A DNA stretch of 41,028 bases from contig NZ_QGGI01000021.1 in assembly GCF_003148465.1 (NCBI RefSeq), forward strand, positions 1 to 41,028, read 5' to 3'. The notes beneath the pieces are model-generated. The model was not told the DNA's origin, did no database searches, and worked only from the letters and a program-made list of their open reading frames with translations. The stretch is from Oceanotoga teriensis (lineage in GTDB: Bacteria > Thermotogota > Thermotogae > Petrotogales > Petrotogaceae). Position numbers and translations under genes: made by a program. Of the stretch, positions 1 through 41,028 are shown piece after piece. Position 1 is the stretch's first letter. Every line of letters begins with the position of its first letter.

Positions 1-1
1 A

Positions 2-88
2 ACTGCTGAAAGTGTTAATTCTAACTCTGAAAATCTCATTAAAATATCTGAAGATTTGATTCAAAAAATTAAATTATTTAAAATATAA
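2..88 (+). CDS. Methyl-accepting chemotaxis protein, C-terminal end (5' truncated by window)
   Basis: An open frame runs from the window edge to a TAA at 86-88 and gives 28 residues, starting TAESVNSNSENLIKISEDL and ending IKLFKI. The repeated Ser/Asn/Glu-rich helix followed by a short hydrophobic-basic end (KLFKI) is typical of the last coiled-coil turns of chemoreceptors, which end with an L..lv..F-type motif. Only the tail is present, so ligand and sensor type cannot be read. A strong hairpin starts five bases after the stop, so this is the end of its transcript. The call rests on resemblance of a short fragment. Confidence 0.6.
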   Translation, partial: TAESVNSNSENLIKISEDLIQKIKLFKI

Positions 89-92
89 AAAC

Positions 93-125
93 AAAATGAG
101 AGTCGTTTTAAACGACTCTCATTTT
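93..125. terminator. Bidirectional intrinsic terminator
   Basis: A perfect 16-bp stem (93-108 with 110-125) is flanked by A on the left and T on the right. It lies between the convergent receptor tail (+) and cold-shock gene (-) and can serve both. Confidence 0.85.
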
Positions 126-152
126 CGTTGAAACCCTAATGGGTAATTATGG

Positions 153-350
153 TTAAACTAATCTAACGTTAGCAGTCTGAGGACCTTTTGCTCCGTCAAC
201 TACATCGAATTCAACTTTTTGATTTTCTTCTAAGTTCTTAAAACCATCCATTGTAATTGCTGAGAAATGTACGAATACATCGTCTCCGTTTTCTGTAGTA
301 ATGAAACCATAACCTTTTTTTGAATCAAACCATTTAACTGTACCTTTCAA
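153..350 (-). CDS. csp: Cold-shock domain protein (CspA family)
   Basis: A 65-residue single cold-shock domain, full length for the family. It binds single-stranded RNA and DNA and acts as an RNA chaperone in the cytoplasm. Both RNA-binding motifs are present: RNP1 KGYGFIT (residues 12-18) and RNP2 DVFVHFS (24-30); the opening [17 protein letters not shown] is classical. The start codon is TTG (350-348), chosen because a GGAGG box (362-358) sits seven bases upstream and the protein then begins exactly where the family does. It is monocistronic, with a near-consensus promoter about 65 bases upstream and a terminator downstream. Whether it is truly cold-induced cannot be read; the 5' leader is only about 60 bases, shorter than the cold-sensing leader of E. 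coli cspA. Confidence 0.95.
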
Positions 351-415
351 GATAGTACCTCCAAAATAAACTGAGATGTCATTTACAAATATCAGTTTTT
401 AAATATTACATTAAA

Positions 416-444
416 ATTATATATGTTTTGAAACAAAAAGTCAA
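416..444 (-). promoter_or_regulatory. Sigma-A-type promoter of the cold-shock gene
   Basis: On the minus strand, TTGACT (444-439) and TATAAT (421-416) are separated by 17 bases. Transcription should start near 409, giving a leader of about 60 bases. Confidence 0.75.
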
Positions 445-710
445 ATGGTTTATGTAACGATTTGAATTCAAAAAATTACATTAAGTGTTTTATAAAATAT
501 AAAATCTTTAAAAAGTCCAATTTATTGATAATAATCTTTAAAAAAATAAATTATTTATAAATAAATCTATTTAATCATTTTATATGGAACTTTACTTTAT
601 TAAAATATCATTATAAAATAAAAATATGAAAATTATTTTCGTTTTTTATGTTATTTTATGTTTTTTATAATTAAAATAGAAATTATTTTCAAAAGGAGAT
701 GTAAAATATT
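445..710 (+). promoter_or_regulatory. Gluconate operon upstream region with two direct repeats
   Basis: This 266-base stretch has no gene and is very AT-rich. Two near-identical elements, GAAAATTATTTTC (628-640) and GAAATTATTTTC (679-690), start 51 bases apart, about five helical turns, just before the kinase ribosome binding site. A second pair, GTTTTTTAT at 641-649 and 660-668, lies between them. They look like operator half-sites, but no regulator gene is adjacent. I could not fix a convincing -35/-10 pair. Confidence 0.35.
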
Positions 711-2189
711 ATGTATTATATGGGAGTGGATATAGGAACGACGAATACAAAAGCTGTTTTATTTGATGAAAAGAATAATTTAATAGATATTAAAAGTTTT
801 GGATACAAAATAATAAAAAATAAAGATGATAGATTTCAAGAACAAGATCCAGAAACAATATTTTATGGGGTATTGAATGTTATTAAAAATTTAAAAGAAA
901 AATATGATTTAAATGAAAAAAATTTAAAATTTATTTCATTTAGTGCCATGATGCATAGTTTAATACTGATTGATGATAATGATGAAGTTATTTCTAATTG
1001 TATAATTTGGGCTGATCGCAGAAGTGAAAGTATAACAGATGAGTATAAAACTAATTATAAGGCTCATAAATTTTATGCTATTTCAGGAACGCCAGCACAT
1101 CCAATGTCACCTTTTTATAAAATTTTATGGTTTAAAAGAAATAAAAAAAATTTATTTATGAAAACTAAAAAATTTATTTCTATAAAAGATTATATATTTT
1201 TTAAATTATTTGGAAAATATATAACAGATTATTCTATAGCATCTGCAACTGGGTTATTTGATATAAGAACTTTGAAATGGTCTGAAGAAATAATTAATGA
1301 AATAGGTATAGATAAATCTAATTTATCTGAGGTTGTTCCAACTACTCATATATTGAAAGGAATAAATTCTGATTATAAAGAACTTGAAAATATTAAAAAT
1401 GTTGATTTTATAGTGGGTGCAAGTGATGGATGTTTAGCTAATTTAGGCTCTAATTCGATAAATAAAAATGTTGCATCAGTTACCATAGGAACAAGTGGAG
1501 CTATAAGAACTTCTTGTGATCAAGCTTATACTGATGAACAGGGGAAAACATTTTGTTATTATTTAGATGAAAATTTATATATTATAGGCGGAGCTATTAA
1601 TAACGGTGGAATAGCTTATGAATGGATAATTCAAAAATTATTTTCAGATGATAAAGATTATAAAGATCTCGATAATCGTTTAAAATCTGTGAAAGAAGGT
1701 TCTGATGGCTTAATTTTTATACCTTTTATATTTGGAGAAAGAGCACCTTATTGGGATTCATCACTTAAAGGATCTTTTCTTGGTATAAAAAACAATCATA
1801 CTAAAGATCATTTTTTAAAAGCTTGTGTAGAGGGAATATGTTTTAGTATAAAAGATGTTTTAAATTCTATTAGTTCATTATCTAATGGTATAAAAAAGAT
1901 AAATTTAAATGGTGGTATTTTTCAAAGTGAAGAATGGATAAAAACTTTTTCTGATATATCTGGAATAGAATTAAATCTGTATGAAACACATGAAAGTTCT
2001 GCTTTAGGAGCAATTATTCTTGGTAAAAAGGCTGTTGGAGAAATAAAAGATTTAAATGATTTTTCTTTTGATATATCTGAGATAAAAAAATATTGTTTTA
2101 ATTCAGAAAAACATGAATTTTATAAAAAGAGATTTGAATTATATAAAGAAGGTATAAACTTACTTTATAAATTTAATAAAAAAATATAG
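711..2189 (+). CDS. gntK: Gluconokinase, FGGY carbohydrate kinase family
   Basis: Predicted to phosphorylate D-gluconate to 6-phosphogluconate with ATP in the cytoplasm. The 492-residue length fits FGGY kinases. Visible landmarks are the N-terminal phosphate-binding motif GVDIGTTNTKAVLF (residues 5-18), the substrate-side motif FSAMMHSLILID near residue 85, a GASDG segment with the likely catalytic Asp near 240, the ATP-site VTIGTSGA, and GERAPYWD near 345. Gluconate is chosen over xylulose or glycerol because the next two genes are a GntP permease and a 6-phosphogluconate dehydrogenase. AAAGGAG (694-700) supports ATG 711; an in-frame ATG at 720 is an alternative. It is first in an operon, with a 19-base gap to the permease. 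Confidence 0.9.
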   Translation: MYYMGVDIGTTNTKAVLFDEKNNLIDIKSFGYKIIKNKDDRFQEQDPETIFYGVLNVIKNLKEKYDLNEKNLKFISFSAMMHSLILIDDNDEVISNCIIWADRRSESITDEYKTNYKAHKFYAISGTPAHPMSPFYKILWFKRNKKNLFMKTKKFISIKDYIFFKLFGKYITDYSIASATGLFDIRTLKWSEEIINEIGIDKSNLSEVVPTTHILKGINSDYKELENIKNVDFIVGASDGCLANLGSNSINKNVASVTIGTSGAIRTSCDQAYTDEQGKTFCYYLDENLYIIGGAINNGGIAYEWIIQKLFSDDKDYKDLDNRLKSVKEGSDGLIFIPFIFGERAPYWDSSLKGSFLGIKNNHTKDHFLKACVEGICFSIKDVLNSISSLSNGIKKINLNGGIFQSEEWIKTFSDISGIELNLYETHESSALGAIILGKKAVGEIKDLNDFSFDISEIKKYCFNSEKHEFYKKRFELYKEGINLLYKFNKKI

Positions 2190-2208
2190 AGAATATGGGG
2201 GGATATTG

Positions 2209-3564
2209 ATGTCTATGGCAGCTTATTTGGGGATTGTTATGGTCGTTGGAGTTATTGTTCTTTTATTCATGGTTATAAAACTTAAAGTTCAAGCTTTTAT
2301 TTCTTTGTTAATTGTTAGTATGGGAGTCGGTATATTTTCTGGAATGCCTCTTGATAAAGTCATAACTTCTATGACAAATGGTATGGGTGGAACACTTGGA
2401 TTTATAGCTGTGGTTGTTGGTCTTGGATCTATGTTTGGTAAAATGCTTGAAGTTTCTGGCGGGACACAGAGACTAGCAAGAACACTCATAAATAAATTTG
2501 GAAAAGAAAAGGCAAGTTATGCACTTGCATTGACTGGATTTATTGTTGCAATACCGGTGTTTTTTGATGTAGGATTTATATTGATAGTGCCTATTGTTTA
2601 TTCTTTGGCAAGAGAGACTAAAAAATCTGTACTTCATTATGGAATACCTTTACTTGCAGGATTAGCAGTTACTCATGCTTTTGTTCCACCAACACCAGGT
2701 CCAGTTGCGGTAGCACAACTTGTGAATGCCGATCTTGGTAAGGTGATATTATTTGGTATAATTGCTGGAATTCCTTCTGCGATACTTGCTGGACCTGTTT
2801 TTGGTAAGTATATAGGTAAAAAAATAAATGTTGGTGTTCCAGATTATATGATGGAAGGTATTGAAAAAGAAATAGATGAAAAAGATTTACCGAGTTTTTC
2901 TACTATTTTTTCTTTAATATTAATACCTTTAATATTAATACCTTTAGTATTGATAGTTTTAAATACTATTTCAAGTACATTTTTAGATCCTAATACATTT
3001 TTTGCAAAATTGTTGAAATTCATAGGTCATCCATTTACAGCACTTACAGTGGCTACAATCCTTTCTTTTATAGTTCTGGGGCGGTTTAGAGGATTATCAA
3101 AAGAAGATATAAATAAGGTTTCAACATCAGCTTTAAATTCTTCAGGTCTTATTATATTAATAACTGGAGCTGGAGGAGTCTTTAAACAGATTCTCATAGA
3201 TAGTGGAGTTGGTGATGTATTAGCCCAATCAGTATCTTCTTTGAATTTGAGTCCCATTTTATTGGCATTTATAATAGCTTTAATAGTTAGAGTAGCTGCA
3301 GGATCTGCTACTGTTGCTATGATGACTGCAGGTGGAATTGTTGCACCTATGCTTTCAAATTTTAGTGTAGAGCCAGCTTTAATAGTTATTGCGATAGCTT
3401 CTGGATCAACTGCTCTATCTCATGTTAATGATAGTGGATTTTGGCTTGTTAATAGATATTTTGGTATAAATGAAAAAGATACATTGAGATCATGGACTGT
3501 TATGGAAACTATAATAGGTTTAGTTGGTTTGAGTGTTGCTTTGATATTAGATATATTTATTTGA
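2209..3564 (+). CDS. gntP: Gluconate:H+ symporter, GntP family
   Basis: An integral membrane importer of about 451 residues with a dozen or more hydrophobic helices, the usual size for GntP permeases. Family-like segments include GTLGFIAVVVGLGSMFGKMLE, the PPTPGPVAVAQL motif (conserved Pro/Gly loop) and a C-terminal SGSTALSHVNDSGFWLV stretch in which His-Val-Asn-Asp is highly characteristic of GntP/DsdX proteins. I start at ATG 2209, five bases after GGGGGGA (2197-2203); a TTG at 2206 is in frame but worse placed. It lies between the kinase and the 6-phosphogluconate dehydrogenase, which fits gluconate uptake, although GntP relatives also carry other sugar acids or D-serine. Confidence 0.9.
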   Translation: MSMAAYLGIVMVVGVIVLLFMVIKLKVQAFISLLIVSMGVGIFSGMPLDKVITSMTNGMGGTLGFIAVVVGLGSMFGKMLEVSGGTQRLARTLINKFGKEKASYALALTGFIVAIPVFFDVGFILIVPIVYSLARETKKSVLHYGIPLLAGLAVTHAFVPPTPGPVAVAQLVNADLGKVILFGIIAGIPSAILAGPVFGKYIGKKINVGVPDYMMEGIEKEIDEKDLPSFSTIFSLILIPLILIPLVLIVLNTISSTFLDPNTFFAKLLKFIGHPFTALTVATILSFIVLGRFRGLSKEDINKVSTSALNSSGLIILITGAGGVFKQILIDSGVGDVLAQSVSSLNLSPILLAFIIALIVRVAAGSATVAMMTAGGIVAPMLSNFSVEPALIVIAIASGSTALSHVNDSGFWLVNRYFGINEKDTLRSWTVMETIIGLVGLSVALILDIFI

Positions 3565-3582
3565 TGAAATAGGAGGAAAAAT

Positions 3583-4482
3583 ATGAAAATAGGTCTTGTC
3601 GGTCTTGGAAAAATGGGACTAAATCTAACAAAAAATATGATAAACAAAGGTTATGAAGTTTATACATTTGACAAAGATTCTCAAAGAATAAGAATGTCAG
3701 AAAAAGTAGGGGCTATAGGTTGCATATCTTTAAAAAATTTATGCAAAAAACTTAAAGAAAATAGAATTTTATGGATAATGGTTCCTTCTGGAAATCCAAC
3801 GGAAGATGTATTAAATGAATTAAAAAATTATCTCGATAAAAAAGATATAATAATAGAAGCTGGGAATTCTAATTATAAAGATTCTATGAGAAGATTTGAA
3901 AATTTTCAAAATATAGATATTGATTACTTAGATGCTGGAATAAGCGGTGGACAAGATGGAGCTTTAAATGGAATTTGTGCCATGATCGGAGGAAAAGAAT
4001 CAACGTTTAAAAAGGTTGAAAGAATTTTTAAAGATATATCTATTGAAAATGGTTATTTATATACTGGAAAATCTGGTAGCGGTCATTTTTCGAAAATGAT
4101 ACATAATGGTATAGAATATGGAATGCTTCAAGCCATTGGAGAAGGATTTGAAATACTTGAAAAAAGTGATTTTGATTATGATATGGAATCTCTTGCAGAT
4201 CTTTGGAATCATGGTTCTGTTATAAGAGGTTGGCTTATGGAATTGACAAAAAATGTGTTTAATAAAGATAAGAATTTAGATACAATAAAAGGTGTGATAG
4301 ATGCAAATGGTGAAGGACTTTGGACAGCTCAAACAGCTTTAGAAATGGGAATACCAGCACCAGTTATTACAGCATCTGTTATGGTTAGGCATAGATCTAA
4401 ACAAGAAGATACATATTCTGGAAAATTAATAGCCTCTTTAAGAAATGAATTTGGTGGACATTCTATAATTGAAAATAAATGA
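3583..4482 (+). CDS. gnd: 6-phosphogluconate dehydrogenase, short (decarboxylating) form
   Basis: Oxidatively decarboxylates 6-phosphogluconate to ribulose 5-phosphate. At 299 residues it is the short type, not the 470-residue E. coli type. The Rossmann motif GLGKMG is at residues 7-12. Asp30 at the end of the second strand (YTFDKD) takes the place of the Asn-Arg found in NADP enzymes, which suggests NAD+ use (inference). Substrate and catalytic motifs are present: SGG 121-123, Lys171, and HNGIEY 174-179. It is the last gene of the operon, 18 bases after the permease, with AGGAGG as ribosome binding site, and a strong terminator follows. It completes a gluconate-to-pentose-phosphate route. 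Confidence 0.92.
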   Translation: MKIGLVGLGKMGLNLTKNMINKGYEVYTFDKDSQRIRMSEKVGAIGCISLKNLCKKLKENRILWIMVPSGNPTEDVLNELKNYLDKKDIIIEAGNSNYKDSMRRFENFQNIDIDYLDAGISGGQDGALNGICAMIGGKESTFKKVERIFKDISIENGYLYTGKSGSGHFSKMIHNGIEYGMLQAIGEGFEILEKSDFDYDMESLADLWNHGSVIRGWLMELTKNVFNKDKNLDTIKGVIDANGEGLWTAQTALEMGIPAPVITASVMVRHRSKQEDTYSGKLIASLRNEFGGHSIIENK

Positions 4483-4489
4483 TAAAAAA

Positions 4490-4532
4490 GATGCATGACT
4501 TATTAAAAAACAATAGTCATGCATCCGTTTAT
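4490..4532 (+). terminator. Terminator of the gluconate operon
   Basis: An 11-bp perfect stem (4490-4500 with 4515-4525) is followed by a T-rich tract. It begins seven bases after the gnd stop. Confidence 0.85.
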
Positions 4533-4567
4533 TTTTTATTATAAAAATTTAATTGATTAAAGTTTGA

Positions 4568-5203
4568 TCAATCATCGAGCATAGTACTTGTCTTTTCAAA
4601 TTCTTTTTGACTTTCTTGATATTTTTTTTCTTTATAATCAAAGTTTTTATCAAAAGAATCAACTTCATCATCATTTATTTCGAATACCTCTGAAAATGAA
4701 ACATATCCAGAAATATTTTTGAGAGCATTTTCATATAGAGGTAGAACTAATAAACCTTTATAAAACTTTCCATCAGGCATTGAAATATTATAATGTTTTC
4801 CACCTAAGAACCCATAAGTTTCATAATGTTTGGGATTTCCTAAAATTAAAATAGCACGATGTCCCATTTTTTTAGCTAATTCAATAGAATGAGTTATTAA
4901 TTTTCTACCAATACCCATCCTATGATATTTTGGGTGTATGAATACAGGACCAAAATTAATAGCATCATATTCTTTATTATTTGATATAATTTTTGCTTTG
5001 GCAAAAAAAATTCCACCAATGATTTCATCATCAACTTCTATTATAAAAGAAAGATCTTCTATAAAATCGGGATGATTTCTCATTTTATGTATTATATAAT
5101 GCTCACAACAACCTGGAAAGTATAAGTTCCAAAATGCTTCTCTTGCAACAGTTTCAACTTTTTTATAATCTTTAATTGTTTCTTTTCTAATATTTATTTT
5201 CAT
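4568..5203 (-). CDS. GNAT-family N-acetyltransferase (YhbS-like)
   Basis: Predicted cytoplasmic acetyl-CoA-dependent acyltransferase of unknown acceptor. The acetyl-CoA-binding motif A is at residues 85-101, with the P-loop R95-M-G-I-G-R. LGNPKHYETYGF (121-132) matches the LGdpxYYxxfGF signature of the COG3153/YhbS subgroup. The C-terminal 30 residues are highly charged (Lys/Glu/Asp) and look disordered. The ATG at 5203 is preceded by GGAGG at a suitable distance. It is monocistronic, facing the gluconate operon and divergent from the DUF1801/two-component operon. The terminator at 4490-4525 may also stop its transcript. The substrate cannot be inferred from context. Confidence 0.85.
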   Translation of the reverse strand: MKINIRKETIKDYKKVETVAREAFWNLYFPGCCEHYIIHKMRNHPDFIEDLSFIIEVDDEIIGGIFFAKAKIISNNKEYDAINFGPVFIHPKYHRMGIGRKLITHSIELAKKMGHRAILILGNPKHYETYGFLGGKHYNISMPDGKFYKGLLVLPLYENALKNISGYVSFSEVFEINDDEVDSFDKNFDYKEKKYQESQKEFEKTSTMLDD

Positions 5204-5248
5204 TTTTATTTTTCCTCCAATTTATCTAATATGATTTTTTAGAATAAA

Positions 5249-5288
5249 TGTTGGAGGTTTATTATTGTTGTTAAACCTCCAACAATAA
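5249..5288. other. Two mutually exclusive hairpins in the acetyltransferase leader
   Basis: Hairpin A is a 13-bp stem, 5249-5261 with 5272-5284. Hairpin B pairs 5262-5270 with 5280-5288 (9 bp) and shares bases 5280-5284 with A, so only one can form. Neither is followed by a good T tract on either strand. It lies 46 bases upstream of the acetyltransferase start and may act on that leader, or it may be a plain transcript end. Confidence 0.4.
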
Positions 5289-5314
5289 TACCGGTTCCAT
5301 TGTACTAAAGTTTT

Positions 5315-5344
5315 TTGACATAAAACCCTTCCTTTTTGTATGAT
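5315..5344 (+). promoter_or_regulatory. Promoter of the DUF1801/two-component operon
   Basis: A consensus TTGACA (5315-5320) is followed after 18 bases by TATGAT (5339-5344). Transcription would start near 5351, leaving an AT-rich leader of about 125 bases. Confidence 0.65.
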
Positions 5345-5475
5345 TTGGATTATTAATGAATTTAATAATCTTATTATATATAATATCATTTAATTAAATA
5401 ATATTCAATAATTATAAGAGTTAATTTTTTATGATATTATTAAATAAAGGAATTTGTAAAAAGGAGGGGGATTTA

Positions 5476-5826
5476 ATGTTTAAAACTGTTGAGGAATATA
5501 TAAATCAATATCCGCGGGAGATACAAGCTATACTTCAAAAAGTTAGGAATACTATAAAAAGAGCAGCTCCAGAAAGTATTGAAAAAATAAGTTATGGTAT
5601 ACCTACTTTTTATCTTCAAGGTAATTTGATACATTTTGCAGCTAATCAAAAACATTTGGGTATATATCCAGGTCCTGAAGCAGTTGAATACTTTAAAGAT
5701 AAATTAGAGGGGTTTAAAACATCTAAAGGAACTATAAAGTTTTCATATGGTAAACCAATTCCTTATGATCTAATAGAAGATATAACTAAATTTAGAGTAA
5801 AGGAACAAATGAATAGAATGAATTAA
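5476..5826 (+). CDS. DUF1801 protein (YdhG/YobT-like)
   Basis: A 116-residue cytoplasmic protein of the DUF1801 family, whose members share a small alpha/beta fold and have been linked loosely to iron handling (frataxin-like YdhG); the biochemical role is not settled. Typical motifs are VEEYINQYP, ISYGIPTF, HLGIYPGPEAVEYF and TIKFSYGKPIPYDLI. The start is ATG 5476, seven bases after AAGGAGGGGG (5461-5470); an upstream in-frame ATG at 5431 would add 15 residues that include the ribosome binding site and match nothing. It is followed after 15 bases by a response regulator, so it is probably cotranscribed with the two-component genes. Confidence 0.88.
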   Translation: MFKTVEEYINQYPREIQAILQKVRNTIKRAAPESIEKISYGIPTFYLQGNLIHFAANQKHLGIYPGPEAVEYFKDKLEGFKTSKGTIKFSYGKPIPYDLIEDITKFRVKEQMNRMN

Positions 5827-5841
5827 ATAGAAGGTGAAATT

Positions 5842-6504
5842 ATGAAAATTCTTGTTATAGATGATGAAGAAAGTATATTAGATTTGATAAGAATGAATTT
5901 GATGCTTGAAGATTATAATGTTTTAGTTGCTGATAATGGAAAGAAAGGAATTGAAATTTTTGAATCTGAAAGACCAGATTTCTTGATACTTGATATAATG
6001 TTACCCGATACAGATGGTTTTTCTATTTTAAAAGAAATAAGAAGCATAGATAAAGATACTCCCATAATAATGTTGACTGCAAAAAATCAAATAAATGATA
6101 AATTAATAGGATTGCATTTAGGTGCTGATGACTATATAACAAAACCTTTTGATAGTCGTGAATTAATACTTAGAATAAAGGCTATAGAGAAGAGAATGAA
6201 AAAAGAAAAAGAAGCGAATATATTGCCAAATTATCTTGAAATAGATATTTCTAAAAGGATTATACTCATAGATAAAAAAGAAATTTATTTTACAAAAAAA
6301 GAGTTTGAAATTTTAAATTTATTTGCGAATAATCCCAATAGAGTATTTTCAAGAGAAGTTTTACTCGAAAAAATATGGGGATATGAAATACCAGTTGATA
6401 CGAGAGCTGTAGATATGTTGATTCAAAGAGTTAGAAAAAAGATGGGGATTTATGGAGAAAAGATAATAAGTCTTTATGGAATAGGATATAAATTTGAGGT
6501 GTAA
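5842..6504 (+). CDS. OmpR/PhoB-family response regulator
   Basis: A 220-residue DNA-binding response regulator. The receiver domain (1-115) has the acidic pocket D7-D8, phosphoacceptor Asp51 (LILDIMLPDTDG), Thr79 and Lys101 (TKPF). A winged-helix output domain spans about 125-220 and ends with the family pattern RAVDMLIQRVRKKM...GIGYKFEV. AAGGTGA precedes ATG 5842. The stop is separated by one base from the kinase start, so the pair is translationally linked. The target genes are unknown; the operon itself, including the downstream membrane protein, is the first candidate. Confidence 0.95.
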   Translation: MKILVIDDEESILDLIRMNLMLEDYNVLVADNGKKGIEIFESERPDFLILDIMLPDTDGFSILKEIRSIDKDTPIIMLTAKNQINDKLIGLHLGADDYITKPFDSRELILRIKAIEKRMKKEKEANILPNYLEIDISKRIILIDKKEIYFTKKEFEILNLFANNPNRVFSREVLLEKIWGYEIPVDTRAVDMLIQRVRKKMGIYGEKIISLYGIGYKFEV

Positions 6505-6505
6505 A

Positions 6506-7918
6506 ATGACTTTAAATCTTAGATTTAAACTCATAATACAAAATATTATGATATTTTTGATAGTTTTTTTGATAATATATTTTGTTATGATGAATGTACT
6601 TTATGAAAGTATACTTAATAAGTCTGTTGAATTTGTTGATAAAAGAGTTGATGAATATAAGTATTATATAGACGAAACGATAAAGGGTTTTGATGGATTA
6701 AATATTTATGATTATTTAAAAGAAAAAAGTCCTATTATAAGCGAATATATGCATTCAAAACTTGATATACAGATTGAAATATATAATAATAGAAAAGAAA
6801 TGATGAGTCAAACTTTACCGAATAAAAAATATTATGTTTATCAGGATGTTCACTATGCTGTAAATGGTAAAAAAACTTATATAATAAAAAATGATGATGG
6901 AATAAAATTATTATTTTTCTCAGCACCAATTTTTTATGATAATGAAGTAATAGGCTGTATAAGATATATTTATCCATTAATAAGTGAATTTGAAATAATT
7001 GCTAAAAATAATTTAATATTTATAATAACTGGTATTTTGTCTTTTATAGCGGTATTTTTTATGAGTTATATTTATTCTTTTAAAATATTAAATCCATTAA
7101 AAAAATTAAAAGATGAGGCAGAAAAAATTTCAGAAGGAGACTTTAACTCTACAATAAATATAAATACTGGAGATGAAATAGAAGAGTTAACAAATTCATT
7201 TAATAAAATGTCTGAAAATATAAATAAATATATAAGAAATCTAAAAGATGAAAAAGATAAACAAAAAAGATTTGTAGATAATATTGCCCATGAATTAAAA
7301 ACACCATTAACATCTATAATAGGATATTCAGAAATTTTACCAAAATTAAAAGATTCAAAAGATATAGAAAAATCTTTGGAGTATATAAATAATCAGGGAA
7401 AAAGACTTTTAATTCTAGTAGAAGAAATGCTTTATATTTCAAAATTGAATAAAAATTCTATACATGTAGTGTTAAAAAATCATAGCATAAAAAAAATACT
7501 GGAAGATGCTTTAAACACTTTAAGACCAAGAATAGAAAAATTTTCTATAAATATAATCAAACAATTTGAGGATACGATTGTTAGATGCGATTATGAAAAA
7601 ACTTATGAATGTTTTTTAAATATAATAGATAATTCCATTAAACATAGTAATTGTAGTACTTTGGAGTTCAGAATTTTAATTGATAGAGAATATAAGATAA
7701 TTGAGATAAAAGATAATGGTAAAGGTATAGATGAAAAGAATATAGATAAAATTTTTGAGCCATTTTATTCAGGGTCTAAAGAAATAAAAAGTACAGGACT
7801 TGGTTTGAGTATTGTGAAAGATATAATGAAAAAACAAAATGGAGATATAAAAATTGAGAGTGTTGAAAATGAATATACAAAAGTAATTCTAAAGTTTGAA
7901 AGTAGTGAATCAATATGA
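6506..7918 (+). CDS. Sensor histidine kinase with HAMP domain
   Basis: A membrane histidine kinase of 470 residues. The first transmembrane helix is about 8-30, an extracytoplasmic sensor of about 135 residues follows (no family recognised), the second helix is 169-192 and HAMP runs to about 245. The dimerisation motif holds the phosphoacceptor His262 in AHELKTPLTS. The ATPase domain has the N box around Asn376, G1 DNGKGI (403-408) and G2 GLGLSIV (431-437). I use ATG 6506 with GAGGTG (6496-6501) upstream; a TTG at 6494 lies inside the regulator gene. The stop overlaps the next start in an ATGA, so the downstream protein is translationally coupled. Confidence 0.93.
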   Translation: MTLNLRFKLIIQNIMIFLIVFLIIYFVMMNVLYESILNKSVEFVDKRVDEYKYYIDETIKGFDGLNIYDYLKEKSPIISEYMHSKLDIQIEIYNNRKEMMSQTLPNKKYYVYQDVHYAVNGKKTYIIKNDDGIKLLFFSAPIFYDNEVIGCIRYIYPLISEFEIIAKNNLIFIITGILSFIAVFFMSYIYSFKILNPLKKLKDEAEKISEGDFNSTININTGDEIEELTNSFNKMSENINKYIRNLKDEKDKQKRFVDNIAHELKTPLTSIIGYSEILPKLKDSKDIEKSLEYINNQGKRLLILVEEMLYISKLNKNSIHVVLKNHSIKKILEDALNTLRPRIEKFSINIIKQFEDTIVRCDYEKTYECFLNIIDNSIKHSNCSTLEFRILIDREYKIIEIKDNGKGIDEKNIDKIFEPFYSGSKEIKSTGLGLSIVKDIMKKQNGDIKIESVENEYTKVILKFESSESI

Positions 7919-8382
7919 AAAATATAAAAAATTATATATTTTTGATAATTTATATTTTAATAGTTTTTTTTATAGTATATTTAGGGTCAAAGGGTATATC
8001 AAATTGGTATAATAAACCATATTTTCCCAAAAATACAGAAAAAAATTTTGAGAGTAATATGATTTTTGAACAAATACCTTATAAAATATCTTTTAAGTAT
8101 AATGATAAAAGAATAGATATAGTTGATTCAGAGTTTATAATAAACTCATGGAATAAAATAAAAAAACTTCCATATTATACAGAAAGTACTATAAGTAAAA
8201 TTGGTGAAAATGCTATAAAAGGAAAATTTATATTTTTGAATGAAGAGTATAAAAATTTTATTCTAGATGAAGATTTAAAGATTGAAGATCTTTATTATGG
8301 AAATGAAAAGAATACTTTTATAATAAATTTTAAGAGTAATCTCATGAAATATTATGAAAAATCCATTATTGAAATTGATTAA
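7915..8382 (+). CDS. Unknown membrane-anchored protein, coupled to the histidine kinase
   Basis: I do not recognise this 155-residue protein. It has one N-terminal hydrophobic helix (about residues 8-25) after a short Lys-rich start, no lipobox cysteine, and a hydrophilic remainder of about 125 residues rich in Lys, Ile, Asn and Glu that would face outside. It starts in the ATGA overlap with the kinase stop, so it is made in step with the kinase, and a terminator follows at once. Position suggests an accessory of the sensor (for example a modulator that contacts the extracytoplasmic domain), but this is inference only. Confidence 0.8.
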   Translation: MKNIKNYIFLIIYILIVFFIVYLGSKGISNWYNKPYFPKNTEKNFESNMIFEQIPYKISFKYNDKRIDIVDSEFIINSWNKIKKLPYYTESTISKIGENAIKGKFIFLNEEYKNFILDEDLKIEDLYYGNEKNTFIINFKSNLMKYYEKSIIEID

Positions 8383-8392
8383 ATGCAAATAG

Positions 8393-8436
8393 AAGATATT
8401 ATTTCTGTTTAAAAGAAATAATATCTTTTTTATTTT
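8393..8436 (+). terminator. Terminator of the two-component operon
   Basis: A 14-bp perfect stem (8393-8406 with 8414-8427) with a 7-base loop runs into a T-rich tail (8426-8436). Confidence 0.85.
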
Positions 8437-8472
8437 GTTATACTTCTTTTTTATTAATTTGAAATTACATTT

Positions 8473-8488
8473 TTGTATTTTGATACAA
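8473..8488. promoter_or_regulatory. Inverted repeat, candidate operator of the iron-type importer
   Basis: TTGTAT-TTTG-ATACAA is a perfect 6-bp inverted repeat with a 4-base spacer, 83 bases upstream of the binding-protein gene in the promoter region. It does not resemble a classical Fur box. The regulator is unknown. Confidence 0.4.
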
Positions 8489-8570
8489 TTTTAATACTTT
8501 TTAGAAAATATTATATGTTTTTTCTACTATAAAATATATATGAATTTATTTAAAAATAGGGAGGGATAGT

Positions 8571-9551
8571 ATGAAAAAATTATTATCAGTTTTAACTTTT
8601 ATTCTTGTTGGAATTATGTTTTTTGGTGAATTAATAGTTTATACGAGTGTTGATGAAGCTAATGCAAGAAAAATACTTACAAAGTTTTCTAAAGATACTG
8701 GTATAAAAGTAAAGTATATATTTTTATCATCAGGACCAGCTTTAGCAAGACTTGAAGCAGAAAAAAATAATCCACAAGCAGATATATGGTTTGGGGCTCC
8801 AATGTCAAATCATATAATAGCAAAAGAAAGAGACTTGACAATATCTTATAAATCTCAATTTCAAGCTATAGAAAGTACTTTTTATGATAAAGAAGGATAT
8901 TATCATGCTTTTTATATGAATCCAATAGGAATAGGAGTAAATTTGAGTGTTATGGAACAGATAAAAGCAGATATACCTAAAACATGGGAAGATTTATCAA
9001 AATCAGAATATCAAAATATGATACAGTATCCTAATCCACAATCATCTGGAACTGCTTATTCTTTAATAACAGGTCTTATAAGTATATATGGAGAAAAAGG
9101 TGCTATGGAATATTTAAAACAAATAGCTCCTAATGTTCAATCATATACACAATCAGGAACAGGTCCATCTAAAACAGTAGGTGTTGGTCAGGCCGGTATA
9201 GGTATTCAATTCACTCCTGCCTTTTTCCAATTTAAAGAACAAGGATATCCAGTTGATGTAGTATTTCCTGCAAAAGGAGTTCCTTATGAGTCAGCTTGTC
9301 TTTCAATAGTTAAAGGAACAAAGAATATTGATGAATCAAAAAAACTTGTTGATTGGATATTGTCAAAACAAGGTCAACAAGCGATAGTCGATGAAAAAAC
9401 ATATTTTTATCCAGTTAGAAAAGATGTTGATTTTGGAACTTTACAACCATTATCAACAATAAAGTTGATAAGTGTAGATGAAAAATGGGCAGCAGAAAAT
9501 AAAAAGAGAATAATAGATGATTGGGTAAATGAAGTTCTTCCTGTAAAATAA
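8571..9551 (+). CDS. ABC transporter substrate-binding protein, AfuA/FbpA type (probably Fe3+)
   Basis: A 326-residue exported binding protein of the ferric-iron cluster (COG1840). The signal peptide is residues 1-19 (MKKLLSVLTF, then a hydrophobic core ending in FFG), with the mature part starting near ELIVYTSVDE. The pattern ALARLEAEKNNPQADIWFG is characteristic of AfuA/FutA proteins, and FYPVRKDVD lies near the end. I do not see the adjacent Tyr-Tyr of Neisseria FbpA, so the ligand may be a chelated metal or another anion such as a phosphonate or hexose phosphate. ATG 8571 follows GGGAGGGAT. A GC-rich hairpin separates it from the permease and ATPase genes. Confidence 0.85.
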   Translation: MKKLLSVLTFILVGIMFFGELIVYTSVDEANARKILTKFSKDTGIKVKYIFLSSGPALARLEAEKNNPQADIWFGAPMSNHIIAKERDLTISYKSQFQAIESTFYDKEGYYHAFYMNPIGIGVNLSVMEQIKADIPKTWEDLSKSEYQNMIQYPNPQSSGTAYSLITGLISIYGEKGAMEYLKQIAPNVQSYTQSGTGPSKTVGVGQAGIGIQFTPAFFQFKEQGYPVDVVFPAKGVPYESACLSIVKGTKNIDESKKLVDWILSKQGQQAIVDEKTYFYPVRKDVDFGTLQPLSTIKLISVDEKWAAENKKRIIDDWVNEVLPVK

Positions 9552-9557
9552 TTATTT

Positions 9558-9586
9558 AAGGGGGAAAAATCCCCCTTTCGTTTTAT
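9558..9586 (+). terminator. Hairpin between binding protein and permease (attenuating or stabilising)
   Basis: A 7-bp stem AAGGGGG/CCCCCTT (9558-9564, 9571-9577) with loop AAAAAT is followed by TCGTTTTATTT. It lies inside the operon, so it probably terminates part of the transcripts or protects the binding-protein mRNA, giving more binding protein than permease. Confidence 0.65.
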
Positions 9587-9600
9587 TTAGGAGGTTTTAT

Positions 9601-11280
9601 ATGTTCAGTGAAGAAAATAAAAATAAAGCAAAAAAACTTTTCAAAAATCCCATAATAATGATATTAATAATTATTATATTTAGTTTAATAGCACTTTTTA
9701 TTATTTATCCATTGATTAGAGTTTTACAAGTTAGTTTTACAAATTCAGAGGGTAATATATCTTTAGAAATTTATAAAGATGTATTTGGAAACAATTATAT
9801 GAAAAAAGGATTTTTTAATTCAATATTAATAGCTTCTCTAACAGCTATTATAGGTACGATATTAGGATTTTTATTTGCTTATACTTTGAATAGAACAGAT
9901 ATACCATTTAAAAAGCTTTTTAAAACTATAGCAGTTATACCAATGGTTTTTCCACCATTTATTGGAGCTTTAGCAATAATAATGTTATTCGGATTTAATG
10001 GCCTTATAACAGCAAAAATTTTTGGTATAAGAAATTTTCCAGTTTATGGGTTATGGGGACTTATGATAGCTCAAATAGTTTCATTTTTCCCCGTTGCTTT
10101 TATAACTCTTGATGGGGTGATATCTACTATTTCTCCAACTCTTGAAGATGCAGCTTTTAATTTAAAAGCCAATAGAAAACAAGTATTTTTTAAGGTAATT
10201 CTTCCTCTATCAGTTCCTGGAATAGCAAGTACTATGTTAATACTCTTTATAGAATCGTTGGCTGATTTTGGAAATCCATTAATACTTGCAGGTTCAAGAT
10301 TTCCCGTGTTATCTGTTCAAGCCTATCTTCAAATAACGGGAATGTTTGATTTGAAGACTGGAGCAGCATTAGCTGTATGGCTTTTAATTCCTTCCATAAT
10401 AGCTTTTGTAGTTCAAAAATATTGGATAGGAAAGAAAAAATACATAACAGTTACTGGAAAACCAAATACTTCAACTATAAAAAGTGTTGGTCCTATAACA
10501 AAATGGGTATTATTTACAATTATAGTTATAATTTCTCTTTTTATACTTTTAATATATGTAACTATTTTTTGGGGAGCATTTACAAAAGTTTGGGGAATGA
10601 ATAATCAATTTACATTTGATAATTTTAAATATGTTTTTGATGTTGGTGGACAATCTATAATAGATACATTGATAATAGCTCTTACATCTACACCTATATC
10701 GGCATTGCTCGGTATGATAATCGCTTTTTTAATAGTCAGAAAAACATTTCCTTTAAAAAGAACTATGGAATTTACATCATTATTGAATTTTGCAGTTCCA
10801 GGTACTGTAATAGGTATAGGCTATATATTGGCCTTTAACTCAAAACCAATATTATTGACTGGAACTTTTATAATACTTGTAATAAACTTTGTTTTTAGAT
10901 ATGTTCCTGTTGGAATTCAATCTGGAATGGCTCTTTTAGGTCAAGTTGATCCTGCAATTGAAGAAGCGGCATATACTTTAGGGGCAGATGATAAAACTGT
11001 TTTTTCTAAAATAACTTTACCTCTAATAATTCCTGCTTTTTTTTCAGCGATGGTTTATTCTTTTGTTAGATCTATGACAGCCATAAGTGCGGCTATATTT
11101 TTAGTCTCAGCAAATTGGAATCTTATGACTGTGCAAATTCTTTCTCAGAGTGATTCTGGAAGACTTTCAGAAGCATGTGCTTTTTCTGTAATTTTGATAA
11201 TAATAATATTTGTATTTATGGGAATATTAAAATTATTTTTAAAAAATAAAATATCACTCGTAAATAATAGTCAGAGGTGA
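9601..11280 (+). CDS. ABC transporter permease, fused two-domain type (iron-type importer)
   Basis: A 559-residue inner-membrane permease made of two BPD_transp_1 domains in tandem (FbpB/COG1178 type), with about twelve helices. Each half carries the cytoplasmic loop that docks on the ATPase: EDAAFNLKANRKQVFFKVILP in the first half and EEAAYTLGADDKTVFSKITLP in the second. One fused chain therefore forms the whole channel, which is common for ferric-iron importers. AGGAGG precedes ATG 9601. The ATPase gene follows after four bases, so the two are translationally close. Confidence 0.92.
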   Translation: MFSEENKNKAKKLFKNPIIMILIIIIFSLIALFIIYPLIRVLQVSFTNSEGNISLEIYKDVFGNNYMKKGFFNSILIASLTAIIGTILGFLFAYTLNRTDIPFKKLFKTIAVIPMVFPPFIGALAIIMLFGFNGLITAKIFGIRNFPVYGLWGLMIAQIVSFFPVAFITLDGVISTISPTLEDAAFNLKANRKQVFFKVILPLSVPGIASTMLILFIESLADFGNPLILAGSRFPVLSVQAYLQITGMFDLKTGAALAVWLLIPSIIAFVVQKYWIGKKKYITVTGKPNTSTIKSVGPITKWVLFTIIVIISLFILLIYVTIFWGAFTKVWGMNNQFTFDNFKYVFDVGGQSIIDTLIIALTSTPISALLGMIIAFLIVRKTFPLKRTMEFTSLLNFAVPGTVIGIGYILAFNSKPILLTGTFIILVINFVFRYVPVGIQSGMALLGQVDPAIEEAAYTLGADDKTVFSKITLPLIIPAFFSAMVYSFVRSMTAISAAIFLVSANWNLMTVQILSQSDSGRLSEACAFSVILIIIIFVFMGILKLFLKNKISLVNNSQR

Positions 11281-11284
11281 GTTT

Positions 11285-12364
11285 ATGTCATTAAATTTGA
11301 AAAATTTAAAAAAAATTTTTAAAAGTGATGGAGTAGAAAATATAGCTGTTGATAATTTTAATCTTGATATAAAAGAGGGACAACTTGTTACATTTCTTGG
11401 CCCATCTGGTTGTGGTAAAACAACTACATTAAGAATGGTATCTGGATTTGAAAATCCTTCAGCTGGAAATATAATATTGGATGAAAAAGATATAACAAAT
11501 GATCCACCAAATAAAAGAGATATATCTATGATGTTTCAAAGTTATGCATTATTTCCTCATATGAATGTTAGAGAGAACATAGAATTTGGATTAAAACTAA
11601 AGAAATTTAGTAAAAAAAGAATAAAAGAAAAAGCTGATAAAATAATAGAATTAACTGGGTTAAGTGGTATGGAAAAAAGAAGACCAGATCAAATTTCGGG
11701 TGGTCAACAACAAAGAGTAGCTCTCGCAAGATCTTTAGTTATGGAGCCTAAAGTTTTATTATTTGATGAACCTCTTTCAAATCTTGATGCGAAACTTAGA
11801 GAAAGTATGAGACTTGAAATAAGAAGAATACAAAAAGAATTGAATATAACAAGTATATATGTGACTCATGATCAGATAGAAGCTATGAGTATATCAGATT
11901 TGATAGTTATAATGGATAAAGGAAAAATAATGCAAATTGGTTCTCCATATGAAATATATTCTAAACCTCAAAATAAATTTGTTGCGGATTTTATAGGAAA
12001 TGTAAATTTTTTGGAAGGTAAAATAAGCTATATAGGTGAGGATTATATTAAAGTTTTTAATAAAGAACTCAATGAAGAATTTATAGGTTATTCTGATAAA
12101 GAATTGAAAAAAGATGATGAAGTTTATATAGTTTTGAGACCAGAAGGGATAAATACAAAAAAAGAAAATAGAGAAAATTATATTTCAGGTATAATAGATA
12201 AATATGTTTTTTTAGGTTCAAATATAGAATTGGATATAAGACTTAAAAATGGAAAACTTTTACATGTAAATGAATATAATATAATTGAGAAAGAACTTCC
12301 CGTTATAGGAAAAAATTTGGAAGTCTATTTTAGTAAAAAAAATAGTTGGATAATAAAAAAATGA
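11285..12364 (+). CDS. ABC transporter ATP-binding protein (FbpC/PotA type)
   Basis: The 359-residue cytoplasmic ATPase that powers the importer encoded just upstream. Walker A GPSGCGKT is at 39-46, the Q-loop Gln at 85, signature ISGGQ at 137-141, Walker B VLLFDE at 157-162 and the H-loop His at 195; all catalytic residues are intact. The C-terminal part (about 235-359) is a TOBE-like regulatory domain, as in FbpC, PotA and CysA. The start ATG 11285 follows GAGGTGAG that overlaps the permease stop. The operon ends in a terminator placed immediately after the stop. Confidence 0.93.
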   Translation: MSLNLKNLKKIFKSDGVENIAVDNFNLDIKEGQLVTFLGPSGCGKTTTLRMVSGFENPSAGNIILDEKDITNDPPNKRDISMMFQSYALFPHMNVRENIEFGLKLKKFSKKRIKEKADKIIELTGLSGMEKRRPDQISGGQQQRVALARSLVMEPKVLLFDEPLSNLDAKLRESMRLEIRRIQKELNITSIYVTHDQIEAMSISDLIVIMDKGKIMQIGSPYEIYSKPQNKFVADFIGNVNFLEGKISYIGEDYIKVFNKELNEEFIGYSDKELKKDDEVYIVLRPEGINTKKENRENYISGIIDKYVFLGSNIELDIRLKNGKLLHVNEYNIIEKELPVIGKNLEVYFSKKNSWIIKK

Positions 12365-12396
12365 GAGACAATCGAAATGATTGTCTCTTTTTTTTT
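12365..12396. terminator. Bidirectional terminator, iron-type operon / lipoprotein gene
   Basis: A 9-bp stem GAGACAATC/GATTGTCTC with loop GAAAT is followed by about ten T on the plus strand and has an A/T-rich flank for the minus strand. It separates the convergent ATPase and lipoprotein genes. Confidence 0.9.
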
Positions 12397-12400
12397 ATTT

Positions 12401-12892
12401 TTATGACATTTCTGGATAAGATTTTACTTCAGTTCCTTCTTTGTATAAGTATACTCCATACCATTTTCCATTAATATAAATTAAATTTTCTTCTGAAGTT
12501 TCAGTTTCGGTTTCCACGGGATCAGTTTTACTTTCTAAAGTTATTGTAATGTTTGCAGTAGCTATTTTTTCTATTTTTGCAGGAGCATCAGCTGGTTTAG
12601 AAGATATTTTTATATTTTCAACTTTATAACTTTTTATATCTGAAGTACTGTATAGAAAACCCAATATAAGGGAAAGTTCGTTTTTGCCAGTATTTTTTTC
12701 TTCTTCAGTTAAATTTTCCATATAAACATATTTGTCACAGAATTCTGAACCAGGTAATTTATTTTGTAAATCTTTTATAACATTGTTAAACTGTTTTTCA
12801 GCAGCTGAACTTTCAGATTCTGCTGGTTTTGTACAACTAACAAATAAAATCCCCAAAGTTAAAACTAATATTACAAAAATACTTTTTTTCAT
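12401..12892 (-). CDS. Lipoprotein of unknown function
   Basis: A 163-residue protein with a clear lipoprotein signal: MKKSIFVILVLTLGILFVSC, where Cys20 would be lipidated. The segment after it (TKPAESESSAAEKQ) is a Ser/Glu-rich linker. The mature domain of about 125 residues has alternating hydrophilic and strand-like segments and an acidic stretch (TDPVETETETSEEN) before INGKWYGVYLY, a pattern seen in small DUF4878/NTF2-like lipoproteins, although I cannot assign it to a family. GGGGGTAA lies before the ATG. It has its own promoter and sits alone between the iron-type operon and the RpiR regulator. No function is inferred. Confidence 0.85.
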   Translation of the reverse strand: MKKSIFVILVLTLGILFVSCTKPAESESSAAEKQFNNVIKDLQNKLPGSEFCDKYVYMENLTEEEKNTGKNELSLILGFLYSTSDIKSYKVENIKISSKPADAPAKIEKIATANITITLESKTDPVETETETSEENLIYINGKWYGVYLYKEGTEVKSYPEMS

Positions 12893-12924
12893 AGAATTAC
12901 CCCCTATATAATATATTTTTACGT

Positions 12925-12964
12925 GTACAAAACATATTATAAGTACAAAATATTTCCTTTGTAA
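12925..12964 (-). promoter_or_regulatory. Promoter of the lipoprotein gene with flanking direct repeats
   Basis: On the minus strand TTACAA (12964-12959) and TATAAT (12941-12936) are 17 bases apart. GTACAAAA occurs at 12925-12932 and 12943-12950 (plus-strand reading), 18 bases apart and straddling the -10 box; a related TTACAAAA lies at 12975. The repeats may be a regulator site. Confidence 0.55.
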
Positions 12965-13069
12965 TCTTTTTTGGTTACAAAAATATTAATTAAACGTTTG
13001 TGATTTAATAAATAGATTAAATTTAATAAAAGAAATTAAAGATATATTTTTGTAGTTTATTAGTAATAA

Positions 13070-13096
13070 AAAAATGACTTTGTAAAGTCATTTTTT
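13070..13096 (-). terminator. Terminator of the RpiR-family gene
   Basis: A stem AAAATGACTT/AAGTCATTTT with loop TGTA and A/T-rich flanks overlaps the end of the regulator gene. It works for minus-strand transcription. Confidence 0.75.
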
Positions 13097-13943
13097 AAAA
13101 TCTTTTTTTTGATATTGAGTTTCTTATTTTTTCTAAATTACAAAAATAATCATCTTTTTTCTTAAGGCAACTTCCAACAAAAATAGTGTCTATAAGGGTC
13201 AAAGCACTTATTCTTGATTCTGAAGCTTCGCTTTTGAAATCATTTTCTTTACCATAAGCGATTAATATTATATCTGAGACCTTTGCAATTGGGGATTTTA
13301 TATTTGAAGTAATTGATATTATTTTTGTATTATTTTCTTTTGCAATTTTTAGGTTTTCTATTAATTCTTTATTACTTCCTGTATTTGAAATCGCTAAAAT
13401 ACAATCTTTTTCATTTAAAGATGCACTTAGCATTGCTTGAAAATGAGAATCGGAATGATATATGCAATCTTTGTCTATTTTTAAAAATTTATGATAGGCA
13501 TCGAGAGCTATAGCAGATGAACCTCCCATACCATAGAATACTTTTTTATTAGATTCAGAAAGTATTTTTATAGCTTCATTTAAATTTTTAGAATCATTTA
13601 GATTTAAAGTTTCTTTCAATGAGTTTATTGTTGAATTAAATACTTTTTGTTTTATTATAGTTATATCATCATCTTTTTTTATTTCCCAATGTACATTTTT
13701 TATTGGTTCAACATTTTCACTTGCTATGCTGATTTTTAATTGTTGAAATCCTGTATAACCAAGTTTTTTACTGAGCCTGAATACCGTAGCTTCGCCACAT
13801 TTGCATTTTTCAGAGAGTTCAGTTATGGTCATATGAATTATTTCAAAAGGATTTTTTAGTATATAGTCTGCAACTCTTTTTTCAGCCCCTTTTAATTTTG
13901 AATATATGTTCATTATGGACTGCATATAGTTGTTTTTTTCCAT
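13095..13943 (-). CDS. RpiR/HexR-family transcriptional regulator (HTH + SIS domain)
   Basis: A 282-residue cytoplasmic regulator. The N-terminal HTH_6 domain (about 1-77) includes AEKRVADYILKNP and the recognition part CGEATVFRLSKKLGYTGFQQLK. A SIS sugar-isomerase-like domain (about 120-255) has VFYGMGGSSAIALDAYHKFLK and CILAISNTGSNKELIE, which bind phosphosugars in this family. The regulator therefore senses a phosphorylated sugar, but no catabolic gene is adjacent and the target is unknown; the gluconate operon 9 kb away has no regulator of its own and is one candidate. AGAGGG precedes the ATG. Confidence 0.92.
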   Translation of the reverse strand: MEKNNYMQSIMNIYSKLKGAEKRVADYILKNPFEIIHMTITELSEKCKCGEATVFRLSKKLGYTGFQQLKISIASENVEPIKNVHWEIKKDDDITIIKQKVFNSTINSLKETLNLNDSKNLNEAIKILSESNKKVFYGMGGSSAIALDAYHKFLKIDKDCIYHSDSHFQAMLSASLNEKDCILAISNTGSNKELIENLKIAKENNTKIISITSNIKSPIAKVSDIILIAYGKENDFKSEASESRISALTLIDTIFVGSCLKKKDDYFCNLEKIRNSISKKRF

Positions 13944-14001
13944 TTTTAATCCCTCTTTTCATAGTTATTAATTATATTATAACTTAATTTAATTTAATAT
14001 C

Positions 14002-14014
14002 ATCAAGTATTGAT
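14002..14014. promoter_or_regulatory. Inverted repeat upstream of the RpiR-family gene
   Basis: ATCAA-GTA-TTGAT is a perfect 5-bp inverted repeat 58 bases upstream of the start codon, close to a TATAAT-like box. It may be the autoregulatory operator. Confidence 0.35.
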
Positions 14015-14048
14015 CATGTTTGAGATTAATATTATTTTAAATATATTG

Positions 14049-14092
14049 AAAAAGACCTCTTTATAAATGAATTAAAAAGAGATCTTTTTTGT
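14049..14092 (-). terminator. Terminator of the AraC/GyrI regulator gene
   Basis: A 14-bp stem with one mismatch (14049-14062 with 14076-14089) lies directly after the gene in the minus direction and is A/T flanked. Confidence 0.7.
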
Positions 14093-14095
14093 TTT

Positions 14096-14992
14096 TTAAG
14101 ATTTATTTTTTTCTTTTACAGGTCTTGCTTCAATATAGCCACGATATCCCATTGGTGCGAGTTGAAATGAAGGATCTGATTCATAATTCCATTTGTATCC
14201 GTATATTTCTGGATCAAATTTATCTATTTTTTCCATTACTTCAGATACAGCTTCATTGAAATTTTCATCTTCATATGGTTCTCCTTGAAAAACCATCATT
14301 TTGCAGGGTTTTAGAGTTATGAGTTCATAACCTTCTGGTATTTTATTATTATAATTCAAAGGAACTTCAACTCCTTGAACATACTTTGAAGTTCCTTCTT
14401 TTATCATATTGTCAGGAAGCCACATTCCAATAGGTTCGTATAAAGCTTCTTTTACACTTGTGAGTACACCCCATACATCACATCCAACTTCTTCACAGTA
14501 TTCAAAATATTTTTTTGCTTTTTTTCCTCTTAATATTAAAGCTTTTCTTTCAGGTCTTTCAATAATCTGTACAAAAATAGCTTTTACGTCTTTTTCCATA
14601 TTAATCTCTCCTTTATTTTTAGATTTTTTTTCATAAGCTAAATAAGGGATAAAGAGTTCAATAGGTTCAGGTTTTTTACTGTATTTTTTAGGAGAAATTC
14701 CAAATTTTTTTGAAAATGCACGTGTAAATCCTTCCGGAGAATCAAAGACAAAATCAAAAGCAATGTCTATAACTTTTATTTTATTGTCTCTTAGTTTTAA
14801 GGCAGCTTTAGAAAGTCTGAGATCTCTTATATAACAAAAGAGATTTTTACCTATGATTTCTTTAAATAATCTTTCTGTATGCCAAGGAGAATATCCGGAA
14901 ATTTCTGAAATATTTTTTAATGTGATATTTGAATTTAAATTTTTTTCAATATATACCTGAATTTTTTTTATAGTATTCATTTTTTTACTCAT
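14096..14992 (-). CDS. AraC-family regulator with GyrI-like effector-binding domain
   Basis: A 298-residue regulator with the Rob-like order: AraC HTH pair first (about 8-105, with NITLKNISEISGYSPWHTERLFKEIIG and IKVIDIAFDFVFDSPEGFTRAFSKKFGISPKKY), then a GyrI-like small-molecule-binding domain (about 133-290, with KYVQGVEVP and YIEARPV at its end). Such proteins usually activate stress or multidrug genes after binding a hydrophobic ligand. Divergent from it is a small gene (15479-15742) that resembles only a GyrI-like domain, so the two may bind related ligands. The leader between promoter and start is long (about 320 bases) and contains two hairpins. Confidence 0.92.
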   Translation of the reverse strand: MSKKMNTIKKIQVYIEKNLNSNITLKNISEISGYSPWHTERLFKEIIGKNLFCYIRDLRLSKAALKLRDNKIKVIDIAFDFVFDSPEGFTRAFSKKFGISPKKYSKKPEPIELFIPYLAYEKKSKNKGEINMEKDVKAIFVQIIERPERKALILRGKKAKKYFEYCEEVGCDVWGVLTSVKEALYEPIGMWLPDNMIKEGTSKYVQGVEVPLNYNNKIPEGYELITLKPCKMMVFQGEPYEDENFNEAVSEVMEKIDKFDPEIYGYKWNYESDPSFQLAPMGYRGYIEARPVKEKNKS

Positions 14993-15025
14993 TTTTCACC
15001 TCATTTATAATAATAATATCATTTT

Positions 15026-15053
15026 GCAATTTTTAAATCTTGATTGTAATTGC
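15026..15053. promoter_or_regulatory. Inverted repeat before the AraC/GyrI gene
   Basis: GCAATT (15026-15031) and AATTGC (15048-15053) are 16 bases apart, 34 bases upstream of the start codon; the arms are 22 bp centre to centre, two helical turns. This is a candidate autoregulatory site. Confidence 0.35.
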
Positions 15054-15129
15054 TATTTTATTATAAATTTTTATATTAATATTATAATTTTTAAATGTAA
15101 AAATATAAATTCTTTAATATAATTATATT

Positions 15130-15167
15130 AAAATAACCTACACGGCTTAAGCTGTGTAGGTTATTTT
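15130..15167. terminator. Strong hairpin in the AraC/GyrI leader region
   Basis: A 17-bp stem with one G-U pair (15130-15146 with 15151-15167) and a TTAA loop, A-rich on the left and T-rich on the right. It can terminate in either direction. No gene ends here, so it marks either the end of a lost gene or an attenuator for the minus-strand AraC leader. Confidence 0.7.
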
Positions 15168-15278
15168 ATTTCATTTCATATTATATTATATCTACAATCA
15201 CTATAATTCATTTGTAATATATTTTCTGTATTTCTTTAAGTCTTGAAATTCACAAAATTATTATAAATAAAAAAAATC

Positions 15279-15320
15279 CGGCTTTTTAAGCCGGTATTTT
15301 TATTTATATAATTCAATTAT
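15279..15320 (-). ncRNA. Candidate tiny RNA (about 41 nt) or terminated leader
   Basis: A consensus minus-strand promoter at 15326-15354 should start transcription near 15319. Only about fifteen bases later a CCGGCTT/AAGCCGG hairpin (15288-15294 with 15298-15304) is followed by eight T (15286-15279, minus strand). The product would be about 41 bases, mostly hairpin. It is either a stand-alone small RNA or the terminated form of the AraC/GyrI leader. No coding capacity is present. Confidence 0.45.
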
Positions 15321-15325
15321 ATCAT

Positions 15326-15354
15326 AAAAAATGAATATTGTCAATAAATTTTTT
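15326..15354 (-). promoter_or_regulatory. Perfect consensus promoter on the minus strand
   Basis: TTGACA (15354-15349) and TATAAT (15331-15326) are exactly 17 bases apart, the best sigma-A match in the window. The nearest minus-strand gene is the AraC/GyrI regulator 334 bases away, beyond two hairpins. Confidence 0.75.
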
Positions 15355-15478
15355 GATACTTTAAAGATAATTTATTATTAAAATAAAATTTTTAAATATA
15401 ATAATAGCAAAAAATATCAAGAATAAATTTGTATATTTTTGTATAATATTAATATAATTTATGAGGAGGTTTGATTTT

Positions 15479-15742
15479 ATGAATATGTCACCAAAATTTG
15501 TGAAATTAGAAAGTTTTAATGTTTTAGGGTTTAGATACTTTGGAAAAAATGAAAATAATGAAATTTCTGATTTATGGACAAAATTTTATTTAGAAATTAA
15601 AAAATATAAGGAGTTCATAAATAAAGATAAAATAGGTCTTTGTAGTAAAGTCAATACTGATGGTGATTTTGAGTATTATGGTAAAGATTATAAGAATGAT
15701 GAAGATGATTCTGTTATTTATATTTATTATCCAATAGAATAA
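15479..15742 (+). CDS. Small GyrI-like/effector-binding domain protein, apparently truncated
   Basis: An 87-residue protein that begins like the stand-alone GyrI-like effector-binding domains (FVKLESFNVLGFRYFGKN, then EISDLWTKFYLEIKKYKEFINKDKIGLCSKVNTDGDFEYYG). The family's usual second half, with its Glu-containing ligand strand, is missing: the protein ends in YIYYPIE at about half the usual 150 residues. A terminator overlaps the stop, so the short form is the settled one. The start ATG 15479 follows GAGGAGG (15463-15469); an in-frame ATG at 15461 contains that site and is rejected. The gene is divergent from a full AraC/GyrI regulator. It may sequester the same ligand or be a relic; this is unproven. 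Confidence 0.7.
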   Translation: MNMSPKFVKLESFNVLGFRYFGKNENNEISDLWTKFYLEIKKYKEFINKDKIGLCSKVNTDGDFEYYGKDYKNDEDDSVIYIYYPIE

Positions 15743-15768
15743 GTCATGAGTATTCATGACTTATTTTT
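15741..15768 (+). terminator. Terminator of the small GyrI-like gene
   Basis: A 9-bp perfect stem (15741-15749 with 15754-15762) is followed by a T-rich tail and begins at the stop codon. Confidence 0.8.
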
Positions 15769-15808
15769 GTTATATAATAGTATTGTTTAATATATGGAGG
15801 TGTAGTTT

Positions 15809-16483
15809 ATGTTTAAAATTTTTATAATTGAGGATGATAAAAAATTAAGTGCTCTTTTATCTCAAAATCTTGAAAAATGGAACTTTATAACTAAAGAGGT
15901 AGAAGATTTTTCAAATATTATAAATGAATTTATAAATTATGATCCTAATCTAGTATTACTTGATATAAATCTTCCTGCATTTGATGGCTTTTATTGGTGT
16001 TCCAAAATAAGAGAAATATCTAAAGTTCCTGTGATATTTATCTCTTCAAGAAATTCAAATATGGATATAATAATGGCTATAAATATGGGAGGAGATGATT
16101 TTATTCAAAAACCTTTATCTACAGAAATTTTAATAGCTAAAATTAATGCTTTACTTAGAAGAACTTATTCATATCATGATACTCAGACTAATGTCATTGA
16201 ATATAATGGAATTGTTTTAGATATGAAAGATAATATTTTAATTTATAAAGATGAAAAAATTGAACTTACTAAAAATGAATATAAAATTTTATATGTTTTA
16301 ATAAAAAATAATAATAAAATAGTCTTAAGAGATGATATAATGCGTGTTTTATGGGAAGATGAAAGTTTTGTAGATGATAATACTTTAACTGTTAATATAA
16401 ATAGATTGAGAAAAAAACTTGAAGAATATGGTATAAAAGATGTTATAAAAACTAAAAAAGGGCAGGGGTATATTTTATCATGA
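15809..16483 (+). CDS. BceR-like response regulator (OmpR family)
   Basis: A 224-residue response regulator. The receiver has the acidic residues E8-D9-D10, phosphoacceptor Asp52 (LLDINLPAFDG) and Lys101 (IQKPLS). The winged helix (about 128-224) ends with the usual NRLRKKLEEYG...GQGYILS. GGAGGTG precedes ATG 15809. The stop overlaps the kinase start in ATGA. Together with an intramembrane-sensing kinase this is the BceR/GraR group, which normally controls an adjacent peptide-antibiotic ABC transporter. Here the transporter (23161-25837) lies 5.7 kb away, and a BceR-type box is found at its promoter. Confidence 0.92.
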   Translation: MFKIFIIEDDKKLSALLSQNLEKWNFITKEVEDFSNIINEFINYDPNLVLLDINLPAFDGFYWCSKIREISKVPVIFISSRNSNMDIIMAINMGGDDFIQKPLSTEILIAKINALLRRTYSYHDTQTNVIEYNGIVLDMKDNILIYKDEKIELTKNEYKILYVLIKNNNKIVLRDDIMRVLWEDESFVDDNTLTVNINRLRKKLEEYGIKDVIKTKKGQGYILS

Positions 16484-17496
16484 ATTTTGAAGAATATTTA
16501 AAAGATAAAAAGTTATTTTTAACTTTTTTTGTTGTTTTAATGATAATAATTAATTTAATAATGTTGTTAGATCCTAATAGTAGAATACATTCAGGTAATA
16601 TATTGTATTTAGATATTTTATCATTTATTTTGATGATTATTTATCTTCTTGTAGAATTTTCTTTCAAGAAGAGATATTTTGATATGTTAAAAGAACTTGA
16701 TGAGTATACTGGAGATATAATAACAGCTTTACCGGAACCACAATCAAATGAAGAAATAATTATAAATGATTTAATATCTCATTTGAATTATTTAAATTAT
16801 TTAAAATATGATGCTCTTTATAAAGAGAAAAGAGACTATGATGAGTTTATAGCTACATGGGTTCATGAAATTAAAATACCTATTTCAATAATAAAACTTA
16901 CACTTGAAAATGATGTTGTAAATGATAAATCAAAAAGTATATTTGAAGAGATTGAAAGAATAGAAAATTATATAGAGCAGGTTCTTTATTATTCAAAATC
17001 AGATGATTTTTCTAAGGATTATTTTATATCTGATGTAAATATTGAAAAGATTATAAAAGATATAATCAAAAAAAACGCAAAAACATTTATTTCTAAAAAG
17101 ATTTCTGTTGATATTAGTAATTTAGATTATGATGTAAAGACAGATAAAAAATGGCTTGATTTTGTTTTAAATCAAATAGTTAGTAATTCTCTTAAGTATA
17201 CTGATAAGAATGGAAGCATAAAATTTTATTCTTTGAATTCTGAATTTGAAAAAATACTTATTATAGAAGATGATGGAGTAGGTATAAAAAAAGAAGATAT
17301 TAAACGAATTTTTGATAGAGGATTTACAGGTTATAATGGAAGGAATTATTCTAAATCTACAGGTATGGGACTTTATTTATCTAAAAAACTTTTGAATAAA
17401 CTTGGACATAAAATAACAGTAGAATCTAAATTTGGTAATTATACAAAAATAATGATTCATTTTCCAAGATTAAATGATTATTATAATTTTAAATAA
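16480..17496 (+). CDS. BceS-like intramembrane-sensing histidine kinase
   Basis: A 338-residue kinase with two helices (about 11-30 and 41-62) joined by an outside loop of roughly ten residues, too short to bind a ligand. This is the BceS/GraS architecture, in which the kinase senses flux through its partner transporter. The phosphoacceptor His129 lies in the diagnostic motif ATWVHEIKIPISI. The ATPase domain has the N box QIVSNSLKYT, G1 EDDGVGIKKED and G2 GMGLYLSKKL. There is no HAMP domain. The gene overlaps the regulator by four bases and ends in a strong terminator, beyond which a convergent polyol cluster begins instead of the expected transporter. Confidence 0.93.
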   Translation: MNFEEYLKDKKLFLTFFVVLMIIINLIMLLDPNSRIHSGNILYLDILSFILMIIYLLVEFSFKKRYFDMLKELDEYTGDIITALPEPQSNEEIIINDLISHLNYLNYLKYDALYKEKRDYDEFIATWVHEIKIPISIIKLTLENDVVNDKSKSIFEEIERIENYIEQVLYYSKSDDFSKDYFISDVNIEKIIKDIIKKNAKTFISKKISVDISNLDYDVKTDKKWLDFVLNQIVSNSLKYTDKNGSIKFYSLNSEFEKILIIEDDGVGIKKEDIKRIFDRGFTGYNGRNYSKSTGMGLYLSKKLLNKLGHKITVESKFGNYTKIMIHFPRLNDYYNFK

Positions 17497-17527
17497 AAAA
17501 GATTCCAAAAAATTTGGAATCTTTTTT
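17495..17527. terminator. Bidirectional terminator, BceS-like kinase / ROK gene
   Basis: A 15-bp perfect stem (17495-17509 with 17513-17527) has six A on the left and six T on the right and separates the two convergent genes. Confidence 0.9.
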
Positions 17528-18653
17528 ATACTTGTTTTATAAATTTTTCTATGACATTTAAAGCAGCCCCTAAAGCAGCAGTAGCAACTTTATAACTGCA
17601 ATTTTTTATAAAAGAACTGTCATCTGAAAATGTATTTCTTTTTGCAACCTTTTTTTTAATACTATCTATATGAGGTTCTATAAAGCTTCCAACATATCCA
17701 CCTATTATTACATCACAGTCTAATATCATATTGATATTATTGATTGCTATTGATAAATATGTAGTATAATCATCCCAAACTTCTTTTATATTTTTATCAT
17801 TATTTTCCAATCGTTTGAAGAAAAGGTCTAAATTACCATCTGTTATATCTGAAAGACGTTTAGCTGAACAGTATGCATCCAAACATCCAGATTTTCCACA
17901 ATAGCAATTAATTCCATTTGGTACAATTGTCATATGTCCAACTTCTCCAGATCTATAATTTTTTCCATAAATTAATTCATTTGAATTAAAAATAGCTCCA
18001 CCTACTGTATTACTTAAAGATAAATAGAAAAATTCATCTTTTTGTTCTTTATTGATCCCTTCAGCATATGCTCCAGCATTCGCATCATTTATAAAATAAC
18101 ATGGATATGAGAAGAATTTGCTTATAGAATTGAAAGGCAATGCTTTTAAACCTAACATATGTGAATATGAGACCATTTCTTTTTCTAAGTTTATGATTCC
18201 AGGAAATGATATTCCCATACCAAGAATATTTTTGTCGTTTTTAACGATTTCAGATAAAAAATCTTTTATTTTTTTATTAATTTCAATGTAGTAATTATCT
18301 TCATCTTTAAAAGGATTATTAAATCGTTCATATTTAATTATTTCACCTTTAAGATTTGTTAATAGAATTCCCACATGATTTTTAGTTATATCAAGACCTA
18401 TGGCTAATTTTGAGTTTGAAATAACTGATAATGCTTTTGCTCTTCTTCCACCAGTAGATTGAAGTTCTCCAACTTCTTGAATTAAGCCTTTTTCAATGAG
18501 TTCTTTTGTATTTTGAGTTACCGTTGGTAAACTCATTTTTAAATCATAAGAAATTTCAGGGTTTGAAGTTTTTTCTTTTTTACAAATATATCTGAAAATT
18601 CTATTTCGATTATTTTTTTTGACTTCGATATTTGTAATTTGATTTTTATTCAT
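17526..18653 (-). CDS. ROK-family transcriptional repressor (XylR/NagC type)
   Basis: A 375-residue regulator with an N-terminal winged helix (about 8-70, with ISYDLKMSLPTVTQNTKELIEKGLIQE and the wing GGRRAK) and a ROK sugar-kinase-like domain. The domain shows IGLDITKNHVGILL (phosphate-loop region), GISFPGIIN and the ROK zinc motif CYCGKSGCLDAYC preceded by GHMTIVPNG. I start at ATG 18653 after GAGGTG; a GTG at 18662 is in frame but overlaps that site. It lies downstream of the xylulokinase gene with a 114-base gap, so it may be cotranscribed or have its own promoter, and a palindrome shared with the dehydrogenase promoter lies just upstream. It is likely the repressor of the polyol cluster, induced by the sugar or polyol. 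Confidence 0.92.
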   Translation of the reverse strand: MNKNQITNIEVKKNNRNRIFRYICKKEKTSNPEISYDLKMSLPTVTQNTKELIEKGLIQEVGELQSTGGRRAKALSVISNSKLAIGLDITKNHVGILLTNLKGEIIKYERFNNPFKDEDNYYIEINKKIKDFLSEIVKNDKNILGMGISFPGIINLEKEMVSYSHMLGLKALPFNSISKFFSYPCYFINDANAGAYAEGINKEQKDEFFYLSLSNTVGGAIFNSNELIYGKNYRSGEVGHMTIVPNGINCYCGKSGCLDAYCSAKRLSDITDGNLDLFFKRLENNDKNIKEVWDDYTTYLSIAINNINMILDCDVIIGGYVGSFIEPHIDSIKKKVAKRNTFSDDSSFIKNCSYKVATAALGAALNVIEKFIKQV

Positions 18654-18666
18654 TAAACACACCTCT

Positions 18667-18686
18667 ATACTTTATTAAAGTGTTTT
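18667..18686 (-). promoter_or_regulatory. Candidate ROK operator at its own gene
   Basis: ACTTTA-T-TAAAGT (18669-18681) is a perfect palindrome within ATACTTTATTAAAGTGTTTT. The same ATACTTTAT.AAA core recurs in the dehydrogenase leader at 22863-22882. Confidence 0.5.
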
Positions 18687-18767
18687 CTTTATTATATCAT
18701 TTTGAATTTTATATCGCAACTAATTAATTTTATAGAGTAATATATGGGTGTTTTATGAAAAAAATTA

Positions 18768-20234
18768 TTAGGTTATTATTTTAAACAAGTTTTTCATTTC
18801 AGGATAAATTTGGTGAAATTTTTGATATTTTTCTTCGTATTTATTTACTAATTCTTTATTTGGGTTTACGGTATCTATTATTTTTATTATATTCTTCGTT
18901 TCTTCTACAGAAGAAAATTCTCCACAACCAACTGCAGCAAGAATAGCTGCACCATAAGAAGGTCCTTCTTCATTTTCTATAATATCTAATTTTAAATTCA
19001 TTATATTTGAGAGAATTTTTTTCCATAAATGACTCTTTGCACCGCCTCCACAAATTTTAGTCCTTTGAATTTTCATACCAAGACTTTTTGCAACTTCTAA
19101 TGAATCTCTTAATCCAAATGTTACTCCTTCAAGAACCGCTTGAATCATATCTTCACGAGTAGTATTCATAGTCATTCCTGTAAAAGTTGCTCTCGCTCTT
19201 GGATCATTATGTGGTGAACGTTCACCCATTAAATAAGGCAAATAGAATACATTATTTTCACCAAGTTTTTTAATCTTCATCTGTTCATTTGAATATTCAT
19301 TTGTTTTTAAGATTTCATCCATCCACCATTTATTTGATGAGGCTGCACTGAGCATACATCCCATTAGATGATAATATCCATCTGCATGTGCAAAAGAATG
19401 TAAAGCATTGTTCTTGTCAACTTCAAAAGTTTTTCTTGATATAAAAATTGTTCCAGAAGTACCTAAAGATATGTTACACATTCCTTCACCAACTGTTCCA
19501 GTTCCAACTGCAGCTGCAGCATTGTCTCCAGCACCAGCAATTATTTTAACTTTTGGTGATAAGTTTAATTCTTTTGCGATTTCTTTTTTTAGAATTCCAA
19601 CAATATCATAACTTTCATATATTTTAGGCAATTGTTCTTCTGTTATATCACATATTTTAAGCATTTCTTTTGACCAACATTTATTTTTTACATCGAGTAA
19701 TAAAGTTCCAGAAGCGTCTGAATAATCTGTACAATGATTACCACTTAATTTATAAGCTAAATAATCTTTTGGGAGCATTATTTTAGATATCTTTGAGAAT
19801 TTTTTTGGTTCATTTTTTTTCATCCAAAGTATTTTAGGAGCGGTAAATCCTGTAAAAGCAATATTTGCAGTGTACTGAGATATTTTTTCTTTACCAATTG
19901 TGGTATTTAAATAATCAGTTTCTTGTGTAGATCTACCATCATTCCATAAAATTGCAGGACGTATTATATTATCTTTTTCATCTAAAGTAACTAATCCATG
20001 CATTTGACCACCAAAACTTATTCCACAAATATCTTCTTTTTTACAATTTGATACTAAGTCTTTAATTCCTTCAATTGTTTTCAAATACCAATCTTCTGGT
20101 TTTTGTTCTGACCAACTTGAATTTGAAATATATAAAGGATATTTTTTAGAAACAGTTTTAAGTATATTTCCTTTTTCATCTATTAATAAAAGTTTTACCG
20201 CTGATGTACCAAGATCAATTCCTATGTATAACAT
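18768..20234 (-). CDS. xylB: Xylulokinase, FGGY family
   Basis: Predicted to phosphorylate D-xylulose (or a related ketose) to its 5-phosphate. The 488 residues match XylB size. Seen are IGIDLGTSAVKLLLID (residues 4-19), ISFGGQMHGLVTLDEKD and ILWNDGRSTQET (both hallmarks of xylulokinases), AGAGDNAAAAVGTG with the catalytic Asp, SLGTSGTIF and GERSPHNDP. It differs clearly from the gluconokinase at 711-2189. GGAGGTG precedes ATG 20234. The symporter gene is 43 bases upstream, so they form one operon. With no xylose isomerase nearby but a polyol dehydrogenase present, xylulose probably comes from xylitol or D-arabitol. Confidence 0.92.
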   Translation of the reverse strand: MLYIGIDLGTSAVKLLLIDEKGNILKTVSKKYPLYISNSSWSEQKPEDWYLKTIEGIKDLVSNCKKEDICGISFGGQMHGLVTLDEKDNIIRPAILWNDGRSTQETDYLNTTIGKEKISQYTANIAFTGFTAPKILWMKKNEPKKFSKISKIMLPKDYLAYKLSGNHCTDYSDASGTLLLDVKNKCWSKEMLKICDITEEQLPKIYESYDIVGILKKEIAKELNLSPKVKIIAGAGDNAAAAVGTGTVGEGMCNISLGTSGTIFISRKTFEVDKNNALHSFAHADGYYHLMGCMLSAASSNKWWMDEILKTNEYSNEQMKIKKLGENNVFYLPYLMGERSPHNDPRARATFTGMTMNTTREDMIQAVLEGVTFGLRDSLEVAKSLGMKIQRTKICGGGAKSHLWKKILSNIMNLKLDIIENEEGPSYGAAILAAVGCGEFSSVEETKNIIKIIDTVNPNKELVNKYEEKYQKFHQIYPEMKNLFKIIT

Positions 20235-20277
20235 AAAGCACCTCCAAAATAATTTTATTTAATTCTGGTAAGTTAAT

Positions 20278-21645
20278 TTAATTTTCGTTTTTTTTATTTT
20301 TAAGTTCATATATTATTTTATTATAAGAAGTTCTATTTAAATTATAAAAAAATAAAGCTAATGCTGTTATTATCCATAGAATTCCTGGAACCGTTGTGAA
20401 CGAATGTTTAATAACAGAAATTACATTTTCATTTTGTGGTTGATTTGCAATATAACCATATTTTCCCATTATAGCAGCTAATAAAGCTGTACCTACAGCC
20501 ATTCCGATTTTATTACCTAAGGATATAAAAGCATATTGAAATCCATCATTTCTGAGACCTGTTTTCCATTCACCATATTCAACACAATCAGGAACAATTG
20601 CATAAATAGCAGTATTGAAACCTGAAAAGAAGAATTGTGAAACACAAGATAGTAAATAAAATGGAACAGGAGAATCTTTTACATTAAAAAAATACATTAA
20701 AAACATACTTATTCCCGTAAAAAATGCAAATATAGAAGCTGCTCTTCCCTTATTATTAGTCATTTTAAATAGTATAGGAAAACAAGCCGCACCTATAATG
20801 GATGGAATAATGATATATAATGAAAAAATACTAAATAATGCTTTATTACCTTCAACATAGGTAAAATAGTATAATGCATCGGCATTTCTTCCATAAAAAG
20901 TTATACCAAATAAAAATTGTCCTATGAGAGCTATCAAATAAGGTTTATTTTTACTAATTGCTATTAATTGTTCTTTTAAAGGAATTTTTTGTTTTTTTGG
21001 TATTTCTATAACTTCTTTTGTTTTGGCAAAACAAAATATATGACATAATGAAAATATAATACCGTATAAGATTGCCGTAAGAAGATAACCGTTTTTTTCA
21101 TCACCTTTTCCGAATGTGTTTATCAAAGGAACAGTTATTATATTTATTATTCCAATAGCTGCCATGGCACTGACTGAACGAAATGTATTTATTTTTGCAC
21201 GCTCTTCAATATCCTGTGTCATAGCACCACATAGAGTTCCGTAAGGTATATTAACACTGGTATATCCTAAAACTAACACACAATATGTTATAGCCATATA
21301 TACAATTTTTGATGTTGATTGCCAATTTGGATGAGCCCAAAAGGTTAAAATTAATACTAAAGAAGTTAAAGGAGCTCCAAACAAGAGCCAAGGTCTGTAT
21401 CTACCCCAACGAGTATTTGTTTTATCTGTAAGACTTCCTATTATTGGATCATTTATTGCATCCCAAAATCTTGAAAATAACATAAGACCAGCTACAGCTT
21501 TCATATCTATTCCAAATACATCAGTATAAAATATCATGAGAAAATTTCCTACAAACATCCAACTAAAATTACATCCTACATCTCCCATACCATAAGCAAA
21601 TTTACTGATAAAAGGTACTTTAATGTTAGTTTCTTTGCTCATCAT
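20278..21645 (-). CDS. GPH-family sugar:cation symporter
   Basis: A 455-residue membrane transporter with about twelve helices, of the glycoside-pentoside-hexuronide (MelB/XynB-like) family within the major facilitator superfamily. The motifs RFWDAINDPIIGSLTDKTNTRWGRYRPWLLFGAP, with the conserved Asp and the basic loop, and NIPYGTLCGAMTQD ERAKINTFR are typical. The start is ATG 21645 or the adjacent ATG 21642; GGGGAGGA spaces better with the second. It lies between the dehydrogenase and xylulokinase. The substrate is probably a polyol or pentoside, judged only from the neighbours. Confidence 0.9.
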   Translation of the reverse strand: MMSKETNIKVPFISKFAYGMGDVGCNFSWMFVGNFLMIFYTDVFGIDMKAVAGLMLFSRFWDAINDPIIGSLTDKTNTRWGRYRPWLLFGAPLTSLVLILTFWAHPNWQSTSKIVYMAITYCVLVLGYTSVNIPYGTLCGAMTQDIEERAKINTFRSVSAMAAIGIINIITVPLINTFGKGDEKNGYLLTAILYGIIFSLCHIFCFAKTKEVIEIPKKQKIPLKEQLIAISKNKPYLIALIGQFLFGITFYGRNADALYYFTYVEGNKALFSIFSLYIIIPSIIGAACFPILFKMTNNKGRAASIFAFFTGISMFLMYFFNVKDSPVPFYLLSCVSQFFFSGFNTAIYAIVPDCVEYGEWKTGLRNDGFQYAFISLGNKIGMAVGTALLAAIMGKYGYIANQPQNENVISVIKHSFTTVPGILWIITALALFFYNLNRTSYNKIIYELKNKKNEN

Positions 21646-21664
21646 CTAATCCTCCCCATAATAT

Positions 21665-21693
21665 CCTATATTTGTGTTCTAAACTATACCCAA
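21665..21693 (-). promoter_or_regulatory. Weak promoter candidate before the symporter gene
   Basis: On the minus strand TTGGGT (21693-21688) and TATAGG (21670-21665) are 17 bases apart, downstream of the dehydrogenase terminator. It could give the symporter-kinase pair its own transcript. Confidence 0.35.
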
Positions 21694-21701
21694 TACATAT
21701 A

Positions 21702-21755
21702 TATTTTAAAAAACACCTTCGAAACTTTTATGAAGTATAATTCCGAAGGTGTTTT
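21702..21755 (-). terminator. Terminator after the polyol dehydrogenase
   Basis: A 12-bp perfect stem (21710-21721 with 21744-21755) with a 22-base loop and T-rich exit on the minus strand lies between the dehydrogenase and the symporter. It probably makes the dehydrogenase the most expressed gene of the cluster. Confidence 0.75.
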
Positions 21756-21773
21756 GAATGTTAAATATAATAA

Positions 21774-22829
21774 TTATTTTTCTTCAGAAACTCGTATAAC
21801 TGTTTTTACTATATCGGCTTTGTTGCTTATACTATAATCCATAGCTTCTTGTATTTCATCGAGATTATAAGTATTTGTTACTATACCTTTTAAATTTACT
21901 CTTCCTGTAGAAACAGCATTTATAGCTAATGGATATATATGGCGATAACGGAATACAGTCTTAAATGTTAATTCTTTATTTATGGCAATACTCATTGGTA
22001 AAGTCATTTCACCATTTTTACTATAACCAACAAATACTATTGTTGCACCTTTTTTGGTGATATCTATAGCTTGTGAGGCTGCTATTTCTGAACCAGTAGT
22101 TTCAATTACTAAATCACAGCCTTTTTTTCCTGTTAATTTTCCTATTTCTTCTGCAACATTAGAATTACTTCCGTTGATAACTCTATCTGCACCCAATTCA
22201 AGTGCTTTTTTTAGACGTTTTTCCATTAAATCTACAACATATACTTTTGACACACCCATAGCTTTTAATGACATCATTGTTACTAATCCAATACATCCAG
22301 CACCCATAACAACAGCAGTTTGACCTATTTTTGCATTTCCTTGTATTGCTGCATGAAAACCAACAGCTAAAGGTTCAATTAAAGCACCTTCCATAGTACT
22401 TACATTTTCTGGCAATTTAAAACATAGATCAGCTTCATGGGCAACATATTCCTGAAATACGCCATCAACAGGTGGAGTAGCAAAGAATTGAACTTCTGGA
22501 CATAAATTATATTTTCCTGATTTACAAAATTCACAATGACCACAGGTTTTTCCAGGTTCTAATGCAACACGATCTCCAATTTTTAAGTTCTTTACATTCT
22601 TACCAATTTCTACGACAATTCCTCCAGGCTCATGTCCAAGAACAAATGGTGGATTAACTACGTAATCACCAATAGCTCCCGTTTCGTAATAATGTAAATC
22701 ACTACCACAAACACCGATATATTCAAGTTTTATTAAAGCTTCATTGTCTTTGACTTTAGGAATATCACGTTCTTCAAATCCCATTTTACCTATTCCAAGC
22801 ATTACAGCGACTTTCATTTTACCTTCCAT
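21774..22829 (-). CDS. Zinc-dependent polyol (xylitol/sorbitol) dehydrogenase
   Basis: A 351-residue medium-chain dehydrogenase that should oxidise a sugar alcohol to a ketose with NAD+. Catalytic zinc residues are in GVCGSDLHYYETG (Cys) and GHEPGG (His-Glu), and the four structural-zinc cysteines are in CGHCEFCKSGKYNLC. The nucleotide fold has GAGCIG and an Asp after the next strand (YVVDLMEKRL), which favours NAD over NADP. The start is ATG 22829, eight bases after AAAGGTGG; ATG 22817 is an alternative and a GTG at 22841 is unlikely. It is the first gene of the polyol cluster. Xylitol fits best because xylulokinase follows, but sorbitol, arabitol and ribitol enzymes look alike. Confidence 0.9.
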   Translation of the reverse strand: MEGKMKVAVMLGIGKMGFEERDIPKVKDNEALIKLEYIGVCGSDLHYYETGAIGDYVVNPPFVLGHEPGGIVVEIGKNVKNLKIGDRVALEPGKTCGHCEFCKSGKYNLCPEVQFFATPPVDGVFQEYVAHEADLCFKLPENVSTMEGALIEPLAVGFHAAIQGNAKIGQTAVVMGAGCIGLVTMMSLKAMGVSKVYVVDLMEKRLKKALELGADRVINGSNSNVAEEIGKLTGKKGCDLVIETTGSEIAASQAIDITKKGATIVFVGYSKNGEMTLPMSIAINKELTFKTVFRYRHIYPLAINAVSTGRVNLKGIVTNTYNLDEIQEAMDYSISNKADIVKTVIRVSEEK

Positions 22830-22845
22830 AAGATTCACCACCTTT

Positions 22846-22881
22846 ATTTTATACTTTATTTTATACTTTATAAAATACTTT
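22846..22881 (-). repeat. Three 12-bp tandem repeats with embedded palindrome, candidate ROK operator
   Basis: ATTTTATACTTT (22846-22857), ATTTTATACTTT (22858-22869) and ATAAAATACTTT (22870-22881) repeat with an exact 12-base period. Inside them TATTTTATA (22857-22865) and TATAAAATA (22869-22877) form a perfect 9-bp inverted repeat around CTT. The array lies just downstream of the predicted transcription start of the dehydrogenase gene, a good place for a repressor. Confidence 0.55.
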
Positions 22882-22895
22882 TATTATGTATTTAT

Positions 22896-22925
22896 ATTAT
22901 AAAACTTTTTTTAATTTTTTGTCAA
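22896..22925 (-). promoter_or_regulatory. Promoter of the polyol dehydrogenase gene
   Basis: On the minus strand TTGACA (22925-22920) and TATAAT (22901-22896) are 18 bases apart. Start of transcription near 22889 leaves a 60-base leader that carries the repeats. Confidence 0.7.
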
Positions 22926-23050
22926 TGTAGTAATAAAGTGTTTATTTTTGAATATTTTTAAATAGAAATATAAATCTTTTAAATAGTCGTATAAATTAAA
23001 AAATATAAAATAGTAAAATATTTTTAATTTTTTAAATATAATTAATAATG

Positions 23051-23096
23051 TGACAAAAAAGTAAGTTTTGAATTTTTTATGTAATGAAGTTAAATA
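23051..23096 (+). promoter_or_regulatory. BceR-type box and promoter of the Bce-like transporter
   Basis: TGACA-AAAA-AGTAA (23051-23064) matches the known BceR consensus TNACA-N4-TGTAA in all but one base. Directly downstream TTGAAT (23068-23073) and TAAATA (23091-23096) form a -35/-10 pair with 17-base spacing. The box sits just upstream of the -35, as in BceR-regulated promoters. Confidence 0.5.
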
Positions 23097-23160
23097 GCTA
23101 AAAAATTTTTTAAAGATTAAAATTATATTAGAATAAAATAAAAAAGGGAGTGTTTATTTA

Positions 23161-23925
23161 ATGTCTACAGTATTAAAAACAGAAAATTTAAAGAAAGTAT
23201 ATGGCTCGAGAGGAGTTTCTTATGTTGCTTTACAGGATATAAATATTGAGATAGAAGAAGGTGAATTTACAGGGATCATGGGACCATCAGGTGCTGGTAA
23301 GACTACTTTATTGAATATAATTTCAACTATAGATAAACCAACTTCTGGAAGAGTAGTAATTAATGGAACAAATATAATAAATATGAAGGAAGATAAATTA
23401 ACTTCTTTTAGAAGAGATAATTTAGGTTTTATATTTCAAGACTTTAATCTATTAGATACTATGACTGTAAAAGAAAATATAATATTACCTTTGGCACTTT
23501 CAAAAGTTTCACCTAAAGAAATAGATCAAAGATTAATAAGAATTTCTAAAATTCTTGGTATAGATAATATATTGAATAAGTATCCTTGGGAGATTTCTGG
23601 AGGTCAGAAACAAAGAACTGCGTCAGCGAGAGCTATAATAAATAATCCAAGTCTTATACTTGCAGATGAACCTACTGGAGCTTTAGATTCAAAATCTTCT
23701 TCTGAACTTTTAGAATGTTTTACAGATTTAAACAATAATAATAAATCTACTATATTAGTTGTTACGCATGATGCTTTTGCTGCAAGTTATTGTAAAAGAA
23801 TTTTGTTTATAAAAGATGGACAGATCTTTACAGAACTTGTAAGAGGAGGTACAAGAAAAGAGTTTTTTCATAAGATTCTAGATGTTCTTTCAGTAATTGG
23901 CGGTGAATCAAATGACATTATTTGA
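23161..23925 (+). CDS. BceA-like ABC transporter ATPase (antimicrobial peptide resistance)
   Basis: A 254-residue cytoplasmic ATPase of the MacB/BceA class. Walker A GPSGAGKT is at 41-48, the Q-loop is in FIFQDFN, signature ISGGQ at 145-149, Walker B LILADE at 165-170 with PTGALDSKSS, and the H-loop is in VVTHD. Together with the large FtsX-type permease that follows it would remove peptide antibiotics from the cell surface and report to a BceS-type kinase. GGGAGTG precedes ATG 23161. The end of the gene overlaps the permease start by 14 bases. The matching BceRS-like pair is at 15809-17496. Confidence 0.92.
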   Translation: MSTVLKTENLKKVYGSRGVSYVALQDINIEIEEGEFTGIMGPSGAGKTTLLNIISTIDKPTSGRVVINGTNIINMKEDKLTSFRRDNLGFIFQDFNLLDTMTVKENIILPLALSKVSPKEIDQRLIRISKILGIDNILNKYPWEISGGQKQRTASARAIINNPSLILADEPTGALDSKSSSELLECFTDLNNNNKSTILVVTHDAFAASYCKRILFIKDGQIFTELVRGGTRKEFFHKILDVLSVIGGESNDII

Positions 23926-25837
23926 CATAGCCATAAAAAATATAAAGAAGAATTTTTATAATTATTTTGTGTATTTCTTTTCAATGATTTTTAGTATAGT
24001 TATATACTATACTTTCGTTTCTTTACAGTATAATCAGCAAGTGGCGACTGCTTCTGCTGCATCGGCAACAGTTTTTTATTCTTTTCAATCATCAGCAGTT
24101 ATTTTAGCTATTTTTTCAGCTATATTTATATGGTATTCTAATTCATTTTTTACTAAAAAACGTAAAAAAGAAGTTGGATTATATTCTTTATTTGGATTGA
24201 GAAAAAGACAGATAGCAAGGATGTTATTTTATGAGAATATAGTTATGGGAATACTCGCACTTATATTTGGAATACTGTTAGGAACTCTTTTGTCAAAACT
24301 TTTTTCTATGATTCTTTTAAATATGATGGGGACTTTTGTTTATATAAAATTTGAAATAGTACCAAAGGCAATAATTCAAACTACTATAGTATTTTTAATA
24401 TTTATTTTCATAGCATCTATACATTCTTATTCATTAATATATAGATTTAAACTTATAGATCTTTTTAAAGCAGATTCAAAAAAACAAAAAGAGCCGAACC
24501 CTTCATTGTTTTTCACTTTTTTAGGTATTTTAATATTAGCTTTATGTTATTATGTGGCTATAAATGCTGGGGTTAAATTAGAATTTATGTCAGCTTTTTT
24601 TGGTTCTTTATTTCTTGCAATTTTGGGTACATATATCTTTTTTAGGTCGAGTTTAATTTGGTTTCTTAAGAGAAATAAGAAAAATAAGAATAAATTTTAT
24701 AAAGGTACTAATATAATAAGTACGAGCCAAGTACTCTACAGAGTAAAAACCAATGCAGTAACTCTTGCAACATTAGCTCTTTTAAGTGCTGTTACTATAA
24801 CGGCTATAGGAACTGTTTTTAGCTTTGTTTATATGTCAGATACGGCTGCAAAAATAGCTTCTCCATTTTCATTCACTGTAGATTATAAAAATGAAAATGT
24901 ACAAAATGATTTAAAAAATATAATAAAAGATAATAATCATAAGATTTTAAATAGTGTAGAAGGATTGGAAATATTAAAATTAGAAGCAAAATTTAATCCT
25001 AAAAATTCAAGTGGTTTTTTCTTCTTTCAAAATAAAAGTGATGTACAGCTTATAAAACAAAGTGATTATAATAAAATAGCTGATATAAAACATTTTCCAA
25101 AAATAAATTTGAAGAATGATAAAGATACTATTTTATTTGATGGTTATTATATTGGATTCGGAGATTTTTCTTTTAAAGATACTGATGTAACTTTGATGCC
25201 TAATGATAGAAATATAAATTTAAAAATAATTGAAGATCCTTATAAAAAATTTATTATAAGTGCTTCATTTGCCGATAGAGTTTTAGTGGTAAAAGATAAT
25301 ATGTACGAAAATCTTAAAGATAGTTCTAAAATAATAAAAACATCTTCTTATGATATATCAGATCAAACTAATAGTGAAAAATTAACAAATGAGCTTGTAG
25401 AATTTACGAAGAATAATAATATCAAATTTGTTGATTATTACAGACCTTATAAGGGTACAATGGAGAGTAATGGAGTTTTAATATTTAGTGGAACATTTTT
25501 AGGTTTGGTTTTTTTATTGAGTACGGGAAGTATAATTTATTTTAAACAGTTAAATGAAGCCAATGAAGATAAGATGAGATATAAAATAATATCTAATATA
25601 GGAATAAGTTTTAAAGATATAAAAAAATCTATATCTTCTCAAATACTTACTATTTTTTTGAGTCCGCTTATAATTGGACTTATACATAGCACCGTTGCAA
25701 TAAGTAAATTATCTCAATTGTTGGGATTATCACTTGTAAAACCTTATTTGATAACTTCAATTTCATATTCGGTAATATATATAATTTTCTATTTTTTAAC
25801 TGTTGCAACTTATACGAGAATAATAAAACAAAAATAA
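23912..25837 (+). CDS. BceB-like FtsX-type permease (antimicrobial peptide resistance)
   Basis: A 641-residue membrane protein with the BceB layout: about ten helices, with a large outside domain of about 200 residues (from roughly 315 to 530) between helices 7 and 8, where the target lipid-peptide complex is recognised. The first half has the typical KKRKKEVGLYSLFGLRKRQIARMLFYEN motif, the coupling region of this group. I use ATG 23912, overlapping bceA; a TTG at 23897 is in frame but poorly placed. GGCGGTGA within bceA serves as ribosome binding site. A strong terminator follows. The specific peptide cannot be predicted from sequence alone. Confidence 0.92.
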   Translation: MTLFDIAIKNIKKNFYNYFVYFFSMIFSIVIYYTFVSLQYNQQVATASAASATVFYSFQSSAVILAIFSAIFIWYSNSFFTKKRKKEVGLYSLFGLRKRQIARMLFYENIVMGILALIFGILLGTLLSKLFSMILLNMMGTFVYIKFEIVPKAIIQTTIVFLIFIFIASIHSYSLIYRFKLIDLFKADSKKQKEPNPSLFFTFLGILILALCYYVAINAGVKLEFMSAFFGSLFLAILGTYIFFRSSLIWFLKRNKKNKNKFYKGTNIISTSQVLYRVKTNAVTLATLALLSAVTITAIGTVFSFVYMSDTAAKIASPFSFTVDYKNENVQNDLKNIIKDNNHKILNSVEGLEILKLEAKFNPKNSSGFFFFQNKSDVQLIKQSDYNKIADIKHFPKINLKNDKDTILFDGYYIGFGDFSFKDTDVTLMPNDRNINLKIIEDPYKKFIISASFADRVLVVKDNMYENLKDSSKIIKTSSYDISDQTNSEKLTNELVEFTKNNNIKFVDYYRPYKGTMESNGVLIFSGTFLGLVFLLSTGSIIYFKQLNEANEDKMRYKIISNIGISFKDIKKSISSQILTIFLSPLIIGLIHSTVAISKLSQLLGLSLVKPYLITSISYSVIYIIFYFLTVATYTRIIKQK

Positions 25838-25850
25838 ACAAAATAAACAA

Positions 25851-25886
25851 AAAACAAGCAGATTCATTATCTGCTTGTTTTTTTAT
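25851..25886 (+). terminator. Terminator of the Bce-like transporter operon
   Basis: A 12-bp perfect stem (25851-25862 with 25870-25881) with a 7-base loop is followed by a T tract. Confidence 0.9.
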
Positions 25887-25981
25887 TAATAAAAAAATGT
25901 TAAAATAATGACTTTATTTAAGATTTTGATAATTAAATAAGCGTATATACCTTTAAAACATATTAATATTGAGTTTGAAGA

Positions 25982-26011
25982 TTTAACAATAAAGAAATAT
26001 AGTACTATAAT
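25982..26011 (+). promoter_or_regulatory. Promoter of the sugar importer operon
   Basis: TTTAAC (25982-25987) and TATAAT (26006-26011) are 18 bases apart, 50 bases before the start codon. Confidence 0.5.
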
Positions 26012-26061
26012 ATATTTAATCAATATGATTCTTTATTATAAATCACTTGGGAGGGATAGTT

Positions 26062-27351
26062 ATGAAAAAGAAGTTTTTTATTATACTATTATTTGTATTT
26101 TTATTATCAGTTATGGGATTTTCAAAAAAAATAGAACTAATGTTTTGGACACATGAAGATCCTAATAGAAAAGAAATTGAGTTAAGGTATATAGAAGAGT
26201 TTCAAAAGATTTATCCTGATGTTGAAATAAAAAGAGTTGAATATTCTTCTACTAAAATTCAAGAATTAATTTTAACAGCTTTTGCTGCAAAGCAAGGACC
26301 AGATATATTTAATATGTCAATCGAAGACGAATATGCATATATAGTTAATGGTAGAGTTTCTCCCGTTGATTATAAAGCTGCTGGATATAAAAACAAAGAT
26401 GATCTTTTAAATTCTTATATGGAAGGAATGCTCGATCCTGTTACTTTTGATGATGAAGTTTATGGATTACCTCTTGAAATAACTAATTGGTGTATTTTTA
26501 TAAATAAGAAAGTTTTTAGAGATGCAGGTCTTGATCCAGAAAAAGATTATCCAAAAACGTGGGAAGATATTGTCAATTTATCTCAAAAAATAGCTATAAA
26601 AGATGGAGAAATAGTTAAAAGAAGAGGCTTTGATTTTAGATATCCTTATTATCTTGTAGAAATGCTTCCTTTGGTTGAACAGTTAGGTGGAAAGCTTATA
26701 AGTGACGATGGAAAAGAAGTAATAGTTAATGATGAAGCATGGTTAAAATTTTTAGATTATATGGCTGAATTTGGTCCATCGGGATTAAATTTGGGTTCGC
26801 CAACGAGTACTGCAGCAAGAAAAGTCTTTAATAAAGACAATAATGATATAGCTATGTGTTCAAGTGGACTTTATCAAATAGCAAGAATAAAAGCAGAAAA
26901 TCCTGATTTTTATAATAGTAAAGAATGGATGGTAGTACCATTCCCAAAATTTGAAAATGCAAAAAAAGATGTTCCTGCAAAATATTATGGTCATTATTAT
27001 ATGGTTAACTCCCAAAAACCTAAAAAAAATCAAGAGATGGCGTGGAAATTTGTTTCTTTTATGTTGAGTCATCCAGAAGAATATCTTGAAAAAGTTGCTA
27101 TTATTCAACCAAAAAAAGAATTATTAGAATCATTCCTCTTTAAATCTTATCCATATTCAGATGTTTTTTTGAAAGATCTTGAAAAGGCTGAAGTTGTTTT
27201 TTATCAAGCTAATTCAGCGAAAATACAAAAACATATGGAAGAAGCCGTTCAATCTGTTATGTTTGGAACAAAAACATCAAAAGAAGCCTTAGAGATATTA
27301 AAAAGAAAAGTTGAAGAATCTTATAAAGAAGGATTAGATATGATTTATTAA
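26062..27351 (+). CDS. Sugar ABC transporter substrate-binding protein (CUT1 family)
   Basis: A 429-residue exported binding protein of the UgpB/MalE group (COG1653). The signal peptide is residues 1-21 (MKKKFFIILLFVFLLSVMGFS) and has no lipobox, so the protein is secreted into the periplasm-like space rather than lipid-anchored. The mature start KKIELMFWTHEDPNRKEIE and KQGPDIFNM, YGLPLEITNW, PKTWEDIVNLSQ are family patterns. ATG 26062 follows GGGAGGGAT; a TTG at 26047 lies within the leader. It is followed by two permeases but no ATPase. The substrate is not identifiable, although the HAD phosphatase in the operon suggests a phosphorylatable sugar. Confidence 0.92.
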   Translation: MKKKFFIILLFVFLLSVMGFSKKIELMFWTHEDPNRKEIELRYIEEFQKIYPDVEIKRVEYSSTKIQELILTAFAAKQGPDIFNMSIEDEYAYIVNGRVSPVDYKAAGYKNKDDLLNSYMEGMLDPVTFDDEVYGLPLEITNWCIFINKKVFRDAGLDPEKDYPKTWEDIVNLSQKIAIKDGEIVKRRGFDFRYPYYLVEMLPLVEQLGGKLISDDGKEVIVNDEAWLKFLDYMAEFGPSGLNLGSPTSTAARKVFNKDNNDIAMCSSGLYQIARIKAENPDFYNSKEWMVVPFPKFENAKKDVPAKYYGHYYMVNSQKPKKNQEMAWKFVSFMLSHPEEYLEKVAIIQPKKELLESFLFKSYPYSDVFLKDLEKAEVVFYQANSAKIQKHMEEAVQSVMFGTKTSKEALEILKRKVEESYKEGLDMIY

Positions 27352-27359
27352 AAATTTAA

Positions 27360-27388
27360 GATGCTGTCTAATTTAATTAGATGGCATC
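27360..27388 (+). other. Intra-operon hairpin after the sugar-binding protein
   Basis: A 13-bp stem with two G-U pairs (27360-27372 with 27376-27388) and a 3-base loop, without a T tract. It probably protects the binding-protein mRNA end and raises its yield over the permeases. Confidence 0.6.
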
Positions 27389-27412
27389 ATTTAAATAATA
27401 GGGGGAAAGATC

Positions 27413-28321
27413 ATGAAAAATAGGGTTTATGGAATTGAAAAGAAAAAAGCCAAATGGGGATGGATTTTTGTATTTCCATCTTTGATTTTTTTTGCACTGT
27501 TTAGCTTTTATCCCATAATAAATGCAGCATATACAAGTTTTTTTAAAAAAAATTTATTATCTTTAAGACCTCCTAAGTTTGTTGGATTTGATAATTATAA
27601 ATATATATTTTCTTCTCCAGATTTTTGGAATTCTTTTAGAGCAACAATAATTTTTACTATTGGTACTTTTGTTCCCATAGTTATAATAAGTTTATTGCTT
27701 GCTACTTTCATAATGTCAAGAAAAAAGTTTCAAAAATTTTTTGAAATGGCTTTTTATTCACCTGCTGTTTTGTCATCAGTTACAGCGGCAGTTATATGGT
27801 TGATGATATTTGAACCAAGGGGTCTTGCAAATCAATTTATAAATTTTATAACAGGTTCAAGTGGTAAAGATTGGAGATGGCTCTCATCAGGAGGAATGGT
27901 ACAGCTTGCTACTATAATAGTATACTTTTGGAAGTATATAGGGTATTTTACAATAATCTTTATATCAGGACTTGCAAGTATACCTCAAAGTGTTCATGAA
28001 GCGGCTAAAATTGATGGAGCAACATCTTATCAAGATTTTAAATATATAACATTACCTTTATTAAAATCTACAACGGTATTGGTTTCTATCATGTCAATGC
28101 TTCAATGTCTTAAAACTTTTAGTACACAGTATTTATTTACTCAATCTGGAGCACCTACAGAACCAATAAATGTGATTACTTTGAATATTTATAATACTGC
28201 AATAAGAGACCATTCTATTGGTAAAGCATCTGCTATGAGTATAGTTCTTTTTTTGTTGATGCTTATTTTAACTATAATACAATTTAAAATTTCAAAAAAT
28301 GATGATGTGGATTTTAATTGA
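27413..28321 (+). CDS. Sugar ABC transporter permease 1 (MalF/UgpA type)
   Basis: A 302-residue membrane protein with six helices and a BPD_transp_1 domain. The ATPase-docking loop is VHEAAKIDGATSYQDFKYITLPLLKS. The N-terminal KKKAKWGWIFVFPSLIFFALFSFYPI is typical of CUT1 permeases. GGGGGAAAG precedes ATG 27413. The second permease begins nine bases after its stop. With that protein it forms the channel. Confidence 0.93.
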   Translation: MKNRVYGIEKKKAKWGWIFVFPSLIFFALFSFYPIINAAYTSFFKKNLLSLRPPKFVGFDNYKYIFSSPDFWNSFRATIIFTIGTFVPIVIISLLLATFIMSRKKFQKFFEMAFYSPAVLSSVTAAVIWLMIFEPRGLANQFINFITGSSGKDWRWLSSGGMVQLATIIVYFWKYIGYFTIIFISGLASIPQSVHEAAKIDGATSYQDFKYITLPLLKSTTVLVSIMSMLQCLKTFSTQYLFTQSGAPTEPINVITLNIYNTAIRDHSIGKASAMSIVLFLLMLILTIIQFKISKNDDVDFN

Positions 28322-28330
28322 GGTGATTAT

Positions 28331-29185
28331 ATGAATTATAAAAAAAATAATTTTGGCGAAAAACTATCAGATACTTTAATATGGATATTTTTAATTGTTT
28401 TTGCAATAATAATAATTGCTCCAATAATATTTATGTTTAGTGCTTCATTCATGAAATCAAATCAAATATTAAGAATGCCTTTTAGTTGGATTCCGGAAGA
28501 ATTTTATTTTCAAAATTATCAAAAAGCAATTGCTGGAAATTCTGGTAATTATATATATATAAGAAATATTTTGAATTCAATTATAGTTTCTACTGTAGTA
28601 ACTATATCTACTATATTTTTATCTGCAATTGCTGGATATGGTCTTGCAAAATTTCCATTTAAAGGGAGAAATATAGTTTTTATATGTATAATGGCTACAA
28701 TGATGATTCCTTTTGAAGCTATAATGGTTCCTTTATACTTAGTAATAACAAAATTAAATCTTCAAAATACTTATATGGGATTAATAGTACCTTTTTTAAC
28801 AAATGCTTTTGGAATATTTATGATGAGACAATTTTTAATTACATTTCCAGATGAACTTTTAGATGCAGCAAGAATAGATGGAGCGAATGAATTTAAAATA
28901 TTTTGGAAGATTGTTTTTCCAAATAGTCTACCTGTAATTGCAACACTTGGAATATTGACTTTTAGAGCTCAATGGGATAATATGTTATGGCCTTTACTTG
29001 TAATACAAAGTGAAGAAATGAAAACAATACCTCTTTATATAGTAAAATTTACAGCAGAAATGAATACAGATGAAGGGGCTATGATGGCAGTTGCTGCGAT
29101 AGCAAGCATACCAATGTTTATTTTATTCTTTACTTTATCTAAATATTTTTTGAGTGGTGCAAATTTGCACTCTTCAAGAAAATAA
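28331..29185 (+). CDS. Sugar ABC transporter permease 2 (MalG/UgpE type)
   Basis: A 284-residue permease with six helices. The docking loop DELLDAARIDGANEFKIFWKIVFPNSLPVI is a textbook CUT1 EAA motif. GAGGTGA overlaps the end of permease 1. The operon contains no ATPase gene, so this importer presumably shares an MsmX-like multitask ATPase encoded elsewhere. A HAD phosphatase gene follows after a short gap. Confidence 0.93.
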   Translation: MNYKKNNFGEKLSDTLIWIFLIVFAIIIIAPIIFMFSASFMKSNQILRMPFSWIPEEFYFQNYQKAIAGNSGNYIYIRNILNSIIVSTVVTISTIFLSAIAGYGLAKFPFKGRNIVFICIMATMMIPFEAIMVPLYLVITKLNLQNTYMGLIVPFLTNAFGIFMMRQFLITFPDELLDAARIDGANEFKIFWKIVFPNSLPVIATLGILTFRAQWDNMLWPLLVIQSEEMKTIPLYIVKFTAEMNTDEGAMMAVAAIASIPMFILFFTLSKYFLSGANLHSSRK

Positions 29186-29208
29186 AATATATTTTAGAGG
29201 TGATCATT

Positions 29209-29781
29209 TTGAAACTTTTTATTTTTGATATGGGCGGAGTTGTTGTAGATAATTTTAATGTTAGGCCTAAAATTGCAGAATTTTTTGGAAAAGATGAAAG
29301 TTTTTTTAAGGATAAAAAATTTCATGAGCTTTTTAATCTTATAATGGCTGGTAAAATATCAGAAGAAAATTTTTGGATAGAATTTTGTGATATTGCAAAA
29401 CTTGAAAATAAAGGTAATATATGGGGAAAATTTTTTAAACCAATTTTAAAAAAAGATACTATAAATTTGATAAAAGATCTTAAGAAAAATTATAGAGTAA
29501 TATGTGGAACTAATACACTGCAAGCTCATTATAATATACATAAAAATAATGGAGATTATGATGTTTTTGATTATGTTTATGCTTCTCATATAATTCATCT
29601 TGTAAAACCAGATAAAGAATTTTTTAAATATATTCTAAATGAGGAAAATATAGAAGCTAAAGATGTTTTTTTTATAGATGATTATGAAGAAAATGTTCAA
29701 AGTGCATCTGAAATTGGAATAAAAGCTATTCATTTTGATAATGCCAAAAATGTTAGACTTAAGCTAAAAGAGTTTATATAA
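29209..29781 (+). CDS. HAD-superfamily hydrolase (YihX-like sugar phosphatase)
   Basis: A 190-residue cytoplasmic HAD phosphatase, cap class I. Motif I is LFIFDMGGVVVDN near residue 5, with a Gly two positions after the nucleophilic Asp where many HAD phosphatases have a second Asp; this DxG form is usual in the YihX/COG1011 glucose-1-phosphatase-like group. Motif II is CGTNT, the Lys is in LVKPDKEFF and motif IV is FFIDDYEENV. I start at TTG 29209, seven bases after GAGGTGA (29197-29203); a GTG at 29200 lies inside that site. It is the last gene of the sugar importer operon and may remove phosphate from an accumulated sugar phosphate, which is an inference. Confidence 0.85.
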   Translation: MKLFIFDMGGVVVDNFNVRPKIAEFFGKDESFFKDKKFHELFNLIMAGKISEENFWIEFCDIAKLENKGNIWGKFFKPILKKDTINLIKDLKKNYRVICGTNTLQAHYNIHKNNGDYDVFDYVYASHIIHLVKPDKEFFKYILNEENIEAKDVFFIDDYEENVQSASEIGIKAIHFDNAKNVRLKLKEFI

Positions 29782-29882
29782 TTTAAATAATCTTTTAAGA
29801 GAGTTGGTGATCAAAATATTAGCTTTGTTTTTAGTGTAATATTTTTTGGATAATAATTCAATGTTAAACTTTGATTTGAAGG
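29782..29882 (+). other. Short gene-free stretch before the operon terminator
   Basis: About 100 AT-rich bases follow the HAD gene. I see no credible gene or motif here. Confidence 0.5.
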
Positions 29883-29925
29883 AAAACAGAGACAATAAAT
29901 ATAATTTATTGTCTCTGTTTTTTTA
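29883..29925. terminator. Bidirectional terminator, sugar importer operon / MATE gene
   Basis: An 18-bp perfect stem (29883-29900 with 29904-29921) with a 3-base loop and A/T flanks on both sides separates the two convergent genes. Confidence 0.92.
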
Positions 29926-29931
29926 ATATAA

Positions 29932-31263
29932 TTATTTGATTGTTTTTTTTAATTTAAATGCATAGAAAAATGTTATAAGTGTTGCAAAAAAATCAGCTAT
30001 TGGTTGAGAAAATATTATTCCATTTAAACCAAAAATATTTGGAAGAATTAAAATCAAAGGAATAAAAAAAATGCCTTGCCTTAAAATATTTAATATTAAA
30101 CCTTGAAATCCTTTTCCAATAGATATAAAAAGTGTTGAGTAAGTGAATTGAAATCCGAGTGTGAAAAATAATAAAGTATTTATTTTTAATGCTTTAATTC
30201 CGATTTTTAATACTTCACAATCGTTTGAAAAATAAGATAGTATAGAGTTTGAAAATAATATTATAAATATTGTCCATATCATACAAAATATGGTGGTTGA
30301 AATTATACTATGTTTTATTATACTTTTCAATCTTTTATAGTTTTTTGCACCATAATTAAAACCAGCCATTGGTTGCATACCTTTCATAAAACCAAAAATA
30401 ATATTCATTCCAAGTGTATTAATTCTTAAAACTATTCCCATTGCTGCAATTGCTTGTGAGCCATATATTGAAGATTTTTTAGATATTAAACTCATAGAAA
30501 TACTTGTCAATAATTGTAATAAAAACATAGATATTCCAATTTTTATTATTTCTGAATATATTTTGATATCAAATTTAAAATTTTTAATTTGAATTTTTAT
30601 GATACTTTTTTTTGATATAAAAAAAATTGAATATATAATAGAGGTTATTATTTGAGATATTAATGTAGCAATTCCAGCCCCAATTACTTTTAAATCAAGA
30701 TTATATATAAGTAAAGGATCTAATATTATGTTTAGAATAGATCCTGATAGCATAGCAATTAAAGAAATACTTGCCCCGCCTTGAGAAACTGCAATATTGC
30801 CAAGAGTAATATTTAAAGAAGTGAATATCATACTTATTAAAAATATTTTTGTATAATTTTTTGCAATTGGTAAAATTTCTTGATTAGCTCCGATTAAAAC
30901 TAATATTTTATCGAGAAATATAAAAAATATTATTATAAATAAAAAACTAGTAAATATGCAACTAAAAAATGATATAGAAGAAACTTCGTTGGCTTTCTTA
31001 TATTTTTTTTGTCCAATAAGTCTTGAGATATAAGATCCACCACCTGTTCCAAAAGTTAAACCAATTCCAGAAAATATAAGAGATATTGGAAAAGCTATAG
31101 AAACCGATGCAACATTTATAGTACCTAAACCAGATACAAAATACGTATCTATAACATTATAAAGTGCTGAAACCATCATTGAAATTATCATTGGAATTCC
31201 GAGAATAAAAAGACCTTTTAAAATGTTTCCATTTTTTATTAATTCTATTTTTTTATTATTCAT
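29932..31263 (-). CDS. MATE-family efflux transporter
   Basis: A 443-residue membrane protein with about twelve helices in two homologous halves, of the multidrug and toxic compound extrusion family (NorM/DinF/MepA-like), driven by Na+ or H+. Diagnostic stretches are LFILGIPMIISMMVSALYNVIDTYFVSGLG at the N-terminus, GTGGGSYISRLIGQKKYKKA, and GFMKGMQPMAGFNYGAKNYKRL in the second half. AAGGAG precedes the ATG. It is divergent from an AraC-type regulator across about 100 bases, which suggests local control. Substrate is unknown. Confidence 0.93.
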   Translation of the reverse strand: MNNKKIELIKNGNILKGLFILGIPMIISMMVSALYNVIDTYFVSGLGTINVASVSIAFPISLIFSGIGLTFGTGGGSYISRLIGQKKYKKANEVSSISFFSCIFTSFLFIIIFFIFLDKILVLIGANQEILPIAKNYTKIFLISMIFTSLNITLGNIAVSQGGASISLIAMLSGSILNIILDPLLIYNLDLKVIGAGIATLISQIITSIIYSIFFISKKSIIKIQIKNFKFDIKIYSEIIKIGISMFLLQLLTSISMSLISKKSSIYGSQAIAAMGIVLRINTLGMNIIFGFMKGMQPMAGFNYGAKNYKRLKSIIKHSIISTTIFCMIWTIFIILFSNSILSYFSNDCEVLKIGIKALKINTLLFFTLGFQFTYSTLFISIGKGFQGLILNILRQGIFFIPLILILPNIFGLNGIIFSQPIADFFATLITFFYAFKLKKTIK

Positions 31264-31363
31264 ATTATAAACGCTCCTTTTTATCGTATAATATCATTAT
31301 AGTATTATTTATAGTCACAAAATTACTTTTTAATATCATAATATTCCAAAAATTTAAAAAGGA

Positions 31364-32344
31364 GTGATTTATATTTTTAAAAATATAATAGATTATTATA
31401 AAGATTTTATTGATTCAAGAATGTTTATATTAGTTCCTGAATTGTCTATGAAAGATGACTTTTATTATAAGATGATAACTAAATGTGGAGAAGGTTATTT
31501 GAAAATATATTTGTTAAATAATTTTATGGTTATTAATGCAAATTATATTCCTAAAAAAAATTTTGAAAAAATTTCTGAAATACAAGAAGATTATGTTGAA
31601 ATTTCTCAATTTGAAAGTGATTCAAGTATATTAAAAGAAGAAAATAAGGATAGTATAAATGTAGGGTTTGGAATTTTTTCATATATAAATAATAGTAAAA
31701 AAGTTTCTGTTTATTGTAAAAAATATGAACCAGTTAAATTTACTAAAATAATCTTAACTGAAGATTATTATGATAAATTTTTAAAAGATAAATTTGAAAA
31801 AGATTTTGAAAATGTGAAATCAATAATGAGATTTGTTTCTTTGAATCCTTTTCTACCAGAAATTAATTTTTTATTTCAACAAATAAAAAGCTGTAAAGCT
31901 AAAGGATTGTCAAAAAAAATATACATAGAAAGTAAAATACTCGAATTACTTTCCATATCTACCCAAATATATGAAGAAAAAAATAACATTAATAAATTAA
32001 GTGTAAAAATAACTCCTGAAGATAAAAAATATTTAGAGAATGTTTTAAATTATATGAAAAATAATTTGAATGCTTATCCTTCAATAGAAGATATGGCAGA
32101 AATATCTAATATGAGTAAAAATAGATTTCAAATGGCATTTAAAAAAATTTATGGTGCGACTTATTATAAATATTTTCAAATGTTAAAGTTCAATAGAGCT
32201 TTATTATTATTAAATAATTCGAATTATAGTATTAAAAAGATTTCGAGTATGGTTGGTTATTCTAATACTGGCCATTTTACTGGCTTATTTCGAAAAATGT
32301 ATGGTGTTACACCTAAAAAATATAGAGATATTTTTAATTTATAA
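31364..32344 (+). CDS. AraC-family transcriptional regulator
   Basis: A regulator of about 326 residues with an uncharacterised N-terminal part (about 1-215) and a C-terminal double HTH: YPSIEDMAEISNMSKNRFQMAFKKIYGATYYKYFQ and YSIKKISSMVGYSNTGHFTGLFRKMYGVTPKKYR. It resembles PchR-like regulators rather than sugar-type AraC. The start is uncertain: the first possible codon, GTG 31364, lies within the only good ribosome binding site AAAAAGGAG, while an ATT at 31373 would be ideally spaced; the next ATG is at residue 20. It is divergent from a MATE exporter and may control it. Confidence 0.85.
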   Translation: MIYIFKNIIDYYKDFIDSRMFILVPELSMKDDFYYKMITKCGEGYLKIYLLNNFMVINANYIPKKNFEKISEIQEDYVEISQFESDSSILKEENKDSINVGFGIFSYINNSKKVSVYCKKYEPVKFTKIILTEDYYDKFLKDKFEKDFENVKSIMRFVSLNPFLPEINFLFQQIKSCKAKGLSKKIYIESKILELLSISTQIYEEKNNINKLSVKITPEDKKYLENVLNYMKNNLNAYPSIEDMAEISNMSKNRFQMAFKKIYGATYYKYFQMLKFNRALLLLNNSNYSIKKISSMVGYSNTGHFTGLFRKMYGVTPKKYRDIFNL

Positions 32345-32575
32345 TTAAATCAGATATTTAAAAAACAAAAGATTAAATAAAATCGAATGATTAAATATTA
32401 AATGTAAAATTACTTTTAAATAATATAAAAGTAATTCAAATTTTAACTTTTATGTGTAAAATAGGTAAAAAGATATAAAATTTGTGTTGTATTAATGTAT
32501 TAATATTTATAAATAAAGAAATAGAGTTTTCTGAAATAATTTTATATAATAACTTTATAAAAGGAAGGTGTAATA
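32345..32575 (+). other. AT-rich intergenic region with a weak terminator
   Basis: No gene is seen. A 10-bp stem (32408-32417 with 32427-32436) with a loose T-rich tail probably ends the AraC transcript. A TATAAT near 32545 may belong to the promoter of the ankyrin gene. Confidence 0.45.
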
Positions 32576-33601
32576 TTGAGTAATAAAAAACAATTAAAAA
32601 TAACAATTTTATTAATTTTTTTTGTTGGTATTTATATATTAAGTTATGCAAAAAGAGATGATATGAGCATTAAATTTTATAATATGTGCAAAGTTTCAAA
32701 TTATGATGAAATTGAAAAATTTTATTTTGATAATAAATATAAAATAAATATAAACTATAAATATAAAATAAATCTTGAAGGAAAAGTAGATCTTTTTGAG
32801 ACTCCTTTTATAAATTCAACAAAAAATTTAACCGAAGATAGAATTAAAATTATGCAATTTTTAGTTGATAATGGAGCAAATTTAAATCAGAAAATTGTAT
32901 TGAAATTTAATAATACCGATAATGAATATAGTACATTTTATCTTTCTGCTAACAATAATAACAATTATGATGAAATTGTTGATTTTTTTATAAAAAATAA
33001 TATTAATACTAAACAAACTTATTGGAGGACTGATTTTAATATATCTTTTTTGGCATCTAATATAAGAATAATGAATTTAAATACATTAAAAAAATTTTTA
33101 AAATATGATGAGAAATTAAATATAAAAAATGAAAGTTTAGATGGTAAAAATTTATTATTTTATGTTTTAGACCAAGAAGTTTTTGATTATCTTGTAGAAG
33201 AAGGATTGAATCCTAAAAAGTTGGATAATAGTGGTAATAATATATTTATAATATATATATTGAATCTTAACGACGCAAAAATTTTAAAAACATTGGAAAA
33301 ATATAATTTTGATATAAATTTTAAAAATAAATATGGAATAACTCCTTTAATAGCATCGGTTTTATCTAATAATAAATCATGTTTTAATTATATCAAAGAA
33401 AAGGGTGATCTTAATATTAGAGATAATGATGGTAAAACTGCTTTGATATATGCTGTCTTATGTAATAATAAATATTTTGTTGAATCTTTGTTAGCAGAAG
33501 GAGCAGTTAAAAATATAAAGGATTTTAAAGGAAAAACGGCTTATGATTATTCTAAAGATTTAGGTCTTGATGAAATACAAAAAATTTTAAAGAAAATATA
33601 G
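32576..33601 (+). CDS. Exported ankyrin-repeat protein
   Basis: A 341-residue protein with an N-terminal signal segment (about 1-25: basic start, then ITILLIFFVGIYILSYA), predicting export or membrane anchoring. The rest is a series of ankyrin-like repeats; the clearest are in the C-terminal third: NKYGITPLIASVLSNNKSCFNYIKEKGDLN, RDNDGKTALIYAVLCNNKYFVESLLAEGA and DFKGKTAYDYSKDLGLDEIQKIL. Earlier repeats (for example RIKIMQFLVDNGANLNQK) are degenerate. Ankyrin repeats mediate protein binding, so it probably holds a partner outside the cytoplasm. The start is TTG 32576 after GGAAGGTG. A CPBP-type membrane protease follows after 18 bases and is a candidate partner. Confidence 0.88.
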   Translation: MSNKKQLKITILLIFFVGIYILSYAKRDDMSIKFYNMCKVSNYDEIEKFYFDNKYKININYKYKINLEGKVDLFETPFINSTKNLTEDRIKIMQFLVDNGANLNQKIVLKFNNTDNEYSTFYLSANNNNNYDEIVDFFIKNNINTKQTYWRTDFNISFLASNIRIMNLNTLKKFLKYDEKLNIKNESLDGKNLLFYVLDQEVFDYLVEEGLNPKKLDNSGNNIFIIYILNLNDAKILKTLEKYNFDINFKNKYGITPLIASVLSNNKSCFNYIKEKGDLNIRDNDGKTALIYAVLCNNKYFVESLLAEGAVKNIKDFKGKTAYDYSKDLGLDEIQKILKKI

Positions 33602-33619
33602 ATTAGAAAGGTTTTTATT

Positions 33620-34192
33620 ATGAAGTTTTCTATAAATTATTTATATTTGTCATTTTATATTATTTCTGTTTTTATGTCGATTTATTTGAACAATATATTT
33701 TATTTGATCATTATGTTATGTTTTACAATTTTTTATATGCTTAAAGATAAAAATTATATTGAATTGTTTAAATGGAATAATAAGCATTATAAAGAAAATA
33801 CAAGATATATAATATTTTTTTTTGTATTATTAATATTTAGTGCTTGTTATGAATATAAAAGTTTTAGTCTTAATTATATTAAATATAAGTTTTTTGAGTT
33901 TCTATTGATAGTTTTTTTAGTGCCTTTTATTGAAGAGTTAATTTTTAGAGTGATATTGTTTGAAAGTATCAAAGTAAATGAAGAATTTCATTTTATACTT
34001 TTGAATTCTTTTCAAACTTTAATTTTTATTATGATTCATTTTATTGTGAATAAAGGTTATTATGGCATATTGGTTATTAATCTTGCATATATTAATGGTC
34101 AAATTTATTTTACAGAAAAAAATTTTTTAAAAATGTATGGACTACATTCTATTTATAATTTTATAACTTTAATTTTTACAATTCAGGGGTAA
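33620..34192 (+). CDS. CPBP-family intramembrane metalloprotease
   Basis: A 190-residue membrane protein with about six helices and the three CPBP (CAAX protease/bacteriocin-processing) motifs: EELIFR with Glu105-Glu106 and Arg110, FxxxH with Phe136 and His140, and HxxxN with His176 and Asn180. The family includes eukaryotic Rce1 and bacterial proteins for bacteriocin immunity or maturation. All predicted metal ligands are present, so it looks active. The N-terminal half is short for the family. GAAAGG precedes ATG 33620. It is most likely cotranscribed with the ankyrin protein; the substrate is unknown. Confidence 0.88.
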   Translation: MKFSINYLYLSFYIISVFMSIYLNNIFYLIIMLCFTIFYMLKDKNYIELFKWNNKHYKENTRYIIFFFVLLIFSACYEYKSFSLNYIKYKFFEFLLIVFLVPFIEELIFRVILFESIKVNEEFHFILLNSFQTLIFIMIHFIVNKGYYGILVINLAYINGQIYFTEKNFLKMYGLHSIYNFITLIFTIQG

Positions 34193-34200
34193 AGATTTTT

Positions 34201-34240
34201 AAAAAGGATTTCTTCATATTATAGAAGAAATCCTTTTTTA
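34201..34240. terminator. Bidirectional terminator, CPBP gene / niaR
   Basis: A 15-bp perfect stem (34201-34215 with 34224-34238) with an 8-base loop is flanked by A and T runs; the niaR stop codon lies in its loop. Confidence 0.9.
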
Positions 34241-34716
34241 TTTAATTCAGTTATTATTTTTTTATATTGTTTTTCATCATCTACTTCTATCTTATGTAGA
34301 TGAATTCCATAGTTTAATGAAGATAGTGGCTTTGCATTATTTATTTTTTTTAAAAAGAAGTCTACATCCATTTTATCTTCAACATCTAATGTTGCAGTTA
34401 TTTCTCCATATATTGGATGTTCAACACTCACATCAAGAACTTTTCCACCATTTTCTACTATTGTTAAAAGTTCAGAACCTATTTCTTCAAAGGTATGTTT
34501 TACAGCAATGGTTCTTATTATTCTATTTTTTGTGCTTATATAATATCCTCTTGAATTGGATTTGATATCTTTTCCCGCAGCTTTTAAAATTGCTATGTCT
34601 TTTACAATGACTTGTCTTGTCACTTCAAACATATCTGCAAGATTGCTACCAGAAATAGGTTTTGGTGATCTGTTTAATATTTCTATTATCTTTTCAAGTC
34701 TTTTTTCTTTGTTCAA
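34219..34716 (-). CDS. niaR: Niacin-responsive repressor NiaR (HTH + 3H domain)
   Basis: A 165-residue repressor: HTH_11 domain (about 5-62, ISGSNLADMFEVTRQVIVKDIAILKAAG) and a C-terminal 3H domain with the histidines after which it is named. His74, Glu82, His139 and His141 have the same spacing as the metal ligands I recall for Thermotoga maritima NiaR (TM1602), which supports the assignment. Nicotinic acid is the known co-repressor in this family. The start is TTG 34716, directly after the TAG of the transporter gene, with GGAGG eight bases upstream. Its position in one operon with a NiaP-like transporter supports niacin control of uptake. Confidence 0.92.
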   Translation of the reverse strand: MNKEKRLEKIIEILNRSPKPISGSNLADMFEVTRQVIVKDIAILKAAGKDIKSNSRGYYISTKNRIIRTIAVKHTFEEIGSELLTIVENGGKVLDVSVEHPIYGEITATLDVEDKMDVDFFLKKINNAKPLSSLNYGIHLHKIEVDDEKQYKKIITELNKKGFLL

Positions 34717-35985
34717 CTAATTAACCTCCACATTCTTTGTCTCAGGTAAAAATATAAAATTTAAAAATCCTGTTATTATAAATAATATTGCTATTCCTAT
34801 AATACCAGAAAAAATTATATTTTTTTCAAGAAAAAATGCTGTGTAATAAGGAGCTATAAAACCTGAGAATCTTGTCACTGCACTTGAAGTACCATTTGCT
34901 GTGCCTCTATATTGAGTTGGATATAATTCCGGAGTATATGCATATGTTAATCCCCAAGCACCAAGTGTAAATATTGAAACTATTAAACTCATCAATAATA
35001 CAATTGTGTTCTGGGAACTATAAGCAAAAGCTATACTTGAAATTCCAGTTCCTATCATAAAGAATAATACACTTTTACGTCTACCAATTTTTTCTATAAA
35101 ATATGCTGCAAGTAGATAACCAGGAAGCTGAGCTATATACATATAAAAAGTATACCAATCAGCTTTTACAAAGTCTATACCTTTATTGAAAAGAATGCCT
35201 TTTATCCAAATAAATATTCCATAATATCCGAAACTCATAGTAAACCATTGAAGCCAAACGAGTATTGTTCTTTTATAGTATTTTTTGGATAGTATATTTT
35301 TTAAAGAAGATTTTTCTTGCTTTTTGAATGATATATCTTTTAAATCATATTTAAAAAGTTTTTTAAATTCTTCTTTTTTATCTTTTATTAATAGGTATTT
35401 TGGAGATTCTGGAACGAATAATAATAATATTAAAGGCAATAATCCTATTCCCATAAATATAAAATCATAATTCCAACCTAAATATCTTCCAAATATCATA
35501 TGTATTATGGCCATATATATACTACCAAAAGCCCAACTTGCTTCGAGTAATACTAGATATTTTCCCCTTATGCCAACATTTAAAAATTCTGTTAAATAAG
35601 TATTTAAAACCGGTAAAAGTCCTCCAAGTCCGAATCCTGATATTACTCTAAACATTATAAAATTAAATGGAGTTGTTGCAAATCCATTTGCAAATGAAAA
35701 AAGAGTCGCAATAGTTAGAAAAAGTATTGAAGTTATTTTTCTACCAAATTTATCTGAAAGGAGTCCAGCTATTAAAGCTCCTAAAAACATTCCGATAAAT
35801 CCGGAACTGCTCAAAGAGGCTGCAAAGTTTCTACTTAAATTCCATTCTGTCATTACCATTGGTTGAGCGAAAGGCATTATCATAACACCTGCGGCAACAT
35901 AAGCCCATCCCAAAGAAGTTATAAATAATAATAATTTTCTTTTTCCTGAACTTATACTTTCATCTATTACTTTATCAAGAGTCAT
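34717..35985 (-). CDS. niaP: MFS transporter, probable niacin importer NiaP
   Basis: A 422-residue major facilitator protein with twelve helices, of the sugar/aromatic-acid branch. GLLSDKFGRKI after helix 2 is the MFS signature loop, and RVISGFGLGGLLPVLNTYLTEF and WGLTYAYTPELYPTQYRGTANG are typical of the NiaP/BenK branch. Cotranscription with niaR, by direct abutment of stop and start codons, makes nicotinate the likely substrate; by sequence alone an aromatic acid transporter would be equally possible. GAGGTGAG precedes the ATG 35985. A palindromic site lies in its promoter region. Confidence 0.85.
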   Translation of the reverse strand: MTLDKVIDESISSGKRKLLLFITSLGWAYVAAGVMIMPFAQPMVMTEWNLSRNFAASLSSSGFIGMFLGALIAGLLSDKFGRKITSILFLTIATLFSFANGFATTPFNFIMFRVISGFGLGGLLPVLNTYLTEFLNVGIRGKYLVLLEASWAFGSIYMAIIHMIFGRYLGWNYDFIFMGIGLLPLILLLFVPESPKYLLIKDKKEEFKKLFKYDLKDISFKKQEKSSLKNILSKKYYKRTILVWLQWFTMSFGYYGIFIWIKGILFNKGIDFVKADWYTFYMYIAQLPGYLLAAYFIEKIGRRKSVLFFMIGTGISSIAFAYSSQNTIVLLMSLIVSIFTLGAWGLTYAYTPELYPTQYRGTANGTSSAVTRFSGFIAPYYTAFFLEKNIIFSGIIGIAILFIITGFLNFIFLPETKNVEVN

Positions 35986-36008
35986 TTTCTCACCTCTAAT
36001 TTATAATT

Positions 36009-36025
36009 GTATATACAGTATATAC
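36009..36025 (-). promoter_or_regulatory. Tandem palindrome, candidate NiaR operator
   Basis: GTATATAC occurs twice (36009-36016 and 36018-36025) separated by one A; each copy is self-complementary, so the whole is both a direct and an inverted repeat. It lies 24 bases upstream of the niaP start, near a TATA-rich promoter. Confidence 0.5.
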
Positions 36026-36059
36026 TATATTAATAGTATAATATAAAAAACAAAATTGA

Positions 36060-36089
36060 TTGTTAAAAAACAGAAACTAAATTTATATA
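36060..36089 (+). promoter_or_regulatory. Weak promoter candidate of the leader/marR/ABC operon
   Basis: TTGTTA (36060-36065) and TATATA (36084-36089) are 18 bases apart. Transcription near 36096 would place the leader ORF 18 bases from the 5' end. Confidence 0.35.
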
Positions 36090-36113
36090 TTTTGTAAACA
36101 TAGGGAGAGTAAA

Positions 36114-36212
36114 ATGTATTTCGTACACGAAATATTAGTAAGCGAAATGTTAGGGAGCGAAATATATTTCAAAGGAGAATATTTATGGATGAAAAATCTA
36201 AGGGGATTTTAA
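36114..36212 (+). CDS. Leader peptide (32 codons) with a five-codon repeat, overlapping marR
   Basis: A short frame with a good ribosome binding site (GGGAGAG, 36103-36109, five bases before ATG 36114) ends at TAA 36210-36212, 25 bases inside marR in another frame. The peptide is MYFVHEILVSEMLGSEIYFK followed by twelve residues. Three CGAAAT copies (36128, 36143, 36158) with an exact 15-base period give the repeat EILVS-EMLGS-EIYFK. Translation of the leader would cross the marR ribosome binding site. In B. subtilis the heterodimeric exporter BmrCD is controlled by the leader peptide BmrB through ribosome-mediated attenuation; the position here is analogous, though the sequence is unrelated as far as I can see. 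Translation is unproven. Confidence 0.45.
   Translation: MYFVHEILVSEMLGSEIYFKGEYLWMKNLRGF
36118..36170 (+). repeat. CGAAAT direct repeats (15-bp period) with flanking inverted copies
   Basis: Three CGAAAT copies at 36128, 36143 and 36158 are preceded by the inverted copy ATTTCG (36118-36123) and followed by ATTTC (36166-36170). TATTTCG-TACA-CGAAATA is a perfect 7-bp inverted repeat and a possible MarR operator. As RNA, the inverted copies could pair with different repeats. Confidence 0.6.
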
Positions 36213-36637
36213 TTTTAAAACAGATGAAAAGGATAATGGATTTATTTCATAAAAATATGAAAAATGAATTTGAAGAAATAAATTTAACGAGACCTCAAGG
36301 GATGTTAATTGGTTATTTGTTTCAAAAAGGAGAATGTAAAATAAGTGATTTAAGTGAATATATGGAACTTTCTAATAGTACTGTTTCTGGGATAGTTGAT
36401 AGACTTGAAAAACAGAAAATAGTAGAAAGAAATAGAGATGAAAAAGATAGGAGGGTTGTAAAGGTAAGTATTACTGAAGATTTTAAGAAGAATTCTAATA
36501 CACATTACAAAAAAATAGAAGGAAGATTCTCAGAGATCTTTGAAAATGTTGAGGAAAAAGATTTGAAATTTATCTTAAAAGGATTAAAAAAATTGGAAAA
36601 GATAATTGAAATCAATACTGAGGAGAGCAAAGAATGA
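36185..36637 (+). CDS. MarR-family transcriptional regulator
   Basis: A 150-residue winged-helix regulator with the MarR pattern LTRPQGMLIGYLFQKGECKISDLSEYMELSNSTVSGIVDRLEKQKIVERNRDEKDRRVVKVSIT, including the DRR wing. It probably represses its own operon and responds to a drug-like ligand. AAAGGAG (36171-36177) precedes ATG 36185. The gene overlaps the first ABC exporter gene by four bases (ATGA), so it is the first long gene of the operon. Upstream CGAAAT repeats are the likely operator. Confidence 0.93.
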   Translation: MDEKSKGILILKQMKRIMDLFHKNMKNEFEEINLTRPQGMLIGYLFQKGECKISDLSEYMELSNSTVSGIVDRLEKQKIVERNRDEKDRRVVKVSITEDFKKNSNTHYKKIEGRFSEIFENVEEKDLKFILKGLKKLEKIIEINTEESKE

Positions 36638-38844
36638 TAAAACTATTAAAGTATTTAAAACCGTATACAGTATTTTTATTAGTTGCTATCGCATTACTTT
36701 TTGTGCAGGCTATGAGTGAACTCGCTTTACCAGATTATATGTCTAGAATAGTTAACACTGGAATTCAACAAGGAGGAATTATTGACTCTGTTCCAGAAGT
36801 TATTAGACAAAGTTCTTTTGAAAAAATCAAATTGTTTATGACTAATGAACAGAGTGAAAAAGTTATAAATAGTTATGAATTGATATCTTCTGATGATGTT
36901 GAATATCTTAAAGATTATCCAGCGTTGAAAGATGAGGATATATATTTATTGAAAGATATTGATGAAGAATTAAAAAGCGAATTGAATATAATAATAGGAA
37001 AAGCTTTTATAACTGTTTCAGGTATTCAAAAAGCAAAAACTGAAGCTAAAAATGGATTTATGGAACTCAATGGTATGAAGATCCCAGCTAATATAGATAT
37101 ATTTAATATTATTAAAACTTTACCAGAAAATCAAAGAATTAAAATGATGGAAAATGTTGATAAACAAATAGAAGCTATGGGTACAAGTATGATAAATCAA
37201 ATGGGTGTAGCTGCTGTTAAAGAAGAATATATGGCTATTGGTATTGATACTGATAAGATACAGAGTTCATATATAACTAAAACGGGGTTATATATGTTAT
37301 TAATAGCTTTTTTAAGCGCTGCAAGTACTGTGATGGTTGGACTTTTAGCAGCAAGAATAGGTGCTGGTTCGGCAAGAGACATAAGAAGAGATGTTTTTAC
37401 AAAAGTAGAGAATTTTTCTAATTCTGAATTTGTAAAATTTTCAACAGCATCACTTATTACAAGAACGACAAATGATATAACTCAGATACAATTAGTTATT
37501 GTGATGATGATAAGGATGATATTTTATGCTCCTATAATGGGTGTTGGAGGAATAATAAGAGCTTTAGACAAGAGTACATCTATGTCATGGATAATAGCTC
37601 TTGCAGTTATAATACTTCTTGGACTTATTATGATAGTATTTTCAGTTGCACTTCCTAAATTTAAAAGGATTCAAAAGCTCATAGATAAATTAAACTTAGT
37701 TACTCGTGAGAATCTTTCTGGATTGATGGTTATAAGGGCATTTAATACTCAAAACTTTGAAGAAAATAGATTTGATAAAGCCAATAAAGATGTTACAAAG
37801 ACTAATCTTTTTGTAAATAGATTGATGGTTGTTATGATGCCAGCTATGATGCTTATAATGAATGGAATAACACTTTTAATAGTTTGGGTTGGAGCACATC
37901 AGATTGCAGAATCAAGTATGCAAGTTGGAGATATGATGGCATTTATGCAATATGCTATGCAAATTATATTTTCATTTTTGATGATGTCTATTATGTTTAT
38001 TTTAATTCCAAGAGCTTCAGTATCTGCAAATCGTATACATGAAGTTTTAAAAGTTGAACCAGAGATAAAAGATATTGATAATCCTGTTCATATAGATAAA
38101 GTTGATGGAGAAATTGAATTTAAAAATGTTTGTTTCAAATTTCCTGGTGCAGAAGAAAACATGCTTAAAGATATTTCATTTATTGCAAAACCAGGTCAAA
38201 CTACAGCTATAATTGGATCTACAGGTTCCGGGAAATCAACACTTATAAATATGATACCAAGATTTTATGATGTGACTGCAGGAGAAATTCTTTTAGATGG
38301 TGTTGATATAAGAAAACTCAATCAAAAAGAGTTAAGAGATCAAATAGGTTATGTGCCTCAAAAAGGTATATTATTTAGTGGAACGATAGAATCTAATTTG
38401 AAATATGCAGATAAAAATGCATCTCATGAAGAAATTTTAAAAGCTTCAGAGATAGCCCAAGCTATGGAGTTTATAGATGAAAAAGAGGAGAAATTTCAAT
38501 CACCTATTTCACAAGGTGGATCTAATGTTTCTGGTGGTCAAAAACAAAGGCTTTCTATTGCAAGAGCTATAGTCAAAAAACCAAAAGTATATATTTTTGA
38601 TGATAGTTTTTCAGCTTTAGATTTTAAAACAGATTCTATGTTGAGAAGAAAATTAAAACAGGAAACTTCTGATAGTACTTTTATAATAGTGGCACAGCGT
38701 ATTTCTACTATAGTTAATGCAGATCAGATTCTTGTCCTTGATGAAGGAAATATAGTTGGAAAAGGGACTCATAAAGAGTTGATGGAGAGTTGTAAAACAT
38801 ATCAAGAAATAGCTTTATCCCAATTATCAAGGGAGGAATTGTAA
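36634..38844 (+). CDS. Heterodimeric ABC multidrug exporter subunit with large external domain and degenerate ATP site
   Basis: A 736-residue half-transporter: six helices and an ATPase domain. Between helices 1 and 2 an insertion of about 170 residues (45-215) would face outside, as in BmrD/LmrD. Walker A GSTGSGKS is at 528-535 and signature VSGGQ at 632-636. In the Walker B FDDSFSALD, Asp657 replaces the catalytic Glu, and Gln688 (VAQRIST) replaces the switch His. So its own ATP site is degenerate, while its intact signature completes the partner's site. It overlaps marR (ATGA) and the partner gene (TAATG). Likely role: drug or lipid export. Confidence 0.95.
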   Translation: MIKLLKYLKPYTVFLLVAIALLFVQAMSELALPDYMSRIVNTGIQQGGIIDSVPEVIRQSSFEKIKLFMTNEQSEKVINSYELISSDDVEYLKDYPALKDEDIYLLKDIDEELKSELNIIIGKAFITVSGIQKAKTEAKNGFMELNGMKIPANIDIFNIIKTLPENQRIKMMENVDKQIEAMGTSMINQMGVAAVKEEYMAIGIDTDKIQSSYITKTGLYMLLIAFLSAASTVMVGLLAARIGAGSARDIRRDVFTKVENFSNSEFVKFSTASLITRTTNDITQIQLVIVMMIRMIFYAPIMGVGGIIRALDKSTSMSWIIALAVIILLGLIMIVFSVALPKFKRIQKLIDKLNLVTRENLSGLMVIRAFNTQNFEENRFDKANKDVTKTNLFVNRLMVVMMPAMMLIMNGITLLIVWVGAHQIAESSMQVGDMMAFMQYAMQIIFSFLMMSIMFILIPRASVSANRIHEVLKVEPEIKDIDNPVHIDKVDGEIEFKNVCFKFPGAEENMLKDISFIAKPGQTTAIIGSTGSGKSTLINMIPRFYDVTAGEILLDGVDIRKLNQKELRDQIGYVPQKGILFSGTIESNLKYADKNASHEEILKASEIAQAMEFIDEKEEKFQSPISQGGSNVSGGQKQRLSIARAIVKKPKVYIFDDSFSALDFKTDSMLRRKLKQETSDSTFIIVAQRISTIVNADQILVLDEGNIVGKGTHKELMESCKTYQEIALSQLSREEL

Positions 38845-40697
38845 TGAGTAAAAACAAACAAAAGAGTAATAATGAAGGCTTTGGACATGGACCTGCTGTT
38901 ATGAGAGGTGGTCAAAAGGCTAAAGATTTTAAAGGAACTATGAAAAAGCTTTTAAAATATATGAGTGATTATAAAGTTTCGATTATTGTAGTTTTTATAT
39001 TTGCGATGGCAAGTGCTATATTTATGATAATAGGGCCTAAAATTCTTGGTAAAGTAACTACTAAACTTTTTGAAGGTATTATGACTAAAATAACTGGAAC
39101 TGGTAGTGGTATTGATTTTGTATATATAGGGAATATATTACTTATGCTTGCTGGAATTTATTTAATAAGTTCTATTTTTAGTTATATCCAAGGATGGGTA
39201 ATGTCTGGAGTTTCTATGGATATAAGTTATAGATTTCGTGATCAAATCTCTAAAAAAATTAATAAACTTCCGCTTAAATATTTTGATAACACAAATCAAG
39301 GTGAGGTATTATCAAGAGTTACCAATGATGTTGATACTATAAGTCAAACGCTTAATCAGAGTCTTACACAATTGATTACTTCTATAACTACTGTTGTAGG
39401 TGTTTTATTTATGATGTTTTCTATAAGTTGGCAGATGACATTAGTAGCTCTTGCAATAATTCCTATTTCTATGATTTTAATAGCTTTTGTAGTTAAATAT
39501 TCTCAAAAATATTTTAAACAACAACAAGATTATCTTGGTAATGTTAATGGACATATTGAAGAAATGTATGGTGGACATGTTGTTATGAAAGCTTTTAATG
39601 GTGAAGAGGAAAGTATAAAAGATTTTGATAAGTTTAATCAAAAACTTTATGGTGCAGCATGGAAATCACAGTTTTTATCTGGAATGATGATGCCTATAAT
39701 GAATTTTGTTGGTAATATAGGTTATGTTGGAATAAGTGTTTTAGGAGGTTGGCTTGCAGCAAAAAGAATGATCGAAGTTGGAGATATTCAAGCTTTTATA
39801 CAATATGTAAGATCTTTCACACAACCAATAGCACAGCTCGCTAATATTTCTAATATATTTCAGCAAACAGCAGCTGCGGCAGAAAGAGTTTTTGAATTTC
39901 TTGAAGAAGAAGAAGAAAGTTTGGATACTTTAAACCCAGTTAAGCCTGAAACTATAGAAGGAAATGTTGAATTTAAAAATGTACATTTTGGATATGATTC
40001 AGATAAAATAATAATAAATAATTTTTCTGCAAATATTAAGGCTGGTCAAAAAATAGCTATAGTAGGTCCTACTGGTGCAGGTAAGACTACTATGGTGAAG
40101 TTGTTGATGCGTTTTTATGATATAAATAGTGGAGAAATTTTGATAGATAATAATAATATAAAAGATTTTACAAGAAAAGATTTGAGATCTTATTTTGGAA
40201 TGGTTCTACAAGATACATGGCTTTATAATGCATCTATAAAAGATAATATAAGATATGGTAATTTGAATGCAACTGATGAAGAAGTTTATGAGGCATCTAA
40301 AGCTGCTCATGTCGATGGCTTTGTTCATGCTTTACCAGATGGATATGATATGGTTTTAAATGAAGAAGCTTCAAATATATCTCAAGGACAAAAACAGTTG
40401 ATAACAATTGCAAGGGCTATACTTGCAAATCCAAAAATATTGATACTTGATGAAGCGACAAGTTCTGTAGATACCAGAACAGAAGTTCAAATACAAAAAG
40501 CTATGATAAATCTCATGAAGAATAGAACTAGTTTTATAATTGCTCATAGGCTTTCTACTATAAGAGATGCAGATTTAATTCTTGTAATGAATCATGGTGA
40601 TATTGTTGAACAGGGAAATCATAAAGAACTTCTTGAAAGAGATGGTTTTTATGCAGATCTTTATAAGAGTCAGTTTGAAGCACCAGTAGAAGGATAA
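38844..40697 (+). CDS. Heterodimeric ABC multidrug exporter subunit with catalytic ATP site
   Basis: A 617-residue half-transporter, partner of the preceding gene. The N-terminal GFGHGPAVMRGGQKAKDFKGT is the Gly-rich extension seen in YheH/TM288-like proteins. Six helices precede the ATPase domain. Walker A GPTGAGKT is at 408-415, catalytic Glu537 in ILDEATSSVD, and switch His568 in IAHRLST are intact. Its signature is altered to ISQGQ (512-516). With the altered residues of the partner this gives one degenerate and one working site, as in TM287/288 and BmrCD. The start overlaps the partner's stop by one base. Confidence 0.95.
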   Translation: MSKNKQKSNNEGFGHGPAVMRGGQKAKDFKGTMKKLLKYMSDYKVSIIVVFIFAMASAIFMIIGPKILGKVTTKLFEGIMTKITGTGSGIDFVYIGNILLMLAGIYLISSIFSYIQGWVMSGVSMDISYRFRDQISKKINKLPLKYFDNTNQGEVLSRVTNDVDTISQTLNQSLTQLITSITTVVGVLFMMFSISWQMTLVALAIIPISMILIAFVVKYSQKYFKQQQDYLGNVNGHIEEMYGGHVVMKAFNGEEESIKDFDKFNQKLYGAAWKSQFLSGMMMPIMNFVGNIGYVGISVLGGWLAAKRMIEVGDIQAFIQYVRSFTQPIAQLANISNIFQQTAAAAERVFEFLEEEEESLDTLNPVKPETIEGNVEFKNVHFGYDSDKIIINNFSANIKAGQKIAIVGPTGAGKTTMVKLLMRFYDINSGEILIDNNNIKDFTRKDLRSYFGMVLQDTWLYNASIKDNIRYGNLNATDEEVYEASKAAHVDGFVHALPDGYDMVLNEEASNISQGQKQLITIARAILANPKILILDEATSSVDTRTEVQIQKAMINLMKNRTSFIIAHRLSTIRDADLILVMNHGDIVEQGNHKELLERDGFYADLYKSQFEAPVEG

Positions 40698-40736
40698 TTT
40701 TTAATATATCTTAATATTGTTTCAATCAATTTATAC

Positions 40737-40742
40737 TATAAT
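40737..40742 (+). promoter_or_regulatory. -10 box candidate before the fluoride riboswitch
   Basis: TATAAT lies 22 bases before the aptamer; an overlapping TATACT is at 40732-40737. The -35 is not clear (TTGTTT at 40717 is only 14 bases away). Confidence 0.35.
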
Positions 40743-40763
40743 TCTTTTAAATGAATATATTTT

Positions 40764-40812
40764 AGGTGATGGAGTTCGCCTTTAACCGCAATTAAAATGC
40801 TAATGACTCCTG
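40764..40812 (+). promoter_or_regulatory. Fluoride riboswitch (crcB motif) aptamer
   Basis: The sequence has the full crcB-motif order: AGGTG/CGCCT stem (40764-40768 with 40777-40781) closing the loop ATGGAGTT, then AACCGC, a GCA/TGC stem, and GCTAATGACTCCT. The loop GGAGT can pair with ACTCC (40806-40810) to form the diagnostic pseudoknot that encloses fluoride. These are the conserved positions of the fluoride riboswitch, as in the Thermotoga petrophila structure. Known members turn on fluoride exporters (CrcB/Fluc or CLC-F). No exporter follows here; the next gene is an IS110-type transposase. Confidence 0.9.
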
Positions 40813-40840
40813 TCTATATTTAAATGGACAGGAGTTTTTT
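40806..40840 (+). terminator. Terminator (expression platform) of the fluoride riboswitch
   Basis: A 9-bp stem ACTCCTGTC/GACAGGAGT (40806-40814 with 40827-40835) is followed by six T. Its 5' arm contains the pseudoknot strand ACTCC, so fluoride binding would prevent the terminator: an ON switch. Confidence 0.88.
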
Positions 40841-40874
40841 CATTTAAGGAGCATTCCTGAAATAAAAAAAGAAA

Positions 40875-40948
40875 GAGGTTGAAAAAAAAGGAACCTCCCC
40901 GTAAAATAAAAGTGTAACAAGAATCCATCAAATATTTTACAAAGGAGG
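40875..40948 (+). other. Structured leader of the IS110 transposase
   Basis: Hairpin A pairs GAGGTT (40875-40880) with AACCTC (40892-40897). A longer structure pairs CCTCC (40894-40898) with GGAGG (40944-40948) and GTAAAATA (40901-40908) with TATTTTAC (40933-40940), leaving a 24-base loop. The second hides the transposase ribosome binding site and excludes hairpin A. In IS110 elements this region also encodes the bridge RNA. Confidence 0.45.
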
Positions 40949-40955
40949 AACCTAA

Positions 40956-41028
40956 ATGAATTATACACAAAATAATAAAATAAAACAAGTGGATGAAAAA
41001 ACATTAGTAGTGGGAGTAGATATAGCAA
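40956..41028 (+). CDS. IS110-family transposase, N-terminal end (3' truncated by window)
   Basis: ATG 40956 follows AAAGGAGGA (40941-40949) at a good distance and opens a frame of 24 codons to the window end: MNYTQNNKIKQVDEKTLVVG then VDIA. VVGVDIA is the opening of the RuvC-like DEDD domain of IS110 transposases, where the Asp is the first catalytic residue. IS110 enzymes recombine by a bridge-RNA-guided mechanism. The assignment rests on this one motif plus the setting, so it is good but not certain; another RNase H-fold protein is the alternative. Confidence 0.7.
   Translation, partial: MNYTQNNKIKQVDEKTLVVGVDIA

What the first reader, a model, noticed from the sequence alone, without database searches (positions are those of the whole stretch)
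40764..41028. Fluoride riboswitch cut off from its exporter by an IS110-type element
A complete crcB-motif aptamer and its terminator are intact, yet the gene that follows is an IS110-family transposase in the same direction. AAGGAG at 40846-40851 looks like the ribosome binding site of a lost or displaced gene. If the element inserted here, fluoride would switch on transcription into the transposase, and the exporter beyond the element would depend on read-through. Fluoride-responsive transposition would be new to my knowledge.
Basis: partly seen in the sequence, partly recalled or inferred. Interest (0 to 1): 0.75.

Follow-up and report, generated by a model that had tools for sequence, protein, structure and literature searches.

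The report
Jumping gene docked in ribosome-binding site
An IS110-family jumping gene has landed inside the ribosome-binding site of a fluoride-controlled ion transporter; it belongs to a lineage that seeks out such sites, probably with a guide RNA, rebuilds them for the gene it displaces, and probably keeps its own enzyme untranslated when outside promoters read into it.

Summary
In detail: a full fluoride riboswitch (40756-40819, 52.5 bits), its terminator, then the left end of an IS110-family element in the same direction. The contig ends inside the element.

The element has 11 left ends and 10 right ends at contig ends of this genome. One right end runs straight into a Na+/H+ antiporter, the gene that follows the riboswitch directly in two relatives. 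No crcB or CLC gene was found in the genome.

AAGGAG at 40846 is the antiporter's own Shine-Dalgarno sequence, split by the insertion. All 10 right ends rebuild GGAG 7-10 nt before a start codon, and 15 of 18 relatives do the same, always co-oriented with the gene. A bridge-RNA-like region in relatives carries a guide that copies the left target better than shuffled pairs do (p = 0.0008); side clades have other guides and other targets.

Against fluoride-driven transposition: the left end carries an anti-Shine-Dalgarno arm between the element's own -35 and -10. Only read-through RNA contains it, and it pairs with the transposase ribosome-binding site, conserved by covariation (p = 0.00005). 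IS900 is a precedent for targeting translation starts.

Not shown: the interior of this copy (absent from the assembly), and any expression or transposition.

The parts
36185..36637 (+). Regulator gene of MarR type (by recall of the sequence type), first of the run upstream of the riboswitch
   Evidence: 150-aa ORF; family name not tested
36634..38844 (+). ABC exporter subunit (by recall)
   Evidence: 736-aa ORF
38844..40697 (+). Second ABC exporter subunit; its relative precedes the same riboswitch in G011
   Evidence: 617-aa ORF; 58% identical over 422 aa to the gene upstream of the riboswitch in L008
40756..40819 (+). Fluoride riboswitch aptamer (crcB motif, RF01734)
   Evidence: cmscan 52.5 bits, full length; only copy in the genome
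40805..40836 (+). Intrinsic terminator overlapping the aptamer 3' end, followed by a T-run
   Evidence: 13-pair stem, loop 6, T tail
40846..40851 (+). AAGGAG: left half of the antiporter's original Shine-Dalgarno; 40848-40851 GGAG is the part present at both element ends
   Evidence: 11 left ends and 10 right ends compared
40852..41028 (+). Left end of the IS110-family element (CATTCCTG...), cut by the contig end
   Evidence: 11 near-identical copies at contig ends; 86% identical to the element in G001
40879..40907 (+). Transposase promoter: TTGAAA, 17 nt, TAAAAT
   Evidence: same layout with 17-18 nt spacer in 25 of 28 left ends
40889..40908 (+). 5' arm of the shield helix: AGG, CCTCC (anti-Shine-Dalgarno) and GTAAAATA; upstream of the expected start of the element's own transcript
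   Evidence: fold -18.2 kcal/mol; covariation across relatives
40933..40953 (+). 3' arm of the shield helix, containing the transposase Shine-Dalgarno GGAGG (40944-40948)
   Evidence: weakly structured when the 5' arm is absent (-4.4 kcal/mol)
40956..41028 (+). Start of the transposase gene (24 codons present)
   Evidence: full-length relative P0002 with PF01548 and PF02371

Best explanation
An IS110-family element with an IS1111-like layout has inserted into the Shine-Dalgarno sequence of a riboswitch-controlled Na+/H+ antiporter. The site was ...CATTTAAGGAG|GAAAGTTTATGGCA...; the element now lies between the two parts, and its right end supplies GGAG again, so the antiporter keeps a ribosome-binding site. 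Target choice is probably made by a bridge RNA encoded after the transposase gene, whose left guide copies the left target and the GGAG. Insertion is in the sense of the target gene, so the element sits in mRNA 5' regions and is exposed to host transcription. Its left end carries a matching safeguard: an anti-Shine-Dalgarno arm between its own -35 and -10, present only in read-through RNA, pairs with the transposase ribosome-binding site and should keep the transposase untranslated. Fluoride should therefore lengthen transcripts into the element and perhaps to the antiporter, without raising transposase much; the element's own promoter may give the antiporter some fluoride-independent expression. 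Shown by sequence: ends, sites, orientation, synteny, covariation. Inferred: bridge RNA action, translation block, expression.
For: Eleven left ends and ten right ends of one element at contig ends. All 10 right ends: GGAG then a start codon 7-10 nt later opening an ORF of at least 60 aa, against 5.6% of random positions and 11 of 47 AGGAG sites in the window. Right end on C19 leads into the antiporter, 79% and 61% identical to the gene directly after the riboswitch in G004 and G011. Relatives: 15 of 18 right ends open an ORF of 90 aa or more 5-13 nt after the core. Left guide matches left target 54 of 92 against 41.8 for shuffled pairs, p 0.0008. The enclosing helices covary: GTCGG/CCGAC, GCTGG/CCAGC, GCCGG/CCGGC, and 7 of 9 pairs of a second helix. 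Shield arms pair at -16.0 kcal/mol within an element against -10.1 swapped, p 0.00005.
Against: The interior of this element (transposase body, bridge RNA) is absent from the assembly, so guide and transposase are read from relatives, the nearest being G001. The join C21 to C19 is by synteny, not by a read across it. For the window copy the short shield arms alone pair only moderately (-12.4 kcal/mol; 9 of 24 foreign arms pair better), although the full left end folds with the Shine-Dalgarno closed (z -1.9). The covariation tests treat related sequences as independent. Not all relatives target Shine-Dalgarno sites: Bacillaceae plasmid copies have GGGCAG and Paenibacillus copies CTAAA.
Confidence: 0.8

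Rival explanations
1. One reading: fluoride opens the terminator, transcription enters the transposase gene, and transposition of this copy becomes fluoride-responsive.
For: Riboswitch and terminator are intact and face the transposase gene with no other terminator seen up to the contig end. Read-through RNA would also contain the guide-RNA region.
Against: The left end carries a conserved anti-Shine-Dalgarno arm that only read-through RNA contains. Ten other copies lie next to unrelated genes. In ISPpu9 (IS110 family) a 5' UTR structure burying the ribosome-binding site was shown to lower transposase translation (PMC8450116).
Confidence: 0.1
2. The element recognises only a short AGGAG-like motif; its place at ribosome-binding sites reflects loss of insertions inside genes, not a preference for translation starts as such.
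For: The guide in relatives covers about 7-8 nt; AGGAG is itself the Shine-Dalgarno motif; survivors of selection are all that can be seen.
Against: 10 of 10 right ends at starts against 11 of 47 AGGAG motifs in the window that precede an ORF (binomial about 5e-7). Selection could still account for this, and the motif-guided mechanism is the same in both readings.
Confidence: 0.3
3. The antiporter on C19 is not the gene beyond this copy; C21 joins another right end.
For: The join is not in the assembly; ten right ends are candidates.
Against: Riboswitch-antiporter adjacency in G004 and G011, with a related ABC gene upstream in G011. Where the other nine products can be recognised by eye they look like MutS, a permease, an aldolase and others that do not usually follow this riboswitch.
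Confidence: 0.06
4. The riboswitch-element junction is a chimeric contig end.
For: The contig stops inside a multi-copy repeat.
Against: The element's left boundary is identical at 11 sites, and a complete genome (G001) has an intact copy with the same ends and the same kind of site.
Confidence: 0.02

Closest known systems
IS900 of Mycobacterium avium subsp. paratuberculosis (IS110 family)
   Same: IS110-family element whose target motif CATGN6TCTCCTT (PMC8141618) contains a Shine-Dalgarno and start codon on one strand; the title of Doran et al. 1997, cited there, says it targets translation initiation signals.
   Different: By my reading of the motif the IS900 transposase faces against the target gene and the element separates Shine-Dalgarno from start codon to serve its hed frame. 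Here the element faces with the gene, cuts within the Shine-Dalgarno and rebuilds it for the host gene.
IS1111-group and IS110-group elements with bridge RNA / seekRNA (IS621, ISEc11, ISEc21)
   Same: DEDD-type transposase family; a structured non-coding region with loops matching the target; a long right end with the RNA after the transposase gene, as in IS1111 (PMC11208160, PMC11187229).
   Different: Guide and target are the Shine-Dalgarno sequence. Clear subterminal inverted repeats were not found. RNA function untested.
ISPpu9 (IS110 family) 5' UTR control
   Same: The transposase mRNA folds so that the ribosome-binding site is buried (PMC8450116).
   Different: In ISPpu9 the element's own transcript is the one controlled, with two small RNAs. 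Here the blocking arm lies upstream of the element's own expected start, so only read-through RNA would be blocked.
Fluoride riboswitch controlling Na+/H+ antiporters
   Same: Riboswitch class RF01734; Na+/H+ antiporters are the next-most common genes it controls after exporters (PMC11139923).
   Different: An IS element now lies between switch and gene.

Membership tests
Fluoride riboswitch (RF01734) | Covariance-model score above the gathering threshold over the full model | tested here: met
   52.5 bits against 34, positions 1-64 of 64
Fluoride riboswitch (RF01734) | Expression platform (terminator overlapping the aptamer) | tested here: met
   Stem 40805-40836 with T-run
Fluoride riboswitch (RF01734) | Fluoride binding | not testable with these tools
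   -
IS110 family | DEDD_Tnp_IS110 and Transposase_20 domains | tested here: inconclusive
   Only 24 aa in this genome; own-genome searches with both domains gave none. The close relative in G001 has both and matches IS621 and ISCro4 chains
IS110 family | No terminal inverted repeats and no target duplication beyond a short shared core | tested here: met
   Ends differ; shared core GGAG only
IS1111 group | Right non-coding end longer than left, RNA element after the transposase gene | tested here: met
   G001 copy: left 113 nt, right 396 nt; structured region in the right end
IS1111 group | Subterminal inverted repeats of 7-17 bp | tested here: inconclusive
   None seen by eye; no systematic search made
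Bridge-RNA-guided element | RNA loop sequence matches the target and follows it between elements | tested here: met
   p 0.0008 in relatives; CTAAA guides with CTAAA targets in Paenibacillus. In this genome not testable: interior missing
Bridge-RNA-guided element | RNA is made and needed for recombination | not testable with these tools
   -
Fluoride exporter gene (Fluc or CLC-F) after the riboswitch | PF02537 or PF00654 protein | tested here: not met
   No match in the genome; the gene is Na_H_Exchanger-like, its G011 relative hitting PF00999

The most novel reading that the evidence does not exclude
A guide-RNA-directed transposon lineage uses the Shine-Dalgarno sequence as a near-universal address: it can insert before almost any gene, in one orientation, without abolishing that gene's translation, and it has evolved a built-in anti-Shine-Dalgarno shield so that the host transcription it thereby invites does not switch on its transposase.
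Probability: 0.55. Interest if true: 0.75.

Novelty: new variant of a known kind. Interest (0 to 1): 0.62.

Why it matters
It ties three things together in a testable way: a guide RNA that reads a translation signal in DNA, an insertion that rebuilds that signal for the displaced gene, and an RNA shield against the transcription that such a site guarantees. It suggests how an element can multiply in a compact genome at low cost to the genes it lands on. Programmable IS110 recombinases are of wide current interest, and a natural lineage aimed at ribosome-binding sites, with side clades aimed elsewhere, is a useful series for learning how guides are changed. For the host, the insertion gives a defined case of a riboswitch separated from its gene by about 1.8 kb of mobile DNA (length taken from the G001 copy).

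Tried and rejected
Exact-pattern scan of genome contigs with the left end found nothing. Plasmid DNA search at distant similarity found nothing. Rfam has no model that hits the complete element of G001. Transposase domains in the own genome: none, because the interior is missing. The idea that all relatives target Shine-Dalgarno sites failed an extra test on plasmid copies: Sporomusa fits, but six of the other eight end in GCAG before the left end (mostly GGGCAG), and two had no readable left end; a tree places the GGGCAG copies inside the Shine-Dalgarno-targeting ones (FastTree, midpoint root, a rough result). RNAalifold on the guide region found only the second helix; the first was read from the alignment. 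Paper searches for IS110 with Shine-Dalgarno targets found only the IS900 lead; ISfinder is not held.

Full report
WHAT IS THERE. The window is the whole of contig C21 of a 2.79-Mb draft genome of 45 contigs. At 40756-40819 lies a complete fluoride riboswitch aptamer (RF01734, 52.5 bits, gathering score 34), the only one in the genome, with a terminator at 40805-40836. Then AAGGAG (40846-40851), CATTCCTG from 40852, a promoter TTGAAA-17-TAAAAT (40879-40907) and an ATG at 40956 opening a frame that runs off the contig after 24 codons.

THE ELEMENT. A search of the own genome with 40820-41028 found ten more copies of the left end, all at contig ends and all stopping at the same base as the window. 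Comparing the contig ends showed ten ends that share another sequence, TAACTACTACC...TTTTATAGAGGGAG. Left and right ends are of one element: in relative G001, a complete genome, the same left end (86% identical) and right end (82%) bracket an intact copy. That copy encodes a 429-aa transposase with PF01548 and PF02371, scoring 221.7 bits on the NCBIfam IS110 model and matching the solved IS621 and ISCro4 transposases. Its left non-coding end has 113 nt, its right one 396 nt, the layout that PMC11208160 gives for the IS1111 group. The interior of the element is not in the G000 assembly.

WHERE IT SITS. In all ten right ends the element's last bases GGAG are followed 7-10 nt later by ATG or TTG opening a frame of at least 60 aa; ten near-identical right ends lead into ten different genes. 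In the window 5.6% of random positions and 11 of 47 AGGAG motifs have such a start, so ten of ten has a chance of about 3e-13 or 5e-7. The bases before the left GGAG are TA in ten copies and AA in the window copy. Read together, the element inserts in the Shine-Dalgarno sequence (T/A)AGGAG(G), in the direction of the gene, and both parts keep GGAG.

THE DISPLACED GENE. The right end on contig C19 runs into a 391-aa antiporter with a start 8 nt after GGAG. It is 79% identical to the gene that directly follows the riboswitch in G004 and 61% to that in G011; the G011 protein hits PF00999. In G011 the gene before the riboswitch is 58% identical to the window's ABC gene 38844-40697, so the window's order ABC gene - riboswitch - antiporter is the uninterrupted order there. 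The genome has no CrcB and no CLC family gene. A review states that Na+/H+ antiporters are the next-most common class after exporters under this riboswitch (PMC11139923). The join C21-element-C19 is inferred, not read.

IS THE SITE CHOICE A PROPERTY OF THE LINEAGE? A scan of genome contigs with the G001 transposase gave 65 loci in Halanaerobium, Clostridium, Lachnospiraceae, Acetivibrio, Caloranaerobacter, Paenibacillus and others. Most outside Paenibacillus have GGAG directly before CATTCCTG. Of 18 right ends that could be read, 15 open an ORF of 90 aa or more 5-13 nt after the core, one a 42-aa and one a 9-aa frame, one none (boundaries chosen by eye). Paenibacillus copies instead have CTAAA before the left end. 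Nine annotated plasmid copies were then fetched as a further check: Sporomusa fits the Shine-Dalgarno pattern; six Bacillaceae copies end in GCAG, mostly GGGCAG; two could not be read. A rough tree puts the GGGCAG copies within the Shine-Dalgarno-targeting ones. So the property belongs to a large part of the lineage, not to all of it.

A GUIDE. After the transposase gene the relatives share a structured region. Helices enclosing it change in step: GTCGG/CCGAC, GCTGG/CCAGC, GCCGG/CCGGC, GTCAG/CTGAC, and a second helix has changes on both sides in 7 of 9 pairs. One loop reads, for example, GTCGAGGAG in the Halanaerobium copy whose left target is ATCGAGGAG, GTAAAGGAG where the target is TTAAAGGAG, GTATAGGAG where it is GTATAGGAG, and CGCTAAA or AGCTAAA in Paenibacillus where it is GCTAAA. 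Among 23 distinct Shine-Dalgarno-type pairs, bases 5 to 8 from the 3' end of the target match in 54 of 92 cells against 41.8 for shuffled pairs (p 0.0008). This is the pattern expected of a bridge RNA or seekRNA left guide (PMC11208160, PMC11187229). A right guide was not identified. For this genome the prediction is a guide ending (T)TAGGAG.

A SHIELD AGAINST READ-THROUGH. The left end has a promoter with a 17-18 nt spacer in 25 of 28 relatives compared. The spacer contains an arm complementary to the transposase's ribosome-binding site, for example ATACCTCCCTGAT with ATCAGGGAGGTAT in Halanaerobium. Within an element the two arms pair at -16.0 kcal/mol on average, with swapped partners at -10.1 (p 0.00005). 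In the window the left end folds with GGAGG closed (-18.2 kcal/mol, z -1.9), and the riboswitch-to-transposase RNA keeps that helix; RNA from the element's own expected start lacks the arm and folds weakly (-4.4). For the window copy the short arms pair only moderately and nine foreign arms do better, so the case rests on the family. ISPpu9, an IS110-family element, gives experimental precedent for a 5' UTR that buries the transposase ribosome-binding site (PMC8450116).

HOW IT MOST LIKELY WORKS. Fluoride opens the riboswitch terminator; polymerase enters the element; the read-through RNA hides the transposase start, so transposase output stays low. No intrinsic terminator was found on the sense strand of the G001 copy, so some RNA may reach the antiporter, whose ribosome-binding site is intact; untranslated RNA over 1.3 kb may on the other hand favour Rho-dependent loss (general knowledge). 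The element's own promoter could add fluoride-independent antiporter expression. None of this is measured.

NOVELTY. IS110-family elements, their guide RNAs and the riboswitch are known, and IS900 is a known case of an IS110 element at translation starts (PMC8141618 and its citation of Doran et al. 1997). What appears new in the papers I could search is the combination: a guide that copies the Shine-Dalgarno, a co-oriented insertion that rebuilds it, and a read-through shield. I could not consult ISfinder, and most subscription papers are not held.

Noticed in passing
G000 contig ends C7_s, C7_e, C18_s, C37_e, C16_s, C17_s, C6_e, C36_e, C15_s, C32_e, C2_e (L236-L246): A second, unrelated repeat (end ...AGAAAGATACTA) lies 14-17 nt before a GGAGG and a start codon at all 11 places; on C2 the far side looks like the start of another transposase facing away. 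A second mobile element that docks just upstream of Shine-Dalgarno sites; mechanism and family not determined.
   Followed up: partly
L248-L253, L255 (Bacillaceae plasmids): Relatives of the element with GGGCAG before the left end and often TTGAAGA just after the right end: a retargeted side clade.
   Followed up: partly
L178, L181-L183, L186, L194 (Paenibacillus): Relatives with CTAAA as left target and as guide loop; what their target sites have in common is unknown.
   Followed up: partly
window 1-95 and G000:C19:1-95: The first 95 bases of the window are shared with the start of C19, so the two contigs that flank the element also share their far ends.
   Followed up: no
L003-L007, L009-L013 (relatives of the same class or order): In several of these loci the fluoride riboswitch precedes genes of an uncharacterised protein with CPIC-type cysteine motifs, often followed by a MoxR-like ATPase gene.
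   Followed up: no
L024, L030 (same family): Fluoride riboswitch directly before an enolase-like gene.
   Followed up: no
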